DNA of 64,000 nucleotides, from NCBI RefSeq assembly GCF_900109575.1, contig NZ_FOAF01000002.1, positions 806,001-870,000 on the forward strand. Reading direction: 5' to 3'. The DNA is from Olivibacter domesticus (GTDB lineage: Bacteria; Bacteroidota; Bacteroidia; Sphingobacteriales; Sphingobacteriaceae). The position numbers and the translations under genes were made by a program. Below the pieces are notes generated by a model. It had not been told where the DNA came from, made no database searches, and saw only the letters and a list, made by a program, of their open reading frames with translations. Positions 1 to 64,000 of the stretch are shown one piece after another (the first letter of the stretch is position 1; the number at the start of each line of letters is the position of its first letter).

Positions 1-1
1 G

Positions 2-1141
2 CGCAATACCGTAGAAGAGGTACGCGCCTTTATCGCGACTGATCTAACAGAAGCCATCAATGTATTACCCGAATCGTACGGAGCATCCGAATTTGGCAGA
101 GCCACTAAAGGGGCGGCTATAGCACTAAGGGGCAAACTCGCCCTGTACGCCGAAGATTGGGAAGCTGCAGCGGCCGATTTCAAAACCGTTATGGATATGG
201 GCTACAGTCTACATCCCAAATATAACGAACTATTCCGGGCAGAAACCGAGCGTAACGCCGAGGTGATCTTTTCTATCCAAAATGTACCAGTACAAGGCAT
301 GGGCGAAAACATGAGTTTCCGTTTAGGCACACGGGCTACCCGAGGCTCCTGTTGGACAAACGGCGTACCTTCGCCAACGCTTATTGACAGCTATGAAATG
401 CTAGATGGCTCGGCCTTCAACTGGGATGCAATCATCCCGGGTTATTCCACCATGTCTGTAGCTGAGCGCGATGCGCTCTTCCGTAGCCCAGACGTCATCA
501 AAAAAGCCTATGAAAATCGTGATCCACGGCTGCAACAAACTATCATCACACCTTACGCACAATATATGGGCGCCAACAATGTTAACTATATCTTAGCATG
601 GCCCTTTGTATCTGATGTCAGTCCGAGTTTCCATATCCGCCACAATTGGAACGCCAATGCCTTATACCTATGGCGTAAATTTGTCAGTGTAGGCGATGAA
701 AGCCAGCTACGTGAGCATGGTCCCATCGATTTTCCTGTTATTCGCTTGGCAGATGTATTATTGATGTTTGCCGAAGCACGTAATGAGCTTTTAGGAGCGC
801 CGGATGCGGAAGTTCTTGCCGCCATCAATCGCGTGCGCATACGTGCGGGTATACCCGAACTACAGAATAATAACGCTGGTTTACCTACCTTTGTTGATTC
901 AAAGGAAAGCATGCGCCAACGTATTCGCCATGAGCGTGCAATCGAACTGGCTACCGAAGGTGTCAGCTTTAGCGACGTACGACGTTGGAAAATAGCACCT
1001 GAATTATGTAACAGACCAATACTGGAGTTTACTACCCGTGTATTAAAAACGCGCGTGTTTAAAGATAGAGACTACCTATGGCCCATTCCGCAAGCCGAAA
1101 TGGACCAAAACGATCAGTTAACCCAAAATCTTGGATGGTAA
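2..1141 (+). CDS. SusD/RagB-like outer-membrane glycan-binding lipoprotein, 5' end cut off
   Basis: The frame is open from base 2, so only the C-terminal part (about 379 residues) of a SusD-family protein is present; its lipobox lies outside the window. SusD proteins sit on the outer membrane as lids of SusC transporters and bind oligosaccharides. Family signs are the helical repeat segment LRGKLALYAEDWEAAAADFK, the region FPVIRLADVLLMFAEARNEL, the sequence INRVRIRAGIPEL, the ERAIELATEG helix and the C-terminal YLWPIPQAEMDQN. The last base of its TAA stop is the first base of the next start codon (TAATG), so the downstream lyase is translationally coupled. The missing 5' part and the partner susC should lie just left of the window. 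The family call is secure; the substrate is inferred only from the two enzymes that follow. Confidence 0.93.
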   Translation, partial: RNTVEEVRAFIATDLTEAINVLPESYGASEFGRATKGAAIALRGKLALYAEDWEAAAADFKTVMDMGYSLHPKYNELFRAETERNAEVIFSIQNVPVQGMGENMSFRLGTRATRGSCWTNGVPSPTLIDSYEMLDGSAFNWDAIIPGYSTMSVAERDALFRSPDVIKKAYENRDPRLQQTIITPYAQYMGANNVNYILAWPFVSDVSPSFHIRHNWNANALYLWRKFVSVGDESQLREHGPIDFPVIRLADVLLMFAEARNELLGAPDAEVLAAINRVRIRAGIPELQNNNAGLPTFVDSKESMRQRIRHERAIELATEGVSFSDVRRWKIAPELCNRPILEFTTRVLKTRVFKDRDYLWPIPQAEMDQNDQLTQNLGW

Positions 1142-3111
1142 TGAAAAAAAGACAATCAATACTATGGATTTTCCTCCTACTCTTGGCCACATCGGTTAGA
1201 GCAGCCGAAAAGCGCGACCTATTGATGAAGGGTTTCGCTGCTGATGTATTAGCCCAACATTTAGCCAAAGCACAGGAATGGGTGGCCTTCCCTACTTATC
1301 AGGATCGGGCGTTTTGGGACCAGCAACCAGCTGACCTAAGGGCCGCCAGCATACAAAAAGGAGAGGCAGCGCTCAACTTTAGCTGGGACATTATTAAAGC
1401 AACCGACTACCTGGCCATCAACCGTACCGGCAATCGTGAGCAAATGCAAAAGCCCGACAATGCTCGCAAGGAGGCACTCAAAAACCTTTTACTGGCAGAA
1501 TTGATGGAAGGTAAAGGGCGTTTTATTGATCAGATCATCAATGGTGTATGGGCCATTTGCGAACAGAGCAACTGGGTTTTATCTGCTCACCTTGCACTTC
1601 AAAAGCAATATACAGATCTCCCAGACATCGATAACATGGTAATCGATTTAGGCTCTGGAGAAACCGGTGCCCTCTTGGCGTGGACGCACTACTTCCTGAA
1701 AGACCGTCTTGACGAAGCCAGTCCACTCATCGCCAAACGCATCGCTACCGAAATTCGGCGAAATATCTTGGATCCCTACTATAAGCGAAACGACTTGTGG
1801 TGGATGGGATTAGGCGGTGAAAGCTCCAACAATCGAAGAGGTTTGGTAAACAATTGGAACCCTTGGATTAACTTCAATGTATTACAGTGTATCCTGCTGA
1901 TGGAAAGCGACCAGGAAAAAAGAACAACATACACCTATAAAACCATGCATTCGGTAGATCAATTTATCAACTCCTATAATGATGATGGCGCCTGTGATGA
2001 AGGCCGCTCCTACTGGTCGCACGCCGGAGGGAAGTTCTTTGAATACCTAGAGCTTCTTCATCAGGCTACTGGTGGAGATGTCAATATCTACTCCCATCCC
2101 CTTGTTAAAAACATCGGAACCTATATCTACCAAGTCTATATTGACGACCCCTACTTTGTCAATTTTGCCGATGCCAGTGCAAAAGGTGGCGTAAATGCCG
2201 GCCTGGTATACCGTTATGGGGTAGCCATAAACGATGCAACGATGCAGGGCTTCGGCGCTTTTTACGAGCAAAAGAAAGCTAAGGATAAAGCATCGCTTAG
2301 CGGTAGTATATACGCCATCTTACAAGATCTACAATGGACACCTCGTATCCTACAGGCCCCAACCATCGAACCGCTCGTGGGCGATTACTGGTTCCCACAG
2401 ACACAAGTAGCAGGCGGTCGTGAAAAACCATCTTCCAAAGAAGGATTCTATTTTGCAGCAAAAGGGGGGCATAACGATGAATTTCACAACCACAATGATG
2501 TAGGCAGCTTTATCTTGTACTACAACGGATTACCACTTTTAGTAGACGCCGGTGTAGGCACCTACACGAAGCAGACCTTCAGCAAAGACCGCTATAAAAT
2601 CTGGACGATGCAGTCGGCCTTTCATAACCTCCCTGTAATTAACGGCTATGAACAACCTGCGGGCCTCAGCTATGAAGCCGCTAACACCCAATTTACGGCT
2701 AAAGGGGATCTTCATTTTACAACCGATATAGCAAAAGCCTATCCCACAGACGCAGCCATCAATACGTGGCGTCGGAGTTATACCCTGCAGCGAAAAAAGC
2801 ACCGCTTCATCATGAGCGATGAATTTAGCTTAAGCAATTTCAAGAAAGAAAATCAGCTTCATTTGTTGGCAGCCCATAAACCCGAAATCGTAAAACCAGG
2901 TGTGATCAAGCTATCTTTGGGTGAAACCAGCGTCGAAATGCATTACCCGGCAGATCTCTTCGGTGAACCCCAAATAGTACCTGTCACCATTGAAGATCCG
3001 CGTTTACTCAATAGCTGGCCCCATGGACTTTATCAACTCATCTTTACCGCTACCAAAAAAGACCTTCAAGGAAAATACACGTTAGAGGTTGTAAAGAGCA
3101 ATGAAAAATAA
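1141..3111 (+). CDS. Heparinase II/III family polysaccharide lyase
   Basis: A 656-residue secreted protein. I start at 1141, 63 bases inside the longest frame, because this gives a clean signal peptide (MKKRQSILWIFLLLLATSVR, cut near Ala-Glu) and a TAATG overlap with susD. An N-terminal alpha-helical toroid (about 30-350) contains DEGRSYWSHAGGKFFEYLEL. A beta-sandwich half follows, with the heparinase II/III signature HNHNDVGSF at 449-457 and LLVDAG just after it. Lyases of this fold cleave uronate-containing polysaccharides (heparin/heparan, alginate and related glycans) by beta-elimination and leave a 4,5-unsaturated uronic acid end. The next gene is a GH88 hydrolase that removes exactly such residues, which supports a lyase role. 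Exact PL family and substrate cannot be read from motifs. Confidence 0.85.
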   Translation: MKKRQSILWIFLLLLATSVRAAEKRDLLMKGFAADVLAQHLAKAQEWVAFPTYQDRAFWDQQPADLRAASIQKGEAALNFSWDIIKATDYLAINRTGNREQMQKPDNARKEALKNLLLAELMEGKGRFIDQIINGVWAICEQSNWVLSAHLALQKQYTDLPDIDNMVIDLGSGETGALLAWTHYFLKDRLDEASPLIAKRIATEIRRNILDPYYKRNDLWWMGLGGESSNNRRGLVNNWNPWINFNVLQCILLMESDQEKRTTYTYKTMHSVDQFINSYNDDGACDEGRSYWSHAGGKFFEYLELLHQATGGDVNIYSHPLVKNIGTYIYQVYIDDPYFVNFADASAKGGVNAGLVYRYGVAINDATMQGFGAFYEQKKAKDKASLSGSIYAILQDLQWTPRILQAPTIEPLVGDYWFPQTQVAGGREKPSSKEGFYFAAKGGHNDEFHNHNDVGSFILYYNGLPLLVDAGVGTYTKQTFSKDRYKIWTMQSAFHNLPVINGYEQPAGLSYEAANTQFTAKGDLHFTTDIAKAYPTDAAINTWRRSYTLQRKKHRFIMSDEFSLSNFKKENQLHLLAAHKPEIVKPGVIKLSLGETSVEMHYPADLFGEPQIVPVTIEDPRLLNSWPHGLYQLIFTATKKDLQGKYTLEVVKSNEK

Positions 3112-3140
3112 TACACAAACCATTAAGAAAAAATAAACAG

Positions 3141-4328
3141 ATGAAATTAATCCACGCTATCTTATTCTTATTACTCATCGTAGGCTGCCAGCAGGAGCAG
3201 CCTGCAAGCGATCCGGATGATGGGTTACATTTTGCAGTAAAGCAAACCCAGCATATGTTAGATACCTTAGGCGTTTTGCAAAAAGATCGCCTGCCAAAAT
3301 CGGTCGACAAGAGCGGCCGCATGACCCAGTCGGACATTTACGATTGGACCAGCGGCTTCTTTCCCGGAAGCTTATGGTACCTGTATGAGTTCAGTAAAAA
3401 CGATACATTAAAGCAGCAGGCCATCCATTGGACCGAGCTCCTAAAACCCATCCAGTTTTTTTCCGGGCATCACGATGTGGGCTTTATGATCAATTGCAGC
3501 TATGGCAATGCCTTCCGCATTACAGGCGATACCGCCTATCGATCTGTTATGGTACAAACAGCCAAATCACTTATGAAACGTTATAACCCAAAGGTGGGGG
3601 CCATCCTTTCGTGGGATGCTGATAAAGGCTGGCAGAAAGAGAAGGGCTGGAAATACCCCGTTATTATCGATAATATGATGAATCTCGAGTTGTTGTTTAA
3701 AGCCTCTCAGTATACAGGTGACTCCACTTTTTATAAGGCTGCCGTTTCGCATGCCGATAAAACCATGCAACATCATTTCCGGCCAGATTATAGTTCCTAT
3801 CATGTGGTAGACTATGACCCAGAAAGCGGAGCCGCACTTCACCACCAAACCGCACAAGGCGATGCAGATTCTTCAGCTTGGGCGCGTGGCCAAGCTTGGG
3901 GTTTATATGCGTATACTTTTTGCTACCGCGAAACAGGGTTGAAACGCTACTTAGAACAAGCAGAACATATTGCCAATTTTATCCTGCAGCATCCCCGTTT
4001 GCCGGCCGATAAAGTTCCTTATTGGGATTTCGATGCACCGGGCATTCCAGATACCTACCGAGACGCATCTGCAGCGGCAATCATTGCCTCGGCGCTGATC
4101 GATCTGGCCAAAGAAACTAAAGGAGACGCATCAGCCACTTACCGGCAGACTGCCGAAACGATTGTTAAAAACCTGAGCAATTCACCTTATCGGGCAGCTT
4201 TAGGCACCAATCAAGGGTTTATTTTAAAACACAGCGTGGGTAGCCTTCCACATCAAAACGAAATCGATGTTCCGCTGGCTTATGCCGATTACTACTATAT
4301 AGAGGCTTTGATGAAACTAAGGAAATAA
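3141..4328 (+). CDS. GH88 unsaturated glucuronyl hydrolase lipoprotein
   Basis: A 395-residue lipoprotein (lipobox LIVGC, Cys16), probably periplasmic or on the inner leaflet of the outer membrane. GH88 enzymes hydrate the double bond of the 4-deoxy-4,5-unsaturated uronic acid left by polysaccharide lyases and so release it. Landmarks are WTSGFFPGSLWYLYE (about 69-83), HDVGFMINCSYG with Asp112, and PVIIDNMMNLELL with Asp177. These two aspartates match the catalytic pair of the Bacillus unsaturated glucuronyl hydrolase (Asp88/Asp149). SSAWARGQAWGLYAYTFCYR and PGIPDTYRDASAAAI complete the family pattern. It lies 29 bp after the heparinase II/III gene in the same operon. Length is normal for the family. 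Whether the product is sulfated or acetylated is not visible. Confidence 0.92.
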   Translation: MKLIHAILFLLLIVGCQQEQPASDPDDGLHFAVKQTQHMLDTLGVLQKDRLPKSVDKSGRMTQSDIYDWTSGFFPGSLWYLYEFSKNDTLKQQAIHWTELLKPIQFFSGHHDVGFMINCSYGNAFRITGDTAYRSVMVQTAKSLMKRYNPKVGAILSWDADKGWQKEKGWKYPVIIDNMMNLELLFKASQYTGDSTFYKAAVSHADKTMQHHFRPDYSSYHVVDYDPESGAALHHQTAQGDADSSAWARGQAWGLYAYTFCYRETGLKRYLEQAEHIANFILQHPRLPADKVPYWDFDAPGIPDTYRDASAAAIIASALIDLAKETKGDASATYRQTAETIVKNLSNSPYRAALGTNQGFILKHSVGSLPHQNEIDVPLAYADYYYIEALMKLRK

Positions 4329-4333
4329 ATTTA

Positions 4334-4358
4334 AAGGGCTGCAACTTATGTAGCCCTT
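4334..4358. terminator. Hairpin between convergent GH88 and M14/AspA genes
   Basis: AAGGGCTgCA and TGtAGCCCTT form a 10-bp stem (one G-T pair) with a 5-base loop, directly after the GH88 stop. It lies between convergent genes and could end transcription in both directions. The U-tract is weak. Confidence 0.6.
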
Positions 4359-4450
4359 GCCTTATAAAATAAACGCTGTAATATTCAAATGGAATTGAGG
4401 ACGGATTAGTGCTATTATCTATTTTGTGATGTTAAGAAGCTATTTCATAG

Positions 4451-5500
4451 CTATCCACCATTATATCCGATACAAAATAATGTTTCATCTTTATTTACAG
4501 GAGGTGTCCCGACTTTATATAAGATGATGCCACTTGTAGGAGCTACTATTTCAGTCAGCTTATTCCCAAATTCATCGGTAATATAACCCAGTATCTGGCC
4601 GTTCTTCACTTTGCCACCACTTTTGAATTCACTATAAAAAATGCCTTTTTGGGGAACCTTTACATACGTTTGGTTATTCAAGTAGACAGGTGTTTTATGG
4701 GACGAAACTGGCTTAATTTTTCCTTCATACATATTGAGCTGTATTAACATATTATAAACGGCCTTTTTAATGACGGCTACATTTTCAGGTTGGACAGTTC
4801 CTAATTTACCTGCTTCAATGCTAAGTGCCGTGATGCCCTTTTGAGTGGCTTGTTTAAAAGCATATTTCGCCGGCTCGGTAGCGCCTATAGTATAGGGATA
4901 AGAAACCACGTAATCAAATCCGGATTTTTCAGAAAGCTCCTTGGCCTGTGCTGTTTTTTCAGGAATATCTTTTCGATCGTAATAACATACAAAAGGTAAA
5001 AGATCTTCACTTGCATCTCCACCATGAATATCCAAAAAAAAATCGGTTTGATCAATAATTTCGTTGGAGATACAATGTGCCAGCTGCTCCGTTATGGTAC
5101 CTGAAGCAGCACCAGGGAATGCATTATTCAGGTTTTTCCCATCCAAGGGGTTGACAAAAAGTGTTCTATTATAAAACGCCTCCACATTGGCAATAGGCAC
5201 CACGATTAATGTACCTTTTAACTGATTGATATCAATCTCTTTTAATAGCTCCTGTAAAGCAACAATGGGAGGATACTCATATCCATGAATACCTGCAATC
5301 ATACTGAAAACGGGCCCTTCTTTTCGTCCTTTGAGGACAGTAACAGGAAGATACGATTGCTGGCTACCATCCGTTAAACGAAAAATGGTGTCTTTTCTTC
5401 CAGGGCCTTCTGATACCACCAATCTTGCCCTTACCTGAGCATAACTGTTCAATGCAAAGAACATCAAAAAGAGCACTATTATTTGTCGAATAATCTTCAT
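4451..5500 (-). CDS. Secreted M14-like succinylglutamate desuccinylase/aspartoacylase family protein
   Basis: A 349-residue exported protein with a signal peptide (hydrophobic 5-19, then YAQ). The zinc-binding pattern of the AstE/AspA branch of the M14 carboxypeptidase fold is present: His72-x-x-Glu75 in AGIHGYEYPPIVALQEL and His159 in FFLDIHGGDASEDL. FVNPLDGKNLNNAFPG (about 115-130) is the conserved substrate-loop region. Members remove acyl or amino-acid groups from small amidated compounds or cell-wall peptides; the substrate here is not predictable. A beta-rich C-terminal domain (about 270-345) is typical of the exported versions. It faces the GH88 operon tail to tail and looks monocistronic. 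The fold call is firm, the reaction is not. Confidence 0.8.
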   Translation of the reverse strand: MKIIRQIIVLFLMFFALNSYAQVRARLVVSEGPGRKDTIFRLTDGSQQSYLPVTVLKGRKEGPVFSMIAGIHGYEYPPIVALQELLKEIDINQLKGTLIVVPIANVEAFYNRTLFVNPLDGKNLNNAFPGAASGTITEQLAHCISNEIIDQTDFFLDIHGGDASEDLLPFVCYYDRKDIPEKTAQAKELSEKSGFDYVVSYPYTIGATEPAKYAFKQATQKGITALSIEAGKLGTVQPENVAVIKKAVYNMLIQLNMYEGKIKPVSSHKTPVYLNNQTYVKVPQKGIFYSEFKSGGKVKNGQILGYITDEFGNKLTEIVAPTSGIILYKVGTPPVNKDETLFCIGYNGG

Positions 5501-5600
5501 CTGGAACTATTTATTACCACCCATACCGGCCTAAACCGGCAGTAAATATAGCCACGCGCTAACAAAATCGCAACTAAATTGCAACAGATCCAATTTCAAG

Positions 5601-6059
5601 TTATTCAAAATACAATCTATCAACGGAGAACTTACCTCCCCCTTCTATAAAGATGGCCATGCATAATCCAAGCACCAATAGATGATATTCAAATCCTTCC
5701 ATTCCTGCCGGTAATCTGCCAAACCAATTCATAAAAAAACCATTTGGCCGGTGAATAAACACAATCATGCCAATAAATAGGCCAAATATTCCCACCGCAG
5801 CAATGCGAGTACCGGCACCTGTAAGGAGCAAGAACATGCCTCCACATTCTATTACAATGGCTGTGATAGCAGTAAAGGAGGATAATCCAGCAATTTGAGT
5901 CATAAAATGCATTTCACCCGATAGCCCGGGCCCGTTGCACCATCCAAATAATTTTTGAACCGCATGCGGAAAAAGCACGCCTCCCAATGTTAATCGCAGC
6001 ACCAAGCCTGTCCAGCTATCGTTTGTGGCCACCATTTGATTGATAATTTCTCTGTACAT
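5601..6059 (-). CDS. DoxX family membrane protein
   Basis: A 152-residue integral membrane protein with four predicted helices. The DoxX pattern is visible in VLRLTLGGVLFPHAVQKLFG (about 20-39) and in the mid-protein segment ECGGMFLLLTGAGTRIAAVG. DoxX proteins are small inner-membrane proteins linked to thiol/redox stress or quinone-related oxidoreductases; their molecular role is poorly settled. A Crp-like regulator gene lies just upstream on the same strand. The promoter between them carries a palindrome, so regulation by that protein is likely. Confidence 0.85.
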   Translation of the reverse strand: MYREIINQMVATNDSWTGLVLRLTLGGVLFPHAVQKLFGWCNGPGLSGEMHFMTQIAGLSSFTAITAIVIECGGMFLLLTGAGTRIAAVGIFGLFIGMIVFIHRPNGFFMNWFGRLPAGMEGFEYHLLVLGLCMAIFIEGGGKFSVDRLYFE

Positions 6060-6079
6060 AATTAAATTATTTTATGGCA

Positions 6080-6111
6080 CAAAGTTAGGACACCAGTTTC
6101 CTTGCAAACTG
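6080..6111 (-). promoter_or_regulatory. doxX promoter with Crp/Fnr-type palindrome
   Basis: On the minus strand, TAACTTTG (6080-6087) fits the Bacteroidota -7 box TAnnTTTG. Seventeen bases upstream, TTTG fits the -33 box. A perfect inverted repeat CAGTTT-N6-AAACTG (6094-6111) covers the -33 region, a typical position for a Crp/Fnr dimer. The Crp-like gene ends only 36 bp upstream. Confidence 0.55.
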
Positions 6112-6146
6112 TGACATTTATCAAAAAAGCTTGTCGTTCAGATTCA

Positions 6147-6728
6147 CTATTTAGCTTTTTTAAATAGTTGGCTTCTCAGTCGACTTAAGGTTTCGCGTGT
6201 AACACCAAGGTAGGAAGCAATATATTGTTGCGAAATCCGCTGTTCAATATGACCATACATTTCCCGAAACAGACGATACCTTTCCTCTGCTGGCTTTTGA
6301 AGGAATAATATTTTATTTTGCCATATAGCAAAAGTATGCTGCAATACCAGATGAAAATAATGCTCTAATTTTGGACTCAAGGAAAATAGTTTTTCTAAAT
6401 GCTCTTTCTTTATCTGAAGAACGCTGGTGTCTTCTAGTGCTTCTATGTTATAAATGGAGGGCGTTTCATTCCATAAACTAGCTTTATCACTTATCCACCA
6501 ATCTTCAAAACCAAAATGAATAATCAACTCTTTGCCATTTTTATCGACTTCGTATTGACGAACACCTCCTTGGATAACAAAATAGTCGTATTTACAAATA
6601 TCTCCTTCTTTTAATAGATATTGATTTTTACTCAACTTTTTCAAGATGAGTGTGTTAAAAAGCAATTCTTGTTCAGAAAGATCAAGTGTTACATACCGAG
6701 CAATATGATCCAGAAGGCGTTCGTTCAT
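6147..6728 (-). CDS. Crp/Fnr family transcriptional regulator
   Basis: A 193-residue protein with an N-terminal cyclic-nucleotide-binding-like beta-roll (about 20-115; LKEGDICKYDYFVIQGGVRQ, then LIIHFGFEDWW). The C-terminal winged helix (about 145-190) has the recognition region QQYIASYLGVTRETLSRLRS. This small Bacteroidota subgroup usually has a degenerate effector pocket and lacks the cysteine set of true Fnr proteins; I see no iron-sulfur cysteine motif. It probably controls the adjacent doxX gene through the palindrome at 6094-6111. The call is confident; the signal sensed is unknown. Confidence 0.88.
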   Translation of the reverse strand: MNERLLDHIARYVTLDLSEQELLFNTLILKKLSKNQYLLKEGDICKYDYFVIQGGVRQYEVDKNGKELIIHFGFEDWWISDKASLWNETPSIYNIEALEDTSVLQIKKEHLEKLFSLSPKLEHYFHLVLQHTFAIWQNKILFLQKPAEERYRLFREMYGHIEQRISQQYIASYLGVTRETLSRLRSQLFKKAK

Positions 6729-6785
6729 TGTACAAATATAAACGAGAACCCTTAAAATGGAATACTCCGTTACAATGTGGCCTAA

Positions 6786-8456
6786 TTATTCTTCTAGAGC
6801 TATTAACATTTCCTTTCTCGCTGTCCTAAAATGCCTAATACTCGTATCATACCAATCAAATCTAAACACCATACTGTCGATGATCTTTTTGGCCAGTACC
6901 GGATTTTTTGCTTCAAGCATCTGCAAAAGCGTATAATCGTTAATACCATCCCGCATGGTTTCTAACCGGGTTGAACTATATAACTTTTGGTAACCTGGAT
7001 ATACAATCCAGGAATCTCCCGTAGGCAGAATATTTCCCCCTTCACTATTGATCCCTGTCGTCTCTACAAAAGGGGCATCATTCCAGTAATTTAGCCCCCA
7101 GTGTAAGTAACCCTCAATTTGGTATTTGTAGTTTATCCAATGGATAAGCCTCGTTTTGATGAGTGGGAGATCTATAAATCGATTCGCATAATTGCCCCGA
7201 GGCGACAAGCACGTATAGAACCAGGCTTCATCGCCCGCTTTTTTACGATCTTGGTAAAAGGCAAAATCTTTATTTAGAAAATCCAGTTGTGGCACCCATA
7301 AATCAATTGTTTCCGCAAGGTCTTTGCTGTGACAAGCTTCCATGATTTTGATGGACGGCACAATAGATTTAACATAACTTGCAATGTCTATATAAGACTG
7401 CTTGTTTTCGCCAATCGGTTCGTCGGCAATGTGCTGATAGTAATCTGTCAACCATCCCTTTTGCTCCAAATGCGCTAATAAGGCTTTAAAAAAATGTGCA
7501 TAAAACGCTTTGGCTCGGGCATCTTGGATTGGTAAAGACAGGAAAGTTGTAGAATCTGCACCAGGTTCAGGTACGCGTACGATAAAAGGGCTGGTCCAAT
7601 CGCCGGCACGCTGGCCAATATGGCCACCTTCAATTCTGCCCAGCACACCAGCGTTCTTAAAAATTTCAACCGTCTGGTCGAACCTTGAAAAATCAATCTC
7701 AAATTGATCACCCTCTTTCTTATACGTTGCTAAATCCAATGGTGAGATAAGGGCAACGTTCTGCCCATAGCTCGCCATTTTGTCGGCCAATACTTTTATT
7801 AATTTCCAATACAACTCTCCGTATGGCTTCACTTTTTCTCCCTTGTTCAGCAACGTTAAACGCTTCGGGTCTAGGCTATACCAATTCGTTACCCATAAGC
7901 GCTGTTTTTCTAATTCAACGTTATGAACATGAATAAGAAACGATTTTTGTACCATCTCTTCACCTTCGTGCACGCTTATTTTTACTTCATAGCTTCCAGC
8001 TTTTGTTTCTTTGGGGATGGGAATCGTTAAGAAACAAGCTTGCGCTACGCCCGCTTCCAGCTTAATAGGTTGCTTGTCCAATATAGGATCCGGATAAAAT
8101 CCGGTATTTGATACCAGCCGATCAACAGCAGGATCGGTATAAGATCTTTCTGCACGTACATAACCAACGGGACCATACGAAATTGCCGCATTCGGTAGTT
8201 CCGGCACTTCTATGGTCAATTTCACTTCATGCTTGTTTTGCTGACTGCGCAATACAAGCTGGACGCTGGCAACCTCTCCCCTTGCCACATCAATTTCCTT
8301 AAAGTTTTCACTGGGGAAAATGGTTTCAGGAAAAACTTTCTCTAGCGGATCTACCAAGATCGCAGATACCTGCGCCCAGGCAGCACATGGAAGAAGCCCG
8401 CTCAAGAATAACAAAGTTGCGGCTATGCCTCCTTTAATCGTTTCGTTTAATTTCAT
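6786..8456 (-). CDS. DUF4091 (GH123-like) secreted glycosidase
   Basis: A 556-residue exported protein (signal peptide ending near CAAWAQ, residue 29). An N-terminal beta-sandwich (about 30-180) precedes a TIM-barrel-like DUF4091 domain (about 190-550). The adjacent acidic pair Asp345-Glu346 in YQHIADEPIGE matches the Asp-Glu pair of GH123 beta-N-acetylgalactosaminidases, which use the substrate acetamido group for catalysis. EGYLHWGLNYW near residue 470 is another family landmark. It is the last gene, and the only enzyme, of a complete sigma-FecR-SusC-SusD locus, 55 bp after susD. It probably removes HexNAc (GalNAc) from an imported glycan. GH123 activity is inferred from motif and fold, not certain. 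Confidence 0.75.
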   Translation of the reverse strand: MKLNETIKGGIAATLLFLSGLLPCAAWAQVSAILVDPLEKVFPETIFPSENFKEIDVARGEVASVQLVLRSQQNKHEVKLTIEVPELPNAAISYGPVGYVRAERSYTDPAVDRLVSNTGFYPDPILDKQPIKLEAGVAQACFLTIPIPKETKAGSYEVKISVHEGEEMVQKSFLIHVHNVELEKQRLWVTNWYSLDPKRLTLLNKGEKVKPYGELYWKLIKVLADKMASYGQNVALISPLDLATYKKEGDQFEIDFSRFDQTVEIFKNAGVLGRIEGGHIGQRAGDWTSPFIVRVPEPGADSTTFLSLPIQDARAKAFYAHFFKALLAHLEQKGWLTDYYQHIADEPIGENKQSYIDIASYVKSIVPSIKIMEACHSKDLAETIDLWVPQLDFLNKDFAFYQDRKKAGDEAWFYTCLSPRGNYANRFIDLPLIKTRLIHWINYKYQIEGYLHWGLNYWNDAPFVETTGINSEGGNILPTGDSWIVYPGYQKLYSSTRLETMRDGINDYTLLQMLEAKNPVLAKKIIDSMVFRFDWYDTSIRHFRTARKEMLIALEE

Positions 8457-8462
8457 AATTAA

Positions 8463-8494
8463 TTAGTATCAAGATGTTAGTATCAAGTATCAAG
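8463..8494. repeat. Short direct repeats in the susD-DUF4091 spacer
   Basis: TTAGTATCAAG occurs at 8463-8473 and 8477-8487 (14-base period), followed by a further TATCAAG at 8488-8494. It fills most of the spacer between the two genes. No function is evident; replication slippage would explain it. Confidence 0.6.
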
Positions 8495-8511
8495 ACATAG
8501 TAGTGAAATCA

Positions 8512-10287
8512 TTACCAGCCCGGATTCTGTTTTATTTTTGGGTTCAAACTAATCTGATCAAGCGGAATAGGCGATAAATAGTCTCTTCCAAGATTGAATT
8601 GATAGCCAGCTCCTAATGCACCTACGTTTTGATAGTACTCGATGTAATCTTCTGCATCCACAGGAAAACTCTTAATAGCATCCGCTATGTTTTGCGGTAC
8701 ACCTGCCACTTCCCACTGTGCTCTTTTTGCCCCTTTAGGTTTCCAGCCTTTGATTTTCTCGTCTATAGCCGCCCATCTAAACAAATCGTCCGACCGATAG
8801 CCCTCACAAGCGAGCTCCACTCGTCTTTCCCGGCGAATTTCATTGAGCAGTGGATTGATACCGGTAAATTCTTGGTTAGGATCGTTTGCAATACTTCCCA
8901 CGATCAGACCGGGCATCCCTACCCTTTTTCTCAGCAAATTAATGCTCCTATCGGCATCCGACTGGCTAAACTCGCCTAACTCTGCCTTCGCTTCCGCATA
9001 AATAAGAGGTGCTTCGGCAAATCGGAAGATGATTTGCCCTGTAGTACCAAGGTCTTGCTGTTGATTATAATCGGGGTTATGCCCTTTATAAATCTGGTAT
9101 CCCGTGAGTGATTTATTTTCATTGGCAACGTCAAAAGTAGGATATTCAAAGAGTACAGGCTCCTGTCCCCCCGGACGATTGTTCGTTATAACATGCGTTC
9201 CGTCTGGTATATAAATCGTCTGTCGTAAGCGCGGATCACGGTTGGTGGCCATCGCCACCAAGGTAGCATCTCCCTGATAAAGATCACTCGATCCGATTGG
9301 CTTACCATCTATACATAAATAAGCATCTATCAGATCCTTTGTTGCGCCGCGTCCGGCACCACCAATGGTATAACGGTGCCAGCGATGTCCTAGGCTAAGA
9401 CCAAGATCGAAGGCTCTCCAGAGCATCACCTCATTATTGGAAGCATAGTTCACTTGATTAAACAGGCTCCAATAACCATTAGCATCCGAAAATTCCGATA
9501 AGGTATAGCCCCCACTATTATCCAAAAGCGAAGCACTAACGGTTGCTGCTTTTTCCAGGAATGTACGTCCGTCAGATCCTTCCACACCGAAAACAGTTCC
9601 TGCATGGTATTTCTCCCAAGTACCCTCAAAGAGGGCTATCCTTGCCTGAAAAAGCATCGCAATTTCTTTATTGACGCGAGAGACTTCGGCAGAGCCCTTT
9701 GTTGGCAAATACGTTATGGCCTTATCTAGATCGCTCATAATCGAATCAACCACCACATTGCGCGGCAAACGTTCGTTGAACACTTCTTCAGATACGGTAT
9801 TCAACGGTATATTGATCCATGGCAGATCGCCGAATTGCTTGAGTTTTCCAAAGTAAAAGTATGCCCTAAAAAATAGCGCTTCTCCTACATACGACTGTAT
9901 CACGTCAAAAGGTTCCGTCACTTTCGTATAGTTCGCTAACAGATAATTTACATTTCGTAATGCACTCCAATCAGCATAATCACCGTAGCCACCACCATTA
10001 CCCGGAACAACTCGCTCGCCATTCAAAGCTGAATTATAAGTCGTAGCAATCATATTGTCACTGCCATCCGCATCTAAACCATAAATACCCGTAGAACCCC
10101 AGCCGTTGTAGTTTGGAAGCATATTATTGTAAAAATTATTGGCATAGAGTTTTAGGTCGTTAGCCGTTTTCCAATAATCGGCATCACTAATATTGGTTCC
10201 GGGAGTCTGTTCGAGTATATCTTTTTGACAGCTACTTAAACAGCCGTAGCAAAAAAGAACCAAAATTGTTGCATGTAGTAATTTCAT
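8512..10287 (-). CDS. SusD-like outer-membrane lipoprotein of the DUF4091 PUL
   Basis: A 591-residue lipoprotein with lipobox LSSC (Cys20) and the typical start of the mature protein, QKDILEQTPGTNISDADYWK. SusD family signs are YVGEALFFRAYFYFGKLKQF, the mid-protein RFAEAPLIYAEAKAELGE, the INLLRKRVGMPG stretch, RRERRVELACEGYRSDDLFR, and YLSPIPLDQISLNPKIKQNP at the C-terminus. It should cap the SusC porin encoded 18 bp upstream and bind the oligosaccharide at the cell surface. It is of normal length and intact. The substrate is unknown; the neighbouring GH123-like enzyme suggests an amino-sugar glycan. Confidence 0.95.
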   Translation of the reverse strand: MKLLHATILVLFCYGCLSSCQKDILEQTPGTNISDADYWKTANDLKLYANNFYNNMLPNYNGWGSTGIYGLDADGSDNMIATTYNSALNGERVVPGNGGGYGDYADWSALRNVNYLLANYTKVTEPFDVIQSYVGEALFFRAYFYFGKLKQFGDLPWINIPLNTVSEEVFNERLPRNVVVDSIMSDLDKAITYLPTKGSAEVSRVNKEIAMLFQARIALFEGTWEKYHAGTVFGVEGSDGRTFLEKAATVSASLLDNSGGYTLSEFSDANGYWSLFNQVNYASNNEVMLWRAFDLGLSLGHRWHRYTIGGAGRGATKDLIDAYLCIDGKPIGSSDLYQGDATLVAMATNRDPRLRQTIYIPDGTHVITNNRPGGQEPVLFEYPTFDVANENKSLTGYQIYKGHNPDYNQQQDLGTTGQIIFRFAEAPLIYAEAKAELGEFSQSDADRSINLLRKRVGMPGLIVGSIANDPNQEFTGINPLLNEIRRERRVELACEGYRSDDLFRWAAIDEKIKGWKPKGAKRAQWEVAGVPQNIADAIKSFPVDAEDYIEYYQNVGALGAGYQFNLGRDYLSPIPLDQISLNPKIKQNPGW

Positions 10288-10305
10288 ATTGTTAGAATAA
10301 GCTGT

Positions 10306-13300
10306 TTAAAAGGATAAATTCACACCAGCGGAATAGGTACGCTGCAAAGGATATATTTTAGCGTCGCTAATAGATAATTCGGGATCCATTGTTTTGATCA
10401 GATCAGTAATGGTAAAGACATTATCTACGCTGATATAAAACCGTATCTTGCTGAATCCTATTTTATCCAATAAAGACTTCGGTAGGGAGTAGCCCAATTG
10501 TACATTTTTCAATCGCATGTATGCCGCATTCTGTAGATAACGCGTTTGGGTTTGGGTATTTTTTCCATTTTCACCAGTTAGATAAAACTTCGGGAAATAA
10601 CCGTTCGGATTTTCCGGGCTCCAACGGTCGTTATGCACATCAAAAACAGAGCTTTGCCATTCATCTCCTGTTATGCCCCAGAAATAATTGGAACCAATCC
10701 AGGCATCTCGTTTAGCAATACCTTGAATAAAAAATGTGAAATCAACGCTCTTCCAGTTTACATCACCCGTAAAACCATAAGCAAAGCGCGGTGTATTATT
10801 GCCGATAACACTTCTATCACCGGGATTGGAAATAGTATTATCTCCGAAATCAATCATGCCGTCTCCATTTACATCCACATAACGAACATCACCGACTTTC
10901 CATGTTTGGCCAGAAATACGTTGTTGAGAAGGTGCTCCATCGATTTCACCTTGATTCTGAAAGAGGCCGTAAGTGGTATATCCCCATATATCACCCATTT
11001 GCTGCCCTACATACCACGTAGAATTCAAGCCAGTTGGATTAGGATATCTTGTTACCTTACCTTGGTAATCGCTTAGCACAGCTCTTACACCATAAGCGAC
11101 TTCCCCTATTTTATCGCGCCATTGTAAACTTAATTCGAAACCCCTTGTTTCCATGCCAGCATTATTTGCACTTGGAGGTGTAGCCCCTAATACACCGGGC
11201 AAAGCCTCTGCCGGGCCAGCGAAATCATTGGCCTTTCTGATGTACCAGTCGAAAGAAGCACTTAAGCGTTCCCGTAAAAAGCTCATATCTGCACCAATAT
11301 TTAATGTTGTAGTTGTAACCCATGTTAAATCAGGATTTATTAATCCAGGTGGCGACACAGCCGCTTGCTGATTTCCACCAAACAACCAATTTGTTGTAGG
11401 TGGGCTCACTGTGCCTAGGTTAGGATAAAAAGGATACCAATTAGGATTGTTGGGATCAGTGTCAATAAAGGCCTGATCGCCGAGTGAGCCATAAGATCCT
11501 CTCAATTTAAAACTATTAACGGTGGTTTTAATGGATTCAAAAAACACCTCTTTATCCAGGTTCCATCCCAATGACACCCCCGGGTAAAACTTCCAGCGAA
11601 CAGGTCCTAAAAAGCGCGAGGTACCATCATATCTACCGTTAAATTCAAAGAGGTATTTCTGTTGGTAATTATAATTAACCCTTCCAAAAAAACCATCAGA
11701 CGCGAGCTTACGGGTGAAATCGCTTAATGAAGGAGCAGGACCATACGTACCAGACAAGGCCGGTATATTATCCGAGTAGAGTTGGTTGTTGCTAGCAGCA
11801 TATCGTTGATAATCGGTATAATCCCGGACAAAACCTCCCATTATACTAAAAAAATGATCGTCCAGCTGTTTTTCGTATTTAGTAAAAGCGTTAATGATAT
11901 GATGTTGAATACGGTAATTGGATCTACTGAAACCATTGGGGTACGTACCCCCTATTTGATATTGCGTACCATCAGGACGTCCAGAATAAAGTGTTTTCGT
12001 ATGTGAATTTTCATCTTGGAATGTACCATCGAAGGTATAGTTGGCCGTCGCAGTCCACCCCGGTGCTAGGTTGAATATAAACTCGCCCGTTAGCAAAGCT
12101 TTATCCAAGGTCGATTTTGTCCGTCCACCGAGCTCGTGAAGCAACACATCACTGGCATCTGAATAATTTCCATCTGGGTTAAGGAGTGGAACAGTGGGCC
12201 ATTTACGGGCAATCTGATGCATATAATTACCTCCCGTTTTGCCAGAATACGTATTGGGCGAGTTACTGAGTTCTTTTGAAAAGCTTCCGCGATAGCTGAA
12301 ATCCAACCATTTTGCAACAGCAGTTGTAAGATTGGTGCGCACATTAAATCGTTGATACTTGTCATTTCCGTAATTGTACATACCCGCACGATCATTATAC
12401 CCTAAACCAACATAGTAGTTGGTATTTTCAGAACCACCAGAAACCCCTACATTGTGCTGCTGGCTAAAAGCTAGATCTTTAAAATAGACGTCAAACCAAT
12501 CGTTATTGGCATTTCCCTTATCCCAAGTATAATATTCATTGGTACCTGCTTGTGGATTAACGATGGTTTCGGAATTCAGGGAACCATTTTGATAGGCGAT
12601 GATCCTATCCATCGTCTCTTGATTAAAAATTTCACTCCTGCCCCCATTTACAGCTGCCTCATTATAAAGATTGGCGAACGCTAACGAATTCAGCATCTTT
12701 GGCAAGTTAATGGGCGCTGCCAATCCCAATGTATTGTTATACGTAATTGCTGGTTTGCTCCCCTTTTTTCCCTGTTTTGTGGTGATAAGGATAACGCCAT
12801 ATGGCGCACTAGACCCATAAATAGCTGAAGAAGCAGCATCCTTTAACACGGATATGTTCTCAATATCATCCGGATTAAGCGCATTGATATCTCCACCCTG
12901 CACACCATCAATTACCACAAGTGGCCCACCGGTAGTTCCTAATCCGGTGTACCCACGTACATTGATACTCTGTGTAGCATTTGGCGCACCGCCACCACTT
13001 CCCGTAACAATGTTCAATCCCGGCATCTGCCCTTGCAAAGCCTGACTGACGCGAGAAATCGGTCTATTCTGTAATACTTCTCCACTAATTTGTGAAACAG
13101 CACCTGTTACGAGCGCCTTATTCTGCGTACCATAGCCTACCACCACTACTTCGTCTAGGTTGGCCAAATCTTGCTGTAGCACTACATCAAGGTCGCTGCC
13201 AACTGCTGTTATCTCCCGTCGCAAATAACCAATATAACTGAACACGAGCACCGCACCGCTTTTGCTTAAACTTAGGCGATACCGGCCCTCCACATCGGTC

Positions 13301-13812
13301 ATCGTTCCGTTCTTCATGTCCTTCTCCTGTACATTTACACCCGCCAACGGCAATCCCGCTTCGTCCTTCACTAAACCGGTCACTGCCAATTGCTGTACGC
13401 TGATTTGTGGCACGTTTGGTGTTTTGGCCAGGTGTTTTCGTATTACAATCGATTGGTCTTCCACACTGTATTCAAGCGTCTGGTCTGTAAAAATTGCTGC
13501 TAAGCTTTCCTCCAATGACGCTTTCTGTAAATTAACGGAAACGGGTTTAGCATTTTCCAGTAAACTGCTATTATAAAAAAGACGGTATCCGCTCTGTTTA
13601 CTGATACTCTTTAAAACGGAAGCTAAGGATGCATTTTTAACAGAAAGATTAATTTCCTGTGAGAACACCTTACCAGAGACCTGCAGTAGTGAAATCAGCA
13701 AAATAAATAAAGTTAACTTAGTGATTTTTAATAATTTATATCGAAAATAAAATCGATTGAGATTGCCACTTTTCAGGCAATACCCTCCTTTGCATTGAAT
13801 GGTTAAATTCAT
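10306..13812 (-). CDS. SusC-like TonB-dependent transporter with STN signalling domain
   Basis: An 1168-residue outer-membrane transporter. A long N-terminus and signal sequence (to about residue 52, VFSQ) is followed by an STN domain (about 60-125; ASLASVLKSISKQSGYRLFY). Next come a carboxypeptidase-D-like beta-sandwich (about 145-215; VTGLVKDEAGLPLAGVNVQE), the plug (DEVVVVGYGT, then DGVQGGDINALNPDDIENIS) and a 22-strand-type barrel. The STN domain normally contacts a FecR anti-sigma factor, which fits the adjacent fecR and sigma genes. It imports oligosaccharides with SusD using TonB energy. A GC-rich hairpin separates it from fecR, suggesting its own promoter. Length and domain order are normal. 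Confidence 0.95.
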   Translation of the reverse strand: MNLTIQCKGGYCLKSGNLNRFYFRYKLLKITKLTLFILLISLLQVSGKVFSQEINLSVKNASLASVLKSISKQSGYRLFYNSSLLENAKPVSVNLQKASLEESLAAIFTDQTLEYSVEDQSIVIRKHLAKTPNVPQISVQQLAVTGLVKDEAGLPLAGVNVQEKDMKNGTMTDVEGRYRLSLSKSGAVLVFSYIGYLRREITAVGSDLDVVLQQDLANLDEVVVVGYGTQNKALVTGAVSQISGEVLQNRPISRVSQALQGQMPGLNIVTGSGGGAPNATQSINVRGYTGLGTTGGPLVVIDGVQGGDINALNPDDIENISVLKDAASSAIYGSSAPYGVILITTKQGKKGSKPAITYNNTLGLAAPINLPKMLNSLAFANLYNEAAVNGGRSEIFNQETMDRIIAYQNGSLNSETIVNPQAGTNEYYTWDKGNANNDWFDVYFKDLAFSQQHNVGVSGGSENTNYYVGLGYNDRAGMYNYGNDKYQRFNVRTNLTTAVAKWLDFSYRGSFSKELSNSPNTYSGKTGGNYMHQIARKWPTVPLLNPDGNYSDASDVLLHELGGRTKSTLDKALLTGEFIFNLAPGWTATANYTFDGTFQDENSHTKTLYSGRPDGTQYQIGGTYPNGFSRSNYRIQHHIINAFTKYEKQLDDHFFSIMGGFVRDYTDYQRYAASNNQLYSDNIPALSGTYGPAPSLSDFTRKLASDGFFGRVNYNYQQKYLFEFNGRYDGTSRFLGPVRWKFYPGVSLGWNLDKEVFFESIKTTVNSFKLRGSYGSLGDQAFIDTDPNNPNWYPFYPNLGTVSPPTTNWLFGGNQQAAVSPPGLINPDLTWVTTTTLNIGADMSFLRERLSASFDWYIRKANDFAGPAEALPGVLGATPPSANNAGMETRGFELSLQWRDKIGEVAYGVRAVLSDYQGKVTRYPNPTGLNSTWYVGQQMGDIWGYTTYGLFQNQGEIDGAPSQQRISGQTWKVGDVRYVDVNGDGMIDFGDNTISNPGDRSVIGNNTPRFAYGFTGDVNWKSVDFTFFIQGIAKRDAWIGSNYFWGITGDEWQSSVFDVHNDRWSPENPNGYFPKFYLTGENGKNTQTQTRYLQNAAYMRLKNVQLGYSLPKSLLDKIGFSKIRFYISVDNVFTITDLIKTMDPELSISDAKIYPLQRTYSAGVNLSF

Positions 13813-13878
13813 ACATTTGTGAAATTAAGTTAGTCGATTAGTTTATTTAATTTAAGCAATTGACATGTTATTACTTTA

Positions 13879-13906
13879 AACCGGATGCGGGGCATCGCGT
13901 CCGGTT
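13879..13906. terminator. Hairpin between fecR and susC (first sigma PUL)
   Basis: AACCGGATGCG (13879-13889) pairs with CGCGTCCGGTT (13896-13906): an 11-bp stem with one G-T pair and a 6-base loop. Read on the plus strand it is followed by seven T residues, a classic intrinsic terminator shape, but no plus-strand gene ends here. In the coding direction (minus) the hairpin follows an A-run. The second sigma PUL has the same arrangement at 43510-43538. Confidence 0.65.
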
Positions 13907-13920
13907 TTTTTGTCTTTTTT

Positions 13921-15039
13921 CTACATAGGCATCTTATTTTTTATGTAAATCTTCTTGTTGTTAATCTCAAATTTTAGCTCGCCAGTCCTTTCCATCATTT
14001 CCAAGACCTTTAATAAACTGACGTTTCTAGGTATATATCCATTATATGAATAATTCTTCACCCCATTAAATTCTACTTCAACATTATACCATCTACCTAA
14101 TTGATTCATAATTTCTCGTATCGACGTTTCATTGAAAACAAAATCACCATTTTTCCAAGCTAGCGTTTCTTCCATATCTGCCTCGGCAATAGCGATATCT
14201 GGCTTTGTCCCATTAATGATCGACTGTTGCCCTGGCTCGAGCAATTTCGATTGTTTTGTTTTGGAATTCATTACTTTAACACGACCTGTTACAAGTGTTG
14301 ACACCTCATTTATTTCTTCCGTATATGCTTTTACATTAAAGCTAGTTCCCAATACCACGATATTTTGTTCTCGTGTGTGAACAATAAATGGGCTGTCGCC
14401 CTTTCGTTTATCAACAGGCTGTTTAACTTCAAAGTAAGCTTCGCCAACGAGCTCTACCTCTCGCTGCTTTTCATTAAATTGAACAGGAAATTTAAGTCTT
14501 GTATCAGCATTAAGCCATACCATTGTACCGTCAGCTAGTGCAAGCTGATATTTTCCGCCTTTCGGTATAGATATTTCGTGATATAGTTCAGCAGTTTCCC
14601 GTTCAGGATTAATGTAGTAACTAATTTTACCATCCTTATCATTTAAGATCTGGATGCCTCCACTTTCAGAAATCCGATTTACAGTAGCATCCAGCTTAAC
14701 CCTTCGTCCATCCGCTAGCGTTAATATCGCCTGGTTACTTGCTGCGTGAATATCGCCTGCGATCGTTGCCGGTGCTGCATAATGCCCCTGTCTTTGATAG
14801 TAAAATACGATATACCCTAAAATACAAAATAGAATAAAAGCAGCGGCGTATGTATATGTCAATCGGAATGTTCTCTTTTTACCTTGACCGCTATAAAGCT
14901 GCTGGTCCATTGATTCAGCCAAATGAGCATCGATTTCTCCAGATCGAAGGAGCTGAGCAAAGACTTCCAACTCTTCATCAGTAGCCAAGCCATCCCGGTA
15001 CCTACGAATCAGGTTCCTATAAAAAGTGTCTTTGTCCAT
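13921..15039 (-). CDS. FecR family anti-sigma factor
   Basis: A 372-residue single-pass inner-membrane protein. The N-terminal cytoplasmic part (1-58) should bind the sigma factor. One membrane helix lies at about 61-80 (TYTYAAAFILFCILGYIVFY). The periplasmic FecR domain (about 155-255) contains IPKGGKYQLALADGTMVWLN and the pattern REVELVGEAYFEV. A C-terminal STN-like/DUF4974 segment (about 300-365; FNETSIREIMNQLGRWYNVE) probably contacts the transporter. It lies 89 bp after the sigma gene and before susC, the standard order. When SusC binds its ligand, FecR is expected to release the sigma factor. All domains appear intact. Confidence 0.95.
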   Translation of the reverse strand: MDKDTFYRNLIRRYRDGLATDEELEVFAQLLRSGEIDAHLAESMDQQLYSGQGKKRTFRLTYTYAAAFILFCILGYIVFYYQRQGHYAAPATIAGDIHAASNQAILTLADGRRVKLDATVNRISESGGIQILNDKDGKISYYINPERETAELYHEISIPKGGKYQLALADGTMVWLNADTRLKFPVQFNEKQREVELVGEAYFEVKQPVDKRKGDSPFIVHTREQNIVVLGTSFNVKAYTEEINEVSTLVTGRVKVMNSKTKQSKLLEPGQQSIINGTKPDIAIAEADMEETLAWKNGDFVFNETSIREIMNQLGRWYNVEVEFNGVKNYSYNGYIPRNVSLLKVLEMMERTGELKFEINNKKIYIKNKMPM

Positions 15040-15128
15040 TTGTTCTATGCTATTTGTCCAGCACTTCTAATTAAGACACTTGAGTAAGAATTTAGGGTAC
15101 CTAAGCGAAACAACTTTTTTTAAAAAAA

Positions 15129-15737
15129 TTAAAAGTTAAGATAAATAGTATAAAATATCCAGAAACAGACACACCAATGCACTTCCAGCGGACCCTCTAC
15201 TAATGCCTTTAACGTCTTCATCGTTTGTACCATATGTTTTTTTATGGCATTTCTGCTCACACCCATTTCTTTAGCCACTTCATCATACGTTTTCTGTTCC
15301 TCTCGACATAATTTGAATACTCTGCGAGCGGTTGGTGTCAAACTATTTAATGTTTCTTGCAAATAACGTTGGTATTCTTTCATTTGCAGATCGTCTTCAG
15401 TAGTCTTTTCATTTACAGGATAATGACTGAAGACCTCTTCTATTACCGCACGTGAATTGGCCACCTTTCTGAGGTTATTTAAGGTATGATTGCGGGCAAT
15501 AGTAAAAAGATAGGCCTTAAAGCACCTTACTTCCAGCATGTTTGTTCGATCATTCCAAATTTTAATAAAGATTTCCTGGCAAAGGTCTTGCGCCAAATCG
15601 GGAGATTTAACATAATCTAATACAAATGAATAGATCTGTTTAAAATATTTACTATATAGGCTGTAAAATGCTTTTTCATTACCAATTGCCAATTTCTTGA
15701 TTAAGATAGATTCATCCGGATTAAAATAGGCCTTCAT
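15129..15737 (-). CDS. ECF RNA polymerase sigma factor (FecI/SigZ-like, Bacteroidota type)
   Basis: A 202-residue sigma-70 family extracytoplasmic-function factor. Region 2 is recognised by YVKSPDLAQDLCQEIFIKIW and FKAYLFTIARNHTLNNLRK. Region 4 is recognised by LTPTARRVFKLCREEQKTYD and the helix-turn-helix EVAKEMGVSRNAIKKHMVQT. The C-terminus is unusually hydrophobic for a sigma factor (WCVCFWIFYTIYLNF), which occurs in some FecR-linked sigma factors of this phylum. It is the first gene of the PUL and probably activates the susC promoter after a signal passed through FecR. Confidence 0.95.
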   Translation of the reverse strand: MKAYFNPDESILIKKLAIGNEKAFYSLYSKYFKQIYSFVLDYVKSPDLAQDLCQEIFIKIWNDRTNMLEVRCFKAYLFTIARNHTLNNLRKVANSRAVIEEVFSHYPVNEKTTEDDLQMKEYQRYLQETLNSLTPTARRVFKLCREEQKTYDEVAKEMGVSRNAIKKHMVQTMKTLKALVEGPLEVHWCVCFWIFYTIYLNF

Positions 15738-16172
15738 CGTTCAAAAATTTTACCCAAATAAATACATAAACTGCCCCATATAACAACAGACAATGACTGT
15801 TTCAAAATACACAGCTTAAAACAGGTATGATTAGTTAGCTCTTTTACAATGCTAGAGAAAAAAAAACAGTATAACAAACCAGTTACAAACGCAACCGTTT
15901 GCGTAATTTAACGAGTAATTTTTCTTATTCTTTTGCTGTATCAAATTGCACTGCCATTTCAATTTCCCTCCCCGCAAGGAATAATCAATAACACGAATAA
16001 TTTCTTACTACTTGATACTCATGTCTTGGTACTAATAACAACAACGAGTAGCTACCATGTAACGTTTATATATACATCAACTCCTTTAGTACAATTGAGT
16101 CAAACCAAATTGACATCATGTTGTTATTAAATTAATAGAAAAAAATTAAAACTAATAATTAAATACACATCT
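15738..16172. other. Intergenic region between divergent sigma and DUF2383 genes
   Basis: About 435 AT-rich bases between divergently transcribed genes, so both promoters must lie here. GCAACCGTTTGCG near 15890-15903 is a partial palindrome. I see no convincing TAnnTTTG box and no open frame that resembles a protein. Confidence 0.5.
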
Positions 16173-16625
16173 ATGTTAACATCAGAAAATTCGATTTCAA
16201 CTTTAAATGATCTGATTGAAATCAATAATGACCGCATAGCCGGTTTCGAAAAAGCAATAGCAGACATTAATGAAGAAAATGTTGATCTGAAAACGCTCTT
16301 TCAGGAATATACAGGCCAAAGCCGGAAATTCAGCCAAGAACTTACAGCAATTGTAAGTAAGCATGCGGCCGAAGCAGAAACAGGCACCAGCGTAGCCAGC
16401 AATTTGCATCGTGCTTGGATCGATGTAAAAGCATTGTTCGGAGGGCGCGACCGTAAAAGCATATTAGAAGAAGCAGAGCGCGGTGAGGATGCCATTAAGG
16501 AAGCATACCGTAATGCGTTGAAATCCGGCTCCATAACAGGCGAAGCCTTACAATTGGTCACAAAACAGTCAGAAGAAATAAGAAGCGCTCATGATAAAAT
16601 CAAAGCGCTGCGAGATGCAAACTAG
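16173..16625 (+). CDS. PA2169/DUF2383 family four-helix-bundle protein
   Basis: A 150-residue soluble, highly charged, all-helical protein without signal peptide. It begins with STLNDLIEINNDRIAGFEKA, the standard start of the DUF2383 (PA2169) family, and the second half has NLHRAWIDVKALFGGRDRKS and EEAERGEDAIKEAY, also typical. The fold is a ferritin-like four-helix bundle. Members are common in Sphingobacteriia and are often stress- or stationary-phase-induced; their biochemical role is not known, and I do not see a complete di-iron ligand set. It is a single-gene unit followed by a hairpin. Confidence 0.85.
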   Translation: MLTSENSISTLNDLIEINNDRIAGFEKAIADINEENVDLKTLFQEYTGQSRKFSQELTAIVSKHAAEAETGTSVASNLHRAWIDVKALFGGRDRKSILEEAERGEDAIKEAYRNALKSGSITGEALQLVTKQSEEIRSAHDKIKALRDAN

Positions 16626-16641
16626 TACAATGCTCAAAGAA

Positions 16642-16662
16642 AAGCTGCCTTTTGTGCAGCTT
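16642..16662 (+). terminator. Terminator of the DUF2383 gene
   Basis: AAGCTGC and GCAGCTT form a 7-bp stem with a 7-base loop, followed by TCTCTT, 16 bases after the stop codon. Confidence 0.6.
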
Positions 16663-16683
16663 CTCTTACTCCACGCTGAAACA

Positions 16684-17076
16684 TTACACAACCAGCTCGA
16701 TATTCGGATGTTCGGCAATAATAGCCATTAAGATATCAAAGTACGTTTCGCCCCGACCATCTTCCAAAGTCGTTAATTTCTCCCGAAAGTATTCTCTGTT
16801 AAAAGTTGAGCCAGCTTTCAGCTTCTCCTCGTAATAAGCTTTAGTTATTTCATAGCCCAATACTTCTTTACTTTTATCCATATTATTCCAGATCAATTGT
16901 ACTTTCTCGTCGCTTTTTATTGCTCCGAACCCACCATATAGAAGATCATTAAAAGCATCTAAGCTATTGCCTATCTGCCATTGTTCTTCTGCCATAAATA
17001 CCCGATTGATTTCGGCATAGAAGGACGCTATGTTGTGAATGTTATTACCGTTGATAGTGATTTGTTTCATCATCAT
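16684..17076 (-). CDS. Barstar-like ribonuclease inhibitor (orphan)
   Basis: A 130-residue protein that resembles barstar, the inhibitor of the secreted RNase barnase. I start at the first of three consecutive ATG codons (17076) rather than the TTG six bases upstream. The pattern ITINGNNIHNIASFYAEINR, then WQIGNSLDAFNDLLYGGFG, matches the barstar core. Asp40 and Asp44 in SLDAFND correspond to barstar Asp35 and Asp39, which plug the RNase active site. No barnase or other RNase toxin gene is visible nearby, so it may be an orphan immunity gene or control a housekeeping nuclease. The gene lies 79 bp downstream of a histidine kinase on the same strand and may share its transcript. Confidence 0.8.
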   Translation of the reverse strand: MMMKQITINGNNIHNIASFYAEINRVFMAEEQWQIGNSLDAFNDLLYGGFGAIKSDEKVQLIWNNMDKSKEVLGYEITKAYYEEKLKAGSTFNREYFREKLTTLEDGRGETYFDILMAIIAEHPNIELVV

Positions 17077-17155
17077 GGGCAATTTAGTCTTTTTTAAACC
17101 ATGTCAAGCAATGGTTCGACACTTTCCATCGCTATTCCATTACTGCAAGATCATT

Positions 17156-19150
17156 TCAATAGTCACATAATTCGATGTGTACAGTGGTTCCTTCACCTTT
17201 CGCGGTGATCAATTCCATCGTACCTTTGTAGTAAGAAACCCTGCTCTTAATATTCATCAATCCCATACCTTCCTTTTCTTGCAGTATCGTCTGGTCGAAG
17301 CCTATCCCATTATCTTCCACCGTGATCAAAAAGGTTTTATGCTGTTGGATACATTGAAGCACAATTCTCGTTGCGCGCCCATGTCGAACCGCATTAGCGA
17401 TCAATTCCTGCACAATGCGATAAATAGTGACCTGTACCTGTTGTGAGTTATTTTTCTGCAGCTCAAAAGGTTGAAAATAAACCTGAACGCTATTGTCTGT
17501 ATAAAACACACTGAGATCATTTAGAGCAGCCTCAAACCCGAATTTCAACAGTGCTTCCGGCATCATGTTACGCGCAATTCGTCTTAGCTCACTTACCGAG
17601 CCATCCAGCTGCTCTACCACTTGATGAAATTCCTGTTCTTCCGGAATTTCCACCAGTTTAGCAGCCCATCCCGAAAGATGAATTTTTACGCTTGCAAGCA
17701 TTCCCCCCAATCCGTCGTGCAAATCACGCGCCATGCGTCTTCGCTCCCCCTCTTCTCCTTCAAGTACTGCCTTCGTAACTGCCAGCTCACGCTGTTGTTC
17801 CAGTTCTTTAAGCTGCTGCTTATGATGGAGAGCTTCCTGTATTCCTGAACGTTTTTGTTCTCGGTAATATACAACCGAAAACGCAGCTATCAAAAGCAAC
17901 ATAAGACAGCCCAGCCCTAATACCCAGTTAAATAGCCTGTTATTTTTGGCTTCCAATTGCGCTGCTGATTTCTGTGATTTCAACGAAGCAATTTCCAGTT
18001 TCGACTCAGCAGTCCTGAATTTAGTTTCCCATTGAAATATTTTCTCCTTGAGTTTCGCTTTATTCAGACTATCGCTGATATCGCTATAAACTTGGTTCCA
18101 CCGGTAAGCCTCCTTAAAATCACCCAATTTTACATACTGTTTTGCCAGATCTTGATAGTACATCATCCTTGTCGTAGCAAAGGGCGTAGTAGGCTGTTGC
18201 GCAATTGCCAGCAGTACCTCCTTTGCTTCGCGGTGCCTTCCCTGCAGGGCAAATATTTCTGCCTGCCTATTACGAAAGCGCTCCACGTCATACGGGCCAG
18301 CGATACGTTGGGCCAGCACCAACCCGCTGTCAATGCAACGGAGCGCTTCATTATACTGCTTTCGTTTGCTGTAATAATCCGTCTCATTGAGCAAATATTC
18401 CATATAATATACCGATTCGGGGAAATCGTGCAGCAAGACCTTTACACGATCTTGATAATGCTTAGCCTCATTAAGTTTATTACGTGCGAGGTAGTTGCTC
18501 GATACCAACGAAAGGATATAAGCCTGCTGTGCATTATCTATCGATACCGTATCTAACATGGCGATCGCCTGATCGAAATAAGTGGCCGCTTTATCATATT
18601 CCAGCTCGTTGTCCAAAAGCATGCCTACGGAAGCGTACAGATCAGGAAGCTGCTCGTACCGCTCCGCCTTGCGCGTATATACGATCACTTTATCCCGTAG
18701 AGCATTGAGCACGGCTTCCGTATCATCCTTCATCTGTTGCAGTACGCAATAGTTATGCCATGCAGCTGCTAGTAGCGCATAAGCACTTTTAAAACGCAGG
18801 CCTTCGGCTACAGCAATAGAATCCACCCTTAAATAGGCCTGCTCACTTCTATCGGGCCGTGTTTTAAAATAGAGTTGCCCAATATAATGTTGATAAAGCG
18901 CCCTGGCATAGGGAGAGTTACCTGCAAGCTTTTTCCCATTAGCTAAGTATACTTTCGCCTTAGAAGTATCCTCCTTTCCCCAATACTCACTTAAGAGGTA
19001 GGCTGCACGGGCTTTCAAGCTATCCGAAGGATCTGTACGCATCGCATGCTCTAAGCTGTCGGCATGTCGTTTTCTATCCAAAGGAATGAATTGCGCTGTC
19101 ACCTCTTGCAAGCAAGAAAAAAAAGTCAGCAAAAGCCATAGGTGTTTCAT
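17156..19150 (-). CDS. TPR-domain sensor histidine kinase (HisKA_3/NarX-DesK type)
   Basis: A 664-residue kinase with a signal peptide (to about residue 19, EVTAQ), a periplasmic array of tetratricopeptide-like helical repeats (about 25-370) and a coiled segment. One membrane helix follows at 406-429 (LFNWVLGLGCLMLLLIAAFS). The cytoplasmic part has the HisKA_3 box RRRMARDLHDGLGGMLASVK with phospho-acceptor His478. The HATPase domain follows, with IVQELIANAVRHG (N box), VEDNGIGFD (G1) and MGLMNIKSRV (G2). Such kinases normally act with a NarL-type response regulator, but none lies next to it; the LytTR regulator at 22 kb has its own kinase. It is therefore an orphan here. Confidence 0.92.
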   Translation of the reverse strand: MKHLWLLLTFFSCLQEVTAQFIPLDRKRHADSLEHAMRTDPSDSLKARAAYLLSEYWGKEDTSKAKVYLANGKKLAGNSPYARALYQHYIGQLYFKTRPDRSEQAYLRVDSIAVAEGLRFKSAYALLAAAWHNYCVLQQMKDDTEAVLNALRDKVIVYTRKAERYEQLPDLYASVGMLLDNELEYDKAATYFDQAIAMLDTVSIDNAQQAYILSLVSSNYLARNKLNEAKHYQDRVKVLLHDFPESVYYMEYLLNETDYYSKRKQYNEALRCIDSGLVLAQRIAGPYDVERFRNRQAEIFALQGRHREAKEVLLAIAQQPTTPFATTRMMYYQDLAKQYVKLGDFKEAYRWNQVYSDISDSLNKAKLKEKIFQWETKFRTAESKLEIASLKSQKSAAQLEAKNNRLFNWVLGLGCLMLLLIAAFSVVYYREQKRSGIQEALHHKQQLKELEQQRELAVTKAVLEGEEGERRRMARDLHDGLGGMLASVKIHLSGWAAKLVEIPEEQEFHQVVEQLDGSVSELRRIARNMMPEALLKFGFEAALNDLSVFYTDNSVQVYFQPFELQKNNSQQVQVTIYRIVQELIANAVRHGRATRIVLQCIQQHKTFLITVEDNGIGFDQTILQEKEGMGLMNIKSRVSYYKGTMELITAKGEGTTVHIELCDY

Positions 19151-19223
19151 ATACTCTAATTATTCGTCAATGCTATTTCACTATTGGCATTTATGAACCG
19201 CATAGCGGTTTTTATCCATCGGT

Positions 19224-19269
19224 CAGATGGAGCTTACCATGTTTAATCCGCCAGCTGGCGGACCATCTG
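19224..19269. repeat. Nested palindrome upstream of the TPR kinase gene
   Basis: CCGCCAGCTGGCGG (19248-19261) is a perfect 14-base palindrome. Outside it, CAGATGG (19224-19230) and CCATCTG (19263-19269) form a second inverted pair. It lies 74-119 bp upstream of the kinase start, in the 318-base gap 19151-19468. The rest of that gap shows no recognisable feature. It may be an operator or a copy of a dispersed palindromic repeat. Confidence 0.55.
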
Positions 19270-19468
19270 TGTAGTGAAAATGAAATTTTCAACATAGACT
19301 GTTCATATTACAATAATACGAAAACAACGTAATGGTTCAACGTATTAACTGTCGTGTCAATAGCGCAAAAAAACTTGGAGCTAACCATAACAACTTGCAA
19401 CGAGAATTTCTCGTATATCTTGGCAGTCGAAATTAGAAAGGGAAAGAAGTTCTTTAGCAACAGGGGTC

Positions 19469-19693
19469 TTACAACTCTAAATCAAAGGGGAGTTCAACGC
19501 AGCGATGGCCATGTTTTTTGAGAAGTGCTATTATATCTTCCACTTTAAAGGCAGCTCCCTCAATCCGCATAATTCTATCTTCATCCTCGAGATCAAAATT
19601 AATTCTCATACACGGATAGTCTCGCAAGAGGCCATCAACAATATTTGATACCTCCCGAGCATATGCTACATCTGTTCTGAAAACTTTTATCAT
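19469..19693 (-). CDS. Small HMA-fold-like protein without metal cysteines
   Basis: A 74-residue protein. The pattern IKVFRTDVAYAREVSNIVDG, then INFDLEDEDRIMRIEG and a C-terminal helix-strand, suggests the beta-alpha-beta-beta-alpha-beta fold of heavy-metal-associated domains. It lacks the CxxC metal site, as do similar small proteins that I recall from Sphingobacteriaceae. It lies 25 bp after the DUF6268 outer-membrane gene on the same strand, so the two probably share a transcript. Function is unknown and the fold call is from pattern only. Confidence 0.6.
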   Translation of the reverse strand: MIKVFRTDVAYAREVSNIVDGLLRDYPCMRINFDLEDEDRIMRIEGAAFKVEDIIALLKKHGHRCVELPFDLEL

Positions 19694-19718
19694 GATTACA
19701 ACAGCAATTAATTGTACT

Positions 19719-20747
19719 CTATTTTTTCTTCGCTAAAAATGAGGATGGATTGAACGATACACCTACGTTCACGTAAAATGTAGGGTCTGGACTTATTTGG
19801 AACACAGGATCCCCGAACGAATCTTCTTTTCTGAATAGCCTACCGGATGTGGTCAGTTTCATTCCAGTCTTTGCTGTAAGAATGAAATGTTTTGCCACAA
19901 TATGCTCGTACATCAATCCCGAATGGATATCCAACTGCCGGTATTCAAATCTTTGTGCGGTGCCGTCTATATCATACACATAAAAGGAAGTACCATTTAG
20001 CTCCGTTCCCAATGATATCCTTCCGTTGGTAAGCACATATTTCCGGAGATACGCACTTTTTGGCAGTACAATATCTGCAATTAAGCCGTTGTTGAATTTA
20101 TGTTCGTAGGAGAACGTTGGTATAAAAGGAGTTTGGGCACTCGGATCGATATTAGCAACCACTCCCACCATCAATTTAGTGCGTTCATTAGCCTTCAGCA
20201 CCATTGTTCCTGTTAATAAGCCCTTCACCCTTTCAAAATGCTGGTCGCTGCCATCCACCAGCAAGCTAGAGGTATAGATCATCCGTTTATTGAACAGCTT
20301 GGAGAAATAAGTAAAGTTAACTGCCGAAAAGAGGTAATGATAATCCTCGTTTACGGTCTTGACACCTGCCGACGCCGGCAGTGTCAAATCGGTTTCCAGT
20401 GATACATATCTATAACCAGCTGCGGCACCGAGGAGCCAGTTTTTCCTTTTTAAGAAGTTAAAGTTGGCACTAATATTTGCCTGCGCAAACTTATTCACTT
20501 TACTTTCAGGGATTGAGTTAGGCCCTTTGTCTGACGTAAATTTATAGGGAGCATTATGGGCGAATTCAATGTTCAAAGGGCGAACAATGGCGAATTTGTC
20601 GGCCGCATAAGCCACTGCCTTTTTTGAAATGTTAACGGAATCTTTTTTTTCTTTCGGTATACCGTCTTTGCTTTGTGAAAAAGAAGGTACTGCGCAGATA
20701 GTCAGCATACCGAACACAAGGAGGCTTGCTTTTTTCGTATTATTCAT
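19719..20747 (-). CDS. DUF6268-type outer-membrane beta-barrel protein
   Basis: A 342-residue exported protein (signal peptide to about residue 24, PSFSQ). The mature part is a series of alternating amphipathic strands ending in an aromatic pattern (DPTFYVNVGVSFNPSSF), as in outer-membrane barrels of the DUF6268 group. Segments such as LLGAAAGYRYVSLETDLTLP and YEHKFNNGLIADIVLPKSAY look like paired strands. The role may be a small pore or surface structure; no transport substrate is suggested. Its start lies 150 bp from a four-box symmetric operator shared with the divergent lytS-lytTR pair, which probably regulates it. Confidence 0.7.
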   Translation of the reverse strand: MNNTKKASLLVFGMLTICAVPSFSQSKDGIPKEKKDSVNISKKAVAYAADKFAIVRPLNIEFAHNAPYKFTSDKGPNSIPESKVNKFAQANISANFNFLKRKNWLLGAAAGYRYVSLETDLTLPASAGVKTVNEDYHYLFSAVNFTYFSKLFNKRMIYTSSLLVDGSDQHFERVKGLLTGTMVLKANERTKLMVGVVANIDPSAQTPFIPTFSYEHKFNNGLIADIVLPKSAYLRKYVLTNGRISLGTELNGTSFYVYDIDGTAQRFEYRQLDIHSGLMYEHIVAKHFILTAKTGMKLTTSGRLFRKEDSFGDPVFQISPDPTFYVNVGVSFNPSSFLAKKK

Positions 20748-20896
20748 CTAGTTTATTGATTTAATCTTTAAAGTATGTATCCATCCATATGTGCTGTGTA
20801 ACGATGTATTGCCGTTGTTTTTTTATTAATTTGATAGCCATTCGAACTAGTAAACGGAACAAAGAAAGGAATAACGTTCTAGCCATTTTTTCTTTT

Positions 20897-20972
20897 TATA
20901 CCAAACCTGTTACATTTTATACTAAAATCATTAGAAACAGCATTTAGTATAACAGAAAAGGGTTTTGGTATA
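20897..20972. promoter_or_regulatory. Symmetric four-box operator (TATACYAAA x4, 21-bp period)
   Basis: TATACCAAA (20897-20905) and TATACTAAA (20918-20926) lie on the plus strand. Their reverse complements TTTAGTATA (20943-20951) and TTTGGTATA (20964-20972) follow. Each pair repeats with exactly a 21-base period, and both pairs are mirror images about the same centre (20934.5). Direct repeats two helical turns apart are the usual target form of LytTR-domain regulators; E. coli YpdB uses two repeats with the same period. The array lies between the divergent DUF6268 gene and lytS-lytTR. Confidence 0.75.
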
Positions 20973-21019
20973 ATTTCCCGTGCAGGTCGGATATATTCCT
21001 TTTATCTTTGTTGAAATCC

Positions 21020-22102
21020 ATGAAATACGACCACTGTCTAGAAAAGGAAACAAAGATTATACAGCTGATTGTTGCTAATCGGTACCGGTATTTACGCCAT
21101 GCCATACTTTTACTTGGCACGGTTGTGACCATTGCATTCTCGACTGCAGTCACAGATTACTCCGGCGCATACAGCTATTTCAGACTGCTATGTATATCCA
21201 CTGCCCTAATAACGATGTCTTACGTCAATATGAATGTCTTGGTACCCATCTTTTTCTTCAGGGGCCGGTACATCGTTTATTTGGCACTCTTGATTTTATT
21301 AGTGCTAATCGGGAAGATACTGATGTCCAGCGCGTTGGATTCGACATTCATTGCAGCGCAACTGGGAACATATATGCATGAAAGAAATGATTATAAAATG
21401 GGATCCTATGAGGGCACCATCATATTGGTGTCTGTCATCCTGATAACCACAACGATCAAATTGTTTCAGCGGTGGATGAGAGATAAAGAAAGAATTACCG
21501 AACTGCGAAACCTCACTTTAAGCATGGAGCTCAGCGAATTGCGAAACCAGATCAATCCTCATTTTCTCTTTAATATGCTTAATGGGATCAAAGCGCTAGT
21601 ACGTGGCAATCCAGAGAAAGCCACTACGGTCATCATGAAACTATCCGAATTCCTTCGCTACCAGCTTTATGAGAACAACGAAGAGAAGACTTTACTGATG
21701 TCGGAGATCAATTTTTTATCCAACTTTCTTGACCTGGAAAAACTCAGAAGAGATAACCTTTCGGTTGACATCATCAATAGCACAGATCCTCCGATGTTAA
21801 ATCACATCTTTTTGCCTCCTAACCTATTTACCACTTTTGTAGAAAACGCCGTAAAGCATAGCGTAAATATCAGCGGAGCAGCGTCCTATGTTAAGATCAA
21901 CCTTGAAGTTAAAAATAATGAAGTTCATTTCCACTGCGTGAATTCGATAGATCCCCTCTATATACCCATCGATGAAAAACACAGCGGATTGGGATTAGCG
22001 AATATCAAAAGACGGCTTGACCTCTTATATGGCAACAAACACGTTCTTAAGATCACTCCCACAGAAAACGAATATGATGTTAAATTAACCATACCTATAT
22101 GA
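21020..22102 (+). CDS. LytS/YehU-type sensor histidine kinase (His_kinase PF06580)
   Basis: A 360-residue membrane kinase. I start at ATG 21020, because the longer frame begins with TTG. Four membrane helices span about 20-140 without a recognisable sensor domain. The kinase part contains the signature LRNQINPHFLFNMLNGIKAL with phospho-acceptor His181. An ATPase domain follows, with FVENAVKHSV (N box) and HSGLGLANIKRRLDLLYG (G2). The kinase stop overlaps the start of the LytTR regulator by 4 bases (ATGA), so the two are co-translated and form a two-component system. A TATCTTTG box at 21003-21010 fits the -7 consensus, but it is so close to the ATG that it would give an almost leaderless mRNA. 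Confidence 0.92.
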   Translation: MKYDHCLEKETKIIQLIVANRYRYLRHAILLLGTVVTIAFSTAVTDYSGAYSYFRLLCISTALITMSYVNMNVLVPIFFFRGRYIVYLALLILLVLIGKILMSSALDSTFIAAQLGTYMHERNDYKMGSYEGTIILVSVILITTTIKLFQRWMRDKERITELRNLTLSMELSELRNQINPHFLFNMLNGIKALVRGNPEKATTVIMKLSEFLRYQLYENNEEKTLLMSEINFLSNFLDLEKLRRDNLSVDIINSTDPPMLNHIFLPPNLFTTFVENAVKHSVNISGAASYVKINLEVKNNEVHFHCVNSIDPLYIPIDEKHSGLGLANIKRRLDLLYGNKHVLKITPTENEYDVKLTIPI

Positions 22103-22827
22103 ATTGTATTATTGTAGACGACGAACCATTGGCAAGGGAAGAAATGCAGGCACTGATCAAAGAAGTGTCGGAAATAGAAATATTGGGAAAGTTTCCCAAT
22201 GCCCCTGCTGCGTTAAGCTTCTTAAAAGTAAATGAAATAGACCTTATTTTTCTTGATATTGAAATGCCGATGGTAACTGGGCTGGAATTTGCTGCACAAT
22301 TACCCAAACAGGCCCTTACTATTTTTACAACAGCCTACCCACAGTATGCCTTAAAAAGTTACGAGCTGGATGCAATTGATTACCTGCTCAAACCTATCGA
22401 AAAAAACCGACTTCAAAAGGCAATAAAAAAAGCAGAAGTATACAAACAGCTGCTTTCGGATAATACGGAGAAGAACACCATAGAAACCAATACGGCTGAC
22501 TTTTTGCTAATTAAATCTGACCGCAAGTTCCATCGCATAAACTTCAGCGATATCAAATTTATTGAGGGCCTGAAAGATTATGTAGTGATATATGTGGGTA
22601 ACCAGAAACTCATTACCGCCATGAACTTGAAGACCATTCACCAAAAGATCCCCCAGCATCTTTTTCTACGGGTTAGCAAATCCTATGTAGTAAATATAGG
22701 TTATATTGATTCATTTGATCACCGAAGCATCTATTTAGGTGAATTTGAGGTTCCATTGGGCGATGTTTATAAAAAGGATTTTTTTACGATCTATGCCGGT
22801 GGCGCGCTCGATCCTGAAAATGAATAA
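22099..22827 (+). CDS. LytTR-family response regulator
   Basis: A 242-residue regulator. The receiver domain (1-120) has the acidic pocket VDDEP (residues 6-10), phospho-acceptor Asp53 in FLDIEMP, and conserved Lys in LLKPIEKNRL. The LytTR DNA-binding domain (about 135-235) has FLLIKSDRKFHRINFSDIKF, then GLKDYVVIY and FLRVSKSYVVNIGYID. LytTR domains bind direct repeats about two helical turns apart. The TATACYAAA array at 20897-20972, directly upstream of this operon, has that geometry and is the likely target. The kinase is encoded just upstream with a 4-base overlap. Confidence 0.95.
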   Translation: MNCIIVDDEPLAREEMQALIKEVSEIEILGKFPNAPAALSFLKVNEIDLIFLDIEMPMVTGLEFAAQLPKQALTIFTTAYPQYALKSYELDAIDYLLKPIEKNRLQKAIKKAEVYKQLLSDNTEKNTIETNTADFLLIKSDRKFHRINFSDIKFIEGLKDYVVIYVGNQKLITAMNLKTIHQKIPQHLFLRVSKSYVVNIGYIDSFDHRSIYLGEFEVPLGDVYKKDFFTIYAGGALDPENE

Positions 22828-22961
22828 TACCTGCTAAGCTAGAAGATATAATTATTGACCAATTTATTGATGATAAGCTATCGTGTGTGAATTTTGTTTT
22901 TAAAAATCAAATTAAATGGTTAAACTTGTATTAAGTTAATAACAATATTTTGTTAAATAAC

Positions 22962-23210
22962 ATGAAGAAAATAACTGACATACAGATACCTATTTTTGTT
23001 ATTCATGAACTGATAATCCGCCTGCAGGAGATCGACTCTTTAGTAGGTGATTACAAGCATCATTATTTCTCATCAAACGAGGCCATAGTAGAGACCACTC
23101 ATTTGCAGTTAAGATTTCCTATGTATTTGCTTCGTAAACAGTTCCAAGACCCTGAATTGATCGATCAAAACGAACTACGGCAACAATTACCATTTTATTT
23201 AGGCGCCTAA
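22962..23210 (+). CDS. Hypothetical 82-residue protein
   Basis: A short frame starting at ATG 22962 (MKKITDIQIPIFVIHELIIR). It is mixed helix/strand, without signal peptide, membrane helix or motif that I recognise. The sequence has normal residue composition (IRLQEIDSLVGDYKHHYFSS) rather than the skew of a chance frame, so I think it is real. It lies 134 bp after the LytTR gene, after an AT-rich stretch that could hold a promoter. Function is unknown. Confidence 0.5.
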   Translation: MKKITDIQIPIFVIHELIIRLQEIDSLVGDYKHHYFSSNEAIVETTHLQLRFPMYLLRKQFQDPELIDQNELRQQLPFYLGA

Positions 23211-23476
23211 TAATATTCAACTATATTCCTTTCTAGCTTCCCTTCCAAAATTGACGTCGATATGTCCAATTTCACCAACTCGATTGTCATCTTTGTAAAC
23301 ACTAAAAAAATGGAAGATTTAAATAATAACAACATCATCATGTGGCTCATTTGCCAACAGATATCAATGGCTTCCTATAGTATTACACAGCAAAAAAAGA
23401 ACGCTGATTTCTGCCAAAGACGCTAGTATCTCGCTCGACCGGGTAGGTATAGATCAATAGGAGCCATGCACTTTAA

Positions 23477-23689
23477 GAAGCACCGATTGCCTGGTGGGGA
23501 ATGGATAAGTACCTACAAGATTTTTCTTATCGCATTCCTATCGATTGGGAAATATTTATAAGTGCAGTCGGTATAACTTTTGTAATTGCAGCATGTACTG
23601 TAGGCTACCGTTCTATTAGGGTTGCAACTGTAAAACCCGATAAAAAGCTTACGAATGGAGTGATCGATTATATAGGATTACCAGATTGA
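23477..23689 (+). pseudogene. C-terminal fragment of an FtsX/MacB-type ABC permease
   Basis: The frame from 23477 reads [20 protein letters not shown] and then [20 protein letters not shown]. This matches the last membrane helix of FtsX-like permeases; the intact permease at 37.9-40.2 kb has SPIAWYAMNEWLESYSYRIG followed by IEWWVFALTGILAVTIALLT. A stop codon lies just upstream (23474-23476) and no earlier part of the gene is visible. The end ([18 protein letters not shown]) has also drifted from the usual ANPIKSLR ending. It is a relic of a deleted transporter gene, too short to work alone. Confidence 0.7.
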
Positions 23690-23841
23690 TGAGCTAGTTC
23701 ATCATCGTATCAGTTGATTATTTTGTCATTTTAACTTAACCCAATCAAAAAATAGAGAAGACGTGCAGAAAAAATCAAAACCGAACAATAAATGATATTC
23801 ATTGGTTAATTTCTGCACAGACTATGCCCTGAGGTATGTCT

Positions 23842-23849
23842 TATCTTTG
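23842..23849 (+). promoter_or_regulatory. -7 promoter box upstream of the DUF5695 gene
   Basis: TATCTTTG fits TAnnTTTG exactly, 54 bases before ATG 23904 (27 before ATG 23877). No clear -33 TTTG is present at the usual distance. Confidence 0.45.
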
Positions 23850-23903
23850 GGAATGATCTGATCCCTTCAGATTTTCATGTATTATGATGAAGATATTCTT
23901 TCC

Positions 23904-26687
23904 ATGAGCAATAATATACATAAAGGATTTTTTTGCCTGCTTTTTTTGTACGGCACCCTCTTCTACATACCCAATTCAAGCATGGCTCAGGAGCAGCATG
24001 CCGAATTTAATGGAGAGCAATTATTGGCCAGGTTTTCGTCCGCAGGCATGACACAGCTGAGCGATCCGCAGGATCCTTATCAATCCAATATCATAGGTAG
24101 AGGACGGGTATGGGGGCGGGTGAAGGCACTTTATCAAATGCATCCGGATGGTGATTGGATAGAACATTATGACTGGGTGGACAGCATGCGGGTGGAATCG
24201 CCCAATCAAATTGTGTATACCGATTACAAGGCAGGTATGCCCATTCAAGTGGAACGGATTTTTACCAAAAGTGGCAAAGGGCTGGATTTAGACATCAAGG
24301 TTCAGACAAAGATGCACTATCCCCTTACACTGGGCGACTTATCTATATTGCTCCCATGGTCGAAACCCAGCGGAGAGGATCCGAAACAAATTTTTGAGCA
24401 AGGATTTTTAAAGCATCAGTTCTTAACGGGCAATGGATCCTATATTTATTTCACCCGTGCAAATGGAAAGGGCCCCTACCTACTATTTTCAGCTAAACCA
24501 GGCACCCGTCTGGAATATTTTGAAAGCGAAGGTGGCCAATATCGGGTGTTTGTCCATTCGGCCGTTGCGGCCGCTAAGGTAAAGGAAGGTAGCTGGCGAT
24601 TGGAAAATACCTCTGCCCATCTGAACGGAGTACAGCAGGAAGGCCACAGCCGCGAATATGGCTTTCATATGGAGTGGGTAAACAGTTACGAAGAACTCCG
24701 CAACATATTAGTAGAACAAGGACTGATCGATATCCGCGTAAGCCCAGGTATGACCTTGCCCACCGGATGGAACGGTCGCTTTGCCCTGCGTACCAAAGCG
24801 GTCATCGATTCCATCGTTCCCGAGTTTAAGGAACACACGCAGCTGCGTTCACGCTCTACAGCCATTCCTCAACAACATCTCTATGAAGTGAACTTTGCGC
24901 GGCTAGGCGAAAATAAACTTACGATCTATTATAACCATGGTGAGCAGCAGATCATGGAATTTTTTGTAACCGAAGCGCTGAAAACCTTGATCGAAAAAAG
25001 GACTGCTTTTATCACACAGCAGCAACAACATCGCGATCCTTCAAAATGGTATAATGGTCTGTATTCCATCTGGGACATGAAAAACAAAGTACTCCGTGGC
25101 CCTGATAATACAGACGGATTTGATTTCTGGTGGGGTTATGTACTCGCCAGTGACGACCCAGCTTTGTGCAAAGCACCCTTTGTCGCTGCGAAAAATGTTT
25201 ATGATCCGGTAGACCAAGAAATTGCTTCGCTGGAATATTACGTCGAACATTTCCTGTGGGGAGGATTGCAGCGCACAGATAAAGAAACCTATCCTTATGG
25301 CATACATGGCGTACCGAACTGGCATGAGGCACGCGATAGCGCTCTTCGTCTTCGCTCTAGGGATTACAATCTCGATAAAGTAAAAGTATGGCGGGCCTAT
25401 GATTATCCCCATATTTTCATGCTGTATTACCATCTTTTCCAAATTGCGGAATACTATCCAGACAAAGTAAAGTATTTAGATGCTGCGGCCTATCTAGAAA
25501 GAGCTTATCAAACCGCCAGAGCCTATTTTACATATCCTTATGAAATCAATTCCTGGTACGACACCTATAAATGGGGTTGTTATAATGAGCTGGTGCTGGT
25601 TCCGCTGATGGCCGATCTTGAGCGATATGGAAGAACAGCAGCAGCCCAATGGCTCCGGAACGAATGGGAGAAAAAAGTGAAGTACTTTGTTTACGATGAC
25701 CCATACCCCTACCGTTCCGAATATAGTATAGATCGTACCGCTTTCGAATCAAGCTATGCCTTTGCAAAATATGGTGTAGTTACGCAGATGAAGCCCGATC
25801 AAAAACTCTGGTATGATCGCAATCTGCATAAATGGTATTCCCATCCCGAAGTATCTCCAAAAGATAGCCGTAAATTTATGGACGAACAATTATGGGCTGG
25901 GCTTGCCGTAAGGGGCTGGCTTACCCCCTCTTACTATGCCCTAGGATCGGACGACTCTGAAGGCGGGGGATTGAGCTATATGGCACGAATGGGCGGTTGG
26001 AGCATTCTGGACTATGGCATTCATTTCGCTGAAAAACCCTGGGATTGGCTACAATTGGGCTACGCATCTTATTTAAGCTCCTATGCCCTGATCAATTCAG
26101 GCACACCCGAAAGCAACTACGGCTATTGGTATCCAGGCAAGGAAAATGATGGTGCTACAGGATGGGCCTTCAACACGAAGAAGTATGGCCGCATCTGGCT
26201 CAAAGATCGCAGCGTACCGAGAGGTCCCTGGAACTACGATGGTGAAATCGATCTCGGAAATGGAGCCATCATGCGGATGGCCGCAACCTTGATTGCCAAC
26301 GATCCATTGTTCGGCTGGATAGGCTATGGAGGAAACCTGGAAGAGCATAAGCAACAGCTGCATATCGTTCCCCAGGATGGCTTAAATATTCGCTTTGGCA
26401 TTTTCACCGGGCAGCAGAGACTGATGGTAGAATTGAGTAGGGACCGCTTCGCCGAAGCGCCCATTATCACAGATAAAAATGTTAAGCAGATAAAATTACA
26501 GGTCGATAATATCAGCGGAACGCTTCATACCTTCGACCTGAAGCTGACTGGCACCGCTGGCTCTTCCTATCAAGTAAACGTGAACGGTAAAAAGTTAACT
26601 TCCCTTAAACTCGACGAAGGGAGAGAAAGCATTGTACCCATTCAACTTTCAGAAAAAGGAGCATCCATTGAATTGCTAAAAAACTAA
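23904..26687 (+). CDS. DUF5695 domain secreted glycosidase-like protein
   Basis: A protein of about 927 residues. I prefer ATG 23904 over 23877 because it gives a standard signal peptide (MSNNIHKGFFCLLFLYGTLF, cleavage near SMAQ). The N-terminal half is beta-rich, like a substrate-binding sandwich. From about residue 370 it is helical and aromatic-rich, with YNGLYSIWDMKNKVLRGPDN, FDFWWGYVLASDDPALCKAP and INSWYDTYKWGCYNELVLVP. This suggests an (alpha/alpha)6 toroid like many glycosidases and lyases. It matches what I recall of DUF5695 proteins. Catalytic residues and substrate are unknown. It is a solitary gene with its own promoter and no adjacent SusCD pair. Confidence 0.7.
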   Translation: MSNNIHKGFFCLLFLYGTLFYIPNSSMAQEQHAEFNGEQLLARFSSAGMTQLSDPQDPYQSNIIGRGRVWGRVKALYQMHPDGDWIEHYDWVDSMRVESPNQIVYTDYKAGMPIQVERIFTKSGKGLDLDIKVQTKMHYPLTLGDLSILLPWSKPSGEDPKQIFEQGFLKHQFLTGNGSYIYFTRANGKGPYLLFSAKPGTRLEYFESEGGQYRVFVHSAVAAAKVKEGSWRLENTSAHLNGVQQEGHSREYGFHMEWVNSYEELRNILVEQGLIDIRVSPGMTLPTGWNGRFALRTKAVIDSIVPEFKEHTQLRSRSTAIPQQHLYEVNFARLGENKLTIYYNHGEQQIMEFFVTEALKTLIEKRTAFITQQQQHRDPSKWYNGLYSIWDMKNKVLRGPDNTDGFDFWWGYVLASDDPALCKAPFVAAKNVYDPVDQEIASLEYYVEHFLWGGLQRTDKETYPYGIHGVPNWHEARDSALRLRSRDYNLDKVKVWRAYDYPHIFMLYYHLFQIAEYYPDKVKYLDAAAYLERAYQTARAYFTYPYEINSWYDTYKWGCYNELVLVPLMADLERYGRTAAAQWLRNEWEKKVKYFVYDDPYPYRSEYSIDRTAFESSYAFAKYGVVTQMKPDQKLWYDRNLHKWYSHPEVSPKDSRKFMDEQLWAGLAVRGWLTPSYYALGSDDSEGGGLSYMARMGGWSILDYGIHFAEKPWDWLQLGYASYLSSYALINSGTPESNYGYWYPGKENDGATGWAFNTKKYGRIWLKDRSVPRGPWNYDGEIDLGNGAIMRMAATLIANDPLFGWIGYGGNLEEHKQQLHIVPQDGLNIRFGIFTGQQRLMVELSRDRFAEAPIITDKNVKQIKLQVDNISGTLHTFDLKLTGTAGSSYQVNVNGKKLTSLKLDEGRESIVPIQLSEKGASIELLKN

Positions 26688-26848
26688 ATGTCGAGATATC
26701 GCAAAATGGACCTTTCGACTACGTTCAAGACAACGACCCATAACTGAAACAATAAACTTGTTAATCTCACAATTTTATATGAAATTTATATCCTGTTCCA
26801 GTGCCTACTGTCACGATACATGAAAAAGAACCATTTACCTTAAAATCG

Positions 26849-27271
26849 TCACATCATTACAATTACTAAGCACAGCAGGCTCAAAAGTAAACATAGCGGG
26901 GAATAAAGTGAAGTATCCCTTTTACCGAATTCCGTATCGTTAATTCTTTTGAAAAAGCCGATATATTTAAAGTCTCCTATAGCCCGTAATCCAAAGATGA
27001 AGGCCGTCCCCCAGAGGCCCCAAGTAACGATTGTTTGAGATACAAAAAGCCTGAGCATACCTATACCCATGAATGTATTGGCCGTACACAACAAAAGAAA
27101 TAATCCTACCAATAGGCAGTCCACTGGCCCCGGCTGAATCCGTTTAACCCCTTTTCTATCCGTAGGAATCGCTGAGTCCTTTCCCCAATCGCCCCCGAAT
27201 GCCCAATAAAAATGTATAAAAGCAATGGTTACAAGTACCACACCGATAATAAATCCCGCTATCAGTTTCAT
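26849..27271 (-). CDS. DUF3995 membrane protein
   Basis: A 140-residue protein with four predicted membrane helices. The family pattern is AFIHFYWAFGGDWGKDSAIP near the N-terminus, then LLLCTANTFMGIGML and GLRAIGDFKYIGFFKRINDT. Function of DUF3995 is unknown. Its start overlaps by 4 bases the end of a short upstream frame (27268-27477) that looks like the tail of a flavoprotein monooxygenase. It may once have been the second gene of an operon with that enzyme. Confidence 0.85.
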   Translation of the reverse strand: MKLIAGFIIGVVLVTIAFIHFYWAFGGDWGKDSAIPTDRKGVKRIQPGPVDCLLVGLFLLLCTANTFMGIGMLRLFVSQTIVTWGLWGTAFIFGLRAIGDFKYIGFFKRINDTEFGKRDTSLYSPLCLLLSLLCLVIVMM

Positions 27272-27477
27272 AAGTTATAATCCAAGGCACACAACCGTAT
27301 CATTCGCTTTTCGCCGATACGATTGGGCGTCATTTTCATTAATTTGTTTCTAAAATATATTCCCAAGTTATTATTCAGTTGTGAAATCTTACCGATCGCC
27401 CAGCTATCATTCGTTACCATATGGGCCTTTTTCATTCGTAGAGAAAGGTATTTATCCAGCGCTTCGGAAGCGACCAA
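27268..27477 (-). pseudogene. Probable C-terminal remnant of a FAD-dependent monooxygenase
   Basis: The frame starts with TTG and has a stop two codons further upstream. It encodes about 69 residues including LDKYLSLRMKKAHMVTNDSW, AIGKISQLNNNLGIYFRNKL and MKMTPNRIGEKRM. This resembles the tail of Bacteroidota flavoprotein monooxygenases (LRKKKAH..SW.iGK..N.l...R). The FAD- and substrate-binding parts are absent. The upstream 27490-27677 stretch is open in another frame but has no motif I recognise, so it may be further decayed sequence. The ending overlaps the DUF3995 start by 4 bases, as in an operon. Family assignment is from memory of the tail pattern only. Confidence 0.4.
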
Positions 27478-27679
27478 ATTAAGTATATTTCAGGGAATGC
27501 AAAAGAACGACTAGCTGTAAGTACCATATTGATATGCCCTGATGGTATTATTGCCCGGGCTTCTGACCAGGACCTAAATTGTAACCGACTCCAAAAGGCT
27601 GCCGCTTGCTGGTTTGTCAACTGACCCTGGCTGTTTCGGCTGATCGCGATCTGTAAAAAACAAACGCGCCGAAGCAAAA

Positions 27680-27712
27680 AAAGGTCTTCAACCGGGGAGA
27701 TTGAAGACCTTT
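27680..27712 (-). terminator. Strong intrinsic terminator at the end of a short leader
   Basis: AAAGGTCTTCAA (27680-27691) and TTGAAGACCTTT (27701-27712) are a perfect 12-bp inverted repeat with a 9-base loop. On the minus strand it is followed by a T-run and then GC. A -7 box lies only 34 bases upstream (27746-27753), so transcription would make a very short terminated RNA, as in an attenuator. Confidence 0.8.
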
Positions 27713-27745
27713 ACTAACCAATTATAAACCTCAATTATGATGATA

Positions 27746-27788
27746 CAAAGATAGTGTACAATCAACACTTTGACATCAACACTTTGAC
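27746..27788 (-). promoter_or_regulatory. Minus-strand promoter with tandem 14-bp repeats
   Basis: TATCTTTG (27746-27753 on the minus strand) fits the -7 consensus. Directly upstream, ATCAACACTTTGAC occurs twice in perfect tandem (27761-27774 and 27775-27788, plus-strand reading), across the expected -33 region. The transcript would run into the terminator at 27680-27712. Confidence 0.5.
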
Positions 27789-27900
27789 AAATATTTTTTA
27801 TCGATTTGATATTTGCATGACAAAAACGACTCAATAAGATTGTCGTAAATGCACCCTATTATTGCCCGTTCCAGCCCCCACCACCTACAGAAATGAAAGT

Positions 27901-27908
27901 TACCTTTG
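27901..27908 (+). promoter_or_regulatory. -7 promoter box of the alpha/beta hydrolase gene
   Basis: TACCTTTG fits TAnnTTTG, 25 bases before the ATG at 27933. The -33 element is not clear. Confidence 0.5.
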
Positions 27909-27932
27909 TTTAATAAAAATTAGACATAAACA

Positions 27933-28808
27933 ATGAAAACAATAGCAAAACCTATCTTAGCGATATTGATCGTATTGACACAGACACTGCATATGGATCT
28001 ATATGCCCAGACCAAAACCGGTTATGCGCCGGTAAACGGTTTAAAGATGTACTACGAAGTACACGGCGAGGGTACACCGCTGGTACTGATCCACGGTTCT
28101 TTCATGACTATTCCCGACAATTGGGAGCAAGTTATCCCGCTTTTTAAAAATAGGAAGATTATCGTAGCCGAGATGCAAGGCCATGGGCGCACAGCCGACA
28201 TTCCCCGTCAATTCAGCTATGAGGCCATGGCCGATGACATTAGCGCATTATTGAAACACTTGCAGATCGACAGTGCCGACGTACTCGGATACAGCATGGG
28301 AGGCGGTGTTGCCTTTCAAATGGGTATCCGCCATCCGCAGCAGGTAAAAAAACTAGTGATCCTATCCGGTGCCTACAAAAACGATGGCTGGTGGCCAGAA
28401 GTAGAAAAATCGTTCGCTACCATTGACGCATCGATGTTTAAAGGATCACCCATTGAAGAAGCATATAATAAGCTGTCTCCGCATCCCGAAAAATTCGATG
28501 CCTTTATACAAAAGACCATGAGTCCGGATTTAAAGCCATACGACTGGACGGAAGACGTACGCAAAATGAATGTCCCCATTTTCTTGGTGATAGGCGACTC
28601 CGATGGTATCCGTTATGAACATGCCAACGACCTAATGCGTATGAAAGGCGGTGCTAAAATGGGCGATTTCGGAGAAATGTCTAGCTCCAGAATGGCCGTA
28701 TTACCAGGCACAACCCATATCGGCATGATGATGCGAACAAACTGGTGGATACCGATGACGGAAGACTTTCTCGATGGCAAACAAGTGCCCAATCCCTTTG
28801 CCGAATAG
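27933..28808 (+). CDS. Exported alpha/beta hydrolase
   Basis: A 291-residue protein with a signal peptide (to about residue 26, DLYAQ). The alpha/beta-hydrolase fold is shown by LVLIHGSFMTIPDNWEQVIP (oxyanion region), the nucleophile elbow LGYSMGGG with Ser121, the acid in FLVIGDSDGIRYEH and the catalytic His in PGTTHIGMM. Members cleave esters or similar bonds; the substrate is unknown. It has its own promoter and is followed by a hairpin, so it is probably transcribed alone. The length is normal and the triad complete. Confidence 0.9.
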   Translation: MKTIAKPILAILIVLTQTLHMDLYAQTKTGYAPVNGLKMYYEVHGEGTPLVLIHGSFMTIPDNWEQVIPLFKNRKIIVAEMQGHGRTADIPRQFSYEAMADDISALLKHLQIDSADVLGYSMGGGVAFQMGIRHPQQVKKLVILSGAYKNDGWWPEVEKSFATIDASMFKGSPIEEAYNKLSPHPEKFDAFIQKTMSPDLKPYDWTEDVRKMNVPIFLVIGDSDGIRYEHANDLMRMKGGAKMGDFGEMSSSRMAVLPGTTHIGMMMRTNWWIPMTEDFLDGKQVPNPFAE

Positions 28809-28855
28809 CTATAAACTTCAGGAAACTTCCTCTTTTAGGGAGTCTTTGCCCTCAA

Positions 28856-28888
28856 GATAGCAATAAGCTTATTAAGCTCATTGCTATC
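28856..28888 (+). terminator. Hairpin downstream of the alpha/beta hydrolase
   Basis: GATAGCAAT (28856-28864) pairs with ATTGCTATC (28880-28888), and an inner AGCTT/AAGCT pair extends the stem. No clear T-run follows. It lies 47 bases after the stop codon. Confidence 0.55.
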
Positions 28889-28895
28889 TATTGGC

Positions 28896-28903
28896 TATCT
28901 TTG
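28896..28903 (+). promoter_or_regulatory. -7 promoter box of the GNAT gene
   Basis: TATCTTTG fits TAnnTTTG, 45 bases before ATG 28949 and just after the hairpin at 28856-28888. Confidence 0.45.
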
Positions 28904-28948
28904 CAAAACATTAGTGGCCATTTTAAAAGCCTTATACGTCTTAAAAGA

Positions 28949-29476
28949 ATGACAATGAATCAGGTAATAATTAGCAAAGCATCCTTTAATGAACTAGAAA
29001 CCATCCAGCAACTTGGCAGAGAAACTTTTTCTGAGACGTTTGCGCAAAGCAATACGGCAGCAGATATGAAAAGGTATCTAGAAGAAAACTTCAATGAGCA
29101 CAAAGTGAGAACAGAACTAAGTAATCCAGATTCCATTTTTTTTATTGCTTGGGAAGATGAAAAGGCTGTCGGTTATCTAAAAGTAAATTCCGGAAACGCA
29201 CAGACAGAAATACAGGATCATACTGCGCTGGAAATCGAACGTATTTATGTAAGAAGTAGCCATCATGGCAAAAAGGTTGGACAGCTTCTTTATGAAAAAG
29301 CACTGGAAATAGCCGAAGATCAAAATAAATCTTACGTTTGGTTGGGTGTATGGGAAGAAAATCCACGAGCTATAAGATTTTATGAAAAGAACGGGTTTGT
29401 TACTTTTGACAAGCATATTTTCAAAATGGGCAATGATGAACAAACGGATATTATGATGAAAAAAAACTTAGGATAA
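28949..29476 (+). CDS. GNAT family N-acetyltransferase
   Basis: A 175-residue acetyltransferase. I start at ATG 28949 (MTMNQVIISKASFNELETIQ) because the longer frame begins inside the hydrolase gene. The GNAT core is visible as EIERIYVRSSHHGKKVGQLL, with the acetyl-CoA loop SSHHGKKVG. VWLGVWEENPRAIRFYEKNG with FV after it is motif B. Members transfer acetyl groups from acetyl-CoA to amines such as amino acids, polyamines or antibiotics. The acceptor cannot be predicted. A -7 box at 28896 suggests an independent transcript. Confidence 0.9.
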   Translation: MTMNQVIISKASFNELETIQQLGRETFSETFAQSNTAADMKRYLEENFNEHKVRTELSNPDSIFFIAWEDEKAVGYLKVNSGNAQTEIQDHTALEIERIYVRSSHHGKKVGQLLYEKALEIAEDQNKSYVWLGVWEENPRAIRFYEKNGFVTFDKHIFKMGNDEQTDIMMKKNLG

Positions 29477-29611
29477 AAGACACATCGGCTTTCAAGCTAT
29501 CAAAGCAGCAACAGCGAATCCTGTAAATAGCCTTCGGAATGAGTAAGAGGTTTCTCCTGAACTAATACTGAATAGCGTTCGGAAATAATTGATTTCTGAT
29601 CTTATAAAAAG

Positions 29612-30043
29612 TTAATCACCATCAAAATCGGATGATTTTCGTGGATAGTTGCGGGAAGATATTTTTTTGAAAGTGCTATCTAATTTAATTGCTTCTTTTA
29701 AAAGTTTTTTTATTGGCTTTTCATCAATTTCGGCTGCTGTCTCGTAAATTTTATAAAAAATCTGCTTGTTAGTTCCATGCGACAAAAAGCGATCCTGGTC
29801 ATTTAATTTGTACCCGTACCAAAAACCTAAAAGAACTCCTTTTTTAACACCCCCTCTCGGAACAGTAGAGGGCCAGATAATACATATACCTTTGTTGCCA
29901 TAAAAAAATGGAACATTATAGGATATTTTCTCTTTACAATATTCAGGAAGTGTTTCAATTATGATCTGTCGCAGAACATCTACGATTATTTTTTCTTCTT
30001 CGGGAAGAACAACAAATAAATCTACAAGATTTCTAATTTTCAT
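29612..30043 (-). CDS. DUF1801 domain protein
   Basis: A 143-residue cytosolic protein. ETLPEYCKEKISYNVPFFYG with the following WPS segment is the core of the DUF1801/YdhG-like fold, here in a form with VLLGFWYGYKLNDQDRFL. These small proteins resemble the YjbR/CyaY-like fold; the function is unknown. The gene stands alone. The region after its start (30044-30414) has no gene I can support. Confidence 0.75.
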   Translation of the reverse strand: MKIRNLVDLFVVLPEEEKIIVDVLRQIIIETLPEYCKEKISYNVPFFYGNKGICIIWPSTVPRGGVKKGVLLGFWYGYKLNDQDRFLSHGTNKQIFYKIYETAAEIDEKPIKKLLKEAIKLDSTFKKISSRNYPRKSSDFDGD

Positions 30044-30414
30044 CTGTATATAATTATTGATATATTGTTTATTTATGGCGGTATCAATGAGATCGCTTCG
30101 CTAAGTTTGCTTTTTAAAGGTGATGAGGTTATCATGATTTATTTTTCACTTTTTGTATGTTTTTCAGCTGCGTTCAAGAAAGCGCTACGCTTAGTTCATT
30201 CCACTATTTGATAGGCAAATCATAATGGTTTCATATTGTTTAAATTATTGATTTTGTGATCCATTTTTCAGAGGTATCAATAAGGTCCCTACGTATTTTC
30301 TTCAATTGTCAGTAAAATTTGAAAGTTAAATTTGCACTGCCATACACATAAGGGCTTGTCTCTAGCCTTTATTTATCATCACCGGGTTGAAGACTACTAT
30401 CTTGCGTGTATTGC
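30044..30414. other. Intergenic region without a recognisable feature
   Basis: About 371 bases between two minus-strand genes. AT-rich; it must contain the promoter of the DUF1801 gene, but I see no clear box, hairpin or protein-like frame. Confidence 0.5.
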
Positions 30415-30861
30415 TTATCCGTCAATTAATCTTCTATGATAATTTATTTGTCCTAAATGATAAGTCAAATGAGTCGCCAAATGAACTAACATGTATTCGG
30501 TAGATATTTTTTTATCAGATACCAGAATAGGATATTCGCTTGCCAATTCACTTTCATCTAATTTGTCAAGAGATGTCTTAATCACCAGAATCGTCTCATC
30601 AATCTTAGAGAGCAATTCTTTTTGAGGAACATTTTTCAATGAAAACTCTAAATCTCTGTTTCTTATATAACCAGTTTTGCCAATTTCCCTTCCAATGTAA
30701 GTATTAAGGTTACCAATTAAATGTAAACAAAGGTTTCCAGCTGAATTAGAAATATTCTTCTCAATTTTCCAAATATTATCTTCTTTCTTGTATAATTCGA
30801 TTTCACTTCGTAGCTTAAGTAAGTCTCTCGTAAATAATGATTTTAAAGTTTCAATTAACAT
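30415..30861 (-). CDS. DinB/DUF1572-like four-helix protein
   Basis: A 148-residue helical protein of the DinB superfamily (DUF1572 type). The metal-binding histidines typical of the fold appear in NLCLHLIGNLNTYIG and in LVHLATHLTYHLGQINYHRR near the C-terminus. Members include thiol transferases such as bacillithiol transferase-like proteins, but most are uncharacterised. The gene stands alone on the minus strand. Confidence 0.8.
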   Translation of the reverse strand: MLIETLKSLFTRDLLKLRSEIELYKKEDNIWKIEKNISNSAGNLCLHLIGNLNTYIGREIGKTGYIRNRDLEFSLKNVPQKELLSKIDETILVIKTSLDKLDESELASEYPILVSDKKISTEYMLVHLATHLTYHLGQINYHRRLIDG

Positions 30862-31272
30862 TTGCTTAGCTTTTAAATTATTCTTTTATTACAATAACCG
30901 CTCGGTCATAAATTGATATTTTGCTCTCTTGTATTTAAGCGAGCTGCATCAGTTATTAACGCAAATTTAGGATTGTTAAAAATAGCAAACAACAGCACTT
31001 ATTTATGAAAAATTTGTCTTCTATTTGGATTCTTTTATTTTAGCTAGGTCATCGTAGACATAATGTCCACAATATGCATTGTCCATTGCAAATTCAATAG
31101 GGCTATATAAATCCGTTTGTTGTGTTGGCTACGTTCTTGATAATCTCGGGTATCTTCGCGCTATTATTTAAGAAAGGGGTTATTTATCGATCAAAGTTTA
31201 CTATTTATTAAGTTTTTGTTAAATATCTTCATTGTGTTGTATAAAATTGCTTTTACTGATATTTTAGTATTT
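30862..31272. other. Intergenic region before a small lipoprotein gene
   Basis: About 411 AT-rich bases between divergent genes. It holds both promoters, though no clear TAnnTTTG box is seen. A 34-codon open stretch on the minus strand (about 31021-31125) without a start codon could be decayed coding sequence, but I cannot assign it. Confidence 0.45.
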
Positions 31273-31608
31273 ATGAAGAGCAAATTTCCTGTATTGCTTA
31301 TTGTCTTATCGGTGGTTCTTTTTACCAGCTGTGCGGCACTGTTCGCAAAGTATAACCGTTATATGACGGAATGGCAAGGCCACAAGGAAGACGAAGTATA
31401 TCTTGTTTATGGACCGCCGATGAGAGCGCAAGATCTTGAAGATGGTCGCAAGATTATTGCCTACGATTTTGCCTCCAGCGGAGGCGATGCTACCAACTTC
31501 TGTGAAGTAAAGTTCATTTTAGAAGGTGGCATTGTCTCGACCGCCAATTATAGAGGCAATTTCGGAGCTGTAGAACGTTTTGTACGGGGACCGGGAAATG
31601 CTAATTGA
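31273..31608 (+). CDS. Small lipoprotein of unknown function
   Basis: A 111-residue lipoprotein. I start at ATG 31273 because it gives a standard lipoprotein signal (MKSKFPVLLIVLSVVLFTSC, lipid Cys20). The mature part contains EWQGHKEDEVYLVYGPPM and LEDGRKIIAYDF, a pattern seen in small outer-membrane lipoproteins that resemble the SmpA/OmlA fold (YLVYGPP...L.DG). That link is only suggestive. No neighbour indicates a role. Confidence 0.7.
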   Translation: MKSKFPVLLIVLSVVLFTSCAALFAKYNRYMTEWQGHKEDEVYLVYGPPMRAQDLEDGRKIIAYDFASSGGDATNFCEVKFILEGGIVSTANYRGNFGAVERFVRGPGNAN

Positions 31609-31774
31609 TGATTTGCCGATGCTCTATAAACTCATTTGGCACCATCCACTTTTGAGTACACAACAACGATTTATAACCCTAGATAGGGGCTTCACCAACA
31701 TCTCAGCCTTTTGCAGAAAAAACCTATAACGAATAAGTCTGAATGATATCAGCTGTGCTTCGCACACCTTTTTA

Positions 31775-31793
31775 AGGTCACAAAATGTGACCT
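31775..31793. repeat. Short perfect hairpin at the 3' end of the GH127 gene
   Basis: AGGTCACA-aaa-TGTGACCT, an 8-bp perfect stem with a 3-base loop, 13 bases beyond the GH127 stop. No T-run follows on either strand. It could be a weak terminator or protein-binding palindrome. Confidence 0.45.
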
Positions 31794-31805
31794 CCGCTTC
31801 CAGAC

Positions 31806-34800
31806 CTACTTTAACCTAACATCCAAGTAAACAGAATGACGTCCATATGTTTCATAAAATGGTTTAAAAACTACATCATCAATAGTGAATTCCAGCTGTT
31901 CCGGATCGCCTTTAACGGACCTGCTTATATCTTTGGCATCCAAGGTTATTTTACGCCATTCTTTTCTAGCTGCTGGCTCTTGCGCTGCAAGCAATATGGG
32001 GCCATAAAACAAACTGGCGATATTTTGCTGATCCATAACCGGATCCAAGTGAAATTGGAAGGGCATTTGTAAATCGATCACGTCACCATCTTTCCAGTTA
32101 CGGCTTATTTTCAGGTAACTGCCTGGTTTTGCCTGAAAATTTTGCGCTTTACCGTTGATCTTTACAAAAAATCCTTTAGTAGCCCAACTTGGCACACGGA
32201 CATGGACATCAAATTCCCCGTCACCTTTTATCCTCAAACTTGTATGGTCTTCATGCGGAAAACTTGTTGTCTGCTCTACTGTTATGTTACGTTCTGTCCA
32301 TTTTAATGTAGAAGGTATGTATAGATTGACGTAAAGTGCATCGTTATGCTCGCTTTTAAAGTAAATTGCATTTTGCAGTTTGGTACTACTTTCTATAGCC
32401 GTTCCATTGCAACAGGTAAAGCCCGTCATATGCGGATTACCAAATTGCTTGATGGACCCCGGTCTGAGAGGTACATGATAGGTATTGGCAGGGCTGTCTT
32501 TGGCCACAGAAGCGAGAATATGGTTATATAGGCCTCGCTCATAATAATCCATTAACTCTGGCCGCTGGTCGAAGAGAAACAGATCAGTGGTCAATTTCAG
32601 CATATTGTACGTGGCGCATGTTTCATTCTGTCCACCAGCAGAGAAACCGTTTTCATACAAGGTTGCCGGCTGACTGATAAAACATTCGGCATTGGCGGGA
32701 TTGCGTGCCCCCGCAACACCTCCGATGCTGTACATATAGTCGTTCACGGCCTTGTACCAGAAGTTATCGGCTATGTTGTAATACGCAGGATCATTGGATA
32801 CACGGTACATTTCGATGCTTCCTACAATTTGAGGTATATGTTGATTGGCGTGTAGACCACGGAACATATCTACATTTTTGGCCAAACCATGTGAATGTGC
32901 AGCATCACCGTAGAACATGTTGATATTATCAAATAACTGCGCTGTTTTGAGGTAATTCGGCTCATTCGTGATACGGTACAGTCGCGCCATAACCTCATTC
33001 ATTCCTCCAAACTCACCAGCAATGTACGTATTCCACATCTTTATAAGTGTTTCCGTTGGCACCTGGCTCAAGCGGGCATATACCCAATTACTCATACCGG
33101 TGGCTATTTCAAGCGCTTTTTTATTACCGCTCACTTCATATACATCTATCAGGCCGGCCAAGATTTTATGCAAGGTATAATATGGTGCCCAAACCTGATT
33201 TTTCTGTCCGCCATATTTAGCGCCGTGCTCTAACATGATAAACTGGTCAGGAGGGTAGGCACTGATGAATCCTTGCCCCCAGTTCCAGTAATCGGTGCGA
33301 ATACCTGCATCACTAAGATCTGAGTCATAATCTATTTTTCCGGAACCATGCGGTACAGCTGTTGGATCAGACACATAGGTACCACCTGCTTCTTTCGGCT
33401 TGCCGGATAATTGAGATAAATCGTAGAGGGTATTAACCATATACGCCATTTTTGCAGCGAAATTGGCTTGAAGCACCTTATCATATCCTGTGCCGGCGTA
33501 AGCCTGTGCAATTGCTGTAAGGTAATGCCCCGTAGCATGTCCCCTTAGCTTGGTATCCTGACTATCCCATACGCCTAAAGGTTGTGCTCCTTCGGGCTGT
33601 TTCTGGCCAAAAGCATGACGGAACATATAGAGGAAGGAGTTGGGATCGGTTTTAGCTAATGTAGTGATAAATTTATCCCGGTTTTCGAGAAACTTAGTCT
33701 CGTGGTCGTGAGCGTCCGTATTCAGTGAAACTTGATCCAAATGAAATACCTCTAGCTTTGAACTTGGCGTGATTGATTCGCTAGACCCTTTTACCGTGAT
33801 AATCGCTTTAGGCTGTAGATCTGTTCCCGGAATCCGTCCGGTAATGGTATAGCGCCCGGCTTGAAGAACAGCGCTATTATCTGTAGGAGAAGGCCAAAGA
33901 ACGCGTACTTTTGGGCCGTTTATCCCAGCCTGGTAGGTGCCCTGCACATAACTTGGTAAGCGGGGTAAAGTTCCTATTGCTGTTTCCACTTCCACGTCAG
34001 ATACATTTACTAAATAGGCATTATAAAGCTGCGACTCGCTTCGAGAAAACTGCTGAAGATTATCCTCAGGCTTCCCCACATTTACTGCACCTTCCTGGCC
34101 ACCTCTTAGGGCATTGTAATAAATACCGGCAACCTGTCTTCTCGTCAGGGGAACGCGATAAATACGAAAATCGTGTATCAAGGCATTCAAAGTGGGGTTT
34201 CCCGGCAGTAATGATTTGCCAATATACAGCTGTCTTTTCGTGCCTTGCTGGCCGAACACCGCTGTTAGCTCTGATAGAACATCTGCAGCTTCGCCCACGG
34301 CCTTACTATCGACATAGGTAACCATTGATTTTGAAGGAACATCGATCACAATGGCAAGGTGAACCCATTTATTTAGTGGTATAGCCGTTGAAGTCGCGCC
34401 CTTCTTGTTATCTTCTTTTGCCGTTATCAACGCTTGGTAACCTTCTTGCTTTTTTGTCCCAACAGGAGCCGCAAAAAAGTGCTTGGTGATATCCTGTCCA
34501 AAATCAAAAAAATATTGGCCACGTTGATCCGATCGTAAGTATATCCATCCTGATATACTGAGCGACTCTAAATCTGTTAAGGCTTCTCCCGGGATCGTAA
34601 CAAAATCATTGCTCCCCCCAGAGAGCGACAAAACCTTTTTAAAGCGCTCGTCATTAACAAATTTGACTTCTGTACCTTGAAATTTGCCGTGCAAATTATT
34701 TCGAGACCAGTCCTTGGTATCCCCTTCAAACACATAACGTGCAATCATTCCGGTTTCACCAATGCCATCCAGTATCTGATCTCCATTTTGTGCCTGAACG

Positions 34801-34874
34801 GTGTGAGCACTCTCGGCCAAAACAACTACAAACAGGATAACACGCAAGATTACTTTGTACATTTTCGTTAGCAT
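31806..34874 (-). CDS. GH127 (DUF1680) beta-L-arabinofuranosidase with N-terminal LamG domain
   Basis: A 1022-residue exported protein (signal peptide to about residue 29, HTVQAQ). A LamG/concanavalin-like domain (about 40-255; LESLSISGWIYLRSDQRGQY, ALIHDFRIYRVPLTRRQVAG) and a linker domain precede the GH127 catalytic region (about 370-1010). The zinc-thiolate active site known from Bifidobacterium HypBA1 (Glu338, Cys340, Cys417, Cys418) is matched by Glu751 and Cys753 in QNETCATYNMLK, and Cys821-Cys822 in GFTCCNGTAIES. The final cysteine pair holds the nucleophile. It should release beta-L-arabinofuranose (or a related sugar) from plant glycans. It is solitary; the extra sandwich domain may bind glycan. 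Confidence 0.9.
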   Translation of the reverse strand: MLTKMYKVILRVILFVVVLAESAHTVQAQNGDQILDGIGETGMIARYVFEGDTKDWSRNNLHGKFQGTEVKFVNDERFKKVLSLSGGSNDFVTIPGEALTDLESLSISGWIYLRSDQRGQYFFDFGQDITKHFFAAPVGTKKQEGYQALITAKEDNKKGATSTAIPLNKWVHLAIVIDVPSKSMVTYVDSKAVGEAADVLSELTAVFGQQGTKRQLYIGKSLLPGNPTLNALIHDFRIYRVPLTRRQVAGIYYNALRGGQEGAVNVGKPEDNLQQFSRSESQLYNAYLVNVSDVEVETAIGTLPRLPSYVQGTYQAGINGPKVRVLWPSPTDNSAVLQAGRYTITGRIPGTDLQPKAIITVKGSSESITPSSKLEVFHLDQVSLNTDAHDHETKFLENRDKFITTLAKTDPNSFLYMFRHAFGQKQPEGAQPLGVWDSQDTKLRGHATGHYLTAIAQAYAGTGYDKVLQANFAAKMAYMVNTLYDLSQLSGKPKEAGGTYVSDPTAVPHGSGKIDYDSDLSDAGIRTDYWNWGQGFISAYPPDQFIMLEHGAKYGGQKNQVWAPYYTLHKILAGLIDVYEVSGNKKALEIATGMSNWVYARLSQVPTETLIKMWNTYIAGEFGGMNEVMARLYRITNEPNYLKTAQLFDNINMFYGDAAHSHGLAKNVDMFRGLHANQHIPQIVGSIEMYRVSNDPAYYNIADNFWYKAVNDYMYSIGGVAGARNPANAECFISQPATLYENGFSAGGQNETCATYNMLKLTTDLFLFDQRPELMDYYERGLYNHILASVAKDSPANTYHVPLRPGSIKQFGNPHMTGFTCCNGTAIESSTKLQNAIYFKSEHNDALYVNLYIPSTLKWTERNITVEQTTSFPHEDHTSLRIKGDGEFDVHVRVPSWATKGFFVKINGKAQNFQAKPGSYLKISRNWKDGDVIDLQMPFQFHLDPVMDQQNIASLFYGPILLAAQEPAARKEWRKITLDAKDISRSVKGDPEQLEFTIDDVVFKPFYETYGRHSVYLDVRLK

Positions 34875-35253
34875 AAATTGTTCATGTCTACCTCCAGATC
34901 AAACCTGAAAATCAACATATTAAAATAGATAATTTATTGTTTGATAATTTTTCATAAAACTATAGAGATTCTCTTTGTTTCTTTAAGTATATTTTAGCAA
35001 ATAATCACAGGATATTATCAGGTAAATTATAAAAAAAACGAAGACGTGCATCGATTAAGATTCTCTAGCTTCAATAAATCACAAAAGGACGGGAATGCAT
35101 CGCTTTAAACTTGAGATAATTTGGCGATTACCAAAATACCAGTTCTGCAAAATTTGAGGTCTTGCATAATGATGTTGAAAGATAGAAGCAGTAGGAAGTT
35201 TTGGTGAATTTGAATAAACAATTCACCAAAATAAAAATCAAAAAGTATCTGAA
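34875..35253. other. Intergenic region with a hairpin
   Basis: About 379 bases between two minus-strand genes. TTTTGGTGAATT (35199-35210) and AATTCACCAAAA (35220-35231) form a perfect 12-bp stem with a 9-base loop, 22 bases after the beta-helix gene stop; it is the likely end of that transcript. The rest is AT-rich, and I see no gene in it. Confidence 0.6.
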
Positions 35254-36246
35254 TTAGAGTTCACTGCAAATGGATCCGCCCGAATTGCCGGTCATAGTAT
35301 TTCCCCATTGTCCGAAATTGGTTACCAGTTGTGGATGACGCATACTGATAGCGCAGCCTTGGTTGTTCGTAATGTTGTTGTTATATACCTGGCAACCATC
35401 ATTCGGCTGATTCAGGTTATTCTGAAACCGTACTGCATGTCCGTTAGTCTCGTCGATTGTACAGTTGAAAATATTAGCTCCGTTGACTCCGTCAATGCCA
35501 ATGCCTCCAACACCCCGATTACTGACATTGTTTTTATGAACCCAAACATTCTCTACGAAACAATTATGGGATCCACCGTCAATGGTAATACCTTCTCCCC
35601 CATTCTCGTAGGTTTGACAATTTTTAATGCGGTTATCAGAACTGCCCCACTGGGAAATACCCACGACGTAGTTATAATAAGCTTTTACACCTTCTATCCA
35701 AATTCTATTCGCATTGTGAATCAAAATGCCTGAATGCCCGCTGTTACGGAAATGGCTATTATAAATTTTTGTATCGTCTCCGAAAACACGAATATTAGGT
35801 TCTGGCAACATGCCACCGTCAATATAAATCCAGTCAATAAGAGTATTGACAATCCCGGCATCTACATCCAGCACCGAAACACCCTGTCCGGGAGTCGCCG
35901 CAGCCTTACGCATATAATTTGTAGGATCGGTTCCATTATGTTCTCCTCGGATGGTTAACCCGCTTTTGTTGATATGCGCCGTACCGTTGAAATAATGATT
36001 TCCGGCGCGAATAATAATGATATCGCCAGAAGCAGACTGATTAATCAGCGTCTGTAAAGCACCTGTTTCATCTGGACCGTTCTGGGCGGCCAGATACCGC
36101 GTAGCTGCTTCTTGGCCTAATGCCAGTTCCTGGGAAGATGTTCCGTTAGCGACAACGTTGGGGCGGTCCTTTAGCATATCTGATTTGCTGCATGAGGCAA
36201 ATACAATGATCAATAATGCCACTTCCAATAAGTAGGATTTCATCAT
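35254..36246 (-). CDS. Right-handed parallel beta-helix lipoprotein
   Basis: A 330-residue lipoprotein (VFASC, lipid Cys19). After a linker rich in Asn/Ser, residues about 85-330 form repeated beta-helix coils (HSGILIHNANRIWIEGVKAY, GEGITIDGGSHNCFVENVWV, GGIGIDGVNGANIFNCTIDE). This is the fold of pectate lyases, PL6 alginate/chondroitin lyases and adhesins. An Asn/Asp/Gly-rich face is visible, but I cannot place catalytic residues in a known lyase family. It may be a lyase or a binding protein. It lies downstream of nothing obvious and has its own hairpin. Confidence 0.75.
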   Translation of the reverse strand: MMKSYLLEVALLIIVFASCSKSDMLKDRPNVVANGTSSQELALGQEAATRYLAAQNGPDETGALQTLINQSASGDIIIIRAGNHYFNGTAHINKSGLTIRGEHNGTDPTNYMRKAAATPGQGVSVLDVDAGIVNTLIDWIYIDGGMLPEPNIRVFGDDTKIYNSHFRNSGHSGILIHNANRIWIEGVKAYYNYVVGISQWGSSDNRIKNCQTYENGGEGITIDGGSHNCFVENVWVHKNNVSNRGVGGIGIDGVNGANIFNCTIDETNGHAVRFQNNLNQPNDGCQVYNNNITNNQGCAISMRHPQLVTNFGQWGNTMTGNSGGSICSEL

Positions 36247-36450
36247 AACAATTGGTTTTTAAGAGGTTACTAAATAAATTAACTCAAATCTACAGGTGTA
36301 ATACTAAATATATTTCTTTTTTTTCTTCAAAATCTCATCAAATCATCTCATTTTCAGCGATTTTAGGAGGGTAAGAAATAAGAGTATATACACAAGTGCG
36401 AAACATGCACATGAGAAGGAAAGAAATTAATCTGAATGAAATGAACAGGT

Positions 36451-36479
36451 TGTATTAGTACGGCAGTGCCTAACTTTAT
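36451..36479 (+). promoter_or_regulatory. Candidate promoter of the terpene synthase gene
   Basis: TTG (36451-36453) and TAACTTTA (36472-36479) resemble the -33 and -7 boxes, 18 bases apart. The gene starts 88 bases downstream of the -7 box. The rest of the divergent gap 36247-36566 is AT-rich and featureless. Confidence 0.4.
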
Positions 36480-36566
36480 TCAAGTGACAATTGAAGTATT
36501 CTTTGGAGAAGTAAAAACTCTAAAATCATGAAACAATAAGAGTTAGATAATTTCATATAAATCAAA

Positions 36567-37514
36567 ATGAAAATACCATTATTACAATCCAGTCTTCCTA
36601 CCTTGGTTCATCCACAAATGAACGAAATAGTAAACGATACAAAGAAATATTTTAAAACGGATGTTTTCAACATATCAGACGAAAACACACAATTATACGG
36701 AGATTATATATCAACTGGAGCCTTATATTCTTCCTATACATATCCATTGGGAGATACAGAAAAAGTTAAAGCGATTAGTCGGTATTATTGTTATTGGGCC
36801 TTAATGGATGATCGTTTTTTTGACAACTCCATCGATCTTGACAATATTACCCAGACAAATAGGGCTTTTCAGGCAGCACTGAATGAGGAAGCGGGTCTTG
36901 ACAAACTGTTTTTCCCGATTGTCGAATTTTGTTCAAGAACTGATTGGACAAGTGAAGCGAAAGATATATTCAAAAGAGAAATGAATAGATATTTAAAGAG
37001 TGTTCAGAACCTACGCACAATAGAAATTCAAAAGCGTGAAGTTTCTCTCGAAGAATATCTCCAGTACAGGGCTTTTGATGTTGCAATGTCAGTTATATTT
37101 TCTCTGCTATGGCATACACAAAGCGGTATGCCCTTGTCTCCTTACCACAACGCTGAGTTTGAAAAAGTCTTCGAATATTCAGGGGTTAGTATAGGGCTAC
37201 TACTAGATTTGTACACCTTAAAGGCAAGAAAAAAGGAAATAAGGGATTACACACATGCTATCCGGATTATCCAACGAATTGAAAATTGCGACGAGGAAGA
37301 AGCAATTAACGAGGGAATTCGCTTATTCTATGAATACGAATCTAAACTGGAAGAAGAGTTTAACCGCTTAGAGACAAAATATCCTATTGCAATACATTAT
37401 TTTAGGTATATCCAATCTGGTTCCATCAGGTACTGTAATGAAAGTAGAACAATCCGATACTTGCAAAAGAATGATATTGATAAAAATCCAGTTAAGGGCC
37501 GAACAGTACTCTAA
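36567..37514 (+). CDS. Class I terpene synthase
   Basis: A 315-residue cytosolic protein with the all-alpha terpene-synthase pattern. The aspartate-rich metal motif DDRFFD is at 81-86 in CYWALMDDRFFDNS. The pyrophosphate-sensor Arg168 is in SLEEYLQYRAFD. The C-terminal RY element lies in SGSIRYCNESRTIRYL (Arg297-Tyr298). The second metal motif (NSE triad, N-x3-S-x3-E) should lie about 46 residues after Arg168. There the sequence is LLDLYTLKARKKE (212-224), so Asn and Glu are not at the canonical places. Members ionise a prenyl diphosphate (GPP, FPP or GGPP) and cyclise it. No prenyltransferase or P450 gene is adjacent. The product is unknown, and the altered triad may reduce or change activity. 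Confidence 0.8.
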   Translation: MKIPLLQSSLPTLVHPQMNEIVNDTKKYFKTDVFNISDENTQLYGDYISTGALYSSYTYPLGDTEKVKAISRYYCYWALMDDRFFDNSIDLDNITQTNRAFQAALNEEAGLDKLFFPIVEFCSRTDWTSEAKDIFKREMNRYLKSVQNLRTIEIQKREVSLEEYLQYRAFDVAMSVIFSLLWHTQSGMPLSPYHNAEFEKVFEYSGVSIGLLLDLYTLKARKKEIRDYTHAIRIIQRIENCDEEEAINEGIRLFYEYESKLEEEFNRLETKYPIAIHYFRYIQSGSIRYCNESRTIRYLQKNDIDKNPVKGRTVL

Positions 37515-37653
37515 ATTAGATATCATTCTTACCTTGTTCTCCTACCAATCGTTCATCTTTTTGCCCTGCCTCGTATCATTGACACATGCTTGTTCCGAGT
37601 AGCCTGCAAATCAGCAGATTGAGATTCATAAACCCTGATTTTGCCATAAAACA

Positions 37654-37690
37654 TGTCTGAATCCGAACAGTAAGTGTTCGGATTCAGACA
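37654..37690 (+). terminator. 16-bp perfect hairpin after the terpene synthase
   Basis: TGTCTGAATCCGAACA (37654-37669) and TGTTCGGATTCAGACA (37675-37690) form a perfect 16-bp stem with a 5-base loop. Only a weak T-run follows. It lies in the 349-base gap 37515-37863, which otherwise shows only the AGGAG-like sequence before the permease start. Confidence 0.7.
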
Positions 37691-37863
37691 CATTTATCAG
37701 TGTCAAATGCTCCTTATTCTATTTAAGCGCATCTTTTTTACATTGGCCGATTAATTGATAGGCTATCTAAAGTTATGAATCGATAGCATACACCTTGCAA
37801 CTATTTGATCCAGAAATAATTGCAAATAGTGTACCTTTATAGGAGAAGATCAAATAAAAGGTC

Positions 37864-40248
37864 ATGATAAAAAACTATCTCAAGACGCTATTACGCGATT
37901 TTTTAAAGAGCAAGGCTTACTCACTGATAAACATCGTTGGCTTGTCGATAGGTATGGCAGCCGTAATACTGATCATGCTCTGGGTGCAAAACGAACTGAG
38001 CATGGAACGTTTCCATGAGAAAGCGGACCGCATTTATGTAATGTACAACCGAGATATAAACCCCGAAGGTAACCGTTGGGCATGGGGTAATACGCCGAAA
38101 ATACTCGCCCCCACTTTGAAAACGGATTATCCGGAGGTGGAAGACGCTGTACGGTTCAACAATATAAATTTCCTTGTAACCGTAGGCGAAAAAAAGCTGA
38201 ATGTGCGAGGAGCATTTACAGATAGTAGCTTTTTCAACGTATTCACTTTTCCACTTATACAGGGTGATACAAAAAAGGCCTTGACCGATGCCCATAGTAT
38301 TGTGCTAACTGAAAAGTTTGCCAAAACATTATTCGGGAGCGATGAAGCGATGGGCAAGATTATTAAAATAGATAGCAGTCATAACGCTACGGTAACAGGT
38401 GTTATGAAAGATTTGCCCAATAATACGTTGCTTAAATTCGATTACCTCTTACCTTGGAACTACCTGGATCAGATGGGTGAAAACGACACCTATTGGGGCA
38501 ATAACTCCGTAACAACTTACGCGCTGTTAAAACCAGACGCGAGCCAACAGGTATTTGACGAAAAAGTAAGAACTATCACCATCGACCATACCAAAGGTTC
38601 TGAAGACGCTGCCACAACTGAGGTGTTTACGCAACCGTTGAGCCGTTATTATCTATATGGAAAATCAGAAAATGCCAAGCTGGTAGCAGGTAACATGGTT
38701 ACGGTACGGCTATTTACCATTCTTGCAATATTTATCCTATTGATTGCCTGTATCAATTTCATGAATATGAGTACAGCGCGTAGTGAGCGGCGTGCGAAAG
38801 AGGTAGGCATCCGAAAGGTTGCCGGTGTACGCAAAGAGATGCTGGTTTTGCAATTCTTACTGGAAAGCACCTTACTCAGTATTCTTTCGTTTTTATTTGC
38901 TATACTCATTGTACAGCTGAGCCTCAGCGCCTTCAACCAATTGGTAGATAAAGCATTATTTGTTCCATACGGTGACCCGCTGTTTTGGATTTTTGCACTC
39001 GCCTTTATATTGCTTACCGGTATCACCGCTGGGAGCTATCCTGCTTTTTATCTGTCGTCGTTCAATCCCGTGAGTGTTTTGAAAGGAACTTTCAAGAAAA
39101 CAAATGCGTTAGTAACTCCAAGGAAGGTGCTCGTTACTATACAGTTTACCATTGCTATTGTTCTTATTATCGCGACAATCATTGTGTATCATCAGGTTCA
39201 GTATGGACTAAAGCGTGAAACGGGTTATAAAAAAGATAATTTAGTATTCATTTTTTCGGAAGGAGATATCGGCAAACACTATATGTCTATTAAAGATGAA
39301 CTGCTGCACAGACAGGTGGCAACCTCCGTTACCTTATCAGCCAATCCCATCACACAACGTTGGAGCGACAGTTGGGGATTTTACTGGGATGGTAGCACGA
39401 AAACGGATGAAAAGATTGACTTTTTGCGCTTGGGTTCAGATGCAAACTTCACCAAGACCTTCGACATCAACATCAGTGAGGGACGGGATATCGATGTGTA
39501 CCAATATCCTACCGACAGTATGGCCATACTCTTGAATGAAACCGCCGTGAAAGCTATGCGGTTAAAAAACCCGATCGGAACACAGATACGTCAACGAGGG
39601 GGAGATTTGGTTTTTCATGTAGTTGGTGTAGTCAAGGACTTTATCATTGAATCTCCTTTCCAGCAAAATATGAGTCCGTTGATGGTATTCGGTCCAAAAG
39701 GGTATTCACAAATGATTGTTCACATCAAACTGAATCCCGCCAATACAACGACGGATAATTTAGCGGGAATGGAAAAGATATTAAAAACCTATAATCCACA
39801 ATACCCATTCCGTTATATTTTTGTTGATGAAGATTACGCACAGAAATTTCAAAATGCGGAGCGGGCAGGTAAACTTGCTGGTTTATTTGCCTTCTTGACG
39901 GTCTTAATTTCCTGTTTAGGTTTATTTGGATTGGCAGCCTATATGGCAGAAAGTCGCACAAAGGAAATTGGGGTCCGGAAAGTTTTAGGAGCGTCGGTGT
40001 GGAACGTGACACAGCTCTTATCGGTTGACTTCCTGAAGCTTGTGATGCTATCTTTTGTCATCGCCTCTCCTATTGCCTGGTATGCGATGAATGAGTGGCT
40101 AGAAAGCTATTCGTATCGCATCGGCATAGAATGGTGGGTATTTGCTTTAACCGGTATATTGGCAGTAACAATTGCGTTGCTGACAGTGAGTTCTCAGGCT
40201 ATCAAAGCGGCAGTTGCTAACCCGATAAAATCCCTGCGGGAGGAATAG
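37864..40248 (+). CDS. FtsX/MacB-type ABC transporter permease
   Basis: A 794-residue permease of the Bacteroidota YknZ/MacB type. Membrane helix 1 is at about 20-41 (LINIVGLSIGMAAVILIMLW), followed by a periplasmic MacB core domain. A first FtsX domain follows (about 280-400; INFMNMSTARSERRAKEVGI), then a second periplasmic domain and a second FtsX domain (about 675-790; ARKEIG-type segment AESRTKEIGVRKVLGASVWN). These permeases work with a MacB/LolD-type ATPase to move lipids, peptides or mechanical force across the inner membrane. No ATPase gene is adjacent. A start-proximal AGGAG sequence (37841) is unusual for this phylum. A fragment of a related permease lies at 23.5 kb. Confidence 0.93.
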   Translation: MIKNYLKTLLRDFLKSKAYSLINIVGLSIGMAAVILIMLWVQNELSMERFHEKADRIYVMYNRDINPEGNRWAWGNTPKILAPTLKTDYPEVEDAVRFNNINFLVTVGEKKLNVRGAFTDSSFFNVFTFPLIQGDTKKALTDAHSIVLTEKFAKTLFGSDEAMGKIIKIDSSHNATVTGVMKDLPNNTLLKFDYLLPWNYLDQMGENDTYWGNNSVTTYALLKPDASQQVFDEKVRTITIDHTKGSEDAATTEVFTQPLSRYYLYGKSENAKLVAGNMVTVRLFTILAIFILLIACINFMNMSTARSERRAKEVGIRKVAGVRKEMLVLQFLLESTLLSILSFLFAILIVQLSLSAFNQLVDKALFVPYGDPLFWIFALAFILLTGITAGSYPAFYLSSFNPVSVLKGTFKKTNALVTPRKVLVTIQFTIAIVLIIATIIVYHQVQYGLKRETGYKKDNLVFIFSEGDIGKHYMSIKDELLHRQVATSVTLSANPITQRWSDSWGFYWDGSTKTDEKIDFLRLGSDANFTKTFDINISEGRDIDVYQYPTDSMAILLNETAVKAMRLKNPIGTQIRQRGGDLVFHVVGVVKDFIIESPFQQNMSPLMVFGPKGYSQMIVHIKLNPANTTTDNLAGMEKILKTYNPQYPFRYIFVDEDYAQKFQNAERAGKLAGLFAFLTVLISCLGLFGLAAYMAESRTKEIGVRKVLGASVWNVTQLLSVDFLKLVMLSFVIASPIAWYAMNEWLESYSYRIGIEWWVFALTGILAVTIALLTVSSQAIKAAVANPIKSLREE

Positions 40249-40286
40249 GTTATGTGCCGCCTTTTTTCGATTATCTGAATAGACAC

Positions 40287-40793
40287 TTATCGAGCTTTCA
40301 AATTAATAATAGACATACACAACGGTATTAAACCAAATGAAATCAAGACAAAGATGCCTACCCGAACATAGTTAAGCGTTCGCCAAAGGTGTGCTCTACT
40401 CAGCAAGTCGATTTTTGGAGTAGCACCATTAGCAATATCCTGGAACGCGATAATGTTAGGTGCAAAATACAGAAGTGTCCAGGCTCTGACGGCTAAATGC
40501 ACGAAAAACAGCAGCAACAGCCAATTTTTAATAGGAGCTATTTTCCAACAAAAAATGAGTGCCAATACAAATGTAATCTCGTGAATAGAATGCATAATTA
40601 TCCAAAAAATCTTTAAGTCGAGTCCATACTTCCCTCCTAGCAATTGAAGAGATTCAGGAGGTGCGGCCGTCCATTTAGGAACGATCACCGCTGTTTCAAA
40701 AATCTGCGCGCCGTTCATTAAGAAGTAAGCGAGCGTTGTGATGAAAAGCCATATTTCTGCTCTTACTAGGTAGTTTGCACTTACATGTTCCAT
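40287..40793 (-). CDS. Four-helix membrane protein in the MarR operon
   Basis: A 168-residue integral membrane protein with four predicted helices (about 12-30, 62-82, 88-108 and 143-163) and conserved-looking histidines in IMHSIHEITFVLALIFCW. I do not recognise a named family. It starts 2 bases after the stop of the MarR gene, so the two form an operon and the membrane protein is probably the regulated effector, for example in efflux or detoxification. Function is unknown. Confidence 0.75.
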   Translation of the reverse strand: MEHVSANYLVRAEIWLFITTLAYFLMNGAQIFETAVIVPKWTAAPPESLQLLGGKYGLDLKIFWIIMHSIHEITFVLALIFCWKIAPIKNWLLLLFFVHLAVRAWTLLYFAPNIIAFQDIANGATPKIDLLSRAHLWRTLNYVRVGIFVLISFGLIPLCMSIINLKAR

Positions 40794-40795
40794 AA

Positions 40796-41266
40796 TTATT
40801 TATTTTTTAATTCTTCAATCGTTTCATTCATGATGCTGATAGCAGAGAGAAAATATCTTTCCAGCACCTTGATTTCTTGTTCAGAAAAGGATGCCACTAA
40901 TTCAGTAGTTTTTTTATTTAGCTTGTCAAAAACAGGTGTTAAAAGCTTTAAGGCATTTTCTTTATTCGGTATAATGATCACTTTCCTCCTATCGTCTTTA
41001 TCAAACTGTCTTTTGACTAACTTTTTTTTCTCTAGCCTGTCCACTAAGCCCGTAATCGCCCCTGTTGTAAGCCCTGTTAATCTGGAGAGCCCTCCTGCGG
41101 TCATTTCTCCTTTTTCTATTATTAAACCCAAATACTTGTGGTCGGCACCTGACAACCCTACCTCTCGGGCGATGGCTTCGTGCATTAATATTGAAGTATC
41201 TGAGTATTGCCTGCTTATAGACCTGAAAGCTTGAACTTGCTGGTTATCTTTTTCACTAACTGCCAT
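40796..41266 (-). CDS. MarR family transcriptional regulator
   Basis: A 156-residue winged-helix regulator. I start at ATG 41266 (MAVSEKDNQQVQAFRSISRQ), because upstream codons overlap the operator. The DNA-binding helix is AGGLSRLTGLTTGAITGLVD and the wing follows with KKKLVKRQFDKDDRRKVIII. MarR proteins are dimers that repress their own operon until a small ligand or oxidant binds. An inverted repeat covering the -7 box (41286-41304) fits autorepression. The co-transcribed membrane protein is the likely target. Confidence 0.92.
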   Translation of the reverse strand: MAVSEKDNQQVQAFRSISRQYSDTSILMHEAIAREVGLSGADHKYLGLIIEKGEMTAGGLSRLTGLTTGAITGLVDRLEKKKLVKRQFDKDDRRKVIIIPNKENALKLLTPVFDKLNKKTTELVASFSEQEIKVLERYFLSAISIMNETIEELKNK

Positions 41267-41285
41267 AAGTATCTTAGTAAATAAA

Positions 41286-41304
41286 TATCTTAGTAACAAA
41301 GATA
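41286..41304 (-). promoter_or_regulatory. MarR operator overlapping the -7 box
   Basis: TATCTTAGTAACAAAGATA is a near-perfect palindrome (16 of 19 positions agree with its reverse complement). Its right end read on the minus strand is TATCTTTG (41297-41304), a perfect -7 box. A second copy of the left half, TATCTTAGTAA, lies 16 bases away at 41270-41280, just upstream of the ATG. Confidence 0.65.
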
Positions 41305-41468
41305 AATAAAAACAAGCAAATAGAAACGTGGATTTGCAAAAAAGAGATAAATTGATTTTAGATTTTTTTAAATCGATTTAGGAGCCATGTGAACCTGCGT
41401 CAGTCAAATTTTTCGGTTTCATTTTTTTTTTCGACATTTGATAGCTACACACCGGAATCAATTTACCT

Positions 41469-42041
41469 ATGCCCTTTTTTGATGTGGATATCAATGCGTT
41501 TAATGCTGGCGAACGAAAAACGTTCGATGGTGTTTATCGTTATTATTCACGGCCATTGCAGCATTTCGCGTTCTCATACATGCATAATCGGGTATTAGCG
41601 GAGGAGATCGTAAGCGATAGCATGCTTAAGCTATGGAACAACCGCCAGCGCATTCGCACGGCACAACAAATCAAGGCCTTCCTTTACATCGCCACACGCA
41701 ATGCCTGCATTGATAGCCTTCGCAGCATCCGTTCCCTCCCAGCAACGGTTTTACCAGAGGAAGCAAACGATCTTAAAGGCCAGGACCCAGATGTGTATAA
41801 CCGAATTGTTTATGTCGAGTTATTGCAACAGATAGAAGATGCAGTAGAGGGACTACCCCTTAGTCAGCAAGCCGTCTTCCGTAAAAGCTTTCTTGAGGGC
41901 AAAACTACCGACGAAATCGCTAGCGAAACAGGTATGACAGAATCTTCGATATTCACCCAAAAGTCCAAAGCACTAAGTACTCTTCGCAAATTATTGAAGG
42001 GAAATATTTTATTGCTCGTGTTGCTTGCCAAGCTAGGTTAA
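41469..42041 (+). CDS. ECF RNA polymerase sigma factor of the sulfatase PUL
   Basis: A 190-residue ECF sigma factor. Region 2 is visible as VLAEEIVSDSMLKLWNNRQR and IKAFLYIATRNACIDSLRSI. Region 4 is visible as LPLSQQAVFRKSFLEGKTTD and the helix-turn-helix EIASETGMTESSIFTQKSKA. It is the first gene of a sigma-FecR-SusC-SusD-sulfatase-GH105-GH105 locus and should activate the susC promoter. The C-terminus is hydrophobic (NILLLVLLAKLG), as in the other PUL sigma factor of this window. Confidence 0.95.
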   Translation: MPFFDVDINAFNAGERKTFDGVYRYYSRPLQHFAFSYMHNRVLAEEIVSDSMLKLWNNRQRIRTAQQIKAFLYIATRNACIDSLRSIRSLPATVLPEEANDLKGQDPDVYNRIVYVELLQQIEDAVEGLPLSQQAVFRKSFLEGKTTDEIASETGMTESSIFTQKSKALSTLRKLLKGNILLLVLLAKLG

Positions 42042-42188
42042 CTATTGGCCTTGGATTCTTACCAAATAAGCACTCCCGTACACTGATAATAAACTGATTA
42101 GTAAAAAAAATAAAATTCTTGGTAAGGTTTGCTATCCGCATCCGTATCTATTCATGTTTAGCCCCCTAACCAGGCTAAGGCACAAAAA

Positions 42189-43403
42189 ATGGAACGGATC
42201 AGTCAATTACTTTACAAGTACCTACAAGGTTCCCTGAACGAAGCTGAGCGTGCTGAGCTGATGGCTTGGGCTGCTGCAGACGCTGCTAATTGGGAGCTCT
42301 TGAACCGCGTGATTGACGAAGAAAGTCTTGAGGCCGATATTCAGCGTTGGTACGCGATCCCAAGGCGGTCTGTAGCCGACGATTCGCGGTTGAATGCCGT
42401 TATCGCCCAACACGAAATTGACACTAAGCGTCAACGCCTCCGTCAACAGATCAGACGTATCCTTCCTTACGCAGCGGCCGTACTCATCATTGCCTTTGCC
42501 GGCATATGGTACACGCATGAGCGAGGTCAAAGTGAGATGCACGAAATTGCTACTGAAAAAATTCTAAATGGTGGTAACAAGGCGCTTCTTATACTGGCAG
42601 ATGGCCGAAAAATTGATTTAAGCACGGAGCGATCGGGAATCATTGTCGGAGATGGTCAGATCACCTATGAAGATGGGTCGTCTCTTGCAGTACTACCAGG
42701 CATAGGAGAAAGTGTGCAAACGATTTCTCAATTGGAACTCTCCACGCCTAGAGGCGGAACATATCAGATGACCTTGCCGGACGGTTCCAAAGCTTGGCTT
42801 AATGCCGCTTCCACAATTAAATATCCAAGTAGTTTTAGCGGCAAAGAGCGTATCGTAGAAATCGCCGGTGAGGTATATTTTGATATCCGCGAAGACAGCA
42901 AACGACCTTTCAAGGTGCTTAGTAGAGGTCAAGAGGTCGAAGTTTTAGGTACGGAGTTCAATATCTCCGCCTATCTTGATGAAAATGAAACAAAAACTAC
43001 CTTGGTGAACGGCAAAATCCGTTTATCATTGGCGGCCAAGCCGGGAGAAGCCTCGCTCGCTCCCAATAAATCACTAATATTGGTACCCGGTGAGCAAGGT
43101 GCTTTGCGTAACGGCCATATTGCAAAATCCAACGTGGATGTTTCTCAATATACTGCTTGGAAAGATGGATTTTTCGATTTCAACAGATTACCTACACCTG
43201 CTGCCATCGCGCAATTGGCCCGATGGTATGACCTCGATGTGGTTTATGATGGGAAATTGCCCGAAGCCAATCTTTTTGCTTACATCGATCGTAATAAACC
43301 CTTAAGCGCTATTTTAAAAGCGCTCGAAAAAAGCAAATTGAAATTCAAGGTAGTCCAAGCCGGAGAAAGAAAACAACTGATTGTTTTGGGAGAACAACTA
43401 TAA
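42189..43403 (+). CDS. FecR family anti-sigma factor of the sulfatase PUL
   Basis: A 404-residue single-pass inner-membrane protein. An N-terminal sigma-binding region (1-85) precedes one membrane helix (about 90-107; ILPYAAAVLIIAFAGIWYTH). The periplasmic FecR domain (about 178-280) has STPRGGTYQMTLPDGSKAWL and RIVEIAGEVYFDI. The C-terminal DUF4974 part (about 325-400) has FDFNRLPTPAAIAQLARWYD and KLPEANLFAYIDRNK. It is expected to hold its sigma factor inactive until SusC binds ligand. It lies 147 bp after the sigma gene. All parts look intact. Confidence 0.95.
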   Translation: MERISQLLYKYLQGSLNEAERAELMAWAAADAANWELLNRVIDEESLEADIQRWYAIPRRSVADDSRLNAVIAQHEIDTKRQRLRQQIRRILPYAAAVLIIAFAGIWYTHERGQSEMHEIATEKILNGGNKALLILADGRKIDLSTERSGIIVGDGQITYEDGSSLAVLPGIGESVQTISQLELSTPRGGTYQMTLPDGSKAWLNAASTIKYPSSFSGKERIVEIAGEVYFDIREDSKRPFKVLSRGQEVEVLGTEFNISAYLDENETKTTLVNGKIRLSLAAKPGEASLAPNKSLILVPGEQGALRNGHIAKSNVDVSQYTAWKDGFFDFNRLPTPAAIAQLARWYDLDVVYDGKLPEANLFAYIDRNKPLSAILKALEKSKLKFKVVQAGERKQLIVLGEQL

Positions 43404-43509
43404 AATTAACCAGTTCATTCGCTATAAAACCAATAATTAAACAAAAGAAGGAGTACAAATGATGAAAACATAACTTAAGACCAATTTATCGGATATATCC
43501 ATTAAAAAA

Positions 43510-43538
43510 AGCGGATGATGGTAACGACATCACCCGCT
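43510..43538 (+). terminator. Hairpin between fecR and susC (second sigma PUL)
   Basis: AGCGGATGATG (43510-43520) pairs with CATCACCCGCT (43528-43538): an 11-bp stem with one mismatch and a 7-base loop, preceded by a run of A and followed by GATTTTG. It lies 106 bases after fecR and 80 before susC. Position and form match the hairpin in the other sigma PUL (13879-13906). Confidence 0.65.
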
Positions 43539-43618
43539 GATTTTGTCTGGATTTGATAACGGCGTGTTACTACCAAGCTGCCGAAAACCAATTTTTAAAA
43601 GCCAAACATGACAAATAT

Positions 43619-46600
43619 ATGATTTTTACACCACGTGTAAGGGGGTTTTATTACCCCTATATGTACCGATTATTACTAATTATGAAATTAGCTATTCTCT
43701 TAACAGTTGCCTTTACCCTACAGGTTATGGCTGAAAGCAAGGCGCAAACTGTTACGCTGAATGTCCGGAATAAAACACTTCGTGAGATAATGCAAGAAGT
43801 TCAGAAGCAACACGGCTATTCCTTTTTGTTTCGGGGAGATGATATAGCGGATAAACGTATTACCGCTCAATTAAAACAGGTCGATTTTGCTGACGCGATG
43901 CGTGTTATATTAAATGAGCACGGACTTGAGTGGTCTTTGGATGACGGAATTATTACGATTACGAGCAAGCCCCCAGCCCCAACAACTCTAAAAAACCGAC
44001 CTCAGCAACGTATCATTTCCGGGCGAGTGACAGGTGAGAACGGGGTACCATTGGCAGGAACAACTGTTAGTATTAAAGGAACCACAACCGGTGCTAAAAC
44101 TAACGAAAACGGGGTTTTTGAGATCAGGACTTCCGCAGCTAATGGCGTTTTTGTTTTCAGTCTCATGGGTTATGCACCTGAAGAGGTGCCTTTTAATACC
44201 AACACTACCATAAATGTTGTCTTGAAGGAAACATTGAGTGATCTGGATGAAGTAGTGGTAGTGGGTTATGGTACTGCCAGAAAGAGTGACCTAACAGGTG
44301 CCATTACACAGCTTAGACCTGATGATATTGCCGACGAAAATCCTAGAACAGTGCAGGATATTTTAAGGGGCACACCGGGTTTAACAATTGGATTGGATGC
44401 ATCGGCAAAAAACGGTGGTAGTATCAATATACGCGGCCAGCGTTCGCTCAGAGCCGGAAACTCTCCTTTACTGATTCTCGACGGGATGATCTTCTACGGT
44501 GAGCTATCCGAAATTAATCCGGATGATATTGAACAAATAGATGTACTGAAAGACGCTTCGGCGGCGGCAGTTTATGGTGCACAGTCTGCTAACGGTGTAC
44601 TAATCATCACTACTAAAAAAGGTAAGCAAGGTAAACCCAAAATAAACTTTACCTCCAACCTGGGGCTTTCAACGATGGGCGCCAACCGACCGGTTTGGGG
44701 CCCCGATGGTTATTTAAAATACCGGGAGGATTGGTACACGGCTGGTACATACGACATCAATCCGGCTACAGGTAATTATGAGCCGTATATGTCAAGCAGT
44801 ACAGATGCCTTACCGGCCAAAGGTAAGCCGGGTTACTATGAAAAACTGACGCCCGAGATGTTGTCTAAATATGGAATAAGCGAAGCCGACTGGCAGGCTT
44901 ACTCTGTTAATGGAGAGGATGCTTCTAATGAAGAAATATATGCGACACGTATCGGTCTTGACCATAACGTATTAAAAAATTACCTTGCAGGGAGAAGCTT
45001 TGACTGGTATGATCATAGTTTCCGTAATGGTTTTAATCAGGACCATAATATCAGCATTTCTGGTGCCAGCGACAAGATTAATTATTATATGTCTGGTGGC
45101 TACCTGTCTAATCAGGGGGTGATAGTAGGCGATAATTACCGGGCTGTAAGATCTAATCTTAAAGTGGATGGTAAAGTGACAGACTGGCTAAACATTGGTG
45201 CAAATGTAAACTTTCAGGATCGTACAGACGGAAATATTGCCACAGATTGGGGTAGAGCTATCTCGCTAAATAGCCCGTTTGGGTCTTACAAGGACGAAAA
45301 CGGCAATCTCGAAGTACATCCTCAGGGCTCTGGCCTTACGGGTCTTATAAGAGGTTATAATTACGATTTTAACCGGCAGTTTCAGGATCTGGAAAGTGGC
45401 TATACCGTTTTAAATTCTATTTTTACCGCCAAAGTAAAACTACCTTTTAATATCACTTATTCTTTTAATGCGTCGCCCAGGTATCAGTTCTTCTACAAGC
45501 GCTATTTTGCATCATCCACACATCCCGATTGGAATCCGCTTTCAAATGACGCTGGGGTTGATCGTGAAAACAGTAAACGCTTTGATTGGTCTATTAATAA
45601 TACGATTAATTGGGAGCAAACTTTTGCAGAAAAACACCGGGTAAATGTAACGCTGGTGCAGGAGGCGGAAGAGCGGCAGTTCTGGCGGGATGTTATCAAT
45701 GCCCGAAATATTACCCCCACCGATGCTTTAGGTCTTCATGAAACAAGCGGGGGAGACCGTTTGCGGAGTGAATTTGATAGCGAAGACAGTCGCCAAACGG
45801 CAGATGGTATGCTAGCCCGCCTTTTCTATTCGTATGACGATAAATATATGTTTACCGGCTCTGTACGGCGGGATGGCTACTCGGCTTTCGGTACCTCCAA
45901 TCCACGGGCTACCTTTCTGTCTGCCGGATTGGCCTGGACCTTTACCAAAGAAAATTTCTTTAACTGGAATGCCATGAACAATGGCAAGCTGCGTGTATCT
46001 TATGGGCAAAACGGAAACCGATCACTCGATAATCCATACGTCGCATTAGCAAACCTTGCCAATGGAGCAGGTACACAAGGCTATATAAACACAAGTGGCG
46101 ACTATATACAGTTCCAATACCTACGGATAGACCGAATGGCTAATAAGAATTTGCAATGGGAGAAAACGGCCTCGTTAAATATGGGATTAGATCTAGGTTT
46201 TCTCGACAATCGTATCACAACGACCTTGGATTATTTTCAAATGTCTACAACAGACTTGATTATGAATCAATCTCTACCGGATTTTTCGGGGTTTACCAGT
46301 ATTACTACTAATCTGGGTGAAGTGCAGAATAATGGATTTGAAATAGCCATAAACACAGAGAATATTAGACAAAAGAACTTTAGCTGGAGCACTTCCTTTG
46401 GCTTTTCAAAATATAAAAACTCCATCAAGCATTTGTATTATCAATACCAAGATATATTGGATGCAAACGGCAATGTGGTGGCCAGTAAAGAGGTTGATGA
46501 CATTGGAAATGGATGGTTTATAGGTCAGCCTATCAGCTCTATTTGGAATTATAAGGTAACTGGAATCTGGCAGGTGGATGAACTGGAGGAAGCCGCTCGC

Positions 46601-47212
46601 TATGGACAACGGCCAGGCGATCCTAAGGTAGCCAATAATTATACTGCGGATGATATCCAGAATGCAGACGGAAGCATGAGACCCGTCTATAACGATAACG
46701 ACAAGGAGTTTCTCGGGCAAACGCAGGCACCTATCATGTGGTCGCTACGGAATAATTTTACCTACAAAAATTTCAATTTTTCTTTTAACATTTATTCGTA
46801 TTGGGGGCATAAAAGTCTGAACGGGGCCTATTTGAACCAGGATAACGGAACGTCAACGATTACCCAGGGTCTGGCAAATACTTACGAAAAGCCCTATTGG
46901 ACACCCGAGAACCCAAGCGATTTTTGGGCGCGATTAGAATCAAAAGGACCAGCAGGTCTTAACGCGCCCAAAAGAATATTTGACCGGTCTTTTATTAGGC
47001 TGGACAATATAAGTTTGGGCTACACACTGCCTACCAAATTAACCTCACGCTACGACATCGAAAATATACGGGTTTTTGGCTCGGTACGGAATGCAGCTGT
47101 ATGGTATAAAGATAAGAACTGGCGATATTGGGATGTGGAAAACGTTAATGACGACGGGATCGGTAGCTTGGCACCGAGAATATTCACCTTTGGGGTAAAT
47201 CTAACTTTTTAA
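43619..47212 (+). CDS. SusC-like TonB-dependent transporter with STN domain (sulfatase PUL)
   Basis: A 1197-residue transporter. I start at ATG 43619, because the longest frame starts with TTG and adds an unlikely N-terminus. The signal helix is at about 18-40, then SKAQ. STN domain: about 45-105 (LREIMQEVQKQHGYSFLFRG). Carboxypeptidase-D-like domain: about 133-210 (ISGRVTGENGVPLAGTTVSI). Plug: DEVVVVGYGTARKSDLTGAI, then LLILDGMIFYGELSEINPDD. The barrel ends in RIFTFGVNLTF. The STN domain indicates signalling to FecR, and the hairpin upstream suggests a separate, sigma-dependent promoter. It should import sulfated or uronic-acid oligosaccharides. Confidence 0.95.
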   Translation: MIFTPRVRGFYYPYMYRLLLIMKLAILLTVAFTLQVMAESKAQTVTLNVRNKTLREIMQEVQKQHGYSFLFRGDDIADKRITAQLKQVDFADAMRVILNEHGLEWSLDDGIITITSKPPAPTTLKNRPQQRIISGRVTGENGVPLAGTTVSIKGTTTGAKTNENGVFEIRTSAANGVFVFSLMGYAPEEVPFNTNTTINVVLKETLSDLDEVVVVGYGTARKSDLTGAITQLRPDDIADENPRTVQDILRGTPGLTIGLDASAKNGGSINIRGQRSLRAGNSPLLILDGMIFYGELSEINPDDIEQIDVLKDASAAAVYGAQSANGVLIITTKKGKQGKPKINFTSNLGLSTMGANRPVWGPDGYLKYREDWYTAGTYDINPATGNYEPYMSSSTDALPAKGKPGYYEKLTPEMLSKYGISEADWQAYSVNGEDASNEEIYATRIGLDHNVLKNYLAGRSFDWYDHSFRNGFNQDHNISISGASDKINYYMSGGYLSNQGVIVGDNYRAVRSNLKVDGKVTDWLNIGANVNFQDRTDGNIATDWGRAISLNSPFGSYKDENGNLEVHPQGSGLTGLIRGYNYDFNRQFQDLESGYTVLNSIFTAKVKLPFNITYSFNASPRYQFFYKRYFASSTHPDWNPLSNDAGVDRENSKRFDWSINNTINWEQTFAEKHRVNVTLVQEAEERQFWRDVINARNITPTDALGLHETSGGDRLRSEFDSEDSRQTADGMLARLFYSYDDKYMFTGSVRRDGYSAFGTSNPRATFLSAGLAWTFTKENFFNWNAMNNGKLRVSYGQNGNRSLDNPYVALANLANGAGTQGYINTSGDYIQFQYLRIDRMANKNLQWEKTASLNMGLDLGFLDNRITTTLDYFQMSTTDLIMNQSLPDFSGFTSITTNLGEVQNNGFEIAINTENIRQKNFSWSTSFGFSKYKNSIKHLYYQYQDILDANGNVVASKEVDDIGNGWFIGQPISSIWNYKVTGIWQVDELEEAARYGQRPGDPKVANNYTADDIQNADGSMRPVYNDNDKEFLGQTQAPIMWSLRNNFTYKNFNFSFNIYSYWGHKSLNGAYLNQDNGTSTITQGLANTYEKPYWTPENPSDFWARLESKGPAGLNAPKRIFDRSFIRLDNISLGYTLPTKLTSRYDIENIRVFGSVRNAAVWYKDKNWRYWDVENVNDDGIGSLAPRIFTFGVNLTF

Positions 47213-47223
47213 ACAAAACAATT

Positions 47224-49155
47224 ATGAAAACGAATAAGTTTTATATATCGGTTTTATCTGTTATTGGTATCGTGTCAGCTACTTTATTTTCTAGCTGTAC
47301 GAAGGATTATTTGAAGCCAGATCCCCTGTCCTTTTATGAGCCTGGGCTTACCTTCTCAACGCGTTCTGGTTTAGACGCAACCGTAGCATTAGCGGACAGG
47401 CATTTGCGTACGTATTGGAGTCATTTGGAAACGAGGGATGTTTCGTTGCCCATTAGTACGGAGTATATGCTGTCAGATCTAGCTGTTTCCGGTAAAACGG
47501 ATGATGGTAATGTTTTTGCCGATGTGGCTACGCGCCTTACGCCAACAGACGGAATGCATGACAACCCCATAAACACGATTTCCTTCTTTTGGAATCAGAC
47601 CTATATGGGTATTAAGTATGCCAATACGATTACGAGTTTTATTGATAACGTACCGGATTTGGATGAACAGACCAAACAGGAATATATAGGGCGGGCTTAT
47701 TTCCACCGTTCTTTTCGATATTTGGCACTTTGCTTTCAGTATGGTGACGTGCCGCTGGTAACGAAAATACTAACAGTACCTAAACAGAACTATAAAACTA
47801 CCAGCCGCGCTGCTATTCTGGAAATGATTACCGCAGATATGGAGAAAGCAGTAGAATGGGTGCCGGATCAATCGAACATGGAATACATCGGTATGGTCAA
47901 TAAGGCTGCTTGTCGTCAGCTTTTGATTAAGTGCTACTTAGCTACCGGGCAGTGGGATAAGGCGATAGAACAGGCCAATATACTGATTGATCAATCGGGA
48001 TATGCATTGATGACGGAGAACTTTGGCACATTTGACAACCCCTCTCCGAATACATGGCCTGTCACCCGTAATGTGATATGGGATTTACATCGGCCTGTAA
48101 ATAAAGCGATCGTAGCAAATACAGAAGCCCTTCTGGTAATGCCTAACCGCGAAGGTACGGATGCAGCCATTCGTTATAAATCAATGCGCAACTGGGGTCC
48201 TATGTGGAACCAGGCCGCATTGAAATCACCCAGCGGAAAGGTTCTATTAGCCGCCGCCAAAACGGATCCCAAATACAGGACAGAATATGACATTAACGGC
48301 TCAGTAGGAAGAGGAATTGGTCTGATAAGACCTACCCATTTTGCCCAATATGGCCTTTGGTCTGTCAACGGGATGGAAGACACTACGGATTTGCGACATA
48401 GCAGTAAAGTGGGAAACTGGGCCCGAATGGAAATGCTTAAGTACAATGATCCTGCGGATTCTTACTACGGACAAAACTTGAGATTGTATGAGGGTAACCG
48501 GCTGCTATGTACGGACACCATCCGCAGCTGGTTTAACTGGCCGCATTATAAGATTTATATCGATGATCCTGTCTTTCGGGCAACGCCTACTTCCAATAGA
48601 AATGATGGTGGAGCGGCCGATTGGTATTGCTATCGTTTGGCAGAAACCTATTTGCTAAGAGCAGAAGCGCAATTCTATAAAGGAAATGTTGGGATGGCAG
48701 CAGAAGATGTCAATACGGTTAGAAAAAGAGCCCGATGCAGCCAACTTTACACTACCGTGAGCATTGGCGATATTGTAAATGAACGCGCTCGTGAGCTATA
48801 TATGGAAGAATGGAGACACATGGAATTGAGCCGTATTTCGTATAGTTTGGCATTGAGCAATAGGGCGGATGAATGGGGTAATACCTATCAGGTAAATAAC
48901 TTATCAGACAACAACTATTGGTATCAACGTATTCAGCATTATAACGATTACTATAATAAAAACAAGGTAACGGTACGGAATAGAAGTTATACCATAGCAC
49001 CGCATAACATCTACTGGCCTATTCCGCAGGATGCCATAAATTCTAACCTTTATAGCAGATTACACCAGAACCCCGGCTATAGCGGTTATGATGCTGGTGT
49101 TGAGATGTGGGCCAATTGGCAGGAGGCAGTAGCGGATGAAGATATTACGGATTAA
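47224..49155 (+). CDS. SusD-like outer-membrane lipoprotein (sulfatase PUL)
   Basis: A 643-residue lipoprotein with lipobox LFSSC (Cys25) followed by TKDYLKPDPLSFYEPG. SusD family signs are YIGRAYFHRSFRYLALCFQY, the tetratricopeptide-like LIKCYLATGQWDKAIEQANI, and ERARELYMEEWRHMELSRIS followed by SYSLALSN. NIYWPIPQDAINSNLYSRLH closes the domain. It lies 11 bp after susC and is the partner lid for that porin. It is slightly longer than the first SusD of the window. The substrate is inferred from the sulfatase and GH105 genes downstream. Confidence 0.95.
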   Translation: MKTNKFYISVLSVIGIVSATLFSSCTKDYLKPDPLSFYEPGLTFSTRSGLDATVALADRHLRTYWSHLETRDVSLPISTEYMLSDLAVSGKTDDGNVFADVATRLTPTDGMHDNPINTISFFWNQTYMGIKYANTITSFIDNVPDLDEQTKQEYIGRAYFHRSFRYLALCFQYGDVPLVTKILTVPKQNYKTTSRAAILEMITADMEKAVEWVPDQSNMEYIGMVNKAACRQLLIKCYLATGQWDKAIEQANILIDQSGYALMTENFGTFDNPSPNTWPVTRNVIWDLHRPVNKAIVANTEALLVMPNREGTDAAIRYKSMRNWGPMWNQAALKSPSGKVLLAAAKTDPKYRTEYDINGSVGRGIGLIRPTHFAQYGLWSVNGMEDTTDLRHSSKVGNWARMEMLKYNDPADSYYGQNLRLYEGNRLLCTDTIRSWFNWPHYKIYIDDPVFRATPTSNRNDGGAADWYCYRLAETYLLRAEAQFYKGNVGMAAEDVNTVRKRARCSQLYTTVSIGDIVNERARELYMEEWRHMELSRISYSLALSNRADEWGNTYQVNNLSDNNYWYQRIQHYNDYYNKNKVTVRNRSYTIAPHNIYWPIPQDAINSNLYSRLHQNPGYSGYDAGVEMWANWQEAVADEDITD

Positions 49156-49219
49156 CAATCGCGTTTGTCAATTCATGAGGCAACAAGATTTTAAATAAAA
49201 AAAATAAAGACCAAAAAAT

Positions 49220-50707
49220 ATGATGTGCAAGAGATTATTTTTATCCGTGCTGGCAGTATTTTCTTTTCAATTGTTGTTTGCCCAGCCAAATGCCGCCAAA
49301 CAGCCCAATATCGTCCTGATTATTGCCGACGATATCGGCTGGGGCGACATTGGTTGCTATGGAAACAAGGATGTAAAAACCCCTAACATTGATGCGCTGG
49401 GATCTTCCGGCCAGATATTTAAGAACATGTATCTTACTACCAGTAGTTGCAGCCCCAGCAGGAGTAGTATCATAACCGGCCGGTACCCCCACAATACGGG
49501 TGCGCCCGAGCTACATGATCCGCTCCCGGCAAAGCAAATCATGTTTCCAGAAATACTCAGAAAGGCCGGATATTATACCGTGCTTTCAGGTAAAAACCAT
49601 ATGGGGCCTGCTATAAAAAAAGCATTTGATATGATTTCGCTAGGCAAGGGACCCGGAGCAGAAGAAGACTGGGTATCTATCCTTCAAAACCGGCCTGAAA
49701 ACAAACCCTTTTTCATGTGGTTCGCCTCACATGATGCGCACCGCGACTGGCAATTTGATGAGCAGGGAACTGTACATGATCCCGAAAAGCTAAGCGTGCC
49801 GCCTATGTTATATGACGGTCCGAAAACACGCAAAGACCTGGCAGCCTATTACCATGAAGTGTCCCGTCTTGATCATTATGTTGGAAAGGTGGTGGAGGAA
49901 CTTAAACGTCAAGGTGTCTTGGAAAACACTTATATCATTTTTATGAGTGATAACGGGAGCCCTTTTCCACGAAACAAAGTGCGATTATACGACAGTGGTA
50001 TTAAATGCCCCTTTATCGTGGCCGGTCCGGAGATAGGTTCCGCCCCCATAGAGGCCTTGTTTAGTGCTATTGACATCGCTCCCACTCTGCTGGACATAGC
50101 GGGCACCAACACAACAGATAAGCGGTTGCAGGGGAAAAGCTTCTTCGGGGTATTGCAAGGCCATGAGTATGCTACGCGCGATTTCGTTTTTGCCGAACAT
50201 AACTGGCATGTATTTCAGGGCTACGAACGGATGGTTCGTTATAAAGATTGGGTATACATCCGGAATGGCTTCCCTGAAAGACAGAATCTTGCCGGTGAAT
50301 CAAGTAAGCAATTCCCTGCCGGCAAAGAACTTTGGAATGCTCATGAGCAAGGTTTGACCAATGCCGCTCAGGAAGATGTTTTTCTGAAACCGCGAAAGGC
50401 AGAAGAACTCTATAGGGTATCCGAAGATCCCTTTCAGTTTAGCAATGTGGTCGACGTCAGCAGTAATCAGCAGATGTTAGCCTATCTGCGCAAAACGCTT
50501 GATGCATGGATAGCAGAGACCGGGGATTCGAAGCCCGAACATCCTACGCCTGATCGTGACGACGTGGACGGGAAAAAACTCCCAGGAGCGTGGAAGAAAG
50601 GAGAGAAACCCGGCGAGTGCAACAGCGCTGATAGCATAAACCGTTCCGGCCCTATCTTTGAGAAAGACCTTAAGATAAAAACACCAACGAATCCTTATAA
50701 AGGATGA
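49220..50707 (+). CDS. Family S1 Cys-type sulfatase (heparan N-sulfatase-like subgroup)
   Basis: A 495-residue exported sulfatase (signal peptide to about residue 22, LLFAQ). The calcium-site start QPNIVLIIADDIGWGDIGCY and the catalytic motif Cys77-Ser-Pro-Ser-Arg81 with SSIITG after it are typical of family S1. Cys77 must be converted to formylglycine by an anaerobic maturase encoded elsewhere. FMWFASHDAHRDW and IIFMSDNGSPFPRNKVRLYD are further active-site regions. The short C-terminal half with QDVFL-type segments resembles N-sulfoglucosamine sulfohydrolase-like enzymes (subgroup S1_8), but that is a guess. It should remove sulfate before the GH105 enzymes act. Confidence 0.92.
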   Translation: MMCKRLFLSVLAVFSFQLLFAQPNAAKQPNIVLIIADDIGWGDIGCYGNKDVKTPNIDALGSSGQIFKNMYLTTSSCSPSRSSIITGRYPHNTGAPELHDPLPAKQIMFPEILRKAGYYTVLSGKNHMGPAIKKAFDMISLGKGPGAEEDWVSILQNRPENKPFFMWFASHDAHRDWQFDEQGTVHDPEKLSVPPMLYDGPKTRKDLAAYYHEVSRLDHYVGKVVEELKRQGVLENTYIIFMSDNGSPFPRNKVRLYDSGIKCPFIVAGPEIGSAPIEALFSAIDIAPTLLDIAGTNTTDKRLQGKSFFGVLQGHEYATRDFVFAEHNWHVFQGYERMVRYKDWVYIRNGFPERQNLAGESSKQFPAGKELWNAHEQGLTNAAQEDVFLKPRKAEELYRVSEDPFQFSNVVDVSSNQQMLAYLRKTLDAWIAETGDSKPEHPTPDRDDVDGKKLPGAWKKGEKPGECNSADSINRSGPIFEKDLKIKTPTNPYKG

Positions 50708-50800
50708 AACCATGCTTTATAAACTTCCGTTACGAAACATCGCTCATGGCGTAATACAAGTAAATAAGTTCAAAATTTCTTATCATTAAAAAATCATTAA

Positions 50801-51910
50801 ATGAAGTATTTTAAAAAATCATTTTTGTTATTACTTACAGTATGTTTGTTTCAAATCTTATCTGCGCAAAAATTATTAACCGGCTTTCCAAATGGGTCAA
50901 CACCAAAAGAAGTTGGTAAACGATTAGCCTATCATTTTATAGATGGCAGACATGAGCTGTATGCAGGCAGATGGATCCACTATGCAGAGGTATGTACCTG
51001 GAATGGCGCGTTGGACTATGCTTTGAAAACCAACGACCAGGAACTTATCAAACTCCTGCAGGACAAATTTGAACCATTTTTTACGACAGAAAAGGCATTG
51101 CTGCCTCCTATGAACCATGTGGATTACAATATGTTTGGCAGTCTCGCACTCAAGCTTTATCAAATCACAAAAGATGAACGCTATAAAACGTTGGGCTTGG
51201 CCTATGCCGATACACAGTGGGACGCACCAGCAAATGCGAAAACAGAAGAAAAAGCTTGGGCAGGCAAGGGGTATTCCTGGCAAACACGTCTGTGGATCGA
51301 CGATATGTACATGATTACGGTGGTACAAAGCGAAGCGTATAAAGTAACGGGCGATCGCAAATACCTAGACCGCGCAGCAAAGGAAATGGTACTTTACTTA
51401 AATGAGCTACAACGCCCTAATGGTCTTTTCTACCATGCTCCTGATGTTCCTTATTATTGGGCAAGAGGTGCTGGATGGATGGCCGTAGGAATGCCCAACT
51501 TGCTGCGTTTATTGCCCGCAGATCATCCAGATAGGCCACGTATTATGGAAGGCTATTTGACGATGATGAAGAGTTTAAAAAGTCATCAGGGCGAAAGAGG
51601 TATGTGGAACCAGCTCATTGATGAACCAGATTTCTGGCCAGAAACGTCTGGAACGGGCATGTTTACTTATGCCTTTATTGTTGGTGTGAAAGAAGGATGG
51701 TTGGATGTGGCAACCTATTCTCCTGCAGCCCGCAAGGCATGGCTGGCGATGGTTCCCTACATTGACCAACGCAACAACGTAACTGAGGTTTGCATCGGTA
51801 CCGGTAAAAAGAACGACAAGCAGTATTATCACGACCGTCCGCGAAATGCAGGAGACCTTCACGGGCAAGCACCCTATCTCTGGTGTGCAGCCGAACTTTT
51901 GGGAGAATAA
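50801..51910 (+). CDS. GH105 unsaturated uronyl hydrolase, copy 1
   Basis: A 369-residue exported protein (signal peptide to about residue 23, LSAQ). GH105 enzymes release 4,5-unsaturated uronic acids from oligosaccharides made by polysaccharide lyases, by the same hydration chemistry as GH88. Landmarks are HVDYNMFGSLALKLYQITKD, YSWQTRLWIDDMYMITVV with the catalytic-type Asp167-Asp168, FYHAPDVPYYWARGAGWMAV and ETSGTGMFTYAF. The C-terminal DLHGQAPYLWC is also typical. A close paralogue follows directly (52024-53139), so the gene was duplicated in tandem. Both lie after the sulfatase in the same operon. Confidence 0.9.
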   Translation: MKYFKKSFLLLLTVCLFQILSAQKLLTGFPNGSTPKEVGKRLAYHFIDGRHELYAGRWIHYAEVCTWNGALDYALKTNDQELIKLLQDKFEPFFTTEKALLPPMNHVDYNMFGSLALKLYQITKDERYKTLGLAYADTQWDAPANAKTEEKAWAGKGYSWQTRLWIDDMYMITVVQSEAYKVTGDRKYLDRAAKEMVLYLNELQRPNGLFYHAPDVPYYWARGAGWMAVGMPNLLRLLPADHPDRPRIMEGYLTMMKSLKSHQGERGMWNQLIDEPDFWPETSGTGMFTYAFIVGVKEGWLDVATYSPAARKAWLAMVPYIDQRNNVTEVCIGTGKKNDKQYYHDRPRNAGDLHGQAPYLWCAAELLGE

Positions 51911-52023
51911 TTCTTTATTTTGTATGTTATCAATTTAGCTATGCATTTAAAAAGAAAGACCATCAAAAAGACTGTATTAAGGTGTATACTATTAACCGGA
52001 TTGTAAGAATAAAAAATATTATC

Positions 52024-53139
52024 ATGAATAAAAAACTGTTTCTATTGCTATTAACAGTATGTGCTTTTCAATTTTCGTTTGCCCAAAAAAATCTCCTCAC
52101 CGATTTCCCAAAAGGATATACGCCGGAAGAAGTTGGAAAACGCTTAGCGTACCGCTTTTTAGAGGGAAAGCATATGTTACATGGTGGGAAATGGATTAGC
52201 TATCCTGAAACGTTTAACTGGAATGGAGCGCTTCAGTTTGCTGCAAAAACAAACGACAAAGAGCTTGTCAAACTTTTACAAGACAGGTTTGAACCACTGT
52301 TTTCAACAGAGAAGGCGCTGTTACCTATCAAGAATCATGTCGACCTGAACATGTTTGGAAGTTTACCTTTAACGCTTTATCAAATAACAAAGGAGAAACG
52401 ATACTATGAGTTGGGCATGCCTTACGCAGACACGCAGTGGGAAGTGCCCGAGCAAGCGAAGCCAGCGCAAAAGGACTGGTCAAAAAAAGGTTATTCCTGG
52501 CAAACGCGCTTATGGATAGACGATATGTATATGATTACCATCGTGCAAACGCAGGCCTTTAAGGTTACCAGAGAGTTGAAATACCTTGATCGGGCAGCAA
52601 AAGAAATGGTGCTTTACTTAGATGAGCTACAACGTCCAAACGGTCTTTTCTATCATGCACCGGACGTCCCTTTTTATTGGGGACGTGGCAATGGATGGAT
52701 GGCCGCGGGCATGACGGAGCTGCTACGCTGTTTGCCTAAGGATCATCAGGATCGTCCCCGTATTATGCAAGGCTACCAAACAATGATGAAAAGTTTGAAA
52801 AATTATCAAATGCCAGGTGGTATGTGGAACCAATTAATTGATGAAAAGGATTACTGGGCAGAAACATCCGGATCAGCCATGTTTACTTATGCCTTCATTA
52901 CAGGTGTCAAACATGGATGGTTGGATGCTAAAGAATATGCGCCTGCAGCTCGAAAAGCATGGATGGCTTTAGTATCTTATATTAATGATAAAGGTGATGT
53001 AACAGAGGTTTGTGTCGGAACGAATAAAAAGAACGATAAACAGTATTATTATGACCGCCCTCGTCATGTAGGCGATTACCATGGGCAAGCACCCTATCTT
53101 TGGTGTACTTCTGCCCTTTTGGAAAAAGATACAAAATAA
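52024..53139 (+). CDS. GH105 unsaturated uronyl hydrolase, copy 2
   Basis: A 371-residue exported protein. I start at ATG 52024 (MNKKLFLLLLTVCAFQFSFA, cleavage before QKN), because the longer frame begins inside copy 1. It is similar to copy 1 over its whole length: YSWQTRLWIDDMYMIT is identical, and FYHAPDVP, ELQRPNGLF and GQAPYLWC are shared. Differences include a Gly-Asn-Gly instead of Gly-Ala-Gly in WGRGNGWMA and a changed substrate-side loop near 150 (PEQAKPAQKDWSKKGYSW). Tandem copies may handle differently linked or substituted unsaturated uronates. It ends the sulfatase PUL. Confidence 0.9.
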   Translation: MNKKLFLLLLTVCAFQFSFAQKNLLTDFPKGYTPEEVGKRLAYRFLEGKHMLHGGKWISYPETFNWNGALQFAAKTNDKELVKLLQDRFEPLFSTEKALLPIKNHVDLNMFGSLPLTLYQITKEKRYYELGMPYADTQWEVPEQAKPAQKDWSKKGYSWQTRLWIDDMYMITIVQTQAFKVTRELKYLDRAAKEMVLYLDELQRPNGLFYHAPDVPFYWGRGNGWMAAGMTELLRCLPKDHQDRPRIMQGYQTMMKSLKNYQMPGGMWNQLIDEKDYWAETSGSAMFTYAFITGVKHGWLDAKEYAPAARKAWMALVSYINDKGDVTEVCVGTNKKNDKQYYYDRPRHVGDYHGQAPYLWCTSALLEKDTK

Positions 53140-53278
53140 TACGGGGGTGTCTAAAAGTCGTCATTTTGTATATCATTAATCCTCGAAATGTGTTTGTAAA
53201 AAACTGAACACTCGACATAACGGTGGCGAACCTTTAGACCCTCCTCTGTTTTTTAATCTCCACTGCGCTCGAAAATTT

Positions 53279-54091
53279 CTAAAGCACCCACTCAGTGGGT
53301 GCCTTACCGAATTTTTTCTTAAAAGCATGCGAGAAATGAGAAAGGCTTTCAAAACCCAAGTCGAGGTAGATCGCAGAGGGTTTCTTGTTTTTCTTTTCTA
53401 TGAGATGTCGGGCTTCTGCCAACCTTCTTTCTTGTAGCCAATGACGAGGTGCCATTCCGAATATTTTTTGGAAATCACGCTTGAATCCCGCAAGGCTTCT
53501 GCCCGTGAGTCGCGAAAATTTTTCTATGGGAATGTTGTAATGAAAATTAGCGCGCATGAATTTTTCTAAATCCATCTTATAAGGTTCGGAAAAGTCGAAG
53601 AGAAATTCCTTAAGTTGAGGCATCGTATTCATGAGTAGATACACCGCCTCTTTTACTTTTAGCATGCCCAACGTATGGGTTATTTTTTCATCCGGATGGC
53701 GAACATAGGGAATAATGGACTGAAAAAAAGCATGCAAAAAATCATTTTCGGGAATGAGAATATTGGCAGGACCAGTGTATTTTTGCCCTATCTCTATTTG
53801 CTCCTCGAGGGCTATCTGCCTGAGCAAATCTTCTTTCAGGATTATAACAATGGTTTGATAATCCTCCCCTTCCAACGGAACCTTGGTAATCTCTCCCAAT
53901 TGATTCTTTTGTATCAATAACATCTCGCTTCCGCCCATCGATATTTTTTGGCTTGCAGTTTCTAGCGTAAAATGACCCGCAACCTGCAATACCAAGGTAT
54001 TGTGTTCCAAAAATGCAACCTTCTCCTTTCTAATAGCCGAGAGATAGGAGTAAAAGATGACACCTGGGATAATTTCAGCTGGATTCGTCAT
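53279..54091 (-). CDS. AraC family transcriptional regulator
   Basis: A 270-residue regulator. I start at ATG 54091 (MTNPAEIIPGVIFYSYLSAI), because the longer frame overlaps the AKR gene. The N-terminal half (1-150) is a cupin-like sensing domain. The C-terminal AraC domain (about 165-270) has IPIEKFSRLTGRSLAGFKRD and the second helix-turn-helix SAIYLDLGFESLSHFSHAFK followed by KKFGKAPTEW. It lies 37 bp after the aldo/keto reductase gene on the same strand and probably regulates that gene. The signal is unknown. Confidence 0.9.
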   Translation of the reverse strand: MTNPAEIIPGVIFYSYLSAIRKEKVAFLEHNTLVLQVAGHFTLETASQKISMGGSEMLLIQKNQLGEITKVPLEGEDYQTIVIILKEDLLRQIALEEQIEIGQKYTGPANILIPENDFLHAFFQSIIPYVRHPDEKITHTLGMLKVKEAVYLLMNTMPQLKEFLFDFSEPYKMDLEKFMRANFHYNIPIEKFSRLTGRSLAGFKRDFQKIFGMAPRHWLQERRLAEARHLIEKKNKKPSAIYLDLGFESLSHFSHAFKKKFGKAPTEWVL

Positions 54092-54128
54092 GATGTAAAG
54101 ATATAAAATAGATAGGGCTAATATTGCC

Positions 54129-55100
54129 CTATCTTTGCAAGTAAGTACCACCCAGTATCGCACCCGGAGAGAAATGCGCGTTAAGGACATTCAACTCGTC
54201 AGGAGTAAGTTCGATTTGCATAGCCTGTATGTTTTCTGGCAACCGTGATCTTCGGCTCATGCTAACCAACGGCATGATATGATCGCCCTGCGCATTCACC
54301 CAGGCGATGGCCAGTTGTGTCGGCTTATACCCTTTTTCTGTTGCCATTTGCGTTAACAGTTCAACTTTTTCTAAATTCTTGATCAGATTTTCTCCTTGAA
54401 AACGCGAAAAGTGATGGTGGTAATCATTAACTGGAAGGGGTGCTTTCATCTCACCGGTAAGTAAGCCTTCGGCTGTATTGGCAAATGCCACGACACCTAT
54501 ACCCAGCTCTTTAGCTGTAGGAAGTAGATCACTTTCTATTTGACGATCGGCCAATGAATAGCCTATTTCCAATGCCGTTACAGGATGAACGCTATTGGCT
54601 TTCCGCAATTGATCGGCCGTTATTTCTGAAACGCCTAGATAGCGCACCTTTCCTTCTTTAATCAAGTCTGCGATCGTTCCAATCACATCTTCTATCGGAA
54701 CACTATTATCAAGTCTGCACGGTTGATAAAGATCGATGACATCTATCCCCAAACGTACCAAAGAATAATTGATAAAGTTTTTAATAGCTACGGGACGCAA
54801 GTCTAATCCAATCCATTGTCCACCATAAAAGATGGCGCCAAACTTGACGCTTATAAAAGCATCATCCCGTCTGCCTTTAATAGCCTTACCTACAAGCAAC
54901 TCGTTGTGACCGCTTCCGTAAAAGTCTCCTGTGTTCAGGAAATTAATACCGTTGTCCAAAGCTTTCTGAATGGTAGTAATACTTTCACTTTCATCATTCG
55001 ACGGACCTCCCCAAACGGGCGACATACGCATGCAACCTAATCCGAGTTTAGAAACGAGCGGTCCATTTTTGCCTAAGGCTATCTTTTTTATTGTTGTCAT
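54129..55100 (-). CDS. Aldo/keto reductase with altered catalytic positions
   Basis: A 323-residue NADPH-type reductase fold (TIM barrel). SKLGLGCMRMSPVWGG opens the barrel. The usual DTA..Y region reads FLNTGDFYGSGHNE, so the catalytic Asp is Asn56 while Tyr61 is kept. Lys86 is in ISVKFGA. The usual HRxD strand reads YQPCRLDNSVPI, so the catalytic His is replaced. I recall a Bacteroidota/proteobacterial subgroup with this same variant (YQPARLD), so it is a real family form rather than damage. It is the first gene of an operon with an AraC regulator. Substrate is unknown. Confidence 0.88.
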   Translation of the reverse strand: MTTIKKIALGKNGPLVSKLGLGCMRMSPVWGGPSNDESESITTIQKALDNGINFLNTGDFYGSGHNELLVGKAIKGRRDDAFISVKFGAIFYGGQWIGLDLRPVAIKNFINYSLVRLGIDVIDLYQPCRLDNSVPIEDVIGTIADLIKEGKVRYLGVSEITADQLRKANSVHPVTALEIGYSLADRQIESDLLPTAKELGIGVVAFANTAEGLLTGEMKAPLPVNDYHHHFSRFQGENLIKNLEKVELLTQMATEKGYKPTQLAIAWVNAQGDHIMPLVSMSRRSRLPENIQAMQIELTPDELNVLNAHFSPGAILGGTYLQR

Positions 55101-55277
55101 TGGTTTTTATTTTATGATTAACAATACAAAGATCAACGTTTATATACTATAGTAGCTTTCCCTTACGGCCCAATTTACTTGTCTGGATGGCTCATCTTAC
55201 CTTCAAATCGAGAAAGCCAATGGCATCCATAAGGTAAATGCAAAAGAAAATTTAATTAAGGGCCTGATATTCTGGTT

Positions 55278-55586
55278 TTATCGAGGCGTCGTACCGAAAT
55301 AAAAAGTAGCAGGACACTGAAACTGATTGATCTGCTGCTGTACGGTTTCGAATAGCAGACTATCGGCATGTTCTACCCAATAGTCTGTTTGGCGTATAAA
55401 ATTAACGATATTAATAATTCGGGGAGCCTCGTTGCTAGGACGGTTATTTGTTTGGGCTAACCGACGTTGCCCATAATGAAAGGAAGCCGGACAGTGATGC
55501 TCGTAATGTTTTAAATTTCGCGACAGAAACGTACTTTTACTTAGCAAATGACCGCTATCTCTATGGAATAATACCTTAAATTGCAT
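55278..55586 (-). pseudogene. Fragment of a secreted glycosidase-like protein (VNFIR type)
   Basis: The frame encodes 102 residues. Residues about 44-98 contain AQTNNRPSNEAPRIINIVNF, then IRQTDYWVEHADSLLFETVQ and QFQCPATFYFG. This is like the start of a family of large exported proteins (INIVNFIR..., then a conserved PATFL.QYD) that I recall from Bacteroidota PULs, normally several hundred residues long. The original signal peptide and everything after the first barrel strand are missing. It is probably a gene remnant. Assignment is from pattern memory only. Confidence 0.35.
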
Positions 55587-55748
55587 CTCAAGAATAAAAT
55601 ATTCATGATAGCTGTTTTAATGGGTATATCGATCATTTCGTTCTTAGTTTTGTTAGCTTTATCGAACAAATTCAAACAGTGTATGTCTCTTTTTACAAAA
55701 AGAATTAAACATAAAGGAAACAATTATTTAGTGGCCATACATCCTATT

Positions 55749-56153
55749 ATGATTGCACTGGTTTTTTCCGTTTTATTCATAGGCTGCAGAGACGGGAAGT
55801 CAACCCTGTCTTATAAGGCAATAGACAAGAAAGATACCGCTGTACTTAGCTTAAATATTCATGATAAATATTTTTTTGGCGACTGTAAAATCAGTTACGG
55901 TGGGTCTGTAATAAATTCCGGCAAAATTAAGGGCGATGTAAAAGGTGATACTTTAATCGGCTCGTTTCGTTACAAACTGCCCAGTAGTGCTTACTATAAC
56001 ACAGTGCCTATTGCCCTACTTAAAAAAGGAAACAGCCTAATTATGGGAAACGGTGTAATTTCATCTTATATGAATTTTCCAATTTATATGAAAGAAGTTC
56101 CGATAGATTATAATAATCCGAAGTTTATTTTCACACCTGTTGATCACCTTTAG
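55749..56153 (+). CDS. Hypothetical lipoprotein
   Basis: A 134-residue lipoprotein if started at ATG 55749 (MIALVFSVLFIGC, lipid Cys13). The frame is open further upstream from a TTG with another hydrophobic stretch, so the start is uncertain. The mature part (YKAIDKKDTAVLSLNIHDKY, GGSVINSGKIKGDVKGDTLI) is beta-rich and resembles small lipoproteins with an unknown ligand-binding barrel. It lies convergent with the GH43-like gene and has no operon partner. Confidence 0.6.
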   Translation: MIALVFSVLFIGCRDGKSTLSYKAIDKKDTAVLSLNIHDKYFFGDCKISYGGSVINSGKIKGDVKGDTLIGSFRYKLPSSAYYNTVPIALLKKGNSLIMGNGVISSYMNFPIYMKEVPIDYNNPKFIFTPVDHL

Positions 56154-56175
56154 GTGAGACCATTCCTATTCCGGC

Positions 56176-57141
56176 CTAGTAAGTAGGTAAAGTCTCTTTC
56201 CAAAATAATCGCTTGTTAGCAAGATACCAAGATTCGCCATTGTTATTATTTCCCTGATAGAACAAATAATATTGGCCATTTTTATCTTTAAAAATATCAG
56301 GATGTCCAGATTCACTATGGTTCCATTCACCCACTTTTCCATTAGGCAAGAAAGGCGTTTTTGCAGTACGCTCCCAATGTATACCATCTAGGCTTTTTGC
56401 CAGGCCAATCTGCTGTGGTGCATTATTATAACTGCCGGCATAAAACATATATAAGGTGCCATTTTTTTCGATGATGGAAGCGGCTTCGATACATTTTCCT
56501 TCCCAAGGCAATTCAGGTTTCAGGATAGGTTGGTCTGACACCTGTTTCCAGCTCTCCCGGCTAAAGTCACTTTCCCTAGGTGCTTCAGCTACTCCCTGCA
56601 TCTGTATTTCTCCGGATGGGTCGCGCGTAGCGAAATATAAATAATACCGATCTTTATAGAAGGCTACTTCTGCATCGATGGCTCTGCCATTGTTCCAGCT
56701 TCCCGAAGGGTGAAATATAGGATTGGTATGATCTCTCGTAAAGTGGATGCCATCTGTTGAGTAGGCATGACAGATAGCATCTTTAGGTCCGTTCCCATAA
56801 GTTTGATAGAATAAATGTAACGTATCTCCTCGAACAATGGCCCCAGGCGCGCACAATCCATTTTTTTCATATGCCGCCACTTTATTTAGCTCACCAATTT
56901 TATCCCATTGCTGTAAATTCTTACTTTGTGCAATACCAATTTTCCAACCCTCGTCGGTTTTTCCCGGTATAGAGTAGTACATTAAATACTTACCATTAAA
57001 ATAGACAACTTTGGGATCTTTGGCGATAGGTCTTCCAGATGAAGTATCTGTAAAATACATGTTTGGTTTTTCCTGGGCACTAACATACCCTATTAAAGCC
57101 CCTAAAAAAGCAGTTAATATCAATAATTTTTTCTTCAGCAT
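56176..57141 (-). CDS. GH43-like five-bladed beta-propeller glycosidase
   Basis: A 321-residue exported protein (signal peptide to about residue 23, GYVSAQ). The beta-propeller blades carry the acidic pattern of clan GH-F/GH-J enzymes: PIAKDPKVVYFNGKYLMYYS, RAIDAEVAFYKDRYYLYFAT and CIEAASIIEKNGTLYMFYAG. They suggest Asp (base), Asp (pKa modulator) and Glu (acid). Exact family (GH43, GH117 or related) is not clear. It stands alone, but a sulfatase fragment lies upstream on the same strand (57391-57504), so it may be the remnant of a locus for a sulfated polysaccharide. Confidence 0.8.
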   Translation of the reverse strand: MLKKKLLILTAFLGALIGYVSAQEKPNMYFTDTSSGRPIAKDPKVVYFNGKYLMYYSIPGKTDEGWKIGIAQSKNLQQWDKIGELNKVAAYEKNGLCAPGAIVRGDTLHLFYQTYGNGPKDAICHAYSTDGIHFTRDHTNPIFHPSGSWNNGRAIDAEVAFYKDRYYLYFATRDPSGEIQMQGVAEAPRESDFSRESWKQVSDQPILKPELPWEGKCIEAASIIEKNGTLYMFYAGSYNNAPQQIGLAKSLDGIHWERTAKTPFLPNGKVGEWNHSESGHPDIFKDKNGQYYLFYQGNNNNGESWYLANKRLFWKETLPTY

Positions 57142-57390
57142 CTTTGCAGTTCGTTATGTTAATTTTAGTATTTACTTATTGCAGCTTTTTTACAATCAAA
57201 TTAGAGACAATCCTGATTTAGATTTCTGCTAATTCTTTTACCCGCGCAAGATTTTTTTTCATCCTACCGTTTGAATATTTACGAATAGGTCAATACAATT
57301 TATAAAAGCAGATTTTCAAATTAAACTCATTAATTACGAAAAAAACTAGAGGTGCGTATCAATTTTTCTATATTTTGTTTCATTCTGTCA

Positions 57391-57504
57391 TTAGGAATAA
57401 AGTTTTCTGTCGAACCAATCATGCTCGCCCAAATAAAACCTTTGATCAGATTCATAGATAACAATGGTATTTTCGGCTGGGCCCTTCTCTTCCAAATATG
57501 CCAT
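57391..57504 (-). pseudogene. Internal fragment of a family S1 sulfatase
   Basis: A 37-codon open stretch reads [20 protein letters not shown], then [17 protein letters not shown] and a stop. Intact S1 sulfatases contain the same region as LDYLDEKGLADNTIVVYTSD followed by QGFFLGEHGWFDKRFMYE. The match covers the whole stretch. A stop lies just upstream and the catalytic CxPxR region is absent, so it is a gene relic. The rest of the gap 57142-57738 shows no further recognisable fragment. It is the only trace of a sulfatase next to the GH43-like gene. Confidence 0.75.
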
Positions 57505-57738
57505 CTTTGTTTACTGATATATATATAGCTAATATTTCAAACAAAAATAACATGCCGATTTAATTAGTCTCAATTTGCCTCTAAACTGTCGCATGCTCCC
57601 CTCTCCACAACCAGATTTTATTATCACCTTTGATAAAGCAAAGTTGATATAAAGAACTTCAACGCAGTGGAGCAGCGACCACATATAAACGGGCGAGCCG
57701 AAAAGCCAAACGAGTAGGAAAAATAAAAATTGATTTTT

Positions 57739-58188
57739 ATGTCAGACAATAAAGTTTCTTTACACCGAGTTATTAAAGCTTCTCCTGAAAAGGTTTACCG
57801 TGCCTTCACCGAAGCACTAGCAATCGCTTCATGGTTGCCACCTTATGGCTTTCTGTGTACTGTTCACGATATGGACGTTCATGTAGGCGGTACATTTAAA
57901 ATGTCGTTTCAGAATTTCACAACGGGAAATAGTCATTCATTTGGTGGAGAGTACCTAGAAATCAAAGCCAATGAGTTCCTAAAATATACAGATAAATTTG
58001 ACGATCCTAATTTGCCAGGGGTAATGACGACCTCCATCTGGTTTCAAAAAACGTCTGTAGGTACTGAGTTAAAAGTGTTACAAGAGGGAATTCCCTCTGT
58101 GATCCCAGTAGAAATGTGTTATCTAGGTTGGCAGGAATCATTGGAAAAGTTGATTAAACTTGTAGAGCCTGAAATACCGGACGCATAA
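57739..58188 (+). CDS. SRPBCC/AHSA1 domain protein
   Basis: A 149-residue cytosolic protein, started at ATG 57739 (MSDNKVSLHRVIKASPEKVY). The AHSA1/START-like fold is shown by SPEKVYRAFTEALAIASWLP at the start and GWQESLEKLIKLVE in the C-terminal helix. Members bind hydrophobic ligands in a deep cavity; the ligand is unknown. It is a single gene followed by a large hairpin shared with the convergent GNAT gene. Confidence 0.88.
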   Translation: MSDNKVSLHRVIKASPEKVYRAFTEALAIASWLPPYGFLCTVHDMDVHVGGTFKMSFQNFTTGNSHSFGGEYLEIKANEFLKYTDKFDDPNLPGVMTTSIWFQKTSVGTELKVLQEGIPSVIPVEMCYLGWQESLEKLIKLVEPEIPDA

Positions 58189-58205
58189 TTGTCTTGCACC
58201 GGGCT

Positions 58206-58254
58206 GGATAAGGAAGTGAGCAGGAGATGACATCTCCCGCTCACTTCCTTATCC
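58206..58254. terminator. Long bidirectional terminator hairpin
   Basis: GGATAAGGAAGTGAGC-a-GGAGAT (58206-58228) pairs with ATCTCC-c-GCTCACTTCCTTATCC (58232-58254): 22 base pairs with one internal mismatch and a 3-base loop. It lies between convergent genes and overlaps the stop codon of the GNAT gene (58249-58251). Confidence 0.85.
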
Positions 58255-58701
58255 ATTTGACTTGCTTGTAAGGAATGAACCCTTGGCAAAGTGATTACAG
58301 GCAAGCACATATCCTTTGTTCAGGTAAAGTCTGTGGGCATCATGTAGCATATAACCGCTGTCGAGATGAACAAATTGAATATTGGCCGCAGCTGCCTGAT
58401 CATCAACATGATCAAGCAGGGCACCAGCATAACCTTTACCTCTAGATGCAGGGTCAGTATATAAATCATCCACATAAATTGTCCAGCTTGTCATGAGCAA
58501 ATGCATGGTTCTATAACCGATAAATGCAACCGCCCTGGTATTGCTTTGATTTGGTATATAAACCAGCTTGTACGCTTGGTTGGCGATCATATCCATAATC
58601 CGGTCAATATAAGTTGTTTCATCTAGATTGGTTCTGAAAGCAAAAAGCACCTCCTTACAGAATGCTACCTGCTCTTTTGTTGTTGCTGTTATCAAATTCA
58701 T
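58249..58701 (-). CDS. GNAT family N-acetyltransferase
   Basis: A 150-residue acetyltransferase. I start at ATG 58701 (MNLITATTKEQVAFCKEVLF), because the longer frame begins with GTG. The acetyl-CoA-binding loop is in IYVDDLYTDPASRGKGYAGA (R/Q-x-x-G-x-A type). The C-terminal pattern LDSGYMLHDAHRLYLNKGYV is typical of small Bacteroidota GNATs. The acceptor is unknown. Its stop codon lies inside the large terminator hairpin shared with the SRPBCC gene. Confidence 0.88.
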   Translation of the reverse strand: MNLITATTKEQVAFCKEVLFAFRTNLDETTYIDRIMDMIANQAYKLVYIPNQSNTRAVAFIGYRTMHLLMTSWTIYVDDLYTDPASRGKGYAGALLDHVDDQAAAANIQFVHLDSGYMLHDAHRLYLNKGYVLACNHFAKGSFLTSKSNG

Positions 58702-58829
58702 TAGATTGCTATTAATGTTAAAAAGAATCATCAGGCACATGTTTGTCACTTCATGCCTGTTCCTGGCATTTATGCCGACTTAAGTCTGTTCACAGGAAAA
58801 AGTTTCTGTCTAAAGCAGGACTTTCTATG

Positions 58830-59450
58830 TTAATTATTAATCAACTGCCTAACTTTTTCCGCGATAGCAATTGATGGCTCCTCTCCGAGACCTGCACCAT
58901 TGAGTGCAACATGTTCTATATCTTCTATTCCCATGATACGGAAAACCGTTTTCAAATAGTTAGTTTGAAAATCCATGTGCTCATAAAATTCGCCGGGTTC
59001 ATACCCATAATTACCGCGGACCATCAATAGATAAACCTTTTTATTTTTCAGCAGTCCCGTATATGGATTTTCAGGATTGTCTTTGCTGATCAGAACAGTT
59101 TCATTTGCCCGCAGCACTTGATCTATATACGCTTTCAATGCGCTGGGCACAGACCAATTGTACATGGGCGTACCTAGCACAATGACGTCTGCATCTTTCA
59201 GTTCTGCAACCAGTTTGCTACTTATTTTAAGCGCCTCGATGTCTTCAGCAGTGCGTAGTTCGGCTGGCTTAAAGGCACCTGCGATCCATTTCTCTGTGAC
59301 ATGGGGGATATTATCCTGTCCGACCTCCCTATAAATAACACTGTCGTTCGGTTTCTTCTCCTTCCAACTTTCAACAAACACATTGGTCATATATCTGCTT
59401 AATGACCGCTCTTTGCGAGCACTCGCGTTGATAACTAATACTTTACTCAT
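58830..59450 (-). CDS. azoR: FMN-dependent NADH-azoreductase/quinone reductase (AzoR-like)
   Basis: A 206-residue flavodoxin-fold enzyme, started at ATG 59450 (MSKVLVINASARKERSLSRY). The FMN-binding loop is VINASARKERSLSR, and the second landmark VIVLGTPMYNWSVPSALKAY matches azoreductases (GxPMYNFxxPxxLKxxID). Members reduce quinones, azo dyes and nitroaromatics with NADH in two-electron steps and so limit redox stress. It ends the DoxX-AhpD-AzoR operon, divergent from a MocR-type regulator. Confidence 0.88.
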   Translation of the reverse strand: MSKVLVINASARKERSLSRYMTNVFVESWKEKKPNDSVIYREVGQDNIPHVTEKWIAGAFKPAELRTAEDIEALKISSKLVAELKDADVIVLGTPMYNWSVPSALKAYIDQVLRANETVLISKDNPENPYTGLLKNKKVYLLMVRGNYGYEPGEFYEHMDFQTNYLKTVFRIMGIEDIEHVALNGAGLGEEPSIAIAEKVRQLINN

Positions 59451-59471
59451 TTTCTGTTTCAATTTTTAAGT

Positions 59472-59912
59472 TTAGAATGGGTGCATTTGTAAAGAAACAC
59501 CTACACGGTTTAACGCGTTGATATTTATTACCGCCATTATCAATTTAGCTGTCATTTCTTCTCCGAAAAGGGCAACTGCCTCTTCGTAAGTTCTGTCACT
59601 CAGACCATGATCAGCGATTAAGGTAACTTCTTCCGTGAGTGCCAGAATAACCTGATCTTCTTTGCTGAACCAATTCTTGGCCTCGCGCCAAGCGCTTAGC
59701 ACATACAGTCTTTTGGGATCCTCACCGTATTTCAGCGCGTCTTTGCTGTGCATATGCAAACAATAGGCGCAACCATTGATCTGCGAAGCTCTGATTTTAA
59801 CTAGCTCCTGTTGTAATTTATCGATTCCACAGTTTGCCACAAACTGCGATAGCTGTATTAAAATTTGATAGGAATCTGGAATAAGTTCCTTAAGATTTAA
59901 TCTGTTTGCCAT
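59472..59912 (-). CDS. AhpD/carboxymuconolactone decarboxylase family protein
   Basis: A 146-residue all-helical protein. The redox-active pair Cys48-x-x-Cys51 with His55 is in QINGCAYCLHMHSKDA, the AhpD signature. AhpD-like proteins reduce peroxides or act as peroxidase reductases with a cysteine pair. The following segment LSAWREAKNWFSKEDQVILA is the usual second helix pair. It lies 21 bp before the azoreductase start and 274 bp after the DoxX gene, in a redox-defence operon. Confidence 0.9.
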   Translation of the reverse strand: MANRLNLKELIPDSYQILIQLSQFVANCGIDKLQQELVKIRASQINGCAYCLHMHSKDALKYGEDPKRLYVLSAWREAKNWFSKEDQVILALTEEVTLIADHGLSDRTYEEAVALFGEEMTAKLIMAVININALNRVGVSLQMHPF

Positions 59913-60186
59913 GTTATTATAGTTAAAAATTTATTATAAATTAAATATTGATACTCAATGGATTTTCTTGAAGATGTTTTTTTCATCCGTTTAAATTTGT
60001 TTATTCACCACTTGTTCGTCTTCAACGGCGTTCATGCTGCCTTCGGCGGTTTTAGTGGCGATGAAGCTATCAGATTTTTCATTAGTGTATGTTTTAAACG
60101 GCATTCAAGATGGCTGAAGCCGTTTATTCATACCCCTGTGTGGTTTTGAATAAATCATGATGGTTTCATTAAATGAATTTGTTCCA

Positions 60187-60663
60187 TCAAAAGATGCTCT
60201 TCGAATGGTATGTCTTTTCATTTGTTCGGGCTGCTAAATAAGCATCTATACTCCAAGGAAAACTGGGCTGCACAGCCAGCATCAAACTTGAAAAACTAAC
60301 TACAAATACCGAGTAACTAAATGGTGCTCGATAATGAAGAAAAAACAACATGCTCAGGGCGAAGACCAATGTCAGGCCAAAACTTCCGAAGGCAACATAT
60401 TTGATTTTATAACCAGCCAAAAGTAATATACCGAACATAACTTCTAAGACCGTGGCCACAAAACCAAAAAAAGAGGCCATACTTAAGTTGACATATGGTA
60501 TTAATGTATGTGTGTAAGCCGCAAAATTAGCCCAATTTCCCCATGCCACATTTGCCTCATTGGGTGCGCCGAAGGCCCCTGTACGATCCAGCACCGGTAA
60601 TAAAAAACCGATCCCTATAGCACATCGCAGCAGTAGCTGCGCAATTGGATAAATCGTTTTCAT
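60187..60663 (-). CDS. DoxX family membrane protein
   Basis: A 158-residue integral membrane protein with four predicted helices, started at ATG 60663 (MKTIYPIAQLLLRCAIGIGF). GFLLPVLDRTGAFG and LEVMFGILLLAGYKIKYVAF are DoxX landmarks. It heads a group with an AhpD-like protein and an azoreductase, divergent from a MocR regulator. That context suggests a role in quinone or electrophile stress. Its -7 box lies at 60684-60691. Confidence 0.82.
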   Translation of the reverse strand: MKTIYPIAQLLLRCAIGIGFLLPVLDRTGAFGAPNEANVAWGNWANFAAYTHTLIPYVNLSMASFFGFVATVLEVMFGILLLAGYKIKYVAFGSFGLTLVFALSMLFFLHYRAPFSYSVFVVSFSSLMLAVQPSFPWSIDAYLAARTNEKTYHSKSIF

Positions 60664-60683
60664 AAATATTGTATTGATTGGTA

Positions 60684-60691
60684 CAAAGGTA
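60684..60691 (-). promoter_or_regulatory. -7 promoter box of the DoxX-AhpD-AzoR operon
   Basis: TACCTTTG on the minus strand fits TAnnTTTG exactly, 20 bases before the ATG. The divergent MocR gene starts 185 bp away, so the gap probably also holds its operator. Confidence 0.5.
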
Positions 60692-60876
60692 TTCCTCATA
60701 AAAACCTATATGACGTACCAGAAAAAAATATACAGATAGTCCAGTTTATTCTGAGATTCATGTGACAATAGTAATATGTATCACCTAAATCATTTCATAT
60801 GGTGGTTTCCAGATTTTGATTTAATGTACACCGAGACTATCTTCGCTTTTACCGTTCTTTATGCTATTTTTATATT

Positions 60877-62352
60877 ATGCTCCCTTATAAGAATCTACTC
60901 ATCATCGACAAAAACAGTCCTATAGCTGTTTTCAGGCAAATTGCCACGCAGTTTATTGGGCTGATACAAGGAGGAAAACTCCTACCGGGCACTGAATTGC
61001 CTAGTACAAGAGCACTTGCATTTGATCTGGATCTGCATCGAAAAACGGTGATGGCAGCCTACAATACACTGGTTTCTGAGGACTGGATAGACAGTCTCCC
61101 TCGCAAAGGCTTTATCGTTTCCCTCCGATTACCGGAAGTCAGGCCGAAATCTTATCATACCAATCGATTAGCGTCATACGAAGCCGATCCGGGATTTTTA
61201 TACAAAGAGTTAGAAAATTTCAATCTTCCACCTTCTTTCGCAAAAAAACCTGATATTGTGGTAGATGACGGTTTCCCTGATATTGGACTGTTACCGGCAG
61301 AAGCCATACTTCGGGAATACAGAAGAGTGTTGGATTATCCCTATTTGAAAAGAATAAATTCGGGTTGGGAACCGAAAGGATCGCCGGACTTTAGGGAGGC
61401 TTTATGCACCTTTCTGAATCAGACAAGAGGAATCGATATCAAGTCAGGGAATCTGCTTACCACAAGAGGGGCGCAGATGGCAATCTACCTAGCGGCTTCA
61501 CTCATTATTCAACCAGGAGATAAGGTGATTGTTAGCGAACCTGGTTATTTCTTTGCAAACTTAACCTTTGAACGTCTTGGTGCAGAATTAATCCGCATTC
61601 CTGTCGACAATTGTGGCATGCGTACAGATATAGTGGAAGAGGTTCTTCTAAAGCATCCTGCCAGATTGTTATACGTTATCCCGCATCATCACCATCCCAC
61701 GACCGTAACAATGAGCATAGAAAGGCGGAATCATTTACTCCGGTTAATCCGTACCTATAAGCTGGCAGTCATCGAAGACGATTACGATTATGATTTCCAA
61801 TTTCAATATGATCCCTATTTACCATTAGCAAGTGGTGATCATGAAGGCAATATTATTTATATCGGATCATTAACCAAAGTGCTGGGGACACCCTTTCGGC
61901 TGGGCTACATGATTGCCGCTGAAAAATTCGTGCAGGAAGCCGCAAAATGGAGAACACTCATCGACTTAAGAGGTGATGTTTTCATGGAACATGTAGTCTC
62001 TGGCCTGATCAAGAATGGAGAGTTGATGAGGTTAATACAAAGAGCAAATAAATTATACCGACAGCGATGCCATTTTCTAGCAGATTTAATAAATACGCAG
62101 TTAGGCGAAGTGATAGAATTTACACGCCCAAATGGCGGAATGGCATTGTGGCTACAATTTCAAAAAGATTTCCCATTGGAAAAACTCATTAAAAAAAACT
62201 CCGCTTTGGGATTGGAGATCACGGGAAGCATCTATTTTCAAGGGAAGGGCACACAATATAACGCTTTCCGATTTGGGTTTGCCTCACTCCATGAAAAGGA
62301 ATTGGATAAAGCGGTACAAATCTTACGAACATCGATCTATGGCCTAAAATAA
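60877..62352 (+). CDS. MocR/PdxR-type regulator (GntR DNA-binding domain fused to aminotransferase)
   Basis: A 491-residue fusion protein. The N-terminal GntR winged helix (about 12-80) has FIGLIQGGKLLPGTELPSTR and ALAFDLDLHRKTVMAAYNTL. The aminotransferase-like domain (about 115-490) keeps the PLP lysine Lys334 in YIGSLTKVLGTPFRLGYM and the SEPGYF and VIEDDYDYDF segments. MocR regulators use PLP or PLP-adducts as signals and often control a divergent gene. The divergent DoxX-AhpD-AzoR operon is the likely target. Whether it still has aminotransferase activity is unknown. Confidence 0.93.
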   Translation: MLPYKNLLIIDKNSPIAVFRQIATQFIGLIQGGKLLPGTELPSTRALAFDLDLHRKTVMAAYNTLVSEDWIDSLPRKGFIVSLRLPEVRPKSYHTNRLASYEADPGFLYKELENFNLPPSFAKKPDIVVDDGFPDIGLLPAEAILREYRRVLDYPYLKRINSGWEPKGSPDFREALCTFLNQTRGIDIKSGNLLTTRGAQMAIYLAASLIIQPGDKVIVSEPGYFFANLTFERLGAELIRIPVDNCGMRTDIVEEVLLKHPARLLYVIPHHHHPTTVTMSIERRNHLLRLIRTYKLAVIEDDYDYDFQFQYDPYLPLASGDHEGNIIYIGSLTKVLGTPFRLGYMIAAEKFVQEAAKWRTLIDLRGDVFMEHVVSGLIKNGELMRLIQRANKLYRQRCHFLADLINTQLGEVIEFTRPNGGMALWLQFQKDFPLEKLIKKNSALGLEITGSIYFQGKGTQYNAFRFGFASLHEKELDKAVQILRTSIYGLK

Positions 62353-62457
62353 GGAAAGCAAAATTTTTCTCATTTCGAATACAAAATCCCTCGCTTAGCA
62401 TACAAGATAGTGATAGCAGCAGTTGATCTTTGTGTTATTAATTTTAAAAAATAAGAT

Positions 62458-63306
62458 ATGACACATCGAAATGAAACTAATAAGGTTTGGTTTATTACTG
62501 GCGCTTCCCGAGGTTTTGGTCGCGTTTGGACGGAAGCTGCTCTTAAACGCGGCGATAAAGTGGCCGCTACAGCGCGTGACTTGGCAAGTATTGCCGATCT
62601 AAAGGAAAAATTTGGCGAAAACGTCCTAACATTGAAGCTCGATGTAACCAATCCGGATCAGGTGAAAGCTACGGTAGAACAGGCCCATACTTACTTTGGA
62701 AGACTCGATATTGTTCTTAATAATGCGGGGTATTCATTGGTTGGCACGATAGAAGAAGCGAGTACCGATGATGTCCGAGCACTTTATGAAACGAATATTT
62801 TAGGCCCGGTATCTGTTATTCAGGCGGCGCTGCCACTGCTCCGTAAACAAGGTTACGGCCACATATTGGGTACTTCAAGCAACCTTGGCCATGTAACGCT
62901 GCCTGTAATAGGTTATTATTGTTCTTCAAAATGGGCATTCGAGGCGATCCATGAAAGCTTGGCTGCAGAGATCAAGCAATTTGGTATCAATGTAACGATC
63001 ATTGAACCCGGCGCCTATGCCACCGAGTTTGGCAGCCAACAGTCTTTAAAGTTTGCCGCTGGCCTCGATATTTACGAAAATTTTAAAACTACGTTTTTCG
63101 ATAATAGCTTAAAAACAATAGAACGGGGCGATCCGAACGCGACCCCCGAGGCGCTCTTCAAAGTTGTGGATGCGGAAGAACCGCCGTTGAGGTTCTTTTT
63201 AGGCAGCCATTGCTTACCTTGGACACAGAATGCCTACAAGGATCGTTTGGCGATTTGGGAAGCCTGGAAAGACGTTTCCAACTCAGCTCAGGGCCAATTA
63301 AAGTAA
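62458..63306 (+). CDS. Short-chain dehydrogenase/reductase (SDR)
   Basis: A 282-residue classical SDR. The cofactor motif WFITGASRGFGRVW lies near the N-terminus, followed by Arg-Asp in AATARD (NADPH-type), LNNAG, and the catalytic Ser and Tyr-x-x-x-Lys in LGTSSNLGHVTLPVIGYYCS with Ser-Lys after it. Members oxidise or reduce alcohols and ketones; the substrate is unknown. It lies 105 bp after the MocR gene and before a cut AraC regulator, with a hairpin between them. Confidence 0.93.
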   Translation: MTHRNETNKVWFITGASRGFGRVWTEAALKRGDKVAATARDLASIADLKEKFGENVLTLKLDVTNPDQVKATVEQAHTYFGRLDIVLNNAGYSLVGTIEEASTDDVRALYETNILGPVSVIQAALPLLRKQGYGHILGTSSNLGHVTLPVIGYYCSSKWAFEAIHESLAAEIKQFGINVTIIEPGAYATEFGSQQSLKFAAGLDIYENFKTTFFDNSLKTIERGDPNATPEALFKVVDAEEPPLRFFLGSHCLPWTQNAYKDRLAIWEAWKDVSNSAQGQLK

Positions 63307-63332
63307 ACATCCGGAAACTGTTCATTGAAGTC

Positions 63333-63370
63333 AACGATAACCGATATTTTAAATGATGTTGGTTATCGTT
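63333..63370 (+). terminator. Terminator hairpin after the SDR gene
   Basis: AACGATAACC (63333-63342) and GGTTATCGTT (63361-63370) form a perfect 10-bp stem with an 18-base loop, 27 bases after the SDR stop. Confidence 0.6.
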
Positions 63371-63386
63371 ATATTTAGCTTTTAAA

Positions 63387-64000
63387 ATGAAAAGGAACGA
63401 AACTAATCCCCATAAATTTCAGTCTATATCGGATGCATACCAGGCTTTCGGCTTGCCCAAGCCGCGGCATCCGCTAATCAGTTTGATAAACGGTGCAGAT
63501 ATCCAGATCAATCCGAATGTACTATCTGGCTCCCATGTCCTGAATTTTTATAAGATATCTTACAAACCAAGGCTTAGCGGAAAATTGAAATACGGCCAAC
63601 ATTATTATGATTTTGACGGCGGCGGTATGCTGTTTGCAGCTCCCAATCAGGTTATTGGTAGCAATAGCGAAGAAGACGGCGATGCTGCTGCATGTTCGCT
63701 CTATACACTGCTCATTCATCCGGATTTTTTTCTGAGTTATCCCTTAGCCAAAAAGATGAAACACTATGGCTTCTTTTCTTATTCAACTAACGAGGCACTG
63801 CACCTGGCAGACGATGAGAAAGAAACAATTATTTCCATTTTTCGGATGATCGAAAAGGAGCTGAACAGCCGGATCGATGATTTTAGTCAGGACGTCATTA
63901 TTTCTCAGATTGAGCTGCTGCTAAATTTTGCTAATCGCTTTTACAAGCGTCAATTTATCACCCGTAAGGCAGTGAACAATGATCTGTTGGAAAAGCTCGA
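63387..64000 (+). CDS. AraC family regulator, N-terminal part (cut by window end)
   Basis: The frame from ATG 63387 (MKRNETNPHKFQSISDAYQA) is open to the end of the window, giving about 204 residues. It shows only the N-terminal sensing domain: LFAAPNQVIGSNSEEDG and CSLYTLLIHPDFFLSYPLAK, a pattern common in Bacteroidota AraC regulators next to SDR genes. The end of the visible part (FANRFYKRQFITRKAVNNDL) is the linker before the DNA-binding domain, which lies outside the window. It probably regulates the SDR gene upstream. Confidence 0.8.
   Translation, partial: MKRNETNPHKFQSISDAYQAFGLPKPRHPLISLINGADIQINPNVLSGSHVLNFYKISYKPRLSGKLKYGQHYYDFDGGGMLFAAPNQVIGSNSEEDGDAAACSLYTLLIHPDFFLSYPLAKKMKHYGFFSYSTNEALHLADDEKETIISIFRMIEKELNSRIDDFSQDVIISQIELLLNFANRFYKRQFITRKAVNNDLLEKL

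Follow-up and report, generated by a model that had tools for sequence, protein, structure and literature searches.

Mirrored LytTR-type direct repeats between divergent operons of Olivibacter domesticus probably mark two separable outward promoters

Between two divergent operons of Olivibacter domesticus we find four copies of a 9-bp box, arranged as one direct repeat on each strand so that the two mirror each other. We read this array, with a probability of about 85%, as two back-to-back LytTR-regulated promoters, separable modules of which each serves one of the divergent operons. Two molecules of the LytTR response regulator encoded nearby would bind each pair of boxes (TTTNGTATA, read towards its own promoter), and each pair would sit just upstream of a Bacteroidota-type promoter with its -7 element 29 to 30 bp further out. 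Activation of lytS-lytTR by way of the right pair would be a positive autoregulation, and the left pair would activate the divergent operon, with its genes for a DUF6268-type and a small HMA-like protein; with both promoters activated, sensing and response would rise together. The mirror symmetry would then exist because two like promoters face away from each other. We infer that this regulator binds the pairs, that it activates and does not repress, and that its action depends on phosphorylation.

All positions refer to the window, the whole stretch of 64,000 nucleotides that was analyzed. The array lies in the 272-bp gap (30.5% G+C) between the DUF gene and the lytS ATG. Both pairs read TATACYAAA-N12-TATACYAAA, one per strand (9 + 12 + 9 bp, period 21 bp), and the outer boxes and the inner boxes have a common center at 20934.5, confirming the four boxes, the 21-bp period, and the shared center described in an earlier note on this DNA. 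The direct repeat of Escherichia coli YpdB also has a period of 21 bp. In 20,000 Markov-1 simulations of the intergenic region, we observe no pair and no mirror. Across the window, TATACYAAA occurs six times against 1.91 expected (six or more in 1 of 100 shuffles), with further single boxes at 11842 (+) and 58550 (-). The exact pair is found at two places in the 6.78-Mb genome, both at this locus, the next best having one mismatch; with up to three mismatches, the genome holds 54 + 63 pairs compared to 68 + 45 for a backwards control, which is about equal.

Table 1. Boxes, predicted promoter elements, and flanking genes in the window
Feature	Position	Strand	Evidence
Outer box of left pair, TATACCAAA	20897..20905	+	box scan
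Inner box of left pair, TATACTAAA, 21 bp from outer box	20918..20926	+	box scan
Inner box of right pair, TATACTAAA	20943..20951	-	box scan
Outer box of right pair, TATACCAAA	20964..20972	-	box scan
-7-like element TTTCTTTG, leftward promoter, 29 bp outside outer box	20860..20867	-	
-7-like element TATCTTTG, rightward promoter, 30 bp outside outer box	21003..21010	+	
lytS-type sensor histidine kinase	21020..22102	+	His_kinase PF06580, 4.2e-23
LytTR response regulator, overlaps lytS	22099..22827	+	Response_reg 7e-20, LytTR PF04397 7.5e-17
Divergent 342-aa gene, relative of a DUF6268 protein	19719..20747	-	orthology, predicted structure
74-aa protein, predicted HMA-like fold	19469..19693	-	predicted structure

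A regulator query against one-per-species genomes gave at least 577 confirmed relatives, of which the best 80 (65 to 85% identity) were kept; with the window, they form a set of 81 loci. Both pairs are present with at most two mismatches each in 78 of the 81, with at most one each in 51, and with none in 11. Upstream of lytS, an N12 pair with at most two mismatches to TATACNAAA occurs on the plus strand in 79/81 loci and on the minus strand in 80/81, and the Markov-1 null mean for pairs over the 81 loci is about 0.1. This enrichment is limited to the 12-bp spacer, every other spacer between 6 and 18 bp giving 0 to 6 loci of 81. The loci without both pairs are L073, with the left one only, and L108 and L109, with the right one only. 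The genera among the relatives are Chitinophaga, Pedobacter, Sphingobacterium, Olivibacter, Mucilaginibacter, Flavobacterium, Chryseobacterium, and Dysgonomonas, and the loci span four orders of Bacteroidota (Chitinophagales, Sphingobacteriales, Flavobacteriales, and Bacteroidales). Since 46 of the 80 relatives are Chryseobacterium, the counts are of sequences and not of independent lineages. A lytS match adjoins the regulator in all 80 relatives, and a match to the DUF protein is found in 62. The earlier note had proposed that LytTR-type direct repeats here control the regulator's operon as well as the divergent one, and had named loss of the boxes beside retained flanking genes as evidence against this; we observe the opposite, and the computed link between box and regulator clade described below lends the proposal further support. 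Four Pedobacter loci (L048, L050, L052, and L053) have five boxes, three on the plus strand 21 bp apart opposite two on the minus strand.

Conservation in bits was taken from 34 representatives with less than 85% regulator identity. Fixed positions of the left outer box carry 1.7 to 2.0 bits, save for the last A (1.0), with 0.6 at the N position; values at the fixed positions are 1.7 to 2.0 bits in the left inner box, 1.6 to 2.0 in the right inner box save for the last A (1.1), and 2.0 in the right outer box save for the last A (0.7). The N position of the box is free in these representatives. Bases adjoining the boxes are partly conserved, mainly on the left, where this holds for the AAAA that follows TTTNGTATA and for some positions of the spacer. 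Beyond them conservation is lower, with 0.0 to 0.5 bits at most right-side positions, up to a conserved block about 29 bp past the outer box that reads TTYCTTTG on the left and TATCTTTG or TATTTTTG on the right. Within the mirrored loci, T[AT]nnTTTG stands at an offset of 28 to 29 on 75/78 left sides and of 28 to 30 on 74/78 right sides; on the left, TTnT also stands out at offsets 23 to 26. We take the T[AT]nnTTTG block to be the Bacteroidota -7 element, presuming a consensus of TAnnTTTG. For Bacteroides LytTR operons, TATCTTTG is given in the available part of one report (PMC6193735). Because a -7-like element lies at a near-constant offset on both sides, the array is, as far as sequence can tell, two outward predicted promoters with one LytTR-type site each. 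The -33 positions of the window (GTGC and AAAA) do not fit TTTG, a misfit that would suit an activator-dependent promoter and proves nothing.

On the right, the ATG at 21020 was assumed as the start of lytS, and an in-frame TTG lies at 21008. We also considered the regulator as a BtsR (NCBIfam equivalog PRK11697), but it scores 137.8 bits against a cut-off of 246 and is therefore not a BtsR equivalog. On the left, the label DUF6268 given earlier holds by way of an ortholog: PF19783 (DUF6268) matches L105 at 8.8e-11, whose protein is 42% identical to the 342-aa protein of the window, and matches neither the latter protein itself nor that of L055. A model of the 342-aa protein from 30 sequences (mean pLDDT, 77; pTM, 0.71) has a low-confidence N-terminus, and beta-strands make up most of the rest. 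Foldseek gave it 57 matches with E values up to 0.001, and the 50 listed matches are outer-membrane barrels, such as OmpG, CymA, FadL, and FapF, with TM-scores of at most 0.45; judging from the model, the protein is probably an outer-membrane barrel.

The 74-aa gene is probably the second gene of the divergent operon, and a relative of its protein is present in 19/80 loci. Its model is a beta-alpha-beta-beta-alpha-beta fold (mean pLDDT, 89.7) for which copper chaperones are the best Foldseek matches (top, Atox1 with E of 1.1e-3; none below 0.001). The earlier description as HMA-like is thus borne out by the predicted fold and not by the CxxC motif, which is absent from all 15 aligned sequences, and we rejected a metal-binding HMA domain on this ground. 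A stretch D-L-E-D-x-D...R-[IV]-E-G is conserved in the same 15 sequences.

The left promoter directly faces the DUF gene in the window and in Chitinophaga isolates. In Chryseobacterium and in some Pedobacter and Sphingobacterium loci, a gene for 142 to 150 aa comes first, followed by the DUF gene where present; this small gene lies mostly 46 to 63 bp from the left pair (with longer frames in L059 and L066 and none in L078). L103 and L107 contain the small gene and keep the left pair, with the DUF match absent. The protein of the small gene, which is conserved and starts like MELTVFQELTEQITLECFFMTDSQQEEK, is first in L037, L044, L045, L054, L066, L079, L103, and L107 and also in most Chryseobacterium loci, and is absent from the window. 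Elsewhere in the window (13921-15737, minus strand), ECF sigma factor-like and FecR-type anti-sigma-like genes are seen by eye, apparently unrelated to the array.

The box tracks the clade of the regulator. The genome has 30 LytTR domains, two of which gave no regulator frame, leaving 28 LytTR operons that were scanned, window included. Only three of these, the window, L165, and L166, contain an N12 pair with at most one mismatch upstream. A BLAST search of the window regulator against the 27 paralogs places L166 (54%) and L165 (50%) first, with 24 below 40% and one without a match. All three regulators begin MNCIIVDDEPLAR and the same box is found upstream of each, in L165 and L166 as box ladders in one direction only.

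We surveyed 201 genomes of the window's order, which come from one family, probably Sphingobacteriaceae, since L186 (G067) repeats the sequence of the Pedobacter locus L106. Regulator matches at an E value of 1e-75 number 30 and stem from 26 of the 201 genomes, and two genomes of the window's own genus gave no match at that threshold; the system is therefore patchy. The 17 survey loci with 59 to 100% identity all contain a pair and 16 contain both (L188, right only), but they include the window itself and seven repeats of named loci, so that the family survey is not an independent sample; both pairs are found in 9/9 survey loci that do not overlap named loci. Among the 13 loci with 48 to 57% identity, 11 have a lytS-side pair, the exceptions being L203 and L207. 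With TATACNAAA, the full mirror of four exact boxes is present in 2/201 family genomes and in 1/395 phylum genomes (the window's own only), and its backwards control has 0 matches in those 201 and 395 genomes. As a survey pattern over genomes the exact mirror is too strict, because the final base of a box varies in many copies from Chryseobacterium. The exact single pair is not commoner in the 201 genomes than its backwards control (32 places versus about 42, of which 11 come from one genome), and 23 of the 32 lie inside the 30 regulator loci. L183, L190, and L193 have a further exact pair about 290 to 350 bp downstream of the regulator match, which suggests another target gene of the system. 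In addition, L116 and L117, from two genomes of one genus, contain an exact pair (1501-1530 in each). It lies between two divergent genes of carotenoid type, which by eye resemble those for phytoene desaturase and phytoene synthase, and neither 3-kb locus includes a lytS.

A published LytTR site consists of two repeats of about 9 bp, spaced by about 12 bp, just upstream of a promoter (available parts of PMC2766830 and PMC6193735). The array agrees with this in repeat size and spacing, in its position upstream of a predicted core promoter, and in the adjoining LytTR regulator (PF04397); as in agr and sil, each of the two predicted outward promoters has a site of its own, and both sites lie between divergent operons. 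In the Staphylococcus agr P2-P3 region (PMC4227749), LytTR direct repeats bound by AgrA lie between divergent promoters, immediately upstream of each, and one promoter drives the regulator's own operon. The agr region differs in phylum, box, and promoter type, in that P3 yields the regulatory RNA RNAIII, and in the binding of SarA between the agr sites; in the array, the two pairs mirror each other exactly, and the partner operon is that of the DUF6268-type protein. At streptococcal sil P3/P4, each divergent promoter likewise has its own LytTR direct repeat (DR1 and DR2, for SilA; PMC2766830, in part), but the repeats are of 10 bp with an 11-bp spacer, the system is peptide activated, and the regulator's own operon is expressed from P1. 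Closer by phylum, LRS-like operons of Bacteroides thetaiotaomicron and B. ovatus have LytTR direct repeats just upstream of a TATCTTTG promoter, and the B. thetaiotaomicron repeat TCCGGTATTCA has GGTAT in common with TTTGGTATA of the array; they differ in their 11-bp repeats with 11-bp spacing and in a membrane protein instead of a kinase, and no mirrored site is mentioned in the portion of the source available (PMC6193735). E. coli YpdB (yhjX promoter) and BtsR are LytS/LytTR two-component systems too; YpdB occupies the two sites of its direct repeat cooperatively, one after the other, and the accessible part of PMC4847170 mentions no mirrored site, unlike the array. Given the agr P2/P3 and sil P3/P4 sites, the architecture of the array is already known. 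For Bacteroidota, the phylum to which the earlier note had confined its remark, the open-licence literature gave us no case of two LytTR sites in one divergent gap. As far as that literature shows, what is new is the exact mirror, together with the box, the type of promoter, and the partner operon; we found no description of the array in open-licence work on LytTR in Bacteroidetes or Flavobacterium and on DUF6268, or in the part of PMC10197871 available.

How the two pairs are spaced, and where they come apart, bears on whether they need each other. Pair start to pair start measures 43 to 47 bp in 65/78 mirrored loci, mostly 45 to 46 bp, compared to 47 to 67 from the right pair to lytS (78 loci), so that the center is kept rather narrow; exceptional spacings are 32, 35, 49, 53-54, 57-58, 64 (the five-box version), and 79-80. 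In L109 (Mucilaginibacter sp. OK268), a hydrolase-like gene stands between the two operons. The displaced small gene has a plus-strand pair (one mismatch) at a distance of 46 bp, a minus-strand pair (two mismatches) stands before lytS, and beside each pair there is no counterpart with fewer than five mismatches. L108 has the lytS side and a left relic with five mismatches. L110 has both pairs at lytS (zero and one mismatches), and 3.3 kb away the region recurs in a copy whose left pair is intact and whose right pair has five mismatches. These patterns indicate that pairs persist where their own promoter persists, although, as L110 shows, loss is not inevitable. The duplicated intergenic regions in Mucilaginibacter lie about 1.2 kb (L109) and 3.3 kb (L110) upstream of lytS, and their pairs erode unequally. 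In a paralogous system, lytS and a gene that by eye looks like a TonB-type receptor each have a correctly oriented pair. The pair starts are 92 bp apart in L212, 218 bp in L210, and 323 bp in L211, each time within a single gap; in the window's own genome (L209), the distance is 1,788 bp, with two genes between. This last stretch (L209:3749-5566) corresponds to C10:1642248-1644065 of the genome, the intervening genes being SDR-like and HxlR-like by eye. T[AT]nnTTTG is found on 3/4 lytS sides and 0/4 receptor sides of the paralogous system.

The narrow spacing is tighter than purely modular promoters require, and it favors the alternative that the mirror itself is the functional unit, in which left and right dimers would touch as a tetramer or across a loop and give cooperative, switch-like control with both promoters coupled. 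Some of the exceptional spacings (35 and 57-58) are also about one helical turn off. However, helical phasing of the unusual spacings with the mode is not significant (P of 0.23 to 0.31 for six lineages and of 0.25 to 0.40 for seven lineages including L072), pairs survive apart in Mucilaginibacter and far apart in the paralogous system, and in sil, P3 stays active after deletion of the region with P4 and DR2 (PMC2766830, in part). We therefore regard this alternative as quite unlikely. The absence of significant phasing and the separated loci likewise make an obligate tetramer on the mirrored pairs unlikely and tell against the tetramer or switch that the earlier note had envisaged as needing both mirrored sites. 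Weak cooperativity between the pairs may occur, and if LytTR coupling of divergent promoters were real, it would be a use for which we found no report in the open-licence literature.

Even with two separable promoters, a paralog of the same clade (L165 or L166) could bind the array instead of the window regulator or together with it, cross-wiring the three systems. The shared start, the common upstream box, and the rank of L166 and L165 as the most similar regulators of the genome speak for this; against it, the array adjoins an ortholog of the window regulator in 78/81 loci, the usual sign of autoregulation, and we consider such binding unlikely. Very unlikely, in our judgment, is a repressor role of the pairs, or repression by one of them and activation by the other. 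Repression of bsaA by AgrA, through a site directly downstream of the bsaA promoter, is reported (PMC4227749), but both pairs of the array lie upstream of the -7 elements at near-equal distance, as at activated LytTR promoters, and HdrRM provides positive feedback via direct repeats just upstream of its promoter (PMC6193735, in part). That the array arose by chance in intergenic DNA rich in A and T has next to no probability. The genome-wide parity of single pairs with the backwards control is what one would expect from chance, but the position-specific conservation far above the null mean, the lack of any mirror in the simulations, and the concentration of exact pairs at regulator loci oppose it, and the enrichment at N12 only over 81 loci together with the conserved -7 offset refutes it.

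Two separable LytTR-regulated promoters would provide a recognition sequence and a promoter layout, both open to testing, for a LytS/LytTR clade that occurs in four or more orders of Bacteroidota, a phylum for which one report on LytTR sites (PMC6193735) was found in the open-licence literature. The Mucilaginibacter loci offer a natural experiment on how a divergent promoter region splits. Finally, an uncharacterized protein family and its small partner genes would be tied to a sensor, and further targets of the system would become predictable from sequence.
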